This document shows, one piece after another, positions 1 through 41,377 of a stretch of 41,377 bases of DNA (within the stretch, counting starts at the first letter, position 1; each line of letters opens with the position of its first letter). Position numbers and translations under genes: made by a program. The notes under the pieces were generated by a model. The model did no database searches and had not been told where the DNA came from. It saw nothing but the letters and a program-made list of their open reading frames with translations. Source of the stretch: Myxococcota bacterium. Its GTDB lineage: Bacteria > Myxococcota_A > UBA796 > UBA9615 > JAKLKC01. Where the stretch lies: the NCBI GenBank assembly GCA_023150875.1, contig JAKLKC010000056.1, positions 1 through 41,377 of the forward strand, read 5' to 3'.

Positions 1-194
1 AACCACGGCCTCCGCGTCCGCTCCGCGGTGCGCGCCGGGTCACTCACCGACAACCACGGCCTCCGCGTCCGCTCCGCCGTCCGCGCCGGGTCCCTCACCG
101 ACAACCACGGCCTCCGCGTCCGCTCCGCGGTGCGGGCCGGGTCACTCACCGACAACCACGGCCTCCGCGTCCGCTCCGCCATCCGCGAGGACTG
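1..194 (+). repeat. 51-bp tandem repeat, 3.8 copies, in frame
   Basis: Units begin at 1, 52, 103 and 154 and are in frame with the coding sequence. Copies 1 and 3 share GCGGTG and TCACTC variants, whereas copy 2 has GCCGTC and TCCCTC and copy 4 has GCCATC. The alternation suggests a 102-bp higher-order unit made by duplicating a pair. The repeat is likely to continue to the left of the window. Confidence 0.95.
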
Positions 195-195
195 A
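1..195 (+). CDS. 3' end of a repeat-bearing protein, possibly FGE/SUMF1-like (partial)
   Basis: The frame is open from the first base and ends at TGA 193-195. It encodes 64 residues made of a 17-residue unit (NHGLRVRSAVRAGSLTD) repeated three times, plus a partial fourth copy that ends in IRED. The RAGSLTDNHGLRV string resembles the RGGSWxDNPxxLR segment of formylglycine-generating-enzyme/C-type-lectin folds, but only this tail is visible. The family call is therefore weak, while the coding frame is well supported because differences between copies are nearly all synonymous. The start lies outside the window. A strong hairpin follows the stop codon. Confidence 0.6.
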   Translation, partial: NHGLRVRSAVRAGSLTDNHGLRVRSAVRAGSLTDNHGLRVRSAVRAGSLTDNHGLRVRSAIRED

Positions 196-215
196 GCCGG
201 CGGACCGTCAGCCCG

Positions 216-245
216 GCCCCGATCGGCAACTCGCCGGATCGGGGC
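216..245 (+). terminator. Strong hairpin downstream of the repeat gene
   Basis: GCCCCGATC at 216-224 pairs perfectly with GATCGGGGC at 237-245. The stem continues as GGC/GCC (225-227 with 233-235) around an AACTC loop, with one bulged G. It starts 21 nt after the stop codon at 195. There is no T-tract, so it is either a non-canonical terminator or an mRNA 3'-end stabilizer. Confidence 0.55.
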
Positions 246-563
246 TCGCGGCGTTCTCGCCGGTGACTCTTGGCGCGTTGGCGCGCCCCTGCCGCCGGCG
301 CAGGATCCGCCGCGCCGGGATCCGCGACGCCCACGAACCGGGACGCGGACTCGGGAACGGGGCGACTCTCCCCGCGGCGAAGTGCCAGTCCGTCGTTCCA
401 GACCAAGTCCCCAGTTTCCGAGTTCGTACCCCGGGTCATCGGCGTCGGGGTGGTGAGGGGGGCTCCAGGCCCATCGACCTGGAACGCGGCCCCTCGCCCT
501 CCCCCAATGAGCGCCCCCCCGGAGTACACTCGCCCGCCCACTTCGCCGCCGGAGCCCTCCCCC
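246..563. other. Intergenic region, probable promoter of the hydrolase gene
   Basis: I see no convincing gene here: the open frames look like GC-rich noise and lack Shine-Dalgarno sequences. A -10-like TACACT at 525-530 lies about 33 nt upstream of the ATG at 564, but no clear -35 is visible. Confidence 0.35.
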
Positions 564-2519
564 ATGTCCCGCCCCGCCGCCCTCGCCGCCCTCGCCGCGG
601 CCCTCCTCGCCCTGCCCTGCGCGTGCGGGGAGCCCGAGGGGGACGGCGACACCGTCCCCGCCGACGACGACACCGGGCCCGAGCCCATCACCGGGATCCC
701 CAACCTGCCCGGGGGCAATCCGCTGGTGCCCGAGGTCGCCCTCTACCCCTGGCCCTCGGACTACTACCTGGTGGAGGACGCCGCCACCCCTACCGGGCGG
801 CGGGTCGAGCTCCCCGCCGAGGCCATGCCCGGCGACCTGTCCCCGGACGTGGTGGCGGGGCACGACGGATTCACGCGGATCCCGGCGATCCTGGCGTACT
901 TCGAGGGGGGGATCGACCCCTCCTTCCTCCCCGACGCCGACGATCCCGGGGCGTCCCTGGCGTCCGACTCCCCGGTCCTCCTGCTGCGGGAGGGGGACTG
1001 GGAGCCCGTGCCGGTGCTGGCGGAGCTGGACCTCAACGCCGCCTCCCCCGCCGAGCAGGCCCTGATCCTGCGGCCCCACGTCCCCCTGGAGCCGGGCACG
1101 GGGTACGCGGTGGTCCTCACCGACGCCCTCCGGAGCGCCGACGGCTCGGGCCCGCCCCCCGTCACCGACGCCTTCCGGGCCCTCCGGGACGGGATCCCCA
1201 CCGACAGCGCCGAGGTCGAGGCCCAGCGGGACGACTTCCGGCTGGTCCTGGACGCCCTGGAGGGGGTGGGCCTGGACCCCGCCCGAGCCGTCCTGGCCTG
1301 GAGCTTCCACACCCGCTCCGAGGAGCAGGTGGTCGCTCCCCTCCTGGCCATGCAGGACGCGGCGATGGCGGCGCCGACGTCGTCCTACGCCATCACCTCC
1401 GACGCCTGGGAGGGGGACGGATCGGACCGGATCGTGGAGGGGACCTTCACCGCCCCGGACTTCCTGGGGGACGACCACCGGATCCAGCTCGACGCCCAGG
1501 GGGTGCCGGTGCAGAGGGGCACCCGGGAGGTGCCGTTCGTGCTGACCATCCCCTCCTCCATCGACTCCGGGCCCCGCCCCTTCGTGCTGGCGGGCCACGG
1601 CTTCTTCTCCACCCGTTACGAGCCCACCTGGGGGTCCATGAACGACCTGCTCCACCGGGCCCGCATGACGGCGGCGTCCACGGACTTCATCGGCTTCAAC
1701 GAGGACGACCTCCCCTCCACCCTGGCGGTGCTGGGGGACCTCTCGCGCCTGGGAGTGGTCATCGACGAGCAGCTCCAGTCCCACGTGGACTTCACGGTGC
1801 TGGCCCGCCTGGTGCGGGAGGAGCTGGCGGACGAGGTCGTCTCCGGCGAGGGGGCGGCGGCGTTCCCAATCCTCGATCCCGACGCCCTCGCGTGGATCGG
1901 CGCCTCCAACGGCGGCACCCAGGGGCTGGTCCAGATGGCGACCTCACCCCAGCTCACCCGGGGGGTGCTCGTCGTCCCCGGGGGCGGCTGGACCCACATG
2001 CTCCAGAGGGCGACCCAGTGGACCAGCCTCGGAGCCCTGGTGGAGCTCCAGTACCCCGATCCCCTGGACCTCCAGCTCGCCATGGGGATCCTCCAGAACG
2101 TCTTCGATCCCGCCGACTCCCTGAACTACGTGTCCCACCTGGTGGACGACCGCTTCCCCGGCCGCCCCGAGGTCCGCGTCACCCTCCACGAGGCCGTCGG
2201 CGACTGCCAGGTCTCCAACCTGGTCACCGAGTGGGTGGCCCGGCAGGCGGGGATCCCCCTGGTGGTCCCCTCCCCGGTGGAGATCTGGGGCCTGGACACC
2301 GTGGAAGCGCCCGCCCCGGGCGGCACCCCCGTTGCGGGCGCCCTGTTCGTCTACGACGAGGGTTACCCTCCCGTCCCCGAGGGGAACGTCCCTCCCCCTG
2401 ACGACAACGGCGCCCACGGCAGCGTGCGGGGTCTCGACGTGTACCAGGAGCACGTCACCACCTTCCTGGAGACCGGCGCCATCGTCCAGGTCTGCGACGG
2501 GGCCTGCGATCCCGACTGA
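564..2519 (+). CDS. Secreted alpha/beta-hydrolase-like (lipase-type) lipoprotein
   Basis: 651 residues. The ATG at 564 was chosen because it opens directly into a secretion signal (MSRPAALAALAAALLALPCAC). The Cys pair at the end of the hydrophobic core suggests lipid attachment, although the lipobox is not canonical. An Asp/Pro-rich linker follows. A GASNG nucleophile elbow places the candidate catalytic Ser at residue 448, and a C-terminal AHGSVR motif gives a candidate catalytic His at 618. The N-terminal half, with WPSDYYLVED and ILAYFEGG, matches the architecture of large predicted secreted hydrolases of myxobacteria. The substrate cannot be told from sequence, and esterase or lipase activity is inference. 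The gene is monocistronic: the next start at 2614 has its own Shine-Dalgarno. Confidence 0.72.
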   Translation: MSRPAALAALAAALLALPCACGEPEGDGDTVPADDDTGPEPITGIPNLPGGNPLVPEVALYPWPSDYYLVEDAATPTGRRVELPAEAMPGDLSPDVVAGHDGFTRIPAILAYFEGGIDPSFLPDADDPGASLASDSPVLLLREGDWEPVPVLAELDLNAASPAEQALILRPHVPLEPGTGYAVVLTDALRSADGSGPPPVTDAFRALRDGIPTDSAEVEAQRDDFRLVLDALEGVGLDPARAVLAWSFHTRSEEQVVAPLLAMQDAAMAAPTSSYAITSDAWEGDGSDRIVEGTFTAPDFLGDDHRIQLDAQGVPVQRGTREVPFVLTIPSSIDSGPRPFVLAGHGFFSTRYEPTWGSMNDLLHRARMTAASTDFIGFNEDDLPSTLAVLGDLSRLGVVIDEQLQSHVDFTVLARLVREELADEVVSGEGAAAFPILDPDALAWIGASNGGTQGLVQMATSPQLTRGVLVVPGGGWTHMLQRATQWTSLGALVELQYPDPLDLQLAMGILQNVFDPADSLNYVSHLVDDRFPGRPEVRVTLHEAVGDCQVSNLVTEWVARQAGIPLVVPSPVEIWGLDTVEAPAPGGTPVAGALFVYDEGYPPVPEGNVPPPDDNGAHGSVRGLDVYQEHVTTFLETGAIVQVCDGACDPD

Positions 2520-2613
2520 CGGCGCCGCCCGGGCTTCAACCGGCGTACGGCCCGTGCCATGATGCGGGAGACGTCGGCCCCCGTACGCCTGGGGGCCCGG
2601 TCGGGAGATCGCC

Positions 2614-3495
2614 ATGTCCCTCCGCTCCGCCGCCGCGGCCGCCCTGGCCGCCTTCCTCGCCGTCGCCGCCAGCCCCGCTCGGGCCGCGGATCCCTGCTCC
2701 ATCTGCCTCGACCTGGACGCCCTGGAGGAGCGGTGCGAGGACCACTTCGGGGACGGGACGCCCGTGTGCGAGGAGATCGGCGAGGTGGAGGAGGCCTGCC
2801 CCCAGGGGGACGAGGGGGACGACCCCGACGCTTGGGAATGCCCCGATCTCTGCCACGAGATCGACGTCCTCGCGGACACCTGCGCCTCGGAGCTGGGGGC
2901 GGACCACGGGCTGTGCGGCGCGCTGGCGGACCTCCGCTCCGAGGCCTGCGAGCCCGACGAGGGGGGCGGCGGAGACGAGGGCGGCGAGGGCGATTGCCCC
3001 GACGAGGATGGGGACGGCGAGGGCGACTGCGAGGATGGGGACGGCGAGGACGACGGCGACGAGGAGGACGGGGACGGCGAGGGCGACGGCGACGACGGGG
3101 GCGGCGAGGGCGACGGTGAGGACGAGGACGGCGAGGACGACGGCGACGACGAGGACGGGGACGGCGGGGACGACTGCGACGACGAGGACGGGGACGGCGG
3201 GGACGGCTGCGACTGCGACGAGCACGGAGGGTGCGGCGGGCACGGCGGAGAGGGTCACGACGAGGGGTGCGACGACGACGGGGAGGGCCACGGGGGCCAC
3301 GGCGAGGGGGACGACGACGACGAGGGGGACGACCGCGACGAGGACGGCGACGGCGACCCGGACGCGGCCGAGGGCGAGGCGACCGTCGTGGCCCCCATCG
3401 GCGCGTGCCAATCGGCCCCTGCCTCTCCGTCGGCACTTGCCCTGGGCCTCTTCGGGGCGGTCGCGCTGGCGACCCGGCGCGCCTCTCCTCGCTGA
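2614..3495 (+). CDS. Secreted Cys-rich, Asp/Gly-repeat protein with MYXO-CTERM-like tail
   Basis: 293 residues. ATG 2614 is preceded by GGGAG. A signal peptide ends near SPARA-AD (residue 24). Residues 27-110 hold many cysteines (CSIC, CPDLC, and others). About 150 residues (roughly 113-262) follow that are almost entirely Asp, Glu and Gly, with a few Cys and His. The C-terminus has the three-part form of a MYXO-CTERM sorting signal: a Cys (GACQSAP), a hydrophobic stretch (ALALGLFGAVALA) and Arg residues at the end. The protein is probably exported and anchored at the outer surface. The acidic tract could bind calcium or other cations, which is inference. No enzymatic domain is recognised. 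Confidence 0.75.
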   Translation: MSLRSAAAAALAAFLAVAASPARAADPCSICLDLDALEERCEDHFGDGTPVCEEIGEVEEACPQGDEGDDPDAWECPDLCHEIDVLADTCASELGADHGLCGALADLRSEACEPDEGGGGDEGGEGDCPDEDGDGEGDCEDGDGEDDGDEEDGDGEGDGDDGGGEGDGEDEDGEDDGDDEDGDGGDDCDDEDGDGGDGCDCDEHGGCGGHGGEGHDEGCDDDGEGHGGHGEGDDDDEGDDRDEDGDGDPDAAEGEATVVAPIGACQSAPASPSALALGLFGAVALATRRASPR

Positions 3496-3535
3496 ATCCC
3501 GGGCGGCTCCAAGGCTCGTCCCGCCCCGGGGGGAT
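3496..3535. terminator. Bidirectional terminator-like hairpin between convergent genes
   Basis: TCCCGGGCGG at 3497-3506 pairs, with one bulged base, with CCGCCCCGGGGGGA at 3520-3533. It fills the 42-bp gap between two convergent stop codons (3495 and 3538), where a shared terminator is expected. No T-tract is present. Confidence 0.5.
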
Positions 3536-3537
3536 GG

Positions 3538-4848
3538 TCAGGCCTCGGCCCCCTTGCCCCCCAGGCGCAGGGGGTGGTCCACGGGGTGGGGGATCAGCTT
3601 CTCGCCCTCGCCCCGGGCGACGCAGGCGGCGCAGGCGAGGTCGCCGGTGACGTTGACCGCCGTGCGGGTCATGTCCAGGATGCGGTCCACGGCGAGGATC
3701 AGGGCGATCCCCTCGGCGGTGTGGGCGCCGAGCCCGACGGACTGGAGCACCAGGACCAGCGTGATGATCCCGGCGCTGGGCACGCCGGCGGCGCCGATGC
3801 TGGCCAGCGTGGCGGTCAGCACGATGGTGAGCTGCTCCGCGGGCCCCAGGGCGACGCCGTAGATCTGGGCGATGAACATCACCGCCACCGCCTGGTACAG
3901 GGCGGTCCCATCCATGTTGATGGTGGCGCCCAAGGGCAGCACGAAGGAGCTGACCTCGGGGGAGATCCCCAGGTCCTCCTCGGCCGTCTCCATGGTCACG
4001 GGCAGGGTGGCGTTGGAGCTGGAGGTGGAGAACGCCACCAGCGGCGCCTCGGCGATCCGGCGGAAGAAGTCCCTCGGGTCGAGCCGCGCGAACACCCGCA
4101 CCAGCACCGAGTAGGTCCCGAAGGCGTGCAGGGCGAGGCCCGCCACCACCGTCAGGGCGTACACCATCAAGGACCGGAGCACGTCGAGGCCGAAGCGGGC
4201 CGTGACCCCCGCGGTGAGGGCGAAGACCGCGTAGGGCGCGAGGCGCATGATCCAGTCGATGAGGACCATCACCGCGTCGTTGACCCCCTCGAAGAAGGTC
4301 AGCACCGCGCGGCGGCGGTCGGTGGCCACCAGGCTCAGGGCGGCCCCGAAGGCGATGGCGAAGAAGATCAGGGGCAGCAGCTCCCCGTCCGCCGCCGAGG
4401 CGAAGGGGTTGCTGGGGATCATGTCCAGGAGCACGTCCTTCAGCCCGGGCTTCTCGGCGGCGAGGGAGACCTTCTTGGCGGCCTCCCCGGCGAACGCCTG
4501 GGAGAGCTGGTCGCGGGTCTCGGCGGAGATCCGCGAGCCCGGCCGCACCACCTGGGAGAGGAAGAGGCCGATGGTCACGGCGACGGCGGTGGTGGACAGG
4601 TAGAGGGCGACCGTGCGCCCCCCGATCCGCCCCAGCCGGCGCACGTCCCCCAGGGAGGCGGTGCCCACTACCAGGCTCGCCACCACGAGGGGGATCACCA
4701 CCATCGTGATCAGGCGGATGAACGCGGTCCCGACGGGGTCCAGCGCCACCAGGACCGCCCGCCCCGCGTCGAGGTCCAGGGCGTTGACCAGCAGCCCCGC
4801 CGCGACCCCGAGGCCGAGGCCGATCCCGATCCTGGTGTGGAGCTTCAT
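3538..4848 (-). CDS. Dicarboxylate/amino acid:cation symporter (DAACS family)
   Basis: 436 residues, close to the usual length of GltP/DctA-type carriers. The start MKLHTRIGIGLGLGVAAGLLV is a typical first membrane helix. Family hallmarks are visible: FIRLITMVVIPLV in the N-terminal half, the serine-rich reentrant loop FSTSSSNATLP, and the substrate/cation region NMDGTALYQ with a later Asp/Asn-containing helix (DRILDMTRTAVNVTGD). Established knowledge: the family couples uptake of C4-dicarboxylates or glutamate/aspartate to H+ or Na+ entry. The sequence alone does not decide between glutamate and dicarboxylate. It is transcribed away from greB, with a hairpin in the gap. Confidence 0.9.
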   Translation of the reverse strand: MKLHTRIGIGLGLGVAAGLLVNALDLDAGRAVLVALDPVGTAFIRLITMVVIPLVVASLVVGTASLGDVRRLGRIGGRTVALYLSTTAVAVTIGLFLSQVVRPGSRISAETRDQLSQAFAGEAAKKVSLAAEKPGLKDVLLDMIPSNPFASAADGELLPLIFFAIAFGAALSLVATDRRRAVLTFFEGVNDAVMVLIDWIMRLAPYAVFALTAGVTARFGLDVLRSLMVYALTVVAGLALHAFGTYSVLVRVFARLDPRDFFRRIAEAPLVAFSTSSSNATLPVTMETAEEDLGISPEVSSFVLPLGATINMDGTALYQAVAVMFIAQIYGVALGPAEQLTIVLTATLASIGAAGVPSAGIITLVLVLQSVGLGAHTAEGIALILAVDRILDMTRTAVNVTGDLACAACVARGEGEKLIPHPVDHPLRLGGKGAEA

Positions 4849-4915
4849 GGTCGGCCTCCGGCCCGCCGACCCTAGCCGAAGGGGCGAGCCCGGCGCAAGC
4901 CCGGGAACCTCCTCG

Positions 4916-4950
4916 GGCGGTGCCCCCTCGACCCGCTTGGGGGGCGCCCC
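4916..4950 (-). terminator. Hairpin downstream of greB
   Basis: GGCGGTGCCCCC (4916-4927) faces GGGGGGCGCCCC (4939-4950), forming a GC-rich stem with small bulges and an 11-nt loop. It begins a few bases after the greB stop on the minus strand, so it probably ends greB transcription before the symporter gene. Confidence 0.45.
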
Positions 4951-4956
4951 CTACGG

Positions 4957-5439
4957 TCAGGGCTCGCCGGGCCCGTAGCGGACCTCCACGATCTCCAGCT
5001 CCACCGTCCCCTTGGGGACCTCCACGGTGGCGCAGTCGCCGGCCTCGCGGCCCAGCAGGGCGCGGCCGATGGGGGACTGGACGGAGATCCGCCCCCGCTG
5101 GGCGTCGCTCTCGTCCTTGTCCACGAGGCGCCAGGTGTTGCGCTTTCCGTCCTCGGACTCCACCACCACCACCGCGCCGAACTTCACCCGCGTCGACGGG
5201 GGGAGGGTGGCGACGTCCACCACCACGATCCCCTCCAGCTTGTTCTTCAGGTAGCGCATGCGGGAATCGATCTCCCTCAGGCGCTTCTTGCCGTAGATGT
5301 ACGCGGCGTTCTCGGAGCGGTCCCCCAGCTCGGCGGCGTCGGTGACCTCGCGCACGATCCGGGGCCTCTCCTCGGTCCACAGGAAGTCCAGCTCCTTGCG
5401 GATCGCCTCGAACCCCTCCCGGGTCATGTAGCGGGACAT
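4957..5439 (-). CDS. greB: Transcription elongation factor GreB
   Basis: 160 residues from the ATG at 5439, which is preceded by GGGAGGGAGCGC and matches the usual N-terminus MSRYMTREGFEAIRKEL. An in-frame extension to 5496 has no family support. The N-terminal coiled coil carries the acidic tip region (DAAELGDRSENAAYIYGKKR) that enters the RNA polymerase secondary channel and stimulates cleavage of backtracked RNA. The YIYGKKRLREID segment and basic helix favour GreB over GreA. The C-terminal half is the FKBP-like polymerase-binding domain (SPIGRALLGREAGD). The gene is divergent from msrB across a 167-bp gap. Confidence 0.93.
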   Translation of the reverse strand: MSRYMTREGFEAIRKELDFLWTEERPRIVREVTDAAELGDRSENAAYIYGKKRLREIDSRMRYLKNKLEGIVVVDVATLPPSTRVKFGAVVVVESEDGKRNTWRLVDKDESDAQRGRISVQSPIGRALLGREAGDCATVEVPKGTVELEIVEVRYGPGEP

Positions 5440-5606
5440 GCGCTCCCTCCCGCCGCACCCCGGCCCCCGGCGGGGAAGGTCACGGCGACGGGGCATGATG
5501 GTGCCCGCGGCCCCCCCGCCGCAAGACCGCGGGAGCCGTCTTGCCCCCGGCCCCGGGAGGCTCCATACACAACGCGACGGCCGGGCGCCCGGCCGGGGAG
5601 GCGAGC

Positions 5607-6014
5607 GTGGAGAGGACCGTCAAGAGCGAAGAGGAGTGGCGGCGGGAGCTGTCCCCCGAGCAGTACCGGGTGCTGCGCGAGAAGGGCACCGAGCGCGCCT
5701 TCACCGGCAGCCTCTGGGACCACCACGAGGAGGGCGTCTACACATGCGCCGCGTGCGGGCTGGAGCTGTTCGCCAGCGACGCGAAGTACGACTCGGGCTC
5801 GGGCTGGCCGAGCTTCCACAGCCCCCTGGCCCCCGACCGGATCGACACCGACGTCGATGCCAGCCACGGGATGGTCCGCACTGAGGCCATCTGCCCCCGG
5901 TGCGGGGGCCACCTGGGCCACGTCTTCCCCGACGGGCCACCCCCCACGGGCACGCGGTACTGCGTGAACTCCGCGTCCCTGGCCTTCCGCAAGAAGGACA
6001 CCGGGGGCCGCTGA
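5607..6014 (+). CDS. msrB: Peptide-methionine (R)-S-oxide reductase
   Basis: 135 residues from the GTG at 5607, chosen for GGGGAGG at 5594-5600 and because it begins close to the family's conserved region. An upstream ATG at 5541 adds an unconserved stretch. The structural zinc is held by CAAC (47-50) and CPRC (96-99). GSGWPSF (64-70) and [11 protein letters not shown] carry the active site, with catalytic Cys119. The enzyme reduces methionine-R-sulfoxide in oxidised proteins using thioredoxin. No signal peptide is present, so it is cytoplasmic. MsrA is not in the window. Confidence 0.95.
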
Positions 6015-6046
6015 CGGGACCGCGGATCCGCCCCGGCTCCCGCCCC

Positions 6047-6499
6047 TCACGCGGGGATCACGAACTCCGTCTCCCAGCGCTCGCCCGATTCCTCGGCCAC
6101 CATGGTCAGGATCAGGTAGAGCTTCTTGTCCTCCCTCTCCTCCAGTTTGCGGTCCTCGACCCGGGACGGGCCCCGGGTGGCGTCGTCCACCCGATCTCCC
6201 AGCCGCGGCATGAAGGGGTGGTGGAGGGTGAGCACCAGGTCGGGGTCCTGGTCGCCCACCAACGCCTGGGCCTCCCGGAACAGGACCAGCTCGAAGAGGC
6301 TGGCCAGCTCGTCGTCCGTGAGCTCGCCGCGGTCGGCCTCCTCCATCTGCCCCAGCCACTCCAGGAAGGCGCGCTGGGCATTCCGTTTGAGGTCGGCGTG
6401 GATGGCGGGGGGGAACGGCGTGCGGACCTGTTCGCCGTCCTGGAACCAGAAGGCGCAGGCCGCCTCGATCAGGTCGTAACGGGCTTCGTCGTCGGCCAT
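6047..6499 (-). CDS. Conserved-looking hypothetical protein, 150 aa
   Basis: ATG 6499 is preceded by GGAG and fits better than the in-frame codon at 6529. The protein is soluble, acidic and mostly helical. It has FWFQDGEQVRTPFPPAIHADLK near the N-terminus and an acidic segment, RGELTDDELASLFELVLF. It ends in beta-like sequence (KKLYLILTMVAEESGERWETEFVIP). I recognise no family. It is convergent with msrB across a 32-bp gap. A TATAGA element in the upstream region (about 6521-6526, minus strand) could serve as its -10. Confidence 0.6.
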   Translation of the reverse strand: MADDEARYDLIEAACAFWFQDGEQVRTPFPPAIHADLKRNAQRAFLEWLGQMEEADRGELTDDELASLFELVLFREAQALVGDQDPDLVLTLHHPFMPRLGDRVDDATRGPSRVEDRKLEEREDKKLYLILTMVAEESGERWETEFVIPA

Positions 6500-6622
6500 G
6501 GGTCGCTCCGTGGGGGGACTTCTATACACCCCTCAGTCTCGGGACGAGGGCCCGGCTGCGCCTCTGTGCATCGGGCTCGGCGTGGGCTACGATGCGCCCG
6601 CCATCGCTGAGGCGCGGTCGGA

Positions 6623-7117
6623 ATGGACCTCCCCCTTCATCCCTTCGTCGTCCACATCGCCATCGGCCTCGCCCTGGGCGTGGCGCTCCTGGCCCCCACG
6701 GTCCTGCTGGCGTGGGCCAGGGACGTCCTGCCGCGGCGGTGCTGGTGGCTGGTGCCCGGCCTCCAGGCCGTGCTGCTGGTCTCGGCCCTCGCCGCAGTCC
6801 GCAGCGGCGAGGTGGCGAGCCTCGACGTCCGGGACTTCCTGGAGCTGGAGCGGATCGATCGGCACGAGGCCCGGGGGGACGCCTTCGCCGTGGTCGCCCT
6901 GGCCACCCTCGCCCTGGCCGTCGGCGCCGGACTCCAGCGGGAGGAGCGCCGGGCGCGCCGGGTGGCCCTGGCCGCCGTGGTCGGCACCGTGGCGCAGCTC
7001 GCGCTGGGTGCGGCCACCGGCCACGCGGGCGGACACCTGGTCTGGGGGCCCGACGGCGTCGTCGAGCGAGCCCGGACGGGGGCCCCCTCCCTCCGGGCGG
7101 GGCCCGACGGACGCTGA
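6623..7117 (+). CDS. DUF2231-like four-helix membrane protein
   Basis: 164 residues with four predicted membrane segments, at about 8-32, 41-60, 86-104 and 112-135. The opening LHPFVVHIAIGL and the closing TGHAGGHLVWGPDGV match the conserved ends of DUF2231 proteins (HP..VHFPIAL and G..GG.LVY..GV). His residues at both ends suggest heme or metal binding in this family, which is inference. The ATG at 6623 has a GAGG upstream at somewhat long spacing. It is convergent with the TPR gene, with only 4 bp between the stops. Confidence 0.65.
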   Translation: MDLPLHPFVVHIAIGLALGVALLAPTVLLAWARDVLPRRCWWLVPGLQAVLLVSALAAVRSGEVASLDVRDFLELERIDRHEARGDAFAVVALATLALAVGAGLQREERRARRVALAAVVGTVAQLALGAATGHAGGHLVWGPDGVVERARTGAPSLRAGPDGR

Positions 7118-7121
7118 GCCC

Positions 7122-7679
7122 TCACTGGAGCTCGCCGGCGGCGGCGGCCTTCCGGAGGGTCTCCTCGATCAGGGTGAGGCAGCCCGGGGCCGTGCCCTCC
7201 ATGATGGCGTGGCCCGCGGCCCGGTAGGCCCGGAGCAGGTCGTCGGCGGCCCGCGCCTCCTCCCCTAGGGCGAAGTGGACCTGCCCCTTCAGGCGGTGGG
7301 CCCAGGGGTTGCCGAAGACGCCGGGGCTCCACATCGCGTCGCTCAGGACCTGGCGGGCCAGGGGCCAGGCGGACTGCGCCACGGCGGCGTGCCCCAGCGC
7401 CAGGAGCAGCCAGCCGGCGGCGTTCCATCGCCCGAGGGGCTCGGGCAGGAGCCGCAGCGCCTCCAGGAACCGGGCCTGGGCCTTGGCGAACTTCTTCTCG
7501 CGCATCCAGAGGCCCCCCAACTCGCCGGCCTCCTCGATCTCCGCGAACTTCTCGGGGGGCAGCGAGTCGACCTCGGCCTGGTCGTCCCGGCGCCAGATCC
7601 CCAGCGGATCCTGGACACCGGAGCGGGCGTCCAGCACCGTCCAGGGATGCTGCTCCGTCCGGAACTGGGTGGGAGTCAT
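7122..7679 (-). CDS. TPR-type protein, last gene of the nar series
   Basis: 185 residues, helical, with repeats of TPR character: ELGGLWMREKKFAKAQARFLEALRLLP, then a WxLAR/GNPWAHRLKGQVHFALGEEARAADDLLRAYRAAG pair. A GAGGA lies 8 nt before the ATG at 7679. It starts 34 bp after the narK2 stop in the same direction, so it is probably co-transcribed. TPR proteins mediate protein contacts, and a role in assembling or regulating the nitrate system is only suggested by position. The TPR call itself rests on pattern only. Confidence 0.6.
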   Translation of the reverse strand: MTPTQFRTEQHPWTVLDARSGVQDPLGIWRRDDQAEVDSLPPEKFAEIEEAGELGGLWMREKKFAKAQARFLEALRLLPEPLGRWNAAGWLLLALGHAAVAQSAWPLARQVLSDAMWSPGVFGNPWAHRLKGQVHFALGEEARAADDLLRAYRAAGHAIMEGTAPGCLTLIEETLRKAAAAGELQ

Positions 7680-7713
7680 GCTCGGGTCCTCGAAGGGTCG
7701 GGGGCGCCCCCTC

Positions 7714-9345
7714 CTAGCAGGGGACCTCGGCGTTCTTCCGGGCGTAGAACCACCAGTTCAGCACCAGGCAGGTCGCGTAGTACACCGCGAACCCGTAGAG
7801 CGCGTATTGCGGGGTGCCCGCCTGGATCTGCGCCGCGAAGACCTTGGGGATCAGGTAGGCGCCGTAGGCGGCGATGGCGGAGGAGAAGCCCAGCACCGGC
7901 CCCCGCTGGTCCTTGTCGAAGATCACCCCGATCATCCGGAAGGTGGAGCCGTTCCCGATGCCGGTGGTGGCGAACAGGAACACGAAGACCGCCAGGAAGG
8001 GCACGAAGTACTTCTGGGGCTCCGGGGACTCCATCGCAAGGGAGACGATGTACCCGGCCCCGATGGTGGCGAAGACCATCAGGACCGTGTCCCAGTGGGT
8101 CACCCGGGCACCCCCGAACTTGTCCCCCAGCCAGCCCCCCACGGGCCGGATCAGGGCGCCCACCCCCGCGCCGATGAAGATGTACGCCGCCGAGGAGAGG
8201 CCCGTCGGCTGCCCTGCGTGGGGACCCGCCTGGACCACCCCGAAGACGTCGTCGATGAGCTTGGGGAAGGCGTTGGAGTAGCCGATGAACGACCCGAAGG
8301 TCATCACGTACAGGTAGGTCATGACCCAGTTGTGCTTGAGGCCGAAGATGGAGAACTGCGCCTTGAGCGGCTCCTGGATGGCGCGGGGCGTCAGGTAGCG
8401 CATCCCGCCGAGGGTGACCGCCACCGCCACCACCGCGACGATGAGGGTCTTGAGCAGGTCCGGGAACCCTCCCCAGGGCACGACCAGCAGCGCGATGGCG
8501 ATCCCGGCTCCGGCGAGACCGATCACGGTCAGCCACAAGCACTTGCCCAGGGCGATGGGCGCCGGCCCACACTTGTGGAAGGGCAGGTTGTCCATCAGGA
8601 ACCAGGTCAACACCACGACCGTCACCAGGATCGGCACCCACACCAGGCCCGCGTTCTGGACCCACATGGAGGCGGTACCCGCCCCGGCGGCGTACTCGTA
8701 GGGCTTCCCGCCGAGACGGCCGAACAGGCCGAAGGTAATGACCCAGGGGATCAGGAACTGCATCAGGCTCACGCCGAGGTTGCCGAGCCCGGCGTTCAGG
8801 CCCAGGGCGAGGCCCTGCATCCTCTTCGGGAAGAAGAAGCTGATGTTGGACATCGACGACGCGAAGGCGCCGCCGCCGACCCCCGAGAGGGCGGCCAGGA
8901 CCAGGAACACGGTGAAGGGAGTCGTCGGGTCCTGGAGCGCGATCCCCGCCCCCAAGGAGGGCAGGATCAGCAGCACCGTGGTCAGGAACTTGACGTTCCG
9001 GCCCCCGCTGATGGCGATCATGAAGGAGTGGGGGATCCGCAGGGTCGCCCCGGCGAGCCCCGCGACGGCGGGCAGGAGGAACATCAGCCCCCGGTACCCC
9101 GCCTCGTCGTAGGGCTGCCCCCCGTTCATGAAGGTGAAGTCGAACGCCTTGCCCCCGGTGGCGAAGTGGAGCTGCTGGACGTACTTCGCCACCATCCCCC
9201 AGTAGATCCAGATGGCGAACCCGAGGAGGAGGTTCGGGATGGACACCCAGAGGTTGCGGCTGGCGACCCGCTTCCCCGTGCGGGCCCAGAAGCCCTCGTC
9301 CTCGGGGTCCCAGTACTCGGGCCACTCCTTACCCTGCGTCCTCAT
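7714..9345 (-). CDS. narK2: NarK2-type nitrate/nitrite transporter (MFS)
   Basis: 543 residues with 12 membrane segments and the long N-terminal extension (WDPEDEGFWARTGKRVASRNLW) typical of NarK2-type porters. The nitrate signature GLNAGLGNLGVSLMQFLIP is at 182-200. Substrate-binding Arg candidates are in TM2 (LRIPHSF, R103) and in the IRPVGGWLGD helix. Established knowledge: NarK2-type carriers mainly exchange nitrate for nitrite. The ATG at 9345 overlaps the narK1 stop in an ATGA and has GGGAGC upstream, so the two are translationally coupled. It sits beside NarK1 in the nar operon, as in many denitrifiers. Confidence 0.9.
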   Translation of the reverse strand: MRTQGKEWPEYWDPEDEGFWARTGKRVASRNLWVSIPNLLLGFAIWIYWGMVAKYVQQLHFATGGKAFDFTFMNGGQPYDEAGYRGLMFLLPAVAGLAGATLRIPHSFMIAISGGRNVKFLTTVLLILPSLGAGIALQDPTTPFTVFLVLAALSGVGGGAFASSMSNISFFFPKRMQGLALGLNAGLGNLGVSLMQFLIPWVITFGLFGRLGGKPYEYAAGAGTASMWVQNAGLVWVPILVTVVVLTWFLMDNLPFHKCGPAPIALGKCLWLTVIGLAGAGIAIALLVVPWGGFPDLLKTLIVAVVAVAVTLGGMRYLTPRAIQEPLKAQFSIFGLKHNWVMTYLYVMTFGSFIGYSNAFPKLIDDVFGVVQAGPHAGQPTGLSSAAYIFIGAGVGALIRPVGGWLGDKFGGARVTHWDTVLMVFATIGAGYIVSLAMESPEPQKYFVPFLAVFVFLFATTGIGNGSTFRMIGVIFDKDQRGPVLGFSSAIAAYGAYLIPKVFAAQIQAGTPQYALYGFAVYYATCLVLNWWFYARKNAEVPC

Positions 9346-11036
9346 GCCTTGCTCCCGCCGACCTCGCGTTGTTCGTCCGCCGTAGCCACCACGCACGCCC
9401 CCAGGCAGGCGGAATTCCCCACGGGATCTCCCGACAACGAACACGCGCCGACCCGAGTCCCGGAGCCCGGCGCGGTGCCCCCCAGGAGCCGGACCCGGGC
9501 CCGGGTGCCATGGACGGGGCAGACCAGCGCGAGGGCCACGGAGCGCCCCGGCTCGACGTCCTCGATGCGCTGGGCGATGTCGGGCGCGCGCCGGGCGGTC
9601 ATCTTGCGGATGGTCCAGTGCATCCACACCAGGCAGACCACCGACAACACCGCGAAGAACACCCAGGTGGTGGTCCACAGGCCCGTGCCCCGCAGCAGGT
9701 ATCCGAAGACGATGGGGCAGACGAAGCCGCCCAGGCCGCCGATCACGCCCACGATCCCGCCGACGGTCCCGACGTCGTTGGGGTAGTAGTCCGGAATGTG
9801 CTTGTATACCGCGGCCTTGCCGATGCCCATCAGGATCCCGATGACGAACACCAGCACGGTGAAGACCCAAACGTTGGCCTGGAAGAAGATGTGGGTGTCG
9901 CCCCGGGCGAGGAGCTGCTTCTTCTGGACCGTATCCCCCACCTGGACGACGGGCACCTGGCCGAAGGACCGGGCGGGCCAGATCAGGACCTCCGGCTCCG
10001 CGATCGCCTCGGTGGGCTTGGGCTGGAGGGCGTACCGGGTGTCCCCGACCTGCACGAAGTCCGGCCCCACGGCGGTGACCGTCCCCGCCCGGGTCGCCAT
10101 CACCCCCTCGCCCGGCGTGTAGAGGTCCATCCGGGGCACCACCAGAGCCACGCTGCACAGGGCGCAGCCCCCCAGGATCCAGTACATCACCGCCCGGGCG
10201 CCGAAGCGGTCGGACATCCAGCCCCCGAGGGCCCTGATCACGCCGGAAGGGAGGGAGAAGATGGAGACCAGGAGGCCCGCGGTGACGATGGAGACGCCGT
10301 AGGCGTTGACGTAGTAGGGGATGAGCCACTGGGCCAGGGCGACGAAACCGCCGAAGACCAGGAAGTAGTAGAGCCCGAAGCGCCAGACCCGGACCTTCCC
10401 CAGGGGTGCCAGGCGCTGCGCCAGCGACCGCGTCGCCCCCTCCTGGGGCTTGCGGTTGACGGTGGAGACCCAGAAGAGCGCGGAGGTCACCAGCAGCACC
10501 AGGGCGTAGATCCGCGGCAGGGCGCGCCAGCGCTCGAGGTCCTGCCCGTCCCGGGTCAGCACCCCGAGGAGCCAGGGGGCGCCGAGGGTGGTGAGGGCCG
10601 CCCCGGCGTTGCCGGCGCCGAAGATCCCCAGGGCGGTCCCCTGCTGGGACTTGGGGAACCACACCGAGGTGAAGCCGATCCCCGCCGCGAAGCCCGTGCC
10701 CGCCAGTCCGAAGCCGAGCCCCCCGAGGAAGAAGCCCCAGAAGCCGTCCGCGAAGCTGCCGAGGAGGGCCGCCGCCGCGGTCATCAGCATCAGCACGGTG
10801 AAGACGGGGCGCCCCCCGAACCGGTCGGTCAGAAGGCCGACGGGGAGGCGCAGGACGGACCCCGTGAGCACGGGGACGCCGATCAGCCACCCCATCTCCA
10901 CCTTGCTGAACGCGAAGACGCCCCGGTCCACCAGGAAGGTGACCAGCACGCCGTTCATCATCCACACCGCGAAACACACCGTGAAGGCGAGGGTGTTCGC
11001 GATGAGGACGCGGTTCGCCGTGCGGTTCTCCGTCAC
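9342..11036 (-). CDS. narK1: NarK1-type nitrate transporter with beta-rich insert and Cys tail
   Basis: 564 residues. The GTG at 11036 is preceded by GGAGGA. It is an MFS nitrate/nitrite porter: GAGNAGAALTTLGAP (140-154) and GTVGGIVGVIGGLGGF (423-438) are the two nitrate signatures, with Arg63 and Arg268 as candidate anion ligands. Established knowledge: NarK1-type carriers are thought to act as nitrate/proton symporters. Two parts depart from the basic MFS fold. Residues about 305-385 form a Gly/Val-rich insert between membrane helices, ending in VVQVGDTVQKKQLLARG, which looks like a barrel-sandwich hybrid. Residues about 497-564 form a soluble tail with CPVHG, then ACS, SAC and GAC, a possible metal site. 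It follows narI by 28 bp and overlaps narK2 by 4 bp. Confidence 0.88.
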   Translation of the reverse strand: MTENRTANRVLIANTLAFTVCFAVWMMNGVLVTFLVDRGVFAFSKVEMGWLIGVPVLTGSVLRLPVGLLTDRFGGRPVFTVLMLMTAAAALLGSFADGFWGFFLGGLGFGLAGTGFAAGIGFTSVWFPKSQQGTALGIFGAGNAGAALTTLGAPWLLGVLTRDGQDLERWRALPRIYALVLLVTSALFWVSTVNRKPQEGATRSLAQRLAPLGKVRVWRFGLYYFLVFGGFVALAQWLIPYYVNAYGVSIVTAGLLVSIFSLPSGVIRALGGWMSDRFGARAVMYWILGGCALCSVALVVPRMDLYTPGEGVMATRAGTVTAVGPDFVQVGDTRYALQPKPTEAIAEPEVLIWPARSFGQVPVVQVGDTVQKKQLLARGDTHIFFQANVWVFTVLVFVIGILMGIGKAAVYKHIPDYYPNDVGTVGGIVGVIGGLGGFVCPIVFGYLLRGTGLWTTTWVFFAVLSVVCLVWMHWTIRKMTARRAPDIAQRIEDVEPGRSVALALVCPVHGTRARVRLLGGTAPGSGTRVGACSLSGDPVGNSACLGACVVATADEQREVGGSKA

Positions 11037-11064
11037 GGGTCCTCCGGGGTGGGTGGCCGATGCC

Positions 11065-11793
11065 TCAGTTGTTCCTGGGGCGCGCCCTGCTCCACGCGGT
11101 GTTCGGGTCGCGGATGGCTCCGCGGTCCCAGTTCCACATCACCTGCTGGTAGGGCCTGGACAGGTAATGCAGGGGCGCGACGAAGATGTGCGCCAGCCGC
11201 GAGAAGGGCACCATGAAGATGAGCAGGAAGGCGCCGAAGATGTGGAGCTTGATCACCCACGGCAGCGCGTACACCGCCTCGGTCTCCGGCTTCAGGGCGA
11301 AGAGGGACCACAGGTAGGGCGAGAGGTCCGCGGCGAACCAGGAGGACCCCCACCGGTAGCCCAGCGCCACCCACAGCCCCAGGATGATCTGGGTGAGGAG
11401 CAACACCTCGACGGCGATGTCCATGCGGGTGGTGACCGCCCGGACGCGACTCTCCGTGAAGCGGCGGAACATCAGCGAGCCCAGTCCCACCAGCACGCTC
11501 AGCCCGAAGGCGAACGCGCTCACCTCCAGGATGATGAGCCGGACGGGCTCGGCGTTCCAGGCGAGGATGCTCGACGGCACCAGGAAGGCCAGCAGGTGCC
11601 CGGTCAGGATGATCAGCAGCCCCACGTGGAACGGCACCACGCCCCAGAAGAGCCTGCGGCCCTCCAGGAACTGCGAGGACAGGCTCGAGATGGTGAAGCC
11701 GCGATGCCGGTACCGGATCGCCAGGCCGATGACGAACACCAGCACGGCCGCGTAGGGAAAAGCGACGAAGAGAAAGGCGTTCAGTGCATTCAC
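11065..11793 (-). CDS. narI: Respiratory nitrate reductase gamma subunit NarI
   Basis: 242 residues from a GTG at 11793 preceded by GGGAGGAT. It is a five-helix membrane diheme cytochrome b. His56 and His66 (PFHVGLL, TGHLLAF) fall at exactly the same numbers as the known NarI heme ligands of E. coli. The second pair is His184 (KLHIFG) and His202 (LAHIFVAP). It passes quinol electrons to NarH. The C-terminus (MWNWDRG) matches the family. It lies 28 bp after narJ and 28 bp before narK1. Confidence 0.96.
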   Translation of the reverse strand: MNALNAFLFVAFPYAAVLVFVIGLAIRYRHRGFTISSLSSQFLEGRRLFWGVVPFHVGLLIILTGHLLAFLVPSSILAWNAEPVRLIILEVSAFAFGLSVLVGLGSLMFRRFTESRVRAVTTRMDIAVEVLLLTQIILGLWVALGYRWGSSWFAADLSPYLWSLFALKPETEAVYALPWVIKLHIFGAFLLIFMVPFSRLAHIFVAPLHYLSRPYQQVMWNWDRGAIRDPNTAWSRARPRNN

Positions 11794-11821
11794 GGGTTCA
11801 TCCTCCCTGGAGCCACGACGC

Positions 11822-12570
11822 TCACCGCTGCGAGCCGATGTCGATCAGCGCGGAAGGCCGTGCGCCTTCCCCGCGGTCTTCGATCTCCAGCTCGCGCTTG
11901 ATGGAGCGCAGGAAGTCGGTGCTGTGGCGCGGCAGCTCGGACTCGACGGCGCCGTATTCGGCCTCGAGCACGTTCGCCACCGCCATCAGCGGGAACTGGA
12001 ACATGGTGGGCCCCAGCGGCGACACGTCGATCAGCGTCTTGTGGTGCCGCCGATACATCGCGTCCCGCTGGGACATGCGCGCGGGATCGAACTCCCCGAT
12101 CATCTGCCGAAGGGCCGGCAGGACGACCTGCTGGACCAGCTCCCGGAGGATGTCGGCGTCCCCCCCCCGCGCCAGCAGGCGCAGGACGTTGGGGAGGTGG
12201 TCCGACAGCTCGGTGCCGCACTCCACGCCGGCGGCGCGGTGCTCGCGGTTCAGGTTGACGAGCATCTCGGCGCGCTTGTAGTCGTCGCCGAAGCACACGT
12301 ATCCCACGTCGAGGGTGGTGATGGCCTGCACCTCGAAGGAACGCGTGTAGAGCTCCTGGACCTCGTGGAGGGCTTCGTCCACGAGGACCCCTCCTTCGTG
12401 GGGAGGGAGCGACGACACGAAGCGCTCCAGCGCCGCCGCGGCCTCGGGGAAGCCTCCCCGCAGCCCCTCCACGGCCCGCGCGACGCGACCCGCGTAGTCC
12501 TCGCCCGGGTATACGAAGAGGTCCGCGAGGATCTCGAAGTGCGGGCGAGGGAGCTTGGATGCCTCCACGC

Positions 12571-12574
<4 letters not shown>
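11822..12574 (-). CDS. narJ: Nitrate reductase molybdenum cofactor assembly chaperone NarJ
   Basis: 250 residues. The ATG at 12574 overlaps the narH stop (ATGA), implying translational coupling. All-helical TorD/NarJ-family chaperone: FEILADLFVYPGEDY at the start, YTRSFEVQAITTLDVGYVCFGDDYKR (family motif ...FDL.....L.....YG.D..R) and HLPNVLRLLARG. It binds apo-NarGH, holds it off the membrane until the cofactor is inserted, and is not part of the final enzyme. Slightly longer than the E. coli protein. Confidence 0.93.
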
Positions 12575-14124
<1,550 letters not shown>

Positions 14125-14164
14125 GGCGTGGCCCTTCGGAAGTGAATGGGTGATCAGGCGAGCG

Positions 14165-17100
14165 TCACCAGACCAGCTTGTCCATGCGCTTCACGATGAC
14201 GTGGGTGTCGCGCTGGGGAGCGATGGGGCCCCAGTAGTTGAAGTGGTACGAGAACTGTCCGTAGCCCCCGGTCAGGAAGCTCGGCTTGAGGTGGATGCGG
14301 GTGAAGCTGTTGTGCCCACCCGCCCGCCGGTTGCCGCGGACCTGGGACTTGGGGATGCCGACGGTCCGCTCGGGCACGTGGTACACGATGCAGACCCCCG
14401 GCGGGATCCGGGCGCTGACGCTGGCCCGGGTGCAGTACACGCCGTGGTCGTTGTAGACCTCGCACCAGTCGTTGTCCTGGATCCCCAGCTTCTCCGCGTC
14501 CACCTCGCTGAGCCACACCGGCTCGCAGCCCCGGGAGAGGGTCAGCATCCGGTGGTTCTCCATGTAGGTGGAGTGGATGTGCCACTTCCCGTGGGGGGTC
14601 AGGCAGTTGAGGATCCGGGCCTGCCCGCCCTTGATGGTCTCCTTGAGGTCCCCGTAGGCCTCCGGCTTGGGCGCGGGCTTGTAGGTCGGCAGGTGCTCGC
14701 CGTAGGCGATGTACAGCTCGTGGTCCAGGTAGAAGTGCTGGCGTCCGGTGAGCGTCCGCCAGGGCACCAGCATGTCGACGTTGTAGGTGTAGGCGCAGTA
14801 CGCGCGCCCGTCGTTCATCAGGCCGGACCACAGCGGCGAGGTGTTGTAGCGCCGGGGCTGAGCCTGGAGGTCGTGGTAGCGGATGCGCACGTCGGCGCTG
14901 CCCGCCCCCAGGTGGACCAGGTCGAGCCCGGTCTTCTTGGAGGCGTTCTCGTAGGCGCGGACGTTCAGCTTGCCGTTGGTCAGGGCCGACAGGTGCAGGA
15001 CGGCGTTGCACGCCCACTCGTCCTCGCGGATCGACGGCAGGACCTTGTCGCCGCGCCGCTCCACGGGGAAGTGGTTGGACTCGATCATCTGGTCGTAGGC
15101 GTCGGCGGCGTCGAAGTGGTTGCCGTGGGCGCCGAGACCCTTCTGGCGGATCCCCTCGCCGAGGGTGACGTACTTGTCGAAGAGGGCCGTGTAGTCCCGG
15201 TCCTGCACGGTGATCTTGTGCATGGTCTTGCCGGGGATGGCCTCGCACTCGCCCAGGAACCAGTCCTTGACGTCCTTCTGGGCGGCTTCCCCCGCCGAGT
15301 CGTGCTCCAGGGGGGTGAGGATGACGTCCTTCTGGGGCTCGGGCAGGTACTTCTTCGCCGCCTCGCTGGTGTGCAGGCAGATGTCGCGGAAGATGTTCCA
15401 GTCCGACTTGGCCTCCCAGACCGGGGGGATCGCCGCCGAGAGGGGGTGGATGAAGGAGTGCAGGTCGGTGCTGTTCATGTCGGCCTTCTCGTACCAGGAG
15501 GCGGCCGGCAGGACGATGTCCGAGTAGAGCGCCGAGCTGTCCATGCGGAAGTTGAGGTTGACGATGAGGTCCATCTTCCCCTGGGGGGCCTGCTCCCTCC
15601 AGCGGACCTCCGCCGTGCGCTCCTCACCGTCCTTCCCGATGGCGTTGCTGTGGGTCCCGAGGTAGTGCTTGAGGCAGTACTCGTGCCCCTTCATGGAGCC
15701 CATGATCGCGTTGCCGCGCCAGATGTACCAGACGCGGGGGAAGTTCTCGGGCGACTCGGGGTCCGCGACGGCGTACTCGATCTCCTTGCTCTTGAGCTTC
15801 TGGAGCACGTACGCCTCGATCTCGGCGTCGGTCTTGGCCCCCTGGGCCTGGGCCGCCTTGCACAGCTCCAGCGTGTTCTGCTTGAACTGCGGGTAGAAGG
15901 GCATCCAGCCCATGCGCACGGACTTGTAGATGGTGTCCGCCGTGTGCATGCGGGTCCACTTGTTGTCCGGCACGGTGTTGTATCGGGAGAACTGACCGTC
16001 GTAGCGGTACTGGCAGGTGTTGATGTAGTGCCAGAGGGGGGCCTGCTGGAGGCGGACCGCCTTGTTGTGGTCCTTGCCGAAGGCGATGGCGGCCCACGAG
16101 TCCACCGGCGCCAGCTTCTCCTGGCCGACGTAGTGGTTGAGCCCGCCGCCGTTCTTGCCCACGCAGCCCGAGAGCATGAGGGCCATGGCCCCGGCGCGGT
16201 ACATCAGGTTGCCGTGGTACCAGTGGTTGATACCGGCCCCCACGATGATCATGCACTTGCCTTCGGTGACCATCGCGGTGTTCGCCCACTCCCGGGCGAA
16301 CTGGAGCACGGTCTTGCTGTCCACGCCGGTGAACAGCTCCTGCCAGGCGGGGGTGTAGGCGGCGTCCTTGTCGGTGTAGTCCGCCGGGTAGGCGCCCTTG
16401 AGGCCCCGGGACACGCCGTACTGCGCCATGATCAGGTCGTAGACGGTAGTGACGTACTCGGGCCCGTTGACGGTCTCCACCTGGATGACCGGGACGCTCC
16501 GCAGGACGTGGTTGTCCAGGCCGAACTCGGTGAACTCGGTCTGGGCCGCGCCCTTGGCCCGGCCCAGGAGGGTGAGGACCGGGTCGTAGGGCGAGTCGTC
16601 GGTGGCGTTCTCGTACTTCAGGTTCCAGTTGCCGGGCTTGGTGTCCCAGCGCGAGCCCGTGGTCCCCTTGGGGACGACGAAGCGGCCGGTCTCGGAGTCG
16701 ATGTTGACGAACTTCCAGTCGCCCTGGGAGATGTCCTTGTACTCCGCGAGCTCGTTGGCCCTCAGCAGGCGCCCGGGCCGGAAGTGGTCGCCGACGCTCT
16801 CCAGCTTCACCAGGAAGGGGCTGTCGGTGAACCGCTTGACGTACTCGATGAAGTACGGCGTCGGGTTCTCGTGGTGGAACTCCTTCAGGATCACGTGGGT
16901 GACCGCCATCCAGAAGGCGCCGTCGCTGCCGGCGTGGAGGGGCACCCACTGGTCGGCGTACTTGCAGACCTGGCTGAAGTCGGGGGCGAAGACCACGGCC
17001 TTGGTGCCGTTGTGCCGCGACTCCGCGAAGAAGTGGCAGTCGGGGGTGCGCGTCATGTTCAGACACGCACCCATGTCCGCGATCATCTTCGAGTTGTACC

Positions 17101-17779
17101 AGTCGGCGCTCTCGCAGACGTCGGTCTGCTCGCCCCAGATCTCGGGGAAGGCCGTCGGCAGGTCGCAGTACCAGTCGTAGAAGCTCAGGTTGATGCCGCC
17201 GAAGAGCTGGAGGAACCGGCCACCGGCGCCGTAGCTGAGCATCGACATCGCCGGGATCGGGGAGAAGCCGACCACCCGATCGGGGCCGTACTTCTTGGCG
17301 GTGTAGATGTTGGCGACGGACATGATCTCCTGGACCTCGTCCCAGGTCGTCCGCCGGAAGCCACCCTTGCCGCGGGCGGTCTGGTACCGCTTGCGGCCCG
17401 CCTCGTCGGCCTGCAGCGCCACCCAGGCCTTCATGGGATCGCCGGTCTCACGCTTCTTGGCGCGATACGCGTCGATGAGGGCCGAGCGGATCAGGGGATA
17501 CTTGATGCGGAGCGGGCTGTAGAGGTACCAGGAGTAGGAGATGCCGCGCTGGCAGCCGCGGGGCTCGTAGGGGGGGAGCTTGTCCTCCAGCAGCGGATAG
17601 TCGAGCTGCTGGGTCTCCCAGGTCACGATCCCGTCCTTGACGTGGATCTGCCAGGAGCAGCCTCCCGTGCAGTTCACGCCGTGGGTGCTCCGGACGATGC
17701 GATCGTGCTGAAACCGGTTCCGGTAGAACTCCTCCCACTTGCGGGTCTCGGGGGAGATGATGTCCTTGATCCAGCCCAT
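14165..17779 (-). CDS. narG: Respiratory nitrate reductase alpha subunit NarG
   Basis: 1204 residues, slightly shorter than E. coli NarG. It binds Mo-bis-MGD and reduces nitrate to nitrite. The FS0 [4Fe-4S] ligands are His33, Cys37, Cys41 and Cys76 ([15 protein letters not shown]), and Asp206 in WYCDLP is the molybdenum ligand; each is offset by 16 from the E. coli numbers. [38 protein letters not shown] and the closing [14 protein letters not shown] match the family closely. No twin-arginine export leader is visible, and the two NarK transporters also argue for a cytoplasm-facing active site. ATG 17779 has GAGAGAAGC upstream. A hairpin occupies the gap to the cytochrome gene. Confidence 0.97.
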
Positions 17780-17800
17780 GGCGCTTCTCTCGTGCGAGTG

Positions 17801-17824
17801 GCCCTACCCGCCGACGGGCAGGGC
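17801..17824 (-). other. Intercistronic hairpin between cytochrome c gene and narG
   Basis: GCCCT (17801-17805) pairs with AGGGC (17820-17824). Inside it, CCCG (17807-17810) pairs with CGGG (17815-17818) around a CCGA loop, with one mismatch. It lies in the 58-bp gap between two genes of the same operon, so it may set relative expression (mRNA processing or stabilization) rather than end transcription. Confidence 0.45.
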
Positions 17825-17837
17825 ACCGGGTCGGAGT

Positions 17838-18713
17838 TCAGTTGGAGGAGGTGATCTGGCGATCCGAGATGGCCTGGTAGACCGACTGCCGCTTACGGCC
17901 TCGCCAGAGGACGGTGTAGAACCCGAGGAGCAGCGCGGTGAATCCAGCCCCGCTGGCGGCCAGCTTCGGGCCGTAGTCCCGGGGCTGCTGCAGGGCGTGG
18001 TTGCGGTCCGAGAACTGGAGGAACGCCACCAGCGCGGACACCTCCTCCGGGGTCAGGGGCTTCTCCAGGTAGGCCCTCTGCATGACGGGGAACGGCGGGG
18101 CGCCGATGATCGACCGGACGCCTTGACCGCCGAGGCGGCCGAAGACGGTGGTGAGCTCCCGGGCCAGCACGCCGCCGCCGATGACGGCGTCGTGGACGAC
18201 CTCGTGGCAGGAGTTGCAGGACGGGCCGCCGTTCTTCGGCCTGGCCTTCCCCTGGAAGAGCGCCTGGCCGTGCTCGATCTCGGCCTGCGTCGGCTCCGCG
18301 GCCACCGGGGCCGCCGCCGGAGGCGTCAGGGCCCCGGTCGCGGCGGCGCCGCCACGGGTGTACTCGACGATGGACAGGACCTGGGCCTCGCTGAGGGGCT
18401 GGTCGGGCATCGGGATCGAGGCGTACTCCTTGAAGAGCGCCACCGCGGTCTCGTCCCCCGCCTTGACCATGGCCTGGGAGCCCTGGACGAAGCGGACGAT
18501 CCACTCCGGCGCCCTGCGGTCACCCACTCCGGCGAGGTCGGGTCCCACCAGCCTGCCGCCGCCGACGGTGTGGCATGCGGCGCAGTGGGTCTTGAAGAGT
18601 TCCTCCCCCGTCTGGGCCCGCGCCGGGGACGCTTGGGCCATCCCGATGAGGCCGGGGAGCACCAGCATGATCACCCGGGGGAGCGACCGAATGTCGAACC
18701 TCTTCCTCTGCAT
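17838..18713 (-). CDS. Membrane-anchored diheme cytochrome c of the nar operon (NarC-like)
   Basis: 291 residues. ATG 18713 has GAGGTGA upstream. An N-terminal signal segment ends near ASPARAQ (about 33). Two class-I cytochrome domains follow: CAACH at 44-48 with candidate axial Met102 (SIPMPDQPLS), and CNSCH at 166-170 with candidate Met211 (FPVMQRAYLEKPLTPEE). An Ala/Pro linker (123-142) joins them. A C-terminal membrane helix (about 253-270) with a basic end anchors it, hemes outside. It lies directly upstream of narG in the same direction. Thermus nar operons also begin with a diheme cytochrome c (NarC) needed for enzyme assembly and electron supply, and a similar role here is inference. 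Confidence 0.88.
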   Translation of the reverse strand: MQRKRFDIRSLPRVIMLVLPGLIGMAQASPARAQTGEELFKTHCAACHTVGGGRLVGPDLAGVGDRRAPEWIVRFVQGSQAMVKAGDETAVALFKEYASIPMPDQPLSEAQVLSIVEYTRGGAAATGALTPPAAAPVAAEPTQAEIEHGQALFQGKARPKNGGPSCNSCHEVVHDAVIGGGVLARELTTVFGRLGGQGVRSIIGAPPFPVMQRAYLEKPLTPEEVSALVAFLQFSDRNHALQQPRDYGPKLAASGAGFTALLLGFYTVLWRGRKRQSVYQAISDRQITSSN

Positions 18714-18753
18714 CGGCTCACCTCTGGCGGCGACACCTCGCCGACCGCGGGGG

Positions 18754-18786
18754 AGTCTAGGACAGGCTTCTTACACCCCACTTACA
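18754..18786 (-). promoter_or_regulatory. Candidate SARP-type operator and promoter of the cytochrome c-nar operon
   Basis: Read on the minus strand, TGTAAG at 18786-18781 is repeated exactly at 18775-18770, an 11-bp period. After 10 bases comes a -10-like TAGACT (18759-18754). The ATG of the cytochrome gene is 41 nt further on. Established knowledge: SARP/BTAD regulators bind direct repeats with about one-helical-turn (11-bp) spacing placed about 8 bp before the -10, standing in for a -35. The gene just upstream encodes such a regulator, and the first half-site overlaps its stop codon. Binding has not been shown. Confidence 0.5.
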
Positions 18787-20632
18787 TCCGTGCAGAAAGT
18801 CGCTCGCGGACGGAGTCGAAGCCCAGGTCCGTGCCCAGGTGCCGCATGGCGGGGCTTCGGGGCGCTCCGCTGGCGCGCCAGGCGGTCTGGAGGTAGGCCT
18901 CGTAGGCGGCGCGGGCCTCCTCGACCCGGCGGCCCCGCTGGAGGGCCTCCACCAGTCGCTGATGGGGGGCCTCCCGCAGCGGGTCGGCCTCGACCGCCTG
19001 GCGGAGCGCCAGCACGGCCCGGTCCGGCTCACCCCCGCGCTCGTAGAGGATGGAGAGCTGGACCAGCGCGTCGATGAACTGGTCCCGACAGGTCTCCCGC
19101 GCGGCGATGAACCACTGGCTGTCCAGGTCGTCCGCGAAGAGGTCGCCGCGGTAGAGGCTGACGGCGCGCTCCAGGAGGCGGAGCACCTCGGCGTCGCCCT
19201 CGCCCCGGGCGCGGGCGCCCCGGGCGGCGGCGAGCAGGTCCCGCCAGTCCCTGAGGTCCACGGAGCAGTTCGAGCCCAGGTCCAGGAAGAAGGTGTCCCC
19301 CTGGCTGAGGACGTAGTCCCACCGGCGGCCCGGGCGTTCGGGTTCCACCACCCGCCTCAGGTCGTGCATGGCCACGTGGAGGCTGCGGGCCCCCGCCTCG
19401 ATATCGGCGTCCGGCCAGAGGCGCTCCACCAGGGCGTCCCGGGAGATGGGCCTGCCCTGGCACAGGATCAGCGTCTTCAGGATGTCGACGGCCTTGGCCC
19501 GGGTGAAGGCGCGGCGGTGCACCATGAGGCCGTCGACGTACACCGTGAAGGGGCCGAAGCACTGGAGGCCGAGGTGGTGGGTGCCGGCCGCCGTCATGGG
19601 GGCGAGGATCGCCGGAAGGGCGGGCGGGGAGGGCTCCGGCCGCAGGTTCGCCGGGACGCTCCACTCCATGAAGAGCAGGGACGCCAGCAGGCGGGCGGGC
19701 GGCTCCGCCGGGGCCCTCCCCCAGGCGAGGCAGGCATAACCGTGGACCTCGCGCCCGCGCCGGAGCGGGACCTCCACCACCTGGGAGAAGCCCGTCGGCA
19801 CCGCGCATCGACAGGCGGACGGCCAGCTCCCCCTCGGGCCCGCCAGCACGAGGCCGCGCTTCAAGGAGTCGGACAGCGGGCAGGCGTCCGGGCCCGAGGC
19901 GGCGAGCCTGGGGCATAGCACGTGGGACGAGCCCGTCGAGCCGCAGTCGACGATGCCCCTGGCGTCGGGGTGCAGCAGCGCGATGCTCACCTCGTCGGCC
20001 TTGCTGAGGGCCCGGAGGCGCCTCGCCTGGTCCTGGAGCCACTCCGCCACGGGCCTCGCCCCGTCGACGGGGGTGGGTCCCTCCAGGTCCCCCCGGGCCG
20101 CCACCAGCGCGGTCGCCACGACGCGGGCGATGGCCTGGAGCAGGCGGATCCCGCGCTGCTCGGCGTCGTGGTGCGCGCCCTTCCATGCCAGGCTCAGGGT
20201 GCCCAGGAGCCTGTCCCCCCGCAGGAGCGGGGTCGCCGCGTAGGACCGGTAGCCCCGGGCCGGCACCGCGACACGCAGGTAGCGCGTGTCCTTGGCGAGG
20301 TCACCGCCGATCAGCGCGCGACGGGTCGCGGCGACGATCCCCGGGTAGCCGACGCCGGGCTCGAAGCGATCCAGGCTCCCGAAGGCGTCCGAGTCCGGGC
20401 CGGCGCACCCGGCGAGGCGCATCGCTCCCTCGCCCCGGTCCAGCAGGAACATCTCCGAGGCGTCGGCCCCCGCGCCGGCGCGGAGCAGCTCCAGCACGTC
20501 CCCCAGCCAGTCGGGGAAGGGCCGCGCTTCGGTGGCCTCGGCGACGCGCCCCAGCAGCGCGTACTCGGCGGCCGAGAGCGCCTTCTCGTCGGTGATGGGG
20601 ACGTTGCACGATGGCGGTGAGGGTGGGACCAC
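18782..20632 (-). CDS. GAF-GAF-winged helix-BTAD transcriptional regulator, probable nar activator
   Basis: 616 residues from GTG 20632; the Shine-Dalgarno is weak, so the start is uncertain by a few codons. Residues about 40-180 form a GAF domain (GYPGIVAATRRALIGGDLAKD, RSYAATPLLRGDRLLGTLSLAW). A second GAF-like domain (about 195-330) contains six cysteines: 230, 240, 251, 274, 276 and 301. Residues about 354-455 are an OmpR/PhoB-type winged helix (FGPFTVYVDGL, RDALVERLWPDAD). From about 460 to the end is a helical bacterial transcriptional activation domain (LYRGDLFADDLDSQWF, YERGGEPDRAVLALRQAVEADPLREAPHQRLVEAL). This SARP/BTAD half with GAF sensors recalls nitrate-respiration regulators in Thermus. 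Its position 68 bp upstream of the cytochrome gene suggests it controls nar. A Fe-S or thiol redox sensor in GAF2 is inference. Confidence 0.85.
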   Translation of the reverse strand: MVPPSPPSCNVPITDEKALSAAEYALLGRVAEATEARPFPDWLGDVLELLRAGAGADASEMFLLDRGEGAMRLAGCAGPDSDAFGSLDRFEPGVGYPGIVAATRRALIGGDLAKDTRYLRVAVPARGYRSYAATPLLRGDRLLGTLSLAWKGAHHDAEQRGIRLLQAIARVVATALVAARGDLEGPTPVDGARPVAEWLQDQARRLRALSKADEVSIALLHPDARGIVDCGSTGSSHVLCPRLAASGPDACPLSDSLKRGLVLAGPRGSWPSACRCAVPTGFSQVVEVPLRRGREVHGYACLAWGRAPAEPPARLLASLLFMEWSVPANLRPEPSPPALPAILAPMTAAGTHHLGLQCFGPFTVYVDGLMVHRRAFTRAKAVDILKTLILCQGRPISRDALVERLWPDADIEAGARSLHVAMHDLRRVVEPERPGRRWDYVLSQGDTFFLDLGSNCSVDLRDWRDLLAAARGARARGEGDAEVLRLLERAVSLYRGDLFADDLDSQWFIAARETCRDQFIDALVQLSILYERGGEPDRAVLALRQAVEADPLREAPHQRLVEALQRGRRVEEARAAYEAYLQTAWRASGAPRSPAMRHLGTDLGFDSVRERLSARM

Positions 20633-20657
20633 TTCAACCCCGCGACGTCGGGCCGGG

Positions 20658-20686
20658 AGGATACCGTCGGCGGCACGCGGGGTCTA
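20658..20686 (-). promoter_or_regulatory. Candidate promoter of the regulator gene
   Basis: On the minus strand, TAGACC (20686-20681) and TATCCT (20663-20658) are separated by 17 bp. Each matches 4 of 6 bases of the sigma-70 consensus. The implied start site lies about 20 nt upstream of the GTG at 20632, in the 102-bp gap that separates the regulator from the glycan cassette. Confidence 0.35.
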
Positions 20687-20734
20687 GTGTCTCGGGCGCC
20701 GGCGTGCAAGCGGAGAGGAAGGCGGGGGGGCCCC

Positions 20735-21532
20735 TCAGCCCGCGAAGACGCGGTCCAGGAAGCCGTCCACGGCGCGCACCACGAAGGCGTCGATGTCGGC
20801 AGGCTGCCAGGAGCGGGGGTTGCCCGCCAGGGTGGCCCTGCCGTAGAGGCGGCCGCCCCCGTCCTCCACCGCCAGGCTGATCCCGTCGGCCGCGGCGGTG
20901 GCGCGCAGCACCAGCACCGACGCGCGGGTCACCGGCGAGGGCCGAGGGCCGGGCTGGACCTGGAGCTCCACCAGCCGGGTGGGCGGGTGGAGGGACACCG
21001 ACAGCTCGTAGGGCCGGACGTCCCGCTGGCGGTGGAGGGCGGCGATCCGCTCCAGGGCGTCCCGGACCAGGTGGAGGGCCTGCTCCTCCTCGGGGGTCGG
21101 CGGCGGGGCGACGGCGCCGCCCCACCCTCCCCCGAACCCCACGCGACCCGGGCGGGGCGGCTCACCCCCCTCCCGCAGGGCCCGCCGGGCCACCAGGTCC
21201 TCGGGGGTCTCGGGAGGGGCGCCGGGGCCCTCGGCGGCGTCCCCGGCCTGACCGAGGGCGTGGGCCATCCGCCGCCAGGCGGGCGGCGGGAGGGGATCCG
21301 AGGAGGCGATCCGGGCGCGAAGGGCGTCGAGGCGGGAGAGGAGCTCGGACGGCGACACGGCGTTCTCCGGGCGCTCGGCAGCGCCCCCGAGGAAGGGGGA
21401 GGTCCCCCGGCCCGGACCCGGGTCCGGGCTCCCCTCCCCCGCCGGCGGGCCCCCCCCGACCGGCTGGAGGCGATGATAGCCTCCGGAACGCGGGCGCGAG
21501 GACGAAAGTTCGGGGAGGCGGCGAGAGGTCAC
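20735..21532 (-). CDS. Hypothetical protein coupled to the debranching enzyme gene, 265 aa
   Basis: GTG 21532 is strongly supported: AAGGAGGT, a perfect anti-16S match, sits a few bases upstream inside the end of the preceding gene, whose TGA overlaps the start. The N-terminal 60 residues are Pro/Gly/Ser-rich and probably disordered. Then comes a helical segment (SPSELLSRLDALRARIAS), a Gly/Pro linker, a second helical segment (ALHLVRDALERIAALHRQRD) and a beta-rich end (YELSVSLHPPTRLVELQVQ, GRLYGRATLAG, DIDAFVVRAVDGFLDRVF). No family is recognised. The cassette context suggests a role with storage or compatible polysaccharide metabolism. Confidence 0.7.
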   Translation of the reverse strand: MTSRRLPELSSSRPRSGGYHRLQPVGGGPPAGEGSPDPGPGRGTSPFLGGAAERPENAVSPSELLSRLDALRARIASSDPLPPPAWRRMAHALGQAGDAAEGPGAPPETPEDLVARRALREGGEPPRPGRVGFGGGWGGAVAPPPTPEEEQALHLVRDALERIAALHRQRDVRPYELSVSLHPPTRLVELQVQPGPRPSPVTRASVLVLRATAAADGISLAVEDGGGRLYGRATLAGNPRSWQPADIDAFVVRAVDGFLDRVFAG

Positions 21533-23748
21533 GGGACCTCCTTATCGGCCAGGCCCCCGCCGACCTCGACCAGGACGCGCAGGGGAGCCCCCCGCATGTC
21601 CACCACTCGGGCGGCGGTCCCTCGGGGCGAGTGGTCGAACCGCAGGTCGACCCGGCTGCCACCGACCCTCAGCCCGTGGATGGCGACGTAGTGGAGCCAC
21701 TCGGGGATCTGGGGGTCGACCACCCTCAGCACCCCCCGTTCGGCCTCCGGCCGGAGCCCCAGCATCGCCTGGAGCATCATGAACGGGGCCCCCGTCGCCC
21801 ACGCCTGGGGGATGCACGCGACGGGGTAATGGACCGGCGCCTGCCCGCCGAACCGCGGCAGCCCGCAGAACAGCTCGGGCAGCCTCTGGCGCCGGAAGCG
21901 GCGCGACACGCGGGAGAGGGCGCCGAACACCATCTCGTGGCCGGGCAACCCGTACCGGGAGAGGCCGAGGGCGATCAGGGCGTTGTCGTGGGGCCAGACC
22001 GTGCCGTTGTGGTACGACAGCGGGTTGTAGGCGGGCTGCCCCGCCGCCAGCGTGCGGATCCCCCAGCCCGAGAACATGCGGTCGGACAGGAGCACCCGGG
22101 CGACCTGCCGGGCCCTCTCGACCGGGATGGCGCGGCTCCACAGGAGGTGCCCGGGGTTGGAGGTCACCGTGGGCACCTGGCGCTTCCCACCGTCCAGGGC
22201 GAGGGCGTAGTAGCCCGCCTCGGGCATCCAGAACCGGTCCTCCAGGGCGGCGCGCACCCGCCGGGCGCGGTGGAGCGCCTCCCGGGCCTCCCGGTGGTGA
22301 CCGAAGCGGTGCAGGAGCATGGCCATGGAGCGCCAGGCGTCCAGCGCGTAGCCCTGGACCTCCACCAGGGCGATGGGGGGCTCGGCCCGGGTTCCGTCGG
22401 GGTAGGGAACCCCGTCGCCGCTGTCCTTCCAGCCCTGGTTGTCCAGGCCCCGGTCGGACTGGCGCCGGTACTCCACCAGGCCGTCGTCGTCCAGGTCCCC
22501 GTCCTGGGCCATCCAGCGCATCGCCGCCCGCGCCGACGGCAGGAGGCCCTCCACGGTGGCCACGTCGCCGGTCCAGGTCCAGTACTCCGAGAGGGCCACC
22601 AGGAACAGGGGCGTCGCGTCGACGGAGCCGTAGTAGGGGGTGTGGGGGACCTCGCCGCACAGGGCCATCTCGCCGCGCCGCAGCTCGTGGAAGATCTTGC
22701 CCGGCTGTTCGTCCCGGTAGGGGTCGTGCCGATCCCCCTGGTAGGCGGCCAGGAAGGCCAGGGAGTCCCGGAGCAGGTCGGGGTTCACGGGGAGGGACTG
22801 CATCCCGGCGATGAGGGAGTCCCGCCCGAAGGGCGCGCAGAACCAGGGGATCCCCGCCGCGATGACGGTCCGCCCGTGCTGGTGGATCGAGAGGGCCTGC
22901 AGGTCGGCCACGCCGCCGTCCAGCGCGGCGTTGACGAACTCGTCGCCGGTCTCGAAGCGGGTGCAACCCTCGACCCACCGGCGGCCGGCCTCCTCGGCGC
23001 GGGCCAGGCGCTCGTCGAAGGTGGCCTCGATCTCTGGGGGGCGGGCCTCGTCGCCGATGAGGGGCGCGGTGCGCACCTCGAGGGTACGGGTCTCGTTCAC
23101 CCGCATCCGGAAGGACCAGTGCATGGAGTCCCCGTCCACGCGGCTGGGGGGCTCGCCGATGGACCGGATGGCGGTGCGGTACGTGCGCCCGTCCCGTCCG
23201 CGGTAGCGGAACTCCAGGCTCGCGGGCCCCACCACCGTGGGCAGGCCAGTCCCCCGCCGCTCCCGGCGGGCGCCCCGCACCTCGAACATGTCGGCGAAGT
23301 CGGCGCCGAAGCGCAGGGTGACCCAGTAGTCGACCTCCCGCGTGAGGAAGTTGGTGACCACGATCCGCTCCACCAGCTCGTCCTCCAGGACCTGCTGCCG
23401 GCGGATGTGCATGAAGTTGATGGGGTCCGTCAGCACGCCGCCGAAGGCGCGGTCGGTGACGGTCATGTCGATCTGGTTCTGGGTGCTGGACAGGGACTCG
23501 GCGGAGAGGACCAGGGGAGGGCCCCCCGCCACGTCGATCTCCAGGAAGGACAGGAAGCGGGTGTCCTCCAGGAAGCAGCCCCGGTCCCGCGCCCCCGCGG
23601 GGCTGATGTCGCCGGAGTCCCCGGTGACCAGGAAGAGGTTGCCGTGCTTGAGCACGAGCCCCTCCCCGCCCGTAGCCTCCGGGAGCAGCCAGACGGGGAC
23701 ATCCTCCTCGGCCGGCTCGGCGCCGGGGGTGGGGTCACGGGGATCCAC
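21529..23748 (-). CDS. Glycogen-debranching-type enzyme (amylo-alpha-1,6-glucosidase family)
   Basis: 739 residues. GTG 23748 has GGGGAGC upstream and lies inside the end of the glycosyltransferase gene. The N-terminal beta-rich domain (about 25-235, opening LVLKHGNLFLVTGDSGDISP and LEDTRFLS) is the bacterial GDE N-terminal module. The C-terminal (alpha/alpha)6 barrel has PWFCAPFGRDSLIAGMQSL (301-319), DNQGWKDSGDGV (436-447) and YHNGTVWPHDNALIA (579-593), all family hallmarks. Established knowledge: such proteins cleave alpha-1,6 branches of glycogen or related glucans. The coupled GT4 glycosyltransferase suggests work on the same polymer or on an alpha-glucan-derived solute. Confidence 0.9.
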   Translation of the reverse strand: MDPRDPTPGAEPAEEDVPVWLLPEATGGEGLVLKHGNLFLVTGDSGDISPAGARDRGCFLEDTRFLSFLEIDVAGGPPLVLSAESLSSTQNQIDMTVTDRAFGGVLTDPINFMHIRRQQVLEDELVERIVVTNFLTREVDYWVTLRFGADFADMFEVRGARRERRGTGLPTVVGPASLEFRYRGRDGRTYRTAIRSIGEPPSRVDGDSMHWSFRMRVNETRTLEVRTAPLIGDEARPPEIEATFDERLARAEEAGRRWVEGCTRFETGDEFVNAALDGGVADLQALSIHQHGRTVIAAGIPWFCAPFGRDSLIAGMQSLPVNPDLLRDSLAFLAAYQGDRHDPYRDEQPGKIFHELRRGEMALCGEVPHTPYYGSVDATPLFLVALSEYWTWTGDVATVEGLLPSARAAMRWMAQDGDLDDDGLVEYRRQSDRGLDNQGWKDSGDGVPYPDGTRAEPPIALVEVQGYALDAWRSMAMLLHRFGHHREAREALHRARRVRAALEDRFWMPEAGYYALALDGGKRQVPTVTSNPGHLLWSRAIPVERARQVARVLLSDRMFSGWGIRTLAAGQPAYNPLSYHNGTVWPHDNALIALGLSRYGLPGHEMVFGALSRVSRRFRRQRLPELFCGLPRFGGQAPVHYPVACIPQAWATGAPFMMLQAMLGLRPEAERGVLRVVDPQIPEWLHYVAIHGLRVGGSRVDLRFDHSPRGTAARVVDMRGAPLRVLVEVGGGLADKEVP

Positions 23749-24859
23749 GCTCGCTCCCCGGTCGCTCCCGGTGGAGGGCGTCCGCCCGCCTCCCCCTCCC
23801 CTCCGCGGCCGGCCGGGTCCCCGTTCCCTCGGAACCCGCCCTGAATCGGGCGGCGGCGGCCCGGTACACCCGCAGGTGCTCCTCGGCCATGCGCCCGGCG
23901 CTCCAGCGCTCCACGGCGCGCTCCCGGATCCGGGCCCGGTCCAGGCGCAGCGCCTCGCCGATGGCCTGGGGGAGGTCCCGCTCGTCCTCGGCCAGGATCC
24001 CCGTCAGGCCGTGCTCGACGACCTCGGGCACGGAGCCCCGGGGGAAGGCGACGACGGGGCAGCCGCACAGCATCGCCTCGATCAGCACCAGGCCGAACGG
24101 CTCCTCCCAGTCGATGGGGAAGAGGAGGGCGCGGGCACCCCTGAGGAGCGCCACCTTGGCCGCGTGGTCCGCCGGCCCGAGGTAGCGCACCCCGGGCAGC
24201 GCCATGCGGGCGGCCAGCTCCAGGTCGAAGTACTCCTGGTCCACGTGGTGGACCTCCCCCGCCACCCGGAGCTCGATCCCCGCCGCCCGGGCGGCGTCGA
24301 TGGCGAAGTGCAGGCCCTTGCAGGGGGCGAAGCGCCCCAGGAACGCCACGTACCCCCCATCGCCCGTGCCGAGCGAGTAGGCCGCGGGGTCCAGGCCGTG
24401 GTGGATCACGTCCAGGTGGGGCAGGGGGACCTCCAGCTCGGCCTGGCGGCGGCTGATGGCGACGTAGGAGACCTCCGGGAAGGCCCGGTACACGCGGCTC
24501 AGCTCCTCGGTGCGGTGGTGGTGCAGGGTGTACACGAGGGGGAGCCTCGCCAGCCGGCTCATGGGGAGGGCCGAGGCGCAGTGGACGTGGACGACGTCGA
24601 AGGGGGTCTCGTCGGCGACGACGTCCGCCAGGGCGAAGGAGGTGTGCAGGATCTCGGGCATCACGGCGGGGGGCCACTGGGCGGAGTCGTAACAGGCCCT
24701 GAGCTCCGCCGAGGTCCGGGAGTCCCAGGTCGCATAGAGCACCACGGCGTGCCCGAGGCGCGCCAGGGCCTCCACAAGGGCGTGGACCATCAGCTCGGTG
24801 CCGCCGTAGCCCCGCGGGGGGACGGCGGCGAAGGGAGTGGACACGACGGCGACGCGCAC
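23735..24859 (-). CDS. GT4-family glycosyltransferase
   Basis: 374 residues from GTG 24859, chosen for AGGAGG just upstream and because the protein then opens as the first Rossmann strand (VRVAVVSTPFAAVPPRGYGGTE). A longer in-frame extension upstream is low-complexity and unlikely to be used. GT-B fold: N-terminal GYGGTE glycine loop (18-22), HVHCAS, HHGLDP near 153, FLGRFAPCKG (173-182), and the donor-binding EX7E motif EEPFGLVLIEAM with Glu253 and Glu261. The sugar donor and acceptor are unknown. The last 40 residues are basic and probably disordered. It overlaps the debranching gene by 14 bp, giving a three-gene operon. Confidence 0.88.
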   Translation of the reverse strand: MRVAVVSTPFAAVPPRGYGGTELMVHALVEALARLGHAVVLYATWDSRTSAELRACYDSAQWPPAVMPEILHTSFALADVVADETPFDVVHVHCASALPMSRLARLPLVYTLHHHRTEELSRVYRAFPEVSYVAISRRQAELEVPLPHLDVIHHGLDPAAYSLGTGDGGYVAFLGRFAPCKGLHFAIDAARAAGIELRVAGEVHHVDQEYFDLELAARMALPGVRYLGPADHAAKVALLRGARALLFPIDWEEPFGLVLIEAMLCGCPVVAFPRGSVPEVVEHGLTGILAEDERDLPQAIGEALRLDRARIRERAVERWSAGRMAEEHLRVYRAAAARFRAGSEGTGTRPAAEGRGRRADALHRERPGSERGSP

Positions 24860-25121
24860 GCACCCTCCTGGCGGGGCCCGGCGGCCGCGGATCGGCGGGG
24901 CGCCGGGCCGCCCTCGACCCCTGCACGGCGCGGACCAGGGCTCGCTGGACTCCCCGCAGGGCGCGCTGGAAGCACCGCGTCCCCAACCGCACGGTGGGGC
25001 CGGGTGGCGGCCGCGGGACCCGCCGTCGCACCGACCGGGCCGTGCCGTGCACGGGCCGGAATCGACCCGGGACCGGACGGCGAGGGAGGCATAGGGTGAA
25101 GTCCTCGAAGGAGGACTCCCC
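24860..25121. other. Divergent promoter region
   Basis: 262 bp between the glycosyltransferase (minus) and the DUF2330 gene (plus). A TAGGGT at 25092-25097 could be a -10 for the plus gene, with GGGACC 17 bp upstream, but the match is weak. A short palindrome, CCGTGCACGG, is at 25045-25054. I see no supported gene. Confidence 0.3.
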
Positions 25122-26810
25122 GTGCGCACACTCCCATCCTTCCCACGTCTCCTCCCTGGTCTCGCCACCTCCCTGGCCGCTCTGGCCGCCGCCCTGGCGG
25201 TACCCGTCCCCGCCTCCGCATGCGGCGGCTTCTTCTGCGAGCAGGTCGCCGTCGATCAGAGCGCCGAGAGGATCCTCTTCGAGGTCCACGGCGACGGCAC
25301 GGTCACCGCCGTCATCGAGATCTCCTACTCCGGTGAGCCCAGCGGTTTCAGTTGGGTGGTCCCGGTCTCCGACACGCCCACCCTCGACGTGGTGCCGGGT
25401 ACCGCCTTGCGCGTGGTGGACCTCGCGACGGCGCCGCGGATCATCCCGCCGAACCTCGATTTCGGGGACCTCGCCGACGACGACTCGGTCTCGGACGACG
25501 ACACCTACACCGGCGACGACGACGTGGACGTGGAGGAGCTGCCCCAGGTCGGGCCCTACGAGCCGACGGTGGTGTCGTCGGAGGATCCGGCCGCCCTCGT
25601 CGACTGGCTCAACGACAACGGCTACTTGGTCACGGCCGAGATGGAGCCCTACGTCGACGGCTACGTCGCCTCGGGGATGAAGTTCCTGGCGATGAAGCTC
25701 GCCCCCGAAGCCGGGGTCTCGGACATCCAGCCGATCTCGGTCACCTGGCCCGGCGACGAGCCCATGATCCCCCTCAGGCTGACCGGGGTCGCCGCCGAGC
25801 CCGAGATGGGCTTCATCGTGTTCGTGCTCGGCGAGCAGCGCTACGGTTCCAGCAACTACGCGACCCTGGAGGTCGACGACGACCTCCTCCGCGCCGACCC
25901 GCGCAACGGCTGGAACAACTACTTCGGCCTGGTCTCCTGGCAGGCGGACCAGGTCGGCGGGCAGGCGTTCTTCACCGAGTACGCCGACGACGCGCCGACG
26001 ACCCAGGACCTGGTCTGGTGGGCGCCGGTCGGCGGCTGGGACGACGTGGAGGAGTCCCGGACCTGGGCCGCCGAGGCCATCGGACGCCACCCTTACTTCA
26101 CGCGCCTCTACGCCCGCATGTCCAACTGGGAGATGACCCAGGACCCCATGTTCGTGCCCGTGGACGGGGGCGACGTCTCCAACGTCCACGACCTCTCGGG
26201 CCACCCGCCGGTCAGCTTCGACGCCTCCGTCACCGCCGAGGTGCCCTGCGCCATGACCTACTGCGGCCTGGGTGGGCGCTGCGCCACCACCGAGGAGGGC
26301 TTCGAGGGCTGCGTCTGCGACGAGGGGTTCGTCGGCCGGGCCATCGTCGCCCCCGTTGTCGGCAGCCTCGGCAGCATGGAGACCGTCGCCTGCCAGGACG
26401 AGGACTTCGACCTCCTCGCCTCCCTCGACCCGGGGGACATGCCCGATCCCTGCGCCGGGGTGAGCTGCGGTGACGGCACCTGCGTGGCCCTGGGCGGCTT
26501 CCCCCACTGCGCGTGCCCCGACGGCCAGGCGGCGGTGGGCTGGGGTGGCCTGCCCGCCTGCGTCCATGCGAAGAGGACCTACGGCCCCGAGCAGCTCCTC
26601 TGGCCCGAGTGGGACGAGGACGCCGGTGACGACGACACGGCCGACGACGACGCGGCCGACGACGACGCGGCCGACGACGACGCCAGCGGGGACGACCCCG
26701 GCGCCCCCGGCGGCTGCACCCCGGGCTGCGACGCCGCCGGCCCCACCACCCCGGGCGCCCTCGCCCTCTCGGGACTGGTCGGCCTCCTGGGCGCCCGCCG
26801 GCGGAGGTGA
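25122..26810 (+). CDS. DUF2330 protein with EGF-like motifs and MYXO-CTERM tail
   Basis: 562 residues. GTG 25122 is preceded by AAGGAGGA (25108-25115). The signal peptide ends at PASA-CGG (about 33). DUF2330 begins with CGGFFCEQVAVDQSAERILF and continues through FSWVVPVSDTPTLDVVPG. An Asp-rich loop lies near residues 120-145. Two Cys-rich EGF-like units follow, starting at Cys376 (CAMTYCGLGGRC) and Cys444 (CAGVSCGDGTC). Next is an Asp/Ala linker (DDDTADDDAADDDAADDD). The C-terminus has PGCDAAG, a hydrophobic stretch and ARRRR, a typical MYXO-CTERM sorting signal. It is predicted to be exposed at the cell surface. The function of DUF2330 is unknown. Confidence 0.88.
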   Translation: MRTLPSFPRLLPGLATSLAALAAALAVPVPASACGGFFCEQVAVDQSAERILFEVHGDGTVTAVIEISYSGEPSGFSWVVPVSDTPTLDVVPGTALRVVDLATAPRIIPPNLDFGDLADDDSVSDDDTYTGDDDVDVEELPQVGPYEPTVVSSEDPAALVDWLNDNGYLVTAEMEPYVDGYVASGMKFLAMKLAPEAGVSDIQPISVTWPGDEPMIPLRLTGVAAEPEMGFIVFVLGEQRYGSSNYATLEVDDDLLRADPRNGWNNYFGLVSWQADQVGGQAFFTEYADDAPTTQDLVWWAPVGGWDDVEESRTWAAEAIGRHPYFTRLYARMSNWEMTQDPMFVPVDGGDVSNVHDLSGHPPVSFDASVTAEVPCAMTYCGLGGRCATTEEGFEGCVCDEGFVGRAIVAPVVGSLGSMETVACQDEDFDLLASLDPGDMPDPCAGVSCGDGTCVALGGFPHCACPDGQAAVGWGGLPACVHAKRTYGPEQLLWPEWDEDAGDDDTADDDAADDDAADDDASGDDPGAPGGCTPGCDAAGPTTPGALALSGLVGLLGARRRR

Positions 26811-27165
26811 GGCGGGAGGCGGGGCTCCGGCCACGGCGAGAGACCCGACGGGCGGTCCCGAAGTCTTGCGCCCGCCGAGAAGGAGGTCGGGGGGGGGCAG
26901 GTCGCCCGTGTTCGAGCAAGGGCCCGGTACGGCGTCCCAGAGCGAGTTCCCCATCTCCTGCCCGACACGACAGCCGGGCGCTCGCCGGTCCAAGAACCAC
27001 TAGGTCGGACGGCACTCCCACGTCCTGCTCGCCCCGGTCGTGCTCCCGGTGAAGCTCGCCGCCCTCGGCCCACCCGCCGAGGGAGCGCACGTGCGTCATG
27101 CAGCCGACACCCACAGGGGTGGCGGCGACCGGCCCCCGACGGTGTCCGCCACAGTGGGAGAGTCC
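26811..27165. other. Intergenic region with a hairpin, no supported gene
   Basis: Open frames here lack start signals and have low-complexity translations. CCCTCGGC (27062-27069) pairs with GCCGAGGG (27076-27083) around a 6-nt loop, about 80 nt upstream of the next gene. It may be a terminator of upstream transcription or a leader structure. Given the truncated ATPase downstream, this stretch could also be the scar of a deletion. Confidence 0.35.
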
Positions 27166-27624
27166 ATGCGGGACCACGTCGCCCATACCGGTCTTCACCG
27201 GATGGTGGCGATGTTCCTGGTCCCCATCGCCGATGCCCCCCTCGACGAGAACCACCGGGTCATCCAGGTGGACCACGTCCCGCGGGGCCGATTCCGGGCC
27301 TGGTCCTTCGCCGTGTTCCAGGACTCCGACTCCTGGCGCGCCGAGGCCAGGAAGACGCTCCGCATGCTGGACCCCCTCCCCACGCGACGGGTCCAGTTCC
27401 CCGAGGAGGACGACGGGCAGGGCCTGCACGAGTGCGTGGACGTCGTGCTCGATCAGAAGGGGACGGACTACGGGGAGGAGGAGGTAGCGATGCTCGCCCA
27501 GGACCTCCGGCGCCTCCTGTCGGGGGAGGACGCGTCGGACGGGGAGGCGTGGGGGGCCATCGCCACGTGGCTCGACGGGGAGATCCGGCGCGGGCCGACG
27601 CCGGAGGGGGGGCCGTCGCCATGA
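27166..27624 (+). CDS. Hypothetical protein coupled to a truncated SMC-like ATPase, 152 aa
   Basis: ATG 27166 is preceded by GGGAG. The protein is soluble and acidic in its second half. It has LHRMVAMFLVPIADAPLDENHRVIQVDHVPRG split over its N-terminal beta-like half, and a helical region (EEEVAMLAQDLRRLLSG, GEAWGAIATWLDGEIRRG) near the end. I recognise no family. Its TGA overlaps the ATG of the next gene, so the two were built as a coupled pair. Small partners coupled to SMC-like or ABC ATPases occur in condensin-like and defence systems, but there is no sequence evidence to place this one. Confidence 0.55.
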   Translation: MRDHVAHTGLHRMVAMFLVPIADAPLDENHRVIQVDHVPRGRFRAWSFAVFQDSDSWRAEARKTLRMLDPLPTRRVQFPEEDDGQGLHECVDVVLDQKGTDYGEEEVAMLAQDLRRLLSGEDASDGEAWGAIATWLDGEIRRGPTPEGGPSP

Positions 27625-28734
27625 GCACCGCCTCCAGCCTGCTTCGATCCTTCTCGGGTCGAAGCCGTCCTGGAAGAGGTCAGAGGCGAGTGGCAACGCC
27701 TCCAGGCTCAGCAGGGGAGCCTCGATGAGGAGGAGTGGCGGTGGAAGCAGGAGGAGAGGACTCGGATCGAGCTCACGTCCCAGCTCCGCCGCGTGGAGCG
27801 GCTGGAGGAGGCGTGGCGCGGGCTCCGGGCCGACGAGGCCCTCCCCGTCACCGAAGATGGCCGCGTCGACATCACCGCCGTCCTGACCGCCGCCGGGCCA
27901 ACGCCTCTGGCGCCGGCCGGTGGCTCGCGGGCGAGCCGCCGGGCATCCCACTGGCGCGCCGCCGGCCGGGCCTGCCGCGAGTGGCGGTCCGCCCGCAACG
28001 CCCGCGCCGAGGCCGAGCGGCGCCTCGCTGCCGCGCCCCGGGAGAAGGCGATCCGCGAGCAGCTCGACCGGCTCGCGAAGTTCGCCGACCACGTCGCCAA
28101 CACCAGGAACGGACTGAGCGTGGACCTCCGCACCGCGCTCCTCGAGAGGCGATTCCGCCAGCCGCTCCAGGAGGTCATGACCGAGGCCCTGCGCGCTTAC
28201 TCCCACCGGCCCGACCTGCGCGACGGAGCGAGCATCGCCGTCGAGAAGGGTGGACTCTCGTTGAAAGTCGTCGACCGGGTGAACGGCACCAGCACGGGGC
28301 TCGCCAGCTTCTCCCGCTCCCAGCTCGTCTCGTCGATGTTCGGTCTCCTCCTCGCCACCCACCTCGGCCACCCGCGGCTACCTACGGGTTTCATATGCCT
28401 CGACGATGTCACCGACGTGCTGGACATGGAGAACCTCGCCGTCGACGCCCTCACCCTCCGCAAGCTCGCATACGGCCCCCTCCGCCGGCAGGTGATCATG
28501 ACCAGCCACCACCACGAGGCGACCGACCGTCTGGTGCCGCTGCTCCTCCCCCCCAAGGGCCGCAGCATGCGCATCATCGAGATGAGGTCGGACGGGGACC
28601 GTCCACGATCATGGCGGATCAGGGAGGAGCGCGCCGTCTACGCAGCCGGCCCACCCGGCACGCCCGGATGGCGATCCCCCCTCGGGCAGACGCTCAGGAA
28701 CCCTGTCGTGCAGGAGCGTCCCACCCCGGCGTGA
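27621..28734 (+). pseudogene. SMC/RecF-like ABC ATPase: C-terminal half only, +1 frameshift near the start
   Basis: Translation from ATG 27621 gives MSTASSLLRSF and stops at TGA 27726-27728. The +1 frame carries DPSRVEAVLEEVRGEWQ from 27646 to the stop at 28734. The body begins with a coiled coil, then LASFSRSQLVSSMFGLLLA (degenerate ABC signature), GFICLDDVTDVLD (Walker B and D-loop) and RQVIMTSHHHEATDRL (His switch). No Walker A (GxxGxGKS) is present in any frame nearby, so the nucleotide-binding N-terminal half is missing. The only in-frame conventional start in the body is a GTG at 27793 without a Shine-Dalgarno. This is most likely a decayed gene. Programmed frameshifting or an unusual two-part ATPase are less likely alternatives. 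Confidence 0.65.
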
Positions 28735-28828
28735 TCCCGCCCCGGCGACGGCACTCCGCCCACGACCACGCCAGGGAGGGCCCCCACCACCACCACCACG
28801 GTGGACGGCGGATCTGAGGCGCCGCCTC

Positions 28829-29719
28829 TCAAAGCGCCGAAATCGTCCGCGACCTCCCCCACCCCGCCCGCAGACCCAGGGAGGGGCGGTGGGCGAGGGT
28901 CCCGCGCCGCAGCGCTTCGAGTCTGCGGGCGCGGATCCGGGCCTCGATCCGCGTCCACTCCGCCCACTCGGGCTCGCCGCCTCCCCCCGCGACGAAGAGC
29001 GCGCGCCGGGCGTCCTCGTCCGCGGCCTCCTCCCGCCAGGACCGCTCCAGGGCCGCGGCCAGGGCCCATTCCCGCGGGCCGTAGGGGGGAGTCAGGGCCG
29101 GGGGATCGGGCACGGGCTGGCCGCGCACCTGCGTCAGTCCCGCCCCGGCGAGCCAGTCCTCCAGGTCCCGGCCGGCGCGGTAGCGCCCGGCGCCGGTCGC
29201 CGCCGCGCCCCGGGCGATCGCCTCCTCCACCGCCGTCGCGCGGTCCACCAGGGTGGGCTCGTCCACCCACTCCCCCGCCACCCGGGCGACGTGGTCCGGC
29301 TCGATCCCCAGGATCCACGCCCCCGGACGGGCGATCCGGCGCATCTCCGCCAGGACCCTGCCGGGGTCCGACTGGTGTGCCAACAGGCACATGCACGCCA
29401 CGCCGTCGTAGGAGGCACCCGATACCGCGTCCAGGGCCGCCGCGTCCCCCACCTGGAACCGCGGCCGCGCCTCCGCCCGGCGGAAGCGAGCCCGGGCCCG
29501 GGCGACCTGCTCGGGGTCGAGGTCGAACCCGTCCACGCGGCCCCCGGGGGAGGTCGCCGCGAGCAGCCACGCCGACAGCAGGCCCCGCCCGCACCCGAGG
29601 TCCGCCACCCGCTGGCGGAGCCGCGCGCCCACGTCCGCCGTGGCGAAGGCGACGAAGCCGGCCTCGCCGCCCCAGGCGGACCCCCGGAGCCCGTCGTCGG
29701 GGTGCGGCAGGGGGGGCAC
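28829..29719 (-). CDS. Class I SAM-dependent methyltransferase
   Basis: 296 residues from GTG 29719, preceded by GGGGGAGCG. Motif I is VADLGCGRG (about 38-46), followed by an acidic strand end (VDGFDLDPEQ), a motif near VGDAAALDAV, and YDGVACMCLLAHQSDPGRVLAEMRRIARPGAWILG, typical of UbiE-type small-molecule methyltransferases. The C-terminal third is helical and Arg-rich. The substrate is unknown. It lies 20 bp downstream of the short outer-membrane protein in the same direction, and may be co-transcribed with it. Confidence 0.82.
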   Translation of the reverse strand: MPPLPHPDDGLRGSAWGGEAGFVAFATADVGARLRQRVADLGCGRGLLSAWLLAATSPGGRVDGFDLDPEQVARARARFRRAEARPRFQVGDAAALDAVSGASYDGVACMCLLAHQSDPGRVLAEMRRIARPGAWILGIEPDHVARVAGEWVDEPTLVDRATAVEEAIARGAAATGAGRYRAGRDLEDWLAGAGLTQVRGQPVPDPPALTPPYGPREWALAAALERSWREEAADEDARRALFVAGGGGEPEWAEWTRIEARIRARRLEALRRGTLAHRPSLGLRAGWGRSRTISAL

Positions 29720-29739
29720 CGCGCTCCCCCCGGGGAGGC

Positions 29740-31152
29740 TCAGAAGGCCAGGCCCGCGCCGACGACGAAGGCGTGGGTGCGCTCGGAGATCTCGCCCCGC
29801 TGCGGCGCGCCGGTGTCCCCTCCCAGCTCCAGGGCGATGTCCCGGGACAGGAAGTCGTAGCCGGCGTCGATGAGCAGCCACTCCTCGGGGTGGAAGGCCA
29901 CCCCCGCCCTCACGTGGTGGTTGGTCAGCCCCCCCACGGTGAAGGAGGCGGTGGCGTCGTAGCCGACGTGGGGCTCGACGAAGCCGCTGGGCACCAGGTA
30001 GCGCAGCCCCAGGCCGAAGCGCAGCCCGTGGAGCCAGTAGTTCTCGAAGGTCGCCGTGCGGGTGCCAGGCCCCTCGGTGGTGTCGGCCGTGGGTGCGGAG
30101 TACCGGAAGACCAGGACGTCCTGGGCGTGGTAGCCCAGGCGGGGGACCAGGTCCAGGCGCCCCCCGCCCGCCCTCAGGGGGATCCGCCCCAGGGCCTCGA
30201 CGTACACGTTCCAGAGGTCGTCCCCGAAGGGCTCGGTGCCGCCGTCGGTCGTGGTCACCTCGGTCTCGGTGGTGTAGCCCGTCACGGTGAATCCCCCCCC
30301 GATCCCTACGTACTCCACGGGAAAAGCCTCCCCGTCGAAGCCGATGGACCTGGCCACGACCGCGGCGGAGCCGGTGGAGAGGAGGGTGTACTCGGTGCTG
30401 GCGGCGTCCAGGTCGTCCGGGGAGGGGGCGACGCAGTCGGTGGACACCGCGACGTCGCAGGGCGCCGAGCGGTAGGAGTAGTGGCCGATGGGGTACAGGA
30501 GCTGCACCCGCCCGTGCCGGGGCGGAGAGACCTTCGGGGCGGGGGCCGCGGCGGTGACGGCGGCCGTGGTGGGGCCCACCACGGGAGGGGCGGATGCGGC
30601 CACCGGCCTCGGCTCGGCGCCGGTCTCCGCGACGGCGGCCCGGACCGTGGAGGGCCCGGCACTCCCGGTCAGCGGGACGCTCCGGGACGCGGAGGTGCCG
30701 CTGATCAGGTCGACCGCCGTCACCGTGATGGAGGTCGCCGCCACCCCCTGGGGAGGCACGAGGACGGCGGCCCAGGTCCCCACGCCCAAAGCGCTGGAGT
30801 TCCGGACCTCGCCGGCGGTGACCAGCAGCCTCAGGTCCGCGGGCACGATCCGCCCCTCGGCGTCCCGGGCGTGCAACAGCACGTTGGCCGCCGTCAGGCC
30901 GTCCGCGGGCAGGGACTCCGGCATGATCGTCACGTCGATCCGCGCCACCGGTCCCGAGGGGACCGGAGGGGGGACCGGGGCCAGGACCGCCGGAGCCGAC
31001 GGCGCGGGCGGCGCCTGGGGGGCGTCCACCGTTCCCCACACACCGCCCTCCCCTTGGGCATGGGCCGCCGCGGGCAGGAACAGGGCCCCGAGGGCGGCCA
31101 GGGCGAGCGGTCCAAGGGTACGGCGCCGGTCTCGATCATGGGCTCGAATCAC
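29740..31152 (-). CDS. Ig-like domain/beta-barrel outer-membrane protein (short paralogue)
   Basis: 470 residues from GTG 31152, with GGGAGG upstream. A signal peptide ends near AAAHAQG. A Pro/Ala-rich linker and one Ig-like domain (VARIDVTIMPESLPADGLTAANVLLHARDAEG split across strands) precede a second Ala/Pro linker. The C-terminal 240 residues are amphipathic beta-strands with alternating aromatics, ending in THAFVVGAGLAF, a beta-barrel C-terminus with final Phe. A Cys pair sits at APCDVAVSTDC. The barrel is clearly paralogous to that of the next gene upstream (shared FPVEYV, TETEVTT, GRIPL, RFGLGLRY). Probably embedded in the outer membrane; ligand unknown. Confidence 0.75.
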   Translation of the reverse strand: MIRAHDRDRRRTLGPLALAALGALFLPAAAHAQGEGGVWGTVDAPQAPPAPSAPAVLAPVPPPVPSGPVARIDVTIMPESLPADGLTAANVLLHARDAEGRIVPADLRLLVTAGEVRNSSALGVGTWAAVLVPPQGVAATSITVTAVDLISGTSASRSVPLTGSAGPSTVRAAVAETGAEPRPVAASAPPVVGPTTAAVTAAAPAPKVSPPRHGRVQLLYPIGHYSYRSAPCDVAVSTDCVAPSPDDLDAASTEYTLLSTGSAAVVARSIGFDGEAFPVEYVGIGGGFTVTGYTTETEVTTTDGGTEPFGDDLWNVYVEALGRIPLRAGGGRLDLVPRLGYHAQDVLVFRYSAPTADTTEGPGTRTATFENYWLHGLRFGLGLRYLVPSGFVEPHVGYDATASFTVGGLTNHHVRAGVAFHPEEWLLIDAGYDFLSRDIALELGGDTGAPQRGEISERTHAFVVGAGLAF

Positions 31153-31190
31153 GTGCCTGCCTCCCCCCCCGTACGTGGGCTCCGAGTTCG

Positions 31191-34100
31191 TCACAGGGCG
31201 ACGCCGGCACTCAGGACGAAGGCGTGACTCCGTTCCCGCACCTCCCCCCGCTGCTCGTCCCCATCCCCGTCGCCGTCGGCATCGCTCCCGGGGAACTGGA
31301 AGCCGAAGGCCCGGGAGAGGAAGCGATAGGAAACGTCCACGAGCAGGGGCCCCCGGGGCCGGAAGGTCGCTCCCAGCTCCAACTGGTGGTCGCTCACCGC
31401 GCCCACCTGGAAGGAGACGGTCGCGTCGTAGGATCCGTGGGGTTCGAGCAAGCCGAAGGGGGCGCGGTAGCGCAGCCCCAGGCCGAACCGGAGGCCGTCG
31501 AGCCACGAGGTCTCGAACTGCCGCTGCCGCACCGGGGCCGGATCCCCCCCGCTCGCCTCGGCGGTGACCCATCGGAAGAGCAGCACGTCCTGGCCGTGGT
31601 AACCGATCCGCGGGAGCAGGTCGAGCTGCCCCCGCTCCCGGAGGAGCGGGATTCGCCCCCGGGCCTCCACGAAGACGTGCCACATCTGGTCTCCGAACGT
31701 CGCGGCGTCGCCCCCGGACGTGGTCACCTCGGTGTCGGTGCGATAGCCGTAGCTGGCGACGCCTCCGGCGATGGCGACGTACTCCACGGGGAACCACTCC
31801 GCGTCGATCCCGAAGGACAGGGGCGTGGAGGCGGCGATCTCGTTGGGCAGGACGTCGTAGGTCCCCGTCACCGGGTCCAGGTCGGACTCGTCGGGCTCGG
31901 CGCAGTCGGGGGCCGCCACGTCGTGGTCGCAGGGCGTGGAGCGGTAGGCGTAGTCCGCCACCATCCAGGACGCCGTCACGCGGGCCCGCCGCCCCCCCTC
32001 GGCCGCGATCGGCCGGCGGACCGCGGCGGTGGGCGTGGACCTCAGCACCGGCTCGGCCGCGGTGTCGGCCATGGGGGCCGGCAGCATCGCCTCCCGGGGC
32101 CCGGCCGCGGCGACCGGCTCCGGCGCGGGGGACGGGGGCGGCGGCGCGGCGAGGGCCAGGTACTTCTGGGCGCGGACCGCGCCGTCGGCGGTGCTGGCGA
32201 AGATCGTCACCGCCGGCCTCGGGGACTCGGAGGGAGCGGTGAAGGTGGCGGCATACCCCCCTTCGGGGCCCTGGCTGACCACCAGGGAACCCGCGCCGTT
32301 CAGTCCGATGGACAGGGGGATCCCGGCCACCGGCCTGCCCTTGGCGTCGACGAGCCGGGCGTCGATCCGGGCGGTGCTCCGGCCGTCCATGGGGAGGCTG
32401 GCGGGGTTCACCACCAGGTCGATCCGGGCCCCATCGGGGATCGTCGCCGCGGCGGTGCCTCCCGACGAGCCCGCCTCGCCCCAGGGACCGGTCCCGCCCG
32501 CGGGGGCGGGCTGGACGGGGGCCGAGGGCTGGGGCGCCGGTGCGGCGGGCTGGGGGGCGGGCGCGGGCGCGGCGGGGGTGACCGCGACGGGGGCGGGCGC
32601 GACCACACCCAGCAGGCGCCGGTCCCGCAGTCCTCCCCAGGCCCGCTGGAGGCGGACCTGCTCCACGCCCCCCGCCAGGGGGAAGACGAGGTCGGGGATC
32701 CGGGCCCGCGCCTGCCACACGGGGACCCGCGTCGCCAGCGCGCCCGAACGCACCTCGACCACGGCGAGCCCGGGGAGCAGCCCGGCGGAGAGGTCGAAGG
32801 AGGAGCGGCCGTGGGCGTCGGTGGGGGTGGGCGTGGCGACGGACCCGCCCCCCTGGAGCAGGCTGGCCTCCAGGGGAAGCCCCGAGACGGGCAGGCCGTA
32901 CCGGTCGACAGCGACGATGGTGACGGTCTGCTTCCCGCCGACGACGACCTGGTCGTCCAGGGCCCAGCCCACCAGCGCGAAGGGAGGCCGCTGAGCCGCG
33001 GGGAAGGAGGCCACGCTGGAGAGCACGGTGCCGCCCGCGGGGACCGCCACCTGGGCGGTGTAGAGGCCACCCCCGGCGTCCTTGACCTTCAGGGGGCCAG
33101 CGGGGGTCCGCATCTCGACCCCGAGGCCGGGCACGGCGGCGCCGCCGGGGACGGTGATCCGCGCCGACACCTTCGCCGAGCTGGAGGGGGCCGGCTGAGG
33201 GGGGACGGTCTCCAGGGACAGCCCCTGGGGGAGGGCGGGGACGGCCTCGAAGGTCACGACGTCCTTGCTGGTCTGCTCTTCGCCGACGAGGGTGGCGGTG
33301 ATCGTCGCCTTGACCGGTGTCTTCACCGGGGCGAGGGTCAGGGTGGCGGAATAGAGCCCGTTGCCCTCGTCCCGGACGTTGGCGACCTCGCCCCTGTCGC
33401 AGGCGATCTGGACCTTCTCCCCCGCCGAGGGGCGCCCGGCGACCCCTACCACCAGCACGCGGATGGGGATCGCGGTGGCCCCATCGGCGGGCATCCACGC
33501 CGCCGGCTGGCCGATCTTGATGCGCCCGAACGGCGGGACCTGGAGGTCGATGACCGAGTCGTTCCGGGCGCCCGCGGCGTCGACCAGGGAGAGCTTGCCC
33601 GAGCGCGTCCCCGGGGGCACCGAGATGGGCACCCGCGCCATGCCGTCGGGTCCCGCCACCGCCGGCCCGAACACCTGCCCGCCCACCTCGATGTTCACGG
33701 TCGAACCCGGCCGCCCCGTGTTCACGGGATAGGCCACCTTCCCCACGAGGGGGAGGGCGAAGAAGCCGAGGGTGCTCTCGGGGTTGCGGGTGTCGGTGAA
33801 CGAGAGCACCGCGACGTGGGGGAAGTTCACCGCTGCGGGGGTGTAGACCGCCTCGAAGCCACCGCCGCCCACGGAACGGATGGGCCCCACGCTGCCGCTG
33901 TTGGCCGTCACCAGGGGCTCGATGCCGTCCAGCACCTGCCCGTCCCGCCCCTTGACCGTGAACCGGAGCAGGGTGGTGGCGCCGGGGTCCAACACCACCT
34001 GGGGAGGGTTGGCGGTCACCTCGAACGTCCCGGTGGGTGGGGGCACGAGGTCCAGGGTGAATGCGCGCTCGACGGTCTTCTTGCCCGCCTTGACGGTCAC

Positions 34101-34457
34101 CTTCAGCGCCACCGACCGGGGGCGGCTCGCGAGGGGAGGCGTGTACTCGAAGCTCCAGATCCCCGGGCCGATCCGGGTCCCCCTGGCGTCCACCCGCCCT
34201 TCAGCCGGGTTGAAACGGAAGGTGGGCTCCGCCGGGAAGCCCCCCGTCTCGTCGGTGACCACGAAGGCCAGGACCTGGGGCGACCCGTCCGCGGTGATGG
34301 GCCCCGGGGGGAGCAGGTCCAGCGAGCCCGGCAGCTCGAGCTGGATGGCTCCAGGGACCTGCGCGCCCGACACCTGGGGGAACGTGACGCCCAGCACCCC
34401 CACCGCCACGAGGGCGGCGTAGATGCCCAGCCCGTGTACGGCGCCGCGAATCCTCAT
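31191..34457 (-). CDS. Multi-Ig-domain/beta-barrel outer-membrane protein (long paralogue)
   Basis: 1088 residues from ATG 34457 (GGAGA about 8 nt upstream). In-frame starts at 34472 and 34484 are possible. A signal peptide ends near QVSGAQ. Several invasin/Big-type Ig-like domains follow: ADGSPQVLAFVVTDETGG, DPGATTLLRFTVKGRDGQ, PADGATAIPIRVLVVG, VGGKQTVTIVAVDRYGLPVSG and LPMDGRSTARIDARLVDAKGRPV each open one. A Pro/Ala-rich hinge lies near residues 640-690. A C-terminal barrel carries the Cys pair TPCDHDVAAPDC and ends RSHAFVLSAGVAL. An acidic loop (SDADGDGDGDEQRGE) lies between the last strands. Such proteins may display the Ig stalk outward as an adhesin. It is 38 bp upstream of its short paralogue. 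Confidence 0.75.
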   Translation of the reverse strand: MRIRGAVHGLGIYAALVAVGVLGVTFPQVSGAQVPGAIQLELPGSLDLLPPGPITADGSPQVLAFVVTDETGGFPAEPTFRFNPAEGRVDARGTRIGPGIWSFEYTPPLASRPRSVALKVTVKAGKKTVERAFTLDLVPPPTGTFEVTANPPQVVLDPGATTLLRFTVKGRDGQVLDGIEPLVTANSGSVGPIRSVGGGGFEAVYTPAAVNFPHVAVLSFTDTRNPESTLGFFALPLVGKVAYPVNTGRPGSTVNIEVGGQVFGPAVAGPDGMARVPISVPPGTRSGKLSLVDAAGARNDSVIDLQVPPFGRIKIGQPAAWMPADGATAIPIRVLVVGVAGRPSAGEKVQIACDRGEVANVRDEGNGLYSATLTLAPVKTPVKATITATLVGEEQTSKDVVTFEAVPALPQGLSLETVPPQPAPSSSAKVSARITVPGGAAVPGLGVEMRTPAGPLKVKDAGGGLYTAQVAVPAGGTVLSSVASFPAAQRPPFALVGWALDDQVVVGGKQTVTIVAVDRYGLPVSGLPLEASLLQGGGSVATPTPTDAHGRSSFDLSAGLLPGLAVVEVRSGALATRVPVWQARARIPDLVFPLAGGVEQVRLQRAWGGLRDRRLLGVVAPAPVAVTPAAPAPAPQPAAPAPQPSAPVQPAPAGGTGPWGEAGSSGGTAAATIPDGARIDLVVNPASLPMDGRSTARIDARLVDAKGRPVAGIPLSIGLNGAGSLVVSQGPEGGYAATFTAPSESPRPAVTIFASTADGAVRAQKYLALAAPPPPSPAPEPVAAAGPREAMLPAPMADTAAEPVLRSTPTAAVRRPIAAEGGRRARVTASWMVADYAYRSTPCDHDVAAPDCAEPDESDLDPVTGTYDVLPNEIAASTPLSFGIDAEWFPVEYVAIAGGVASYGYRTDTEVTTSGGDAATFGDQMWHVFVEARGRIPLLRERGQLDLLPRIGYHGQDVLLFRWVTAEASGGDPAPVRQRQFETSWLDGLRFGLGLRYRAPFGLLEPHGSYDATVSFQVGAVSDHQLELGATFRPRGPLLVDVSYRFLSRAFGFQFPGSDADGDGDGDEQRGEVRERSHAFVLSAGVAL

Positions 34458-34587
34458 CGTCCGTCTCCGCATCCGTCGTCCCACCGCGCCGCGCGCGCCT
34501 CTGCCCGGAGCCCGAAGCGGGCCCCGGAGCCCTGCCCGGCGTCCCCGCCCCCCCGGGGGGGACCCTCGGGTGAAGCGGCGGGTCGCA

Positions 34588-34614
34588 TGACAGCACGCGC
34601 CGGAAGTGCTGTCA
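34588..34614. promoter_or_regulatory. Perfect inverted repeat, candidate operator
   Basis: TGACAGCAC (34588-34596) and GTGCTGTCA (34606-34614) are exact inverted copies separated by 9 bp, so half-site centres are 18 bp apart. It lies in the divergent region between the Ig/barrel operon (minus) and the radical-SAM-like gene (plus). It fits a dimeric repressor or activator site, although hairpin formation in RNA is also possible. Confidence 0.5.
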
Positions 34615-34700
34615 ACGCGCGGGGATCCGTCCCCGATCTCCCGCGCCCCGGCCCGCCGGGAGGAGGAGGGCCCGCCGGTCAGGAACCGGGTCCCGCCGCG

Positions 34701-34729
34701 TTGCGGGCACGCGCCGATGGGCGAATAAT
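34701..34729 (+). promoter_or_regulatory. Candidate sigma-70 promoter of the radical-SAM-like gene
   Basis: TTGCGG (34701-34706), a 17-bp spacer, then AATAAT (34724-34729), which matches 5 of 6 bases of the -10 consensus. This is a rare AT-rich patch in the window. The start site would lie about 70 nt before the ATG at 34806. Confidence 0.5.
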
Positions 34730-34805
34730 CCGGTGGGTGGGGCGATGGGGGCGGCTACCATGTCCCAGGTTCTGTCCACCCGGGACGGGGCACGCCCACG
34801 AGGCC

Positions 34806-36182
34806 ATGCCGGAACCGCTCGACGTCCTCCTCTTCCACGCCCACTTCCTGCACGCCGACGCCGTCGAGGGGCGGGTCATGCGGCCCTACCCGCCCCTCGG
34901 CCCGCGCTACGTCGCCTCGTGGCTCAAGGAGAGGGGATCGACCGTCGGCTGGTTCGACAGCACCTTCAAGCGGGAGGTCTCCCACTTCGAGATCGAGCTG
35001 AGCCGTCACCGGCCCCGGGTCGTGGGGGTCCACGCCCACATCTCGGCGCGGGCCAGGGCGGTCGAGATGATCGCGTGCGCACGGCGCTTCGGGGCCACCA
35101 TCATCGCCGGGGGACCGGACGCGACGCGCAACCCCTCGTTCTACCTGGAGAATGGCGTTGACATCGCCGTAAGGGGCGAGGGAGAGATCACCGCCGGCGA
35201 GGTGGTGTCGATCCTGCGCGCCTCGGCGTGGCGGTTCCGCCCCGAACGGTTCGAGAGGCTCCCGGGGATCTCCCTGCGGATCGGCGGGCGGCGGGTGGAC
35301 AACCCCGACGGCCCCAGGGTCGAGGACCTGGACCGCCTCCCCTGGCCCCTCCGTCCCGTCGAGCAGATGCGGGCCTACCACGAGGAGTGGCGGGCCGCCC
35401 ACGGCTACACGGCGGCGGCTCTGTGCACGTCCCGGGGCGTGCCCGGCGCGCCCGGATACCGCCGGAGGTCGCCCCGCCGTGTCGTCGACGAGCTGGAGTT
35501 CCTGAAGGAGACCTTCCACCCCGAGAGGGTGCGGGTCTTCGATGCCGTGTACACCGCGGACCCCGAGTGGCACCGCGACTGCGCCGAGGACCTGGGGGCC
35601 CGTCGACTGCGCCTGCCTTTCAACTGCCTCGGCCGCCCCCGGGACCTCACCCGCGACGTGGTGGCATCCCTCGCCGCCCAGGGCTGCTACCGGGTCGCCC
35701 TGGACGTGCCCAGCGGGTCCCGGCGGATCCTGAGGCGGCGGGAGGCGGGCTTCGGGGTGGACGACGTGTACGCCGCGGCCCGCCACCTGCGGGAGGCGGG
35801 GATCGCCCTGGCCCTGTTCATCCACCTCGGCCTGCCCGGCGAGACCAAGGACGACGTGAGGGCGACCCTGGAGATGGTGGAGGTCCTGGATCCGGCGGTG
35901 TTCGGGGTCTCGGTGACCGACCCCCTGGTCGCGGCGGCGGTCCCCGGCATGATCTCGCTCTCGGACCCCGATCCCGGGGGCCGCGGGCCGAGGTACGGAG
36001 CGGAGTTCTACCGGTGGGCGCTGCGCCTGCTCACCGCGAGGATGATCTTGCGCCGGGGGCACTCGGAGGGGCGCGGGGCCCTCTCGATGTGGAGGGAGGC
36101 GGTCTCGGTGCCGCTGTACCGAACCGCGTTCCGCGTGTATCTTCCCCGCCTCCCCGAGCTGCTGCGACGCGACGGCTCGTGA
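34806..36182 (+). CDS. B12-binding/radical-SAM-like protein lacking the CxxxCxxC motif
   Basis: 458 residues. ATG 34806 has only a close GAGG, so the start is moderately sure. The N-terminal half looks like the Rossmann cobalamin-binding domain of class-B radical SAM proteins (DVLLFHAHFLHADAVEG, RPYPPLGPRYVASWLKERG, VVGVHAHISARA, IIAGGPDATRNP, DIAVRGEGE). The second half follows the radical-SAM barrel (DDVYAAARHLREAGIALALFIHLGLPGE). At the place of the iron-sulfur motif (residues 207-223) it reads CTSRGVPGAPGYRRRSP, where family members read TSRGCPxxCxxC...YRRRSP. The cluster cysteines are gone, so SAM radical chemistry is not expected. It is probably co-transcribed with the methyltransferase that follows. 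Confidence 0.8.
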   Translation: MPEPLDVLLFHAHFLHADAVEGRVMRPYPPLGPRYVASWLKERGSTVGWFDSTFKREVSHFEIELSRHRPRVVGVHAHISARARAVEMIACARRFGATIIAGGPDATRNPSFYLENGVDIAVRGEGEITAGEVVSILRASAWRFRPERFERLPGISLRIGGRRVDNPDGPRVEDLDRLPWPLRPVEQMRAYHEEWRAAHGYTAAALCTSRGVPGAPGYRRRSPRRVVDELEFLKETFHPERVRVFDAVYTADPEWHRDCAEDLGARRLRLPFNCLGRPRDLTRDVVASLAAQGCYRVALDVPSGSRRILRRREAGFGVDDVYAAARHLREAGIALALFIHLGLPGETKDDVRATLEMVEVLDPAVFGVSVTDPLVAAAVPGMISLSDPDPGGRGPRYGAEFYRWALRLLTARMILRRGHSEGRGALSMWREAVSVPLYRTAFRVYLPRLPELLRRDGS

Positions 36183-36204
36183 GGCGAGGAGCGGAGTGAG
36201 GCGA

Positions 36205-37023
36205 ATGGCGGCGACGACGGAGATCCCCCCCACCGCCCAGGCGTTCGACAGCTCGGCGCCCACCTACGACGCCGAGTTCACGCACCAGGCGGTGCCGCTG
36301 CTGCTCCGGGAACTGGTCTGGCGGGAGTGCGACCGCGTGTTCCCGAGGCGGGCCCGCCTGCTGGACGTCGGCTGCGGCACGGGGGAGGACGCCGTCTACT
36401 ACGCCGATCGCCACTGCACCGTCACCGGGATCGACGCCTCCCGGGAGATGATCAAGGAGGCCAAGGGCAAGCTCCGGCGGATGCGGATCGACAAGTCGAA
36501 GGTCGACCTGCAGGATCTGCCCGTGGACCGGCTGGCCGAGCTCCAGCCCGTGGGTCCCTTCGACGCCGCCCTGGCGAACTTCGGCGTCCTGAACTGCGTC
36601 GCCGACCTGAACGGCTTCGGCCGGGACCTCTCCGCCTTGCTGGCTCCGGGCGCGCCATTCGTCGCCGTGATCGCCGGGCTCTCCCACATCCCCACCGAGC
36701 TGGACCTCATCCGGCGAGGGCGTTTCTCGCGGGTGCTGGAGCGGGTGCGCCATCCGGAGATGGAGGTCCCGGTCAAGGAGGTGCCGGTGCCGGTCCATTG
36801 CTGGCGGACGACCCAGGTGGAGACGGCCCTCGCCTCGTGGTTCACCCTGGAGCGATGCCGCGGGCTGGGGATCCTGATCCCGCCCCCCCACCTGTCGGGG
36901 TTCTACCGCCGTCACCACCGGCTCTTCCTGGCCCTGGAGCGCTGGGAGCAGCGGGCGGGCCACCTCCCGCTGGTCCGGGACCTCGGGGAGCACGTCCTGA
37001 TGGTGTTCCGGCGCAATCCCTGA
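36205..37023 (+). CDS. Class I SAM-dependent methyltransferase
   Basis: 272 residues. ATG 36205 has GAGG nearby; a GTG at 36196 with AGGAG is an alternative. Motif I is [11 protein letters not shown] (about 52-62), with [18 protein letters not shown] as the adenosine-binding acidic loop and [17 protein letters not shown] as motif IV. A C-terminal helical part ([38 protein letters not shown]) resembles lipid or isoprenoid methyltransferases. It starts 22 bp after the radical-SAM-like gene, so the pair probably shares a pathway, which I cannot name. Confidence 0.82.
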
Positions 37024-37082
37024 GCGGGCGCGGCGGGGGCTCCGGACAGGTCGAGTTCCCTCACCCCCCTCGGGAGCGGTCC

Positions 37083-38564
37083 ATGCAGGGAAGACACGTC
37101 GTCGCCATCGACCAGGGCACCACCGGGACGACGGTCCTGGTTCTCGACGAGGGCCTCGAGGTCCTGGCCCGGGTGAACCGCGAGCACCCTCAGGTCTATC
37201 CGCGGCCCGGTTGGGTCGAACACGATCCCGAGGCGATCTGGGCCTCGACGCTGGAGACCCTCGAGCGGGCGCTGGCCGATGCCGGGGCGGGCCCCGGGGA
37301 CGTCGCCGCGGTGGGGATCACCAACCAGCGGGAGACGACGGTCCTGTGGGAGCGGGCGACGGGACGGCCGGTCCACAACGCCATCGTCTGGCAGTGCCGC
37401 CGCACCGCCGACCGGTGCGCCGAGATGAAGGCCCGCGGCCTGGAACCCCTGTTCCGGGAGAGGACCGGGCTGGTGCTGGACCCCTACTTCTCCGGCACCA
37501 AGATCGCGTGGATCCTGGACCAGGATCCCGCCCTCCGGCGCCGCGCCGAGGCCGGCGAGCTGGCATTCGGCACCGTGGACAGCTTCCTGCTGTGGCGCCT
37601 GACGGGGGGCCGCGTCCACGCCACGGACGCCAGCAACGCCTCCCGCACCCTGCTCATGGACCTCCGCCGGCTGGACTGGGACGACGAGCTGCTCGCCCAC
37701 GTCGGGGTGCCTCGGGCGGTCCTCCCGGCGATCCGGGGCAACGCCGAGGTGCTGGGCGAGGTGGCCCCGGGCCTGCCGCTGCGCGCCGGGACCCCGGTCG
37801 CGGGGATGGCGGGGGACCAGCAGGCGGCCCTCTTCGGCCAGCTCTGCTTGAGGCCGGGTGACGCCAAGTGCACCTTCGGCACCGGGGCCTTCCTGCTGAT
37901 GAACACCGGGCCCGAGCCGGTGCCGTCCCGGTCGGGGCTGTTGACCACGGTGGGCTGGAAGGTCGGCGGCCGGGTCACCTACGCCCTGGAGGGAAGCGCC
38001 TTCATCGCCGGAGCCGCCGTGCAGTGGCTGCGGGACGGCCTGGGGATCATCCGGAGTGCCGCCGAGGTCGAGGCCCTGGCGCGGTCGGTGCCGGACTCGG
38101 GGGGGGTGACCTTCGTGCCCGCCCTCACCGGCCTCGGCGCTCCCCATTGGAGGCCGGAGGCTCGGGGGGTCATCGCCGGCATCGACCGAGGGGTGACCGC
38201 GGGGCACCTGGCCCGGGCGGCCCTGGAGGGGATCGCGCTCCAGAACACCGACGTGCTGGACGCCATGCGCGCCGACTCGGGCCGCGCCCTGACCGCCCTG
38301 AGGGTGGACGGCGGGGCCGCCGCCAACGACCTGCTCATGCAGTACCAGGCCGACGTGCTGGAGGCGCGGGTGGTGCGGCCCCGGATGCTGGAGACCACGG
38401 CCCTTGGGTCCGCCCTGATGGCGGGCCTCGCCGTGGGGATCTGGCAGGACCAGGAGGCCCTGGCGGGCGCCTGGAAGGCGGACAGGACCTTCGAGCCCCG
38501 GATGACCGCCGGCGAGGTCCGCGCCCACCGCGCGCGCTGGTCCGCCGCGGTGGCGAAGGCGTGA
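37083..38564 (+). CDS. glpK: Glycerol kinase
   Basis: 493 residues, the normal length. ATG 37083 is preceded by GGGAGCGG. It is a FGGY sugar-kinase fold: [10 protein letters not shown] (phosphate-1 loop), [45 protein letters not shown] with [17 protein letters not shown] (catalytic Asp region), [14 protein letters not shown] and [19 protein letters not shown] (adenosine site). These match glycerol kinase rather than xylulokinase. It makes sn-glycerol-3-phosphate from glycerol and ATP in the cytoplasm. No glpF or glpD is next to it. It is 59 bp downstream of the methyltransferase. Confidence 0.95.
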
Positions 38565-38658
38565 GGGCCCTCCTCCCGCCCGGGGTCCGAGGTGGACGCA
38601 GGGGGAGGGTCAAGGCCGGCGCCGACCCTATGGGCTCCGGTCTCCCGCCGGACCCGCC

Positions 38659-39354
38659 GTGACGCGGGGAGCCGGTCGGGAGGAGCCACGGCCCGGGGCA
38701 ATCCGCGGGCCCACGGCGCGGGCGATCATCCTCCTGGCCCTCGCCCTGGTGTTCCACGCCTTGTGGTGGCACCCCGCGGTCTGGCCCCTGAAGCTGCTGG
38801 TGGTGCTGCTCCACGAGGGGGGCCACGCCTTGGCGACCCTGGTCACCGGCGGGCGGGTCGTGGAGCTGGGCATCGACCCCGGCCAGGGGGGACACACCCT
38901 CTCCCAGGGCGGGAGCCGGTTCCTGGTGCTCAACGGGGGCTATCTGGGCTCCCTCCTCGCCGGCGCGGCGCTGCTCTCGGCGTCCCGGACGGGGCCGGGG
39001 GCCCGACGAGCGTCGGCGTTTCTGGGGGCGGCGATCCTGGTGGCGGCAGGGATCTGGGTGCCCCTCATGTCGTTCGCTTTCGTCTTCTGCGTCGTGGCGG
39101 GGGGCGCCTTGTTGGGACTGGCTCTCCGGCTGCCCGCGGCGGCCGCGGCGTGGTCGCTGCGAGCGGTGGGGGTCTTCTCGGTGCTGTACGCCTTCACCGA
39201 CATCCGTGACGACGTCTTCGGCGCCCCGCCTGGGGCGGTGACCGACGCGACGATGCTCGCCGCCTTCACCGGGATCCCAGCCCCCTTCTGGGGCGTCGCC
39301 TGGCTGGGAGCGGGAGCGGCGGTCCTGTGGAGGATGCGTCGCTCGCTGGTGTGA
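38659..39354 (+). CDS. M50B-like membrane zinc-protease-family protein
   Basis: 231 residues from GTG 38659; the Shine-Dalgarno is weak, so the start is tentative. After a basic N-terminus come five to six membrane helices. HEGGH at residues 52-56 fits the HExxH zinc motif of the M50B group, and the following YLGSLLAGAALL segment is typical of it. A later acidic-loop segment (YAFTDIRDDVFG, about 178-189) could supply the third metal ligand. Members of this group occur widely in bacteria and actinobacteria; substrates are unknown. Confidence 0.75.
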   Translation: MTRGAGREEPRPGAIRGPTARAIILLALALVFHALWWHPAVWPLKLLVVLLHEGGHALATLVTGGRVVELGIDPGQGGHTLSQGGSRFLVLNGGYLGSLLAGAALLSASRTGPGARRASAFLGAAILVAAGIWVPLMSFAFVFCVVAGGALLGLALRLPAAAAAWSLRAVGVFSVLYAFTDIRDDVFGAPPGAVTDATMLAAFTGIPAPFWGVAWLGAGAAVLWRMRRSLV

Positions 39355-39753
39355 TGGGGAGGGGGGGGCGGCGGGGGGAAGCTCCGGCGGGACTGGGGTG
39401 TTCGCGTCGCGACGCGCGGGGGCCGGCGGGGGGCGGGCGGCCTCCCGCGAGCCCCCGCCGCAGCTCCAAACTACCCCCCCACCCTAGAAAGGGGCGGGGG
39501 GTGGGAGGAGGGACGACTGTAGAACGAGCATTTCCTATACGCTGGCCGCCCAGAGCTCCGGGCCTTCCCGCCCTTTCCTCTGCGTTCTCTGCGGGCCCTG
39601 GACGGGCCACTCTGCGCGGGCGAACCAAGGACGGCGAGCCATCCACGGCCGCCGGCAGTCTTCACGAACCGCCCTGGGTGGCAACCGGATAGGCACAGAA
39701 CGGCCCACCCGCAGGAGGCGTGCGGGATCCCCCCGTCACCCCCACGCCCCCCA
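39355..39753. other. Intergenic region with G-quadruplex-like tracts and a hairpin
   Basis: 399 bp between convergent genes, with no supported gene. G-runs at 39356-39378 and 39491-39512 each fit a G-quadruplex pattern on the plus strand, and the second faces a C-rich arm (39472-39484) that could form a hairpin with it. A less GC-rich patch near 39521-39541 (TAGAAC...CTATAC) could hold a promoter for a small RNA, but nothing confirms it. CCCGCA (39708-39713) pairs with TGCGGG (39721-39726) and may end the cca gene on the minus strand. Confidence 0.4.
39708..39726 (-). terminator. Hairpin downstream of the CCA-adding enzyme gene
   Basis: A 6-bp perfect stem (CCCGCA/TGCGGG) with a 7-nt loop begins 27 nt after the stop codon on the minus strand. 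No T-tract follows, so termination is uncertain. Confidence 0.35.
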
Positions 39754-41082
39754 TCACCCCCTCCCCGCCAGCTCCCGCGCCAGTCCCAGCGCCTCCTCGC
39801 GGCTCCCCACCCGGCCGTCGAGCTGCGCCTCTCGGACGGCGCCCAGGATCCTCCCCACCTCAGGCCCCGGCTCCACCCCCAGCGCCAGCACGTCACGCCC
39901 CAGCACCAGCGGCGCCAGCGGCCGCGTCGCGCCCAGCGCCCGGGCCCGCTCCGCGAGCCAATCCCCCGCCGGGAACCGCCCCTCCCGAGCCTCGGGCGTC
40001 CCCCGGCCCAGGTGGTCCGCCCGGGCGAGCCGGATCAGCGACTCCAGGTCGACCCTCTCCACCAGGCGCCTCACCGCCCCGTCCGAGACCGCCGCCGCGG
40101 CCATGAGCTGGGCCGGCCGCAAGTGCTCCCGCACCAGCGCCTCCACCGCGTCCGCCAAGGGCCCGCGCCGTCCGTGCCGCTCCAGGAAGGCCCGCGCCAT
40201 CCGCGCCCCCCGCGTGTCGTGCTCGGGACTCCGCACCCGACCGTCGAAGCCCATGAACGTGGTCTTCGGCTTCGCCACGTCGTGGAGCAGCGCCGCCAGC
40301 ATCACGGGGAGGTCCCGGTCCGGATCCCCGGTGCGGGCCTTCGCCGCCTCGTCCACCACCATGAGCGTGTGCGTCCACACGTCTCCCTCGGGGTGGAACC
40401 GCGGGTCCTGGGGCACGCCGACCATCTCCGTCAGCTCCGGGAAGACCCGGCCGAGGCCGATCCTCGGGATCCACGCGAGCCCCAAGGAAGGCCGCCGCGC
40501 CTCCAGCAGCAGCCGAGACAGCTCGCTCCAGATCCGTTCCCCGGCAGCCCGGCCCACGTCGGCCTGCCGGCACAGGGAGATCGCCTCCTTCGTGGGGGTG
40601 AACCCCAGCGTCCCCGCGAACCGCATCACCCGCAGCGGCCGGAGGGGATCGTCCAGGAACGCCCGCGACACCGGTCGCAGCCGGTAGCCGGCGAGGTCGT
40701 CCACGCCGCCGACGAGGTCCAGCAGCTCCCCCGTGAGGGGATCGGCGAGAAGGGCGTTGACCGTCAGGTCCCGTCGGGCACACGCGCCTCGGAGCACCTC
40801 CGGGGCCGCCGACTCCCCTCCCCAGGCGACGTCCACCAGCCCGGGGCCGGACCCGACCCGCCACACCGGATACTGGCGGCCCGCCAGCACCACCTTGCCG
40901 AAGCGGCGCAGCAGCCCCCCCAGCCTCTCGGGCGCCAGCCCGAACACCTCGACGTCGGCGTCGGTGACGAGGCGCCCCAGGAGCCGATCCCGCACCGAGC
41001 CCCCGGCGAGGAAGGCCCTTCCCCCCTCGCGGGCGACCGCGGCGGCGATGCGGCGGGACAGGGCGAGGGAGGGAGTGTCCAC
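39754..41082 (-). CDS. CCA tRNA nucleotidyltransferase / poly(A) polymerase family with HD domain
   Basis: 442 residues from GTG 41082, chosen because the conserved domain begins a few residues later; no good Shine-Dalgarno is visible and upstream in-frame sequence is low-complexity. It is a class II nucleotidyltransferase: FLAGGSVRDRLLG (24-36), catalytic DAD (41-43), ARRDLTVNAL (102-111), DDPLRPLRVMRFAGTLGF (144-161). An HD domain follows with TLMVVDEAA, LLHDVAKP (266-272) and EHDTRGARMA. Established knowledge: such enzymes add or repair the 3' CCA of tRNA, and the HD domain often adds 2',3'-phosphatase or phosphodiesterase activity. Poly(A) polymerase function cannot be excluded. Confidence 0.9.
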   Translation of the reverse strand: MDTPSLALSRRIAAAVAREGGRAFLAGGSVRDRLLGRLVTDADVEVFGLAPERLGGLLRRFGKVVLAGRQYPVWRVGSGPGLVDVAWGGESAAPEVLRGACARRDLTVNALLADPLTGELLDLVGGVDDLAGYRLRPVSRAFLDDPLRPLRVMRFAGTLGFTPTKEAISLCRQADVGRAAGERIWSELSRLLLEARRPSLGLAWIPRIGLGRVFPELTEMVGVPQDPRFHPEGDVWTHTLMVVDEAAKARTGDPDRDLPVMLAALLHDVAKPKTTFMGFDGRVRSPEHDTRGARMARAFLERHGRRGPLADAVEALVREHLRPAQLMAAAAVSDGAVRRLVERVDLESLIRLARADHLGRGTPEAREGRFPAGDWLAERARALGATRPLAPLVLGRDVLALGVEPGPEVGRILGAVREAQLDGRVGSREEALGLARELAGRG

Positions 41083-41377
41083 AGGAACACGATGGGGGGC
41101 GGGCGCGGTCCTGAGAAGGGGGGGACAGCGGTCCCGTCGGCGATCCCCAGGCCCGGGGCCCGGAGGGCCACCCGGCCGGACAGCACCGCCCCTACGCCCG
41201 GGTACGCGGTGCGCCATGCCATCGTCGTCACTACAGAAGAGGGTGGACTCGGTGCCCGCGCCCCGGGTGACCCCGGTCAGACTCGGGTTTCGCGCTTCCG
41301 GGCCGTCGCGAGGTCCAGGACGGGCCGAGCCCCGGCAAGGAGCAGGGCCGGATTTCGCGGGAGGTGTGGTGGACCCA
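41083..41377. other. End of window, no confirmed gene
   Basis: An open frame starts at ATG 41217 on the plus strand and runs off the window (54 codons, opening MPSSSLQKRVDSVPAP). It has no Shine-Dalgarno and its translation is Pro/Arg/Gly-rich, so it may be chance. The region should hold the promoter of the minus-strand CCA-adding enzyme gene, but I see no clear element. Confidence 0.3.

Follow-up and report, generated by a model that had tools for sequence, protein, structure and literature searches.

The regulatory gene that precedes the nitrate reductase (nar) operon in the window, by which we mean the whole 41,377-nucleotide stretch analysed here, appears to encode a stand-alone DnrS-type activator that acts directly on the adjacent operon, a reading to which we assign a probability of about 0.7. 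Identity of 27-31% to the Thermus and Deinococcus homologues along the whole length (27% to Thermus DnrS) marks the protein, as judged from its sequence, as a distant relative of DnrS; it is probably a variant that works alone and senses oxygen or redox state through a cysteine-bearing GAF domain. DnrS was already known as a kind of regulator, and what seems to be new, as far as the accessible literature shows, is a nar-linked DnrS family beyond the Deinococcota and a version free of a CRP-family partner. In the open literature no report was found of the GAF2 cysteine set or of the operator described below for DnrS; priority on the cysteines is uncertain because subscription papers, including the 2007 description of DnrS, were not covered.

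Protein architecture, the nar operon and relatives

Domain matches and structural comparison together establish a tandem GAF protein with a C-terminal SARP unit (winged helix-BTAD), and thus bear out the nar-adjacent GAF-GAF-winged helix-BTAD protein described in the first-pass annotation. The reading frame is intact, and its stop codon lies 68 bp from the start of narC, the first gene of a codirectional narCGHJI-narK cluster (Table 1). Pfam matched the first GAF domain, an OmpR-type winged helix (Trans_reg_C) and BTAD over the residues listed in Table 1; the second GAF domain of the window protein, taken alone, is too diverged and gave no Pfam match. A profile built from 34 homologous GAF2-region segments matched GAF structures, and 13 of the 34 members matched the Pfam family GAF_2. 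In the AlphaFold model (mean pLDDT 82.6) residues 195-321 form a second GAF-like alpha/beta domain, for which confidence is only moderate (pLDDT about 70-86). Foldseek ranked tandem GAF proteins as matches to the N-terminal half of the model, and paired the C-terminal half with the AfsR SARP domain in the transcription initiation complex (8k60 and 8hvr; TM by target 0.76-0.78).

Table 1. Genes, protein regions and promoter elements of the window, in window positions unless residues (aa) are given
Feature	Position	Strand	Detail
dnrS-like gene	18782..20632	-	GTG start, 616 aa
Domains of the dnrS-like protein	aa 46-176; ~195-321; 379-432; 458-600		GAF1; GAF2; winged helix; BTAD/TPR
GAF2 segment (aa 186-340)	19613..20077	-	Cys240, Cys251, Cys274; Glu287 at fourth family Cys
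Candidate DnrS operator	18786-18770	-	TGTAAG-TGGGG-TGTAAG, 11-bp direct repeat
-10-like box	18754..18759	-	TAGACT, 10 nt after second repeat
narC-like diheme c-type cytochrome	17838..18713	-	first gene after candidate operator
narG	14165..17779	-	TIGR01580, 1411 bits
narH	12571..14124	-	TIGR01660, 649 bits
narJ-like chaperone	11790..12296	-	40% to Thermus NarJ over part of length; no Pfam match
narI	11065..11793	-	PF02665, E 8e-61
NarK-like transporter, 1087 aa	7714..10977	-	apparently two NarK/MFS units, single frame

Clusters that contain narC, such as that at 12571-18713, resemble the nitrite oxidoreductase clusters of nitrite oxidisers. Directly upstream of dnrS sits a 265-aa ORF (20735-21532), which is not counted in the system because Pfam gave no match for it and the compared loci of other genomes contain no homologue.

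A same-class search at 1e-20 returned the window protein only, and just one GAF-BTAD protein of this kind was matched in its own genome; homologues were recovered with a profile of five DnrS-type sequences, the query containing no nar gene. They came from Thermus, Meiothermus, Calidithermus, Truepera, Chloroflexota MAGs, a Proteobacteria-labelled MAG, bacterium CPR1 and the window's own phylum, and nearly all of those with enough flanking DNA adjoin narC/narG. The nar-linked homologues span at least four phyla (Deinococcota, Chloroflexota, the window's own phylum and the Proteobacteria-labelled MAG), and homologues on Deinococcus plasmids adjoin a Mo-reductase cluster of another kind, which includes Rieske and NarK-type genes; a scan of viral contigs found nothing. 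In the tree, the deep branching of which is partly open, the nar-linked proteins of the window's own phylum form a single group of eight (support 96/93), and the window protein pairs with the G136 homologue (100/100). DnrS was found in 8/23 own-phylum genomes with NarG and went undetected in about 15/23, several of the DnrS-less nar loci sitting at contig ends; DnrS is therefore not obligatory for nar in this phylum.

In Thermus thermophilus DnrS combines GAF and BTAD domains, adjoins narCGHJIKT and is needed for nar transcription; its conformation changes with O2, and the authors place the oxygen sensor in the N-terminal GAF domain, stating that the sensor is not known and that attempts at in vitro study, including DNA binding, failed (PMC5748679, PMC6282519, PMC7694296). 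Oxygen is the signal linked to DnrS in Thermus, where nitrate sensing is assigned to DrpAB and the CRP-family protein DnrT works with DnrS (dnrST-narCGHJIKT). The window protein resembles Thermus DnrS in its GAF and C-terminal BTAD domains beside narC-narG, in aligning over the full length and in three cysteines of the GAF2 set. There are, however, several differences. Thermus dnrS is divergent from nar, whereas the window gene is codirectional with it; Thermus DnrS has an N-terminal PAS-like domain with four cysteines and DnrT as a partner, both missing from the window protein; and the window differs in having a Glu for the fourth GAF2 cysteine and an exact 11-bp repeat as operator candidate. 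Neither a DnrT-like gene nor a DrpA-type DUF2249 gene was matched in the window, and the absence of a CRP-type HTH from the window protein by Pfam places it outside the FNR and DNR families. Indeed no HTH_Crp_2 domain was detected in its own 98%-complete genome, a search that was positive in 14/14 control genomes, and FNR, DNR or DnrT are thus unlikely to be present in the host organism.

Cysteines of the second GAF domain

The protein contains cysteines at positions 9, 76, 230, 240, 251, 274, 276, 301, 358, 391, 456 and 515, among them the six that the first-pass annotation had correctly placed in the second GAF domain. When conservation was counted over 38 nar-linked homologues, three of these six proved near-invariant, Cys240 being conserved in 37/37 homologues with a residue there, Cys251 in 38/38 and Cys274 in 37/38. 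The remainder of the proposed set was not conserved: Cys230 and Cys276 recur in 2/18 and 2/36, respectively, in both cases the window protein and G136 only, and Cys301 (1/38) is confined to the window protein; Cys76, present in 3/37, is not conserved either. These counts rule out the six residues as a single conserved cluster. The family has a fourth cysteine just before a conserved ‘PL' (CLPL) strand, present in 34/38 linked homologues, shifted by one in G129/G238 and replaced by Glu287 in the window protein and G136. The window GAF2 has three of the four family cysteines, and Cys230 or Cys276 may stand in for the fourth in these last two proteins. A heme in GAF2 was considered and set aside, no conserved His being seen by eye in the alignment.

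At least two of Cys240, Cys251 and Cys274 occur in 38/38 linked homologues versus 4/9 unlinked or contig-edge homologues (Fisher 8e-5, uncorrected for the relatedness of the sequences, some of which lie at contig ends), and homologues with no nar nearby mostly lack the set. The N-terminal module is variable: it is PAS-like with four cysteines of its own in Thermus, Meiothermus and Chloroflexota, is replaced by a response-regulator receiver in G153, G116, G297 and G128 (L036-L039), and is absent from the window protein, G136 and Deinococcus. The GAF2 cysteines are retained while this module changes, and because the module is exchangeable they are the only cysteine set common to all. Cys240, Cys251 and Cys274 are likely to form the sensing site.

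The first-pass annotation had envisaged a redox, NO or nitrate sensor outside the classic two-component scheme. The oxygen or redox alternative draws support from the O2 response linked to Thermus DnrS, and there is no support for NO or nitrate. A nar activator of the non-two-component type with a cysteine site in GAF2 is supported; the published Thermus DnrS shares its domains and position. The exclusion of the two-component scheme holds for the window protein but not for the several homologues that carry a receiver, and as it holds equally for known DnrS the proposal describes a kind of regulator already on record.

Among other regulators of respiration or redox response, the Fe-S oxygen or redox sensor kinases NreB and AirS likewise have a four-cysteine site in an N-terminal sensory region. 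The window protein, in contrast, would be a one-component DNA-binding activator in which the histidine kinase domain and cysteine spacing of NreB/AirS were not found (C-X10-C-X22-C compared with C-X7-C-X-C-X17-C in AirS; PMC4601167). The NO sensor NorR is, like the window protein, a GAF-controlled activator, but contains, besides a mononuclear iron site, a sigma-54 AAA+ domain that is missing from the window protein.

A candidate operator ahead of narC

The repeat TGTAAG-N5-TGTAAG was first spotted by side-by-side reading of dnrS-narC gaps. In the window its first hexamer overlaps the dnrS stop codon TAA (18784-18782). The expected number of matches in the window is 0.01 when up to one mismatch is allowed, and the 6.92-Mb genome has no other exact copy of the repeat. 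With the period set to 11 bp, 21/31 DnrS-linked promoters match in at least 10/12 bases, compared with 0-5/31 when the same scoring was applied at other periods (6 to 22 bp), and none of 10 DnrS-less nar promoters of the window's own phylum reaches the score. Exact or near-exact repeats were found in own-phylum relatives, Dehalococcoidia, CPR1, Meiothermus, Calidithermus, Truepera and Deinococcus. An A stands at a fixed offset, 11 nt past the repeat, in 23/26 aligned sites, where it corresponds to position 2 of a TANNNT-like -10 box starting 10 nt downstream of the repeat; the -10 offset played no part in choosing the sites.

In SARP operators the direct repeats are spaced by 11 or 22 bp, and the last of them lies 8 bp from the -10 element (PMC10936776, PMC5930380). 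The window repeat and -10-like box fit this geometry: the period is 11 bp, and 10 nt separate the second hexamer from TAGACT. The likeness to the SARP activators AfsR and PimR therefore extends from the winged helix-BTAD unit to 11-bp direct repeats just before the -10 box. Unlike in SARPs, where this unit is N-terminal, it lies in the window protein at the C terminus behind two GAF domains; SARPs target antibiotic synthesis whereas the window target is respiration, with TGTAAG as the hexamer. TGTAAG-N5-TGTAAG is thus a candidate operator and the likely DnrS binding site, consistent with the direct action on the adjacent operon that had been proposed at first reading. A promoter/terminator consensus scan of 18600-20900 returned nothing, as expected because the promoter has a poor -35 element. 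Autoregulation of dnrS through the repeat was rejected, no site with up to one mismatch lying upstream of the gene.

In Thermus promoters the 11-bp repeat falls below the score (degenerate or absent), and because it is not significant there the same operator is not claimed for this genus. All eight Thermus promoters examined contain AGTRGNNGNNAG-N10-CANACT (AG-TRGNNG-NNAG-N10-CANACT), a look-alike with 10-bp spacing and an equal -10 distance. In Thermus and genera related to it (L002, L012, L018, L023, L024) the narC promoter is preceded by a GGACANNTGTCC-like palindrome, possibly a DnrT (CRP) site, that was not seen in the dnrS-narC gap of the window.

Similar sites were observed elsewhere. 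GTAAG-N6-GTAAG lies just before NarK-type genes in G297 and G128 (L051:2635, L051:18137, L052:3237, L052:18041), where these sites likely represent a small DnrS regulon, as suggested by the motif, and an exact TGTAAG-N5-TGTAAG precedes a large multihaem (CxxCH-rich) cytochrome-like ORF in G384 (L171:3558-3574). One exact copy, that of G217, falls within a predicted ORF and was taken as chance. Between operator and nar/nas operon in Deinococcota and Dehalococcoidia there is a small ORF with an xVMxLWxxxxGxWxGR-like core (L003:172-384, L004:238-435, L006:347-544, L007 ~7530-7770, L012 ~9350-9560; also L025, L009, L013 and L016), 65-75 aa long in Deinococcus; two Deinococcus copies gave no Pfam match, and no such ORF was seen in the window.

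Alternative explanations and a proposed mechanism

It could be argued that the cysteines of GAF2 bind a structural Zn or are plain redox-active thiols, the signal being a small ligand bound by GAF1 or another domain. Three cysteines with a variable fourth ligand would suit Zn too, that ligand does differ in 4/38 linked homologues (Glu, or an Arg/Cys shift), and GAF1 is well conserved among homologues, with G95, P97 and G98 invariant. We nevertheless view this as unlikely, though it carries some weight, since a redox centre fits better with the published O2 sensitivity of Thermus DnrS and with the link to anaerobic respiration, and the cysteine set is mostly lost away from nar. We put less credence in the suggestion that TGTAAG-N5-TGTAAG is the site of a different winged-helix regulator, one of the OmpR/PhoB type, with DnrS acting indirectly. 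Such regulators also bind 11-bp direct repeats, so operators can look alike; the exact repeat is missing in Thermus; and the genome encodes at least 72 receiver domains, so that another regulator could also act on nar and two-component input may exist elsewhere. The presence of the site in DnrS-linked promoters of several phyla but in none of the 10 DnrS-less nar loci of the window's own phylum, its single exact genomic copy adjoining dnrS, and a -10 geometry that is that of SARP operators all argue, however, for DnrS as the cognate protein.

That the operon encodes a nitrite oxidoreductase for nitrite oxidation, the regulator answering nitrite or redox state and not anoxia, seems a little more doubtful again: narG and narH score best with the equivalog models for nitrate reductase, well over cut-off, and NarK-type transporters, as well as another Mo-reductase cluster in Deinococcus, likewise accompany DnrS relatives. 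It should be emphasized, however, that narC-containing clusters of this type also serve as nitrite oxidoreductase in Nitrobacter (PMC7694296), and that family scores cannot tell the direction of an enzyme. Related genomes commonly encode GAF and BTAD proteins, and a generic GAF-BTAD regulator might thus lie beside nar by chance; with a single matching protein in the genome, and linkage, cysteine set and operator recurring across phyla, this can be given very little credence.

Under the preferred reading, a DnrS-type protein acting directly on the operon, Cys240, Cys251 and Cys274 together with a fourth ligand (perhaps Cys276, Cys230 or Glu287) would hold an O2- or redox-labile centre. This would most likely be Fe-S, with a thiol/disulfide switch as the alternative, although an Fe-S centre as such in the window GAF2 is given slightly less than even odds. 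In anoxia the cysteine-ligated centre would assemble and remain intact, placing the tandem GAF in a permissive state and releasing the SARP-type activator. Next, two SARP units would occupy TGTAAG-N5-TGTAAG as neighbours, immediately before the -10 box, and bring RNA polymerase to narC in the manner of AfsR. Oxygen would disable the GAF2 site and so switch the operon off, with no CRP-family partner such as DnrT taking part.

More tentatively, the family may represent a widespread, CRP-independent switch of respiration in which a single protein detects oxygen or redox state at a cysteine-ligated GAF centre and itself turns on nar, without intermediaries, from an 11-bp repeat of the SARP type; DnrT and the modules of PAS-like or receiver type would then be later additions in particular lineages. 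The analysis narrows the sensor candidates to three or four GAF2 cysteines and identifies a 17-bp candidate operator, both of which are directly testable, and GAF2 is a different sensor candidate from the N-terminal GAF domain favoured in the published work. The short repeat can be used in searches for DnrS regulons, in which narK and multihaem cytochrome promoters already appear. This study thus points to a route for the anaerobic control of nitrate respiration in lineages lacking FNR, for which no CRP-family partner would be needed.
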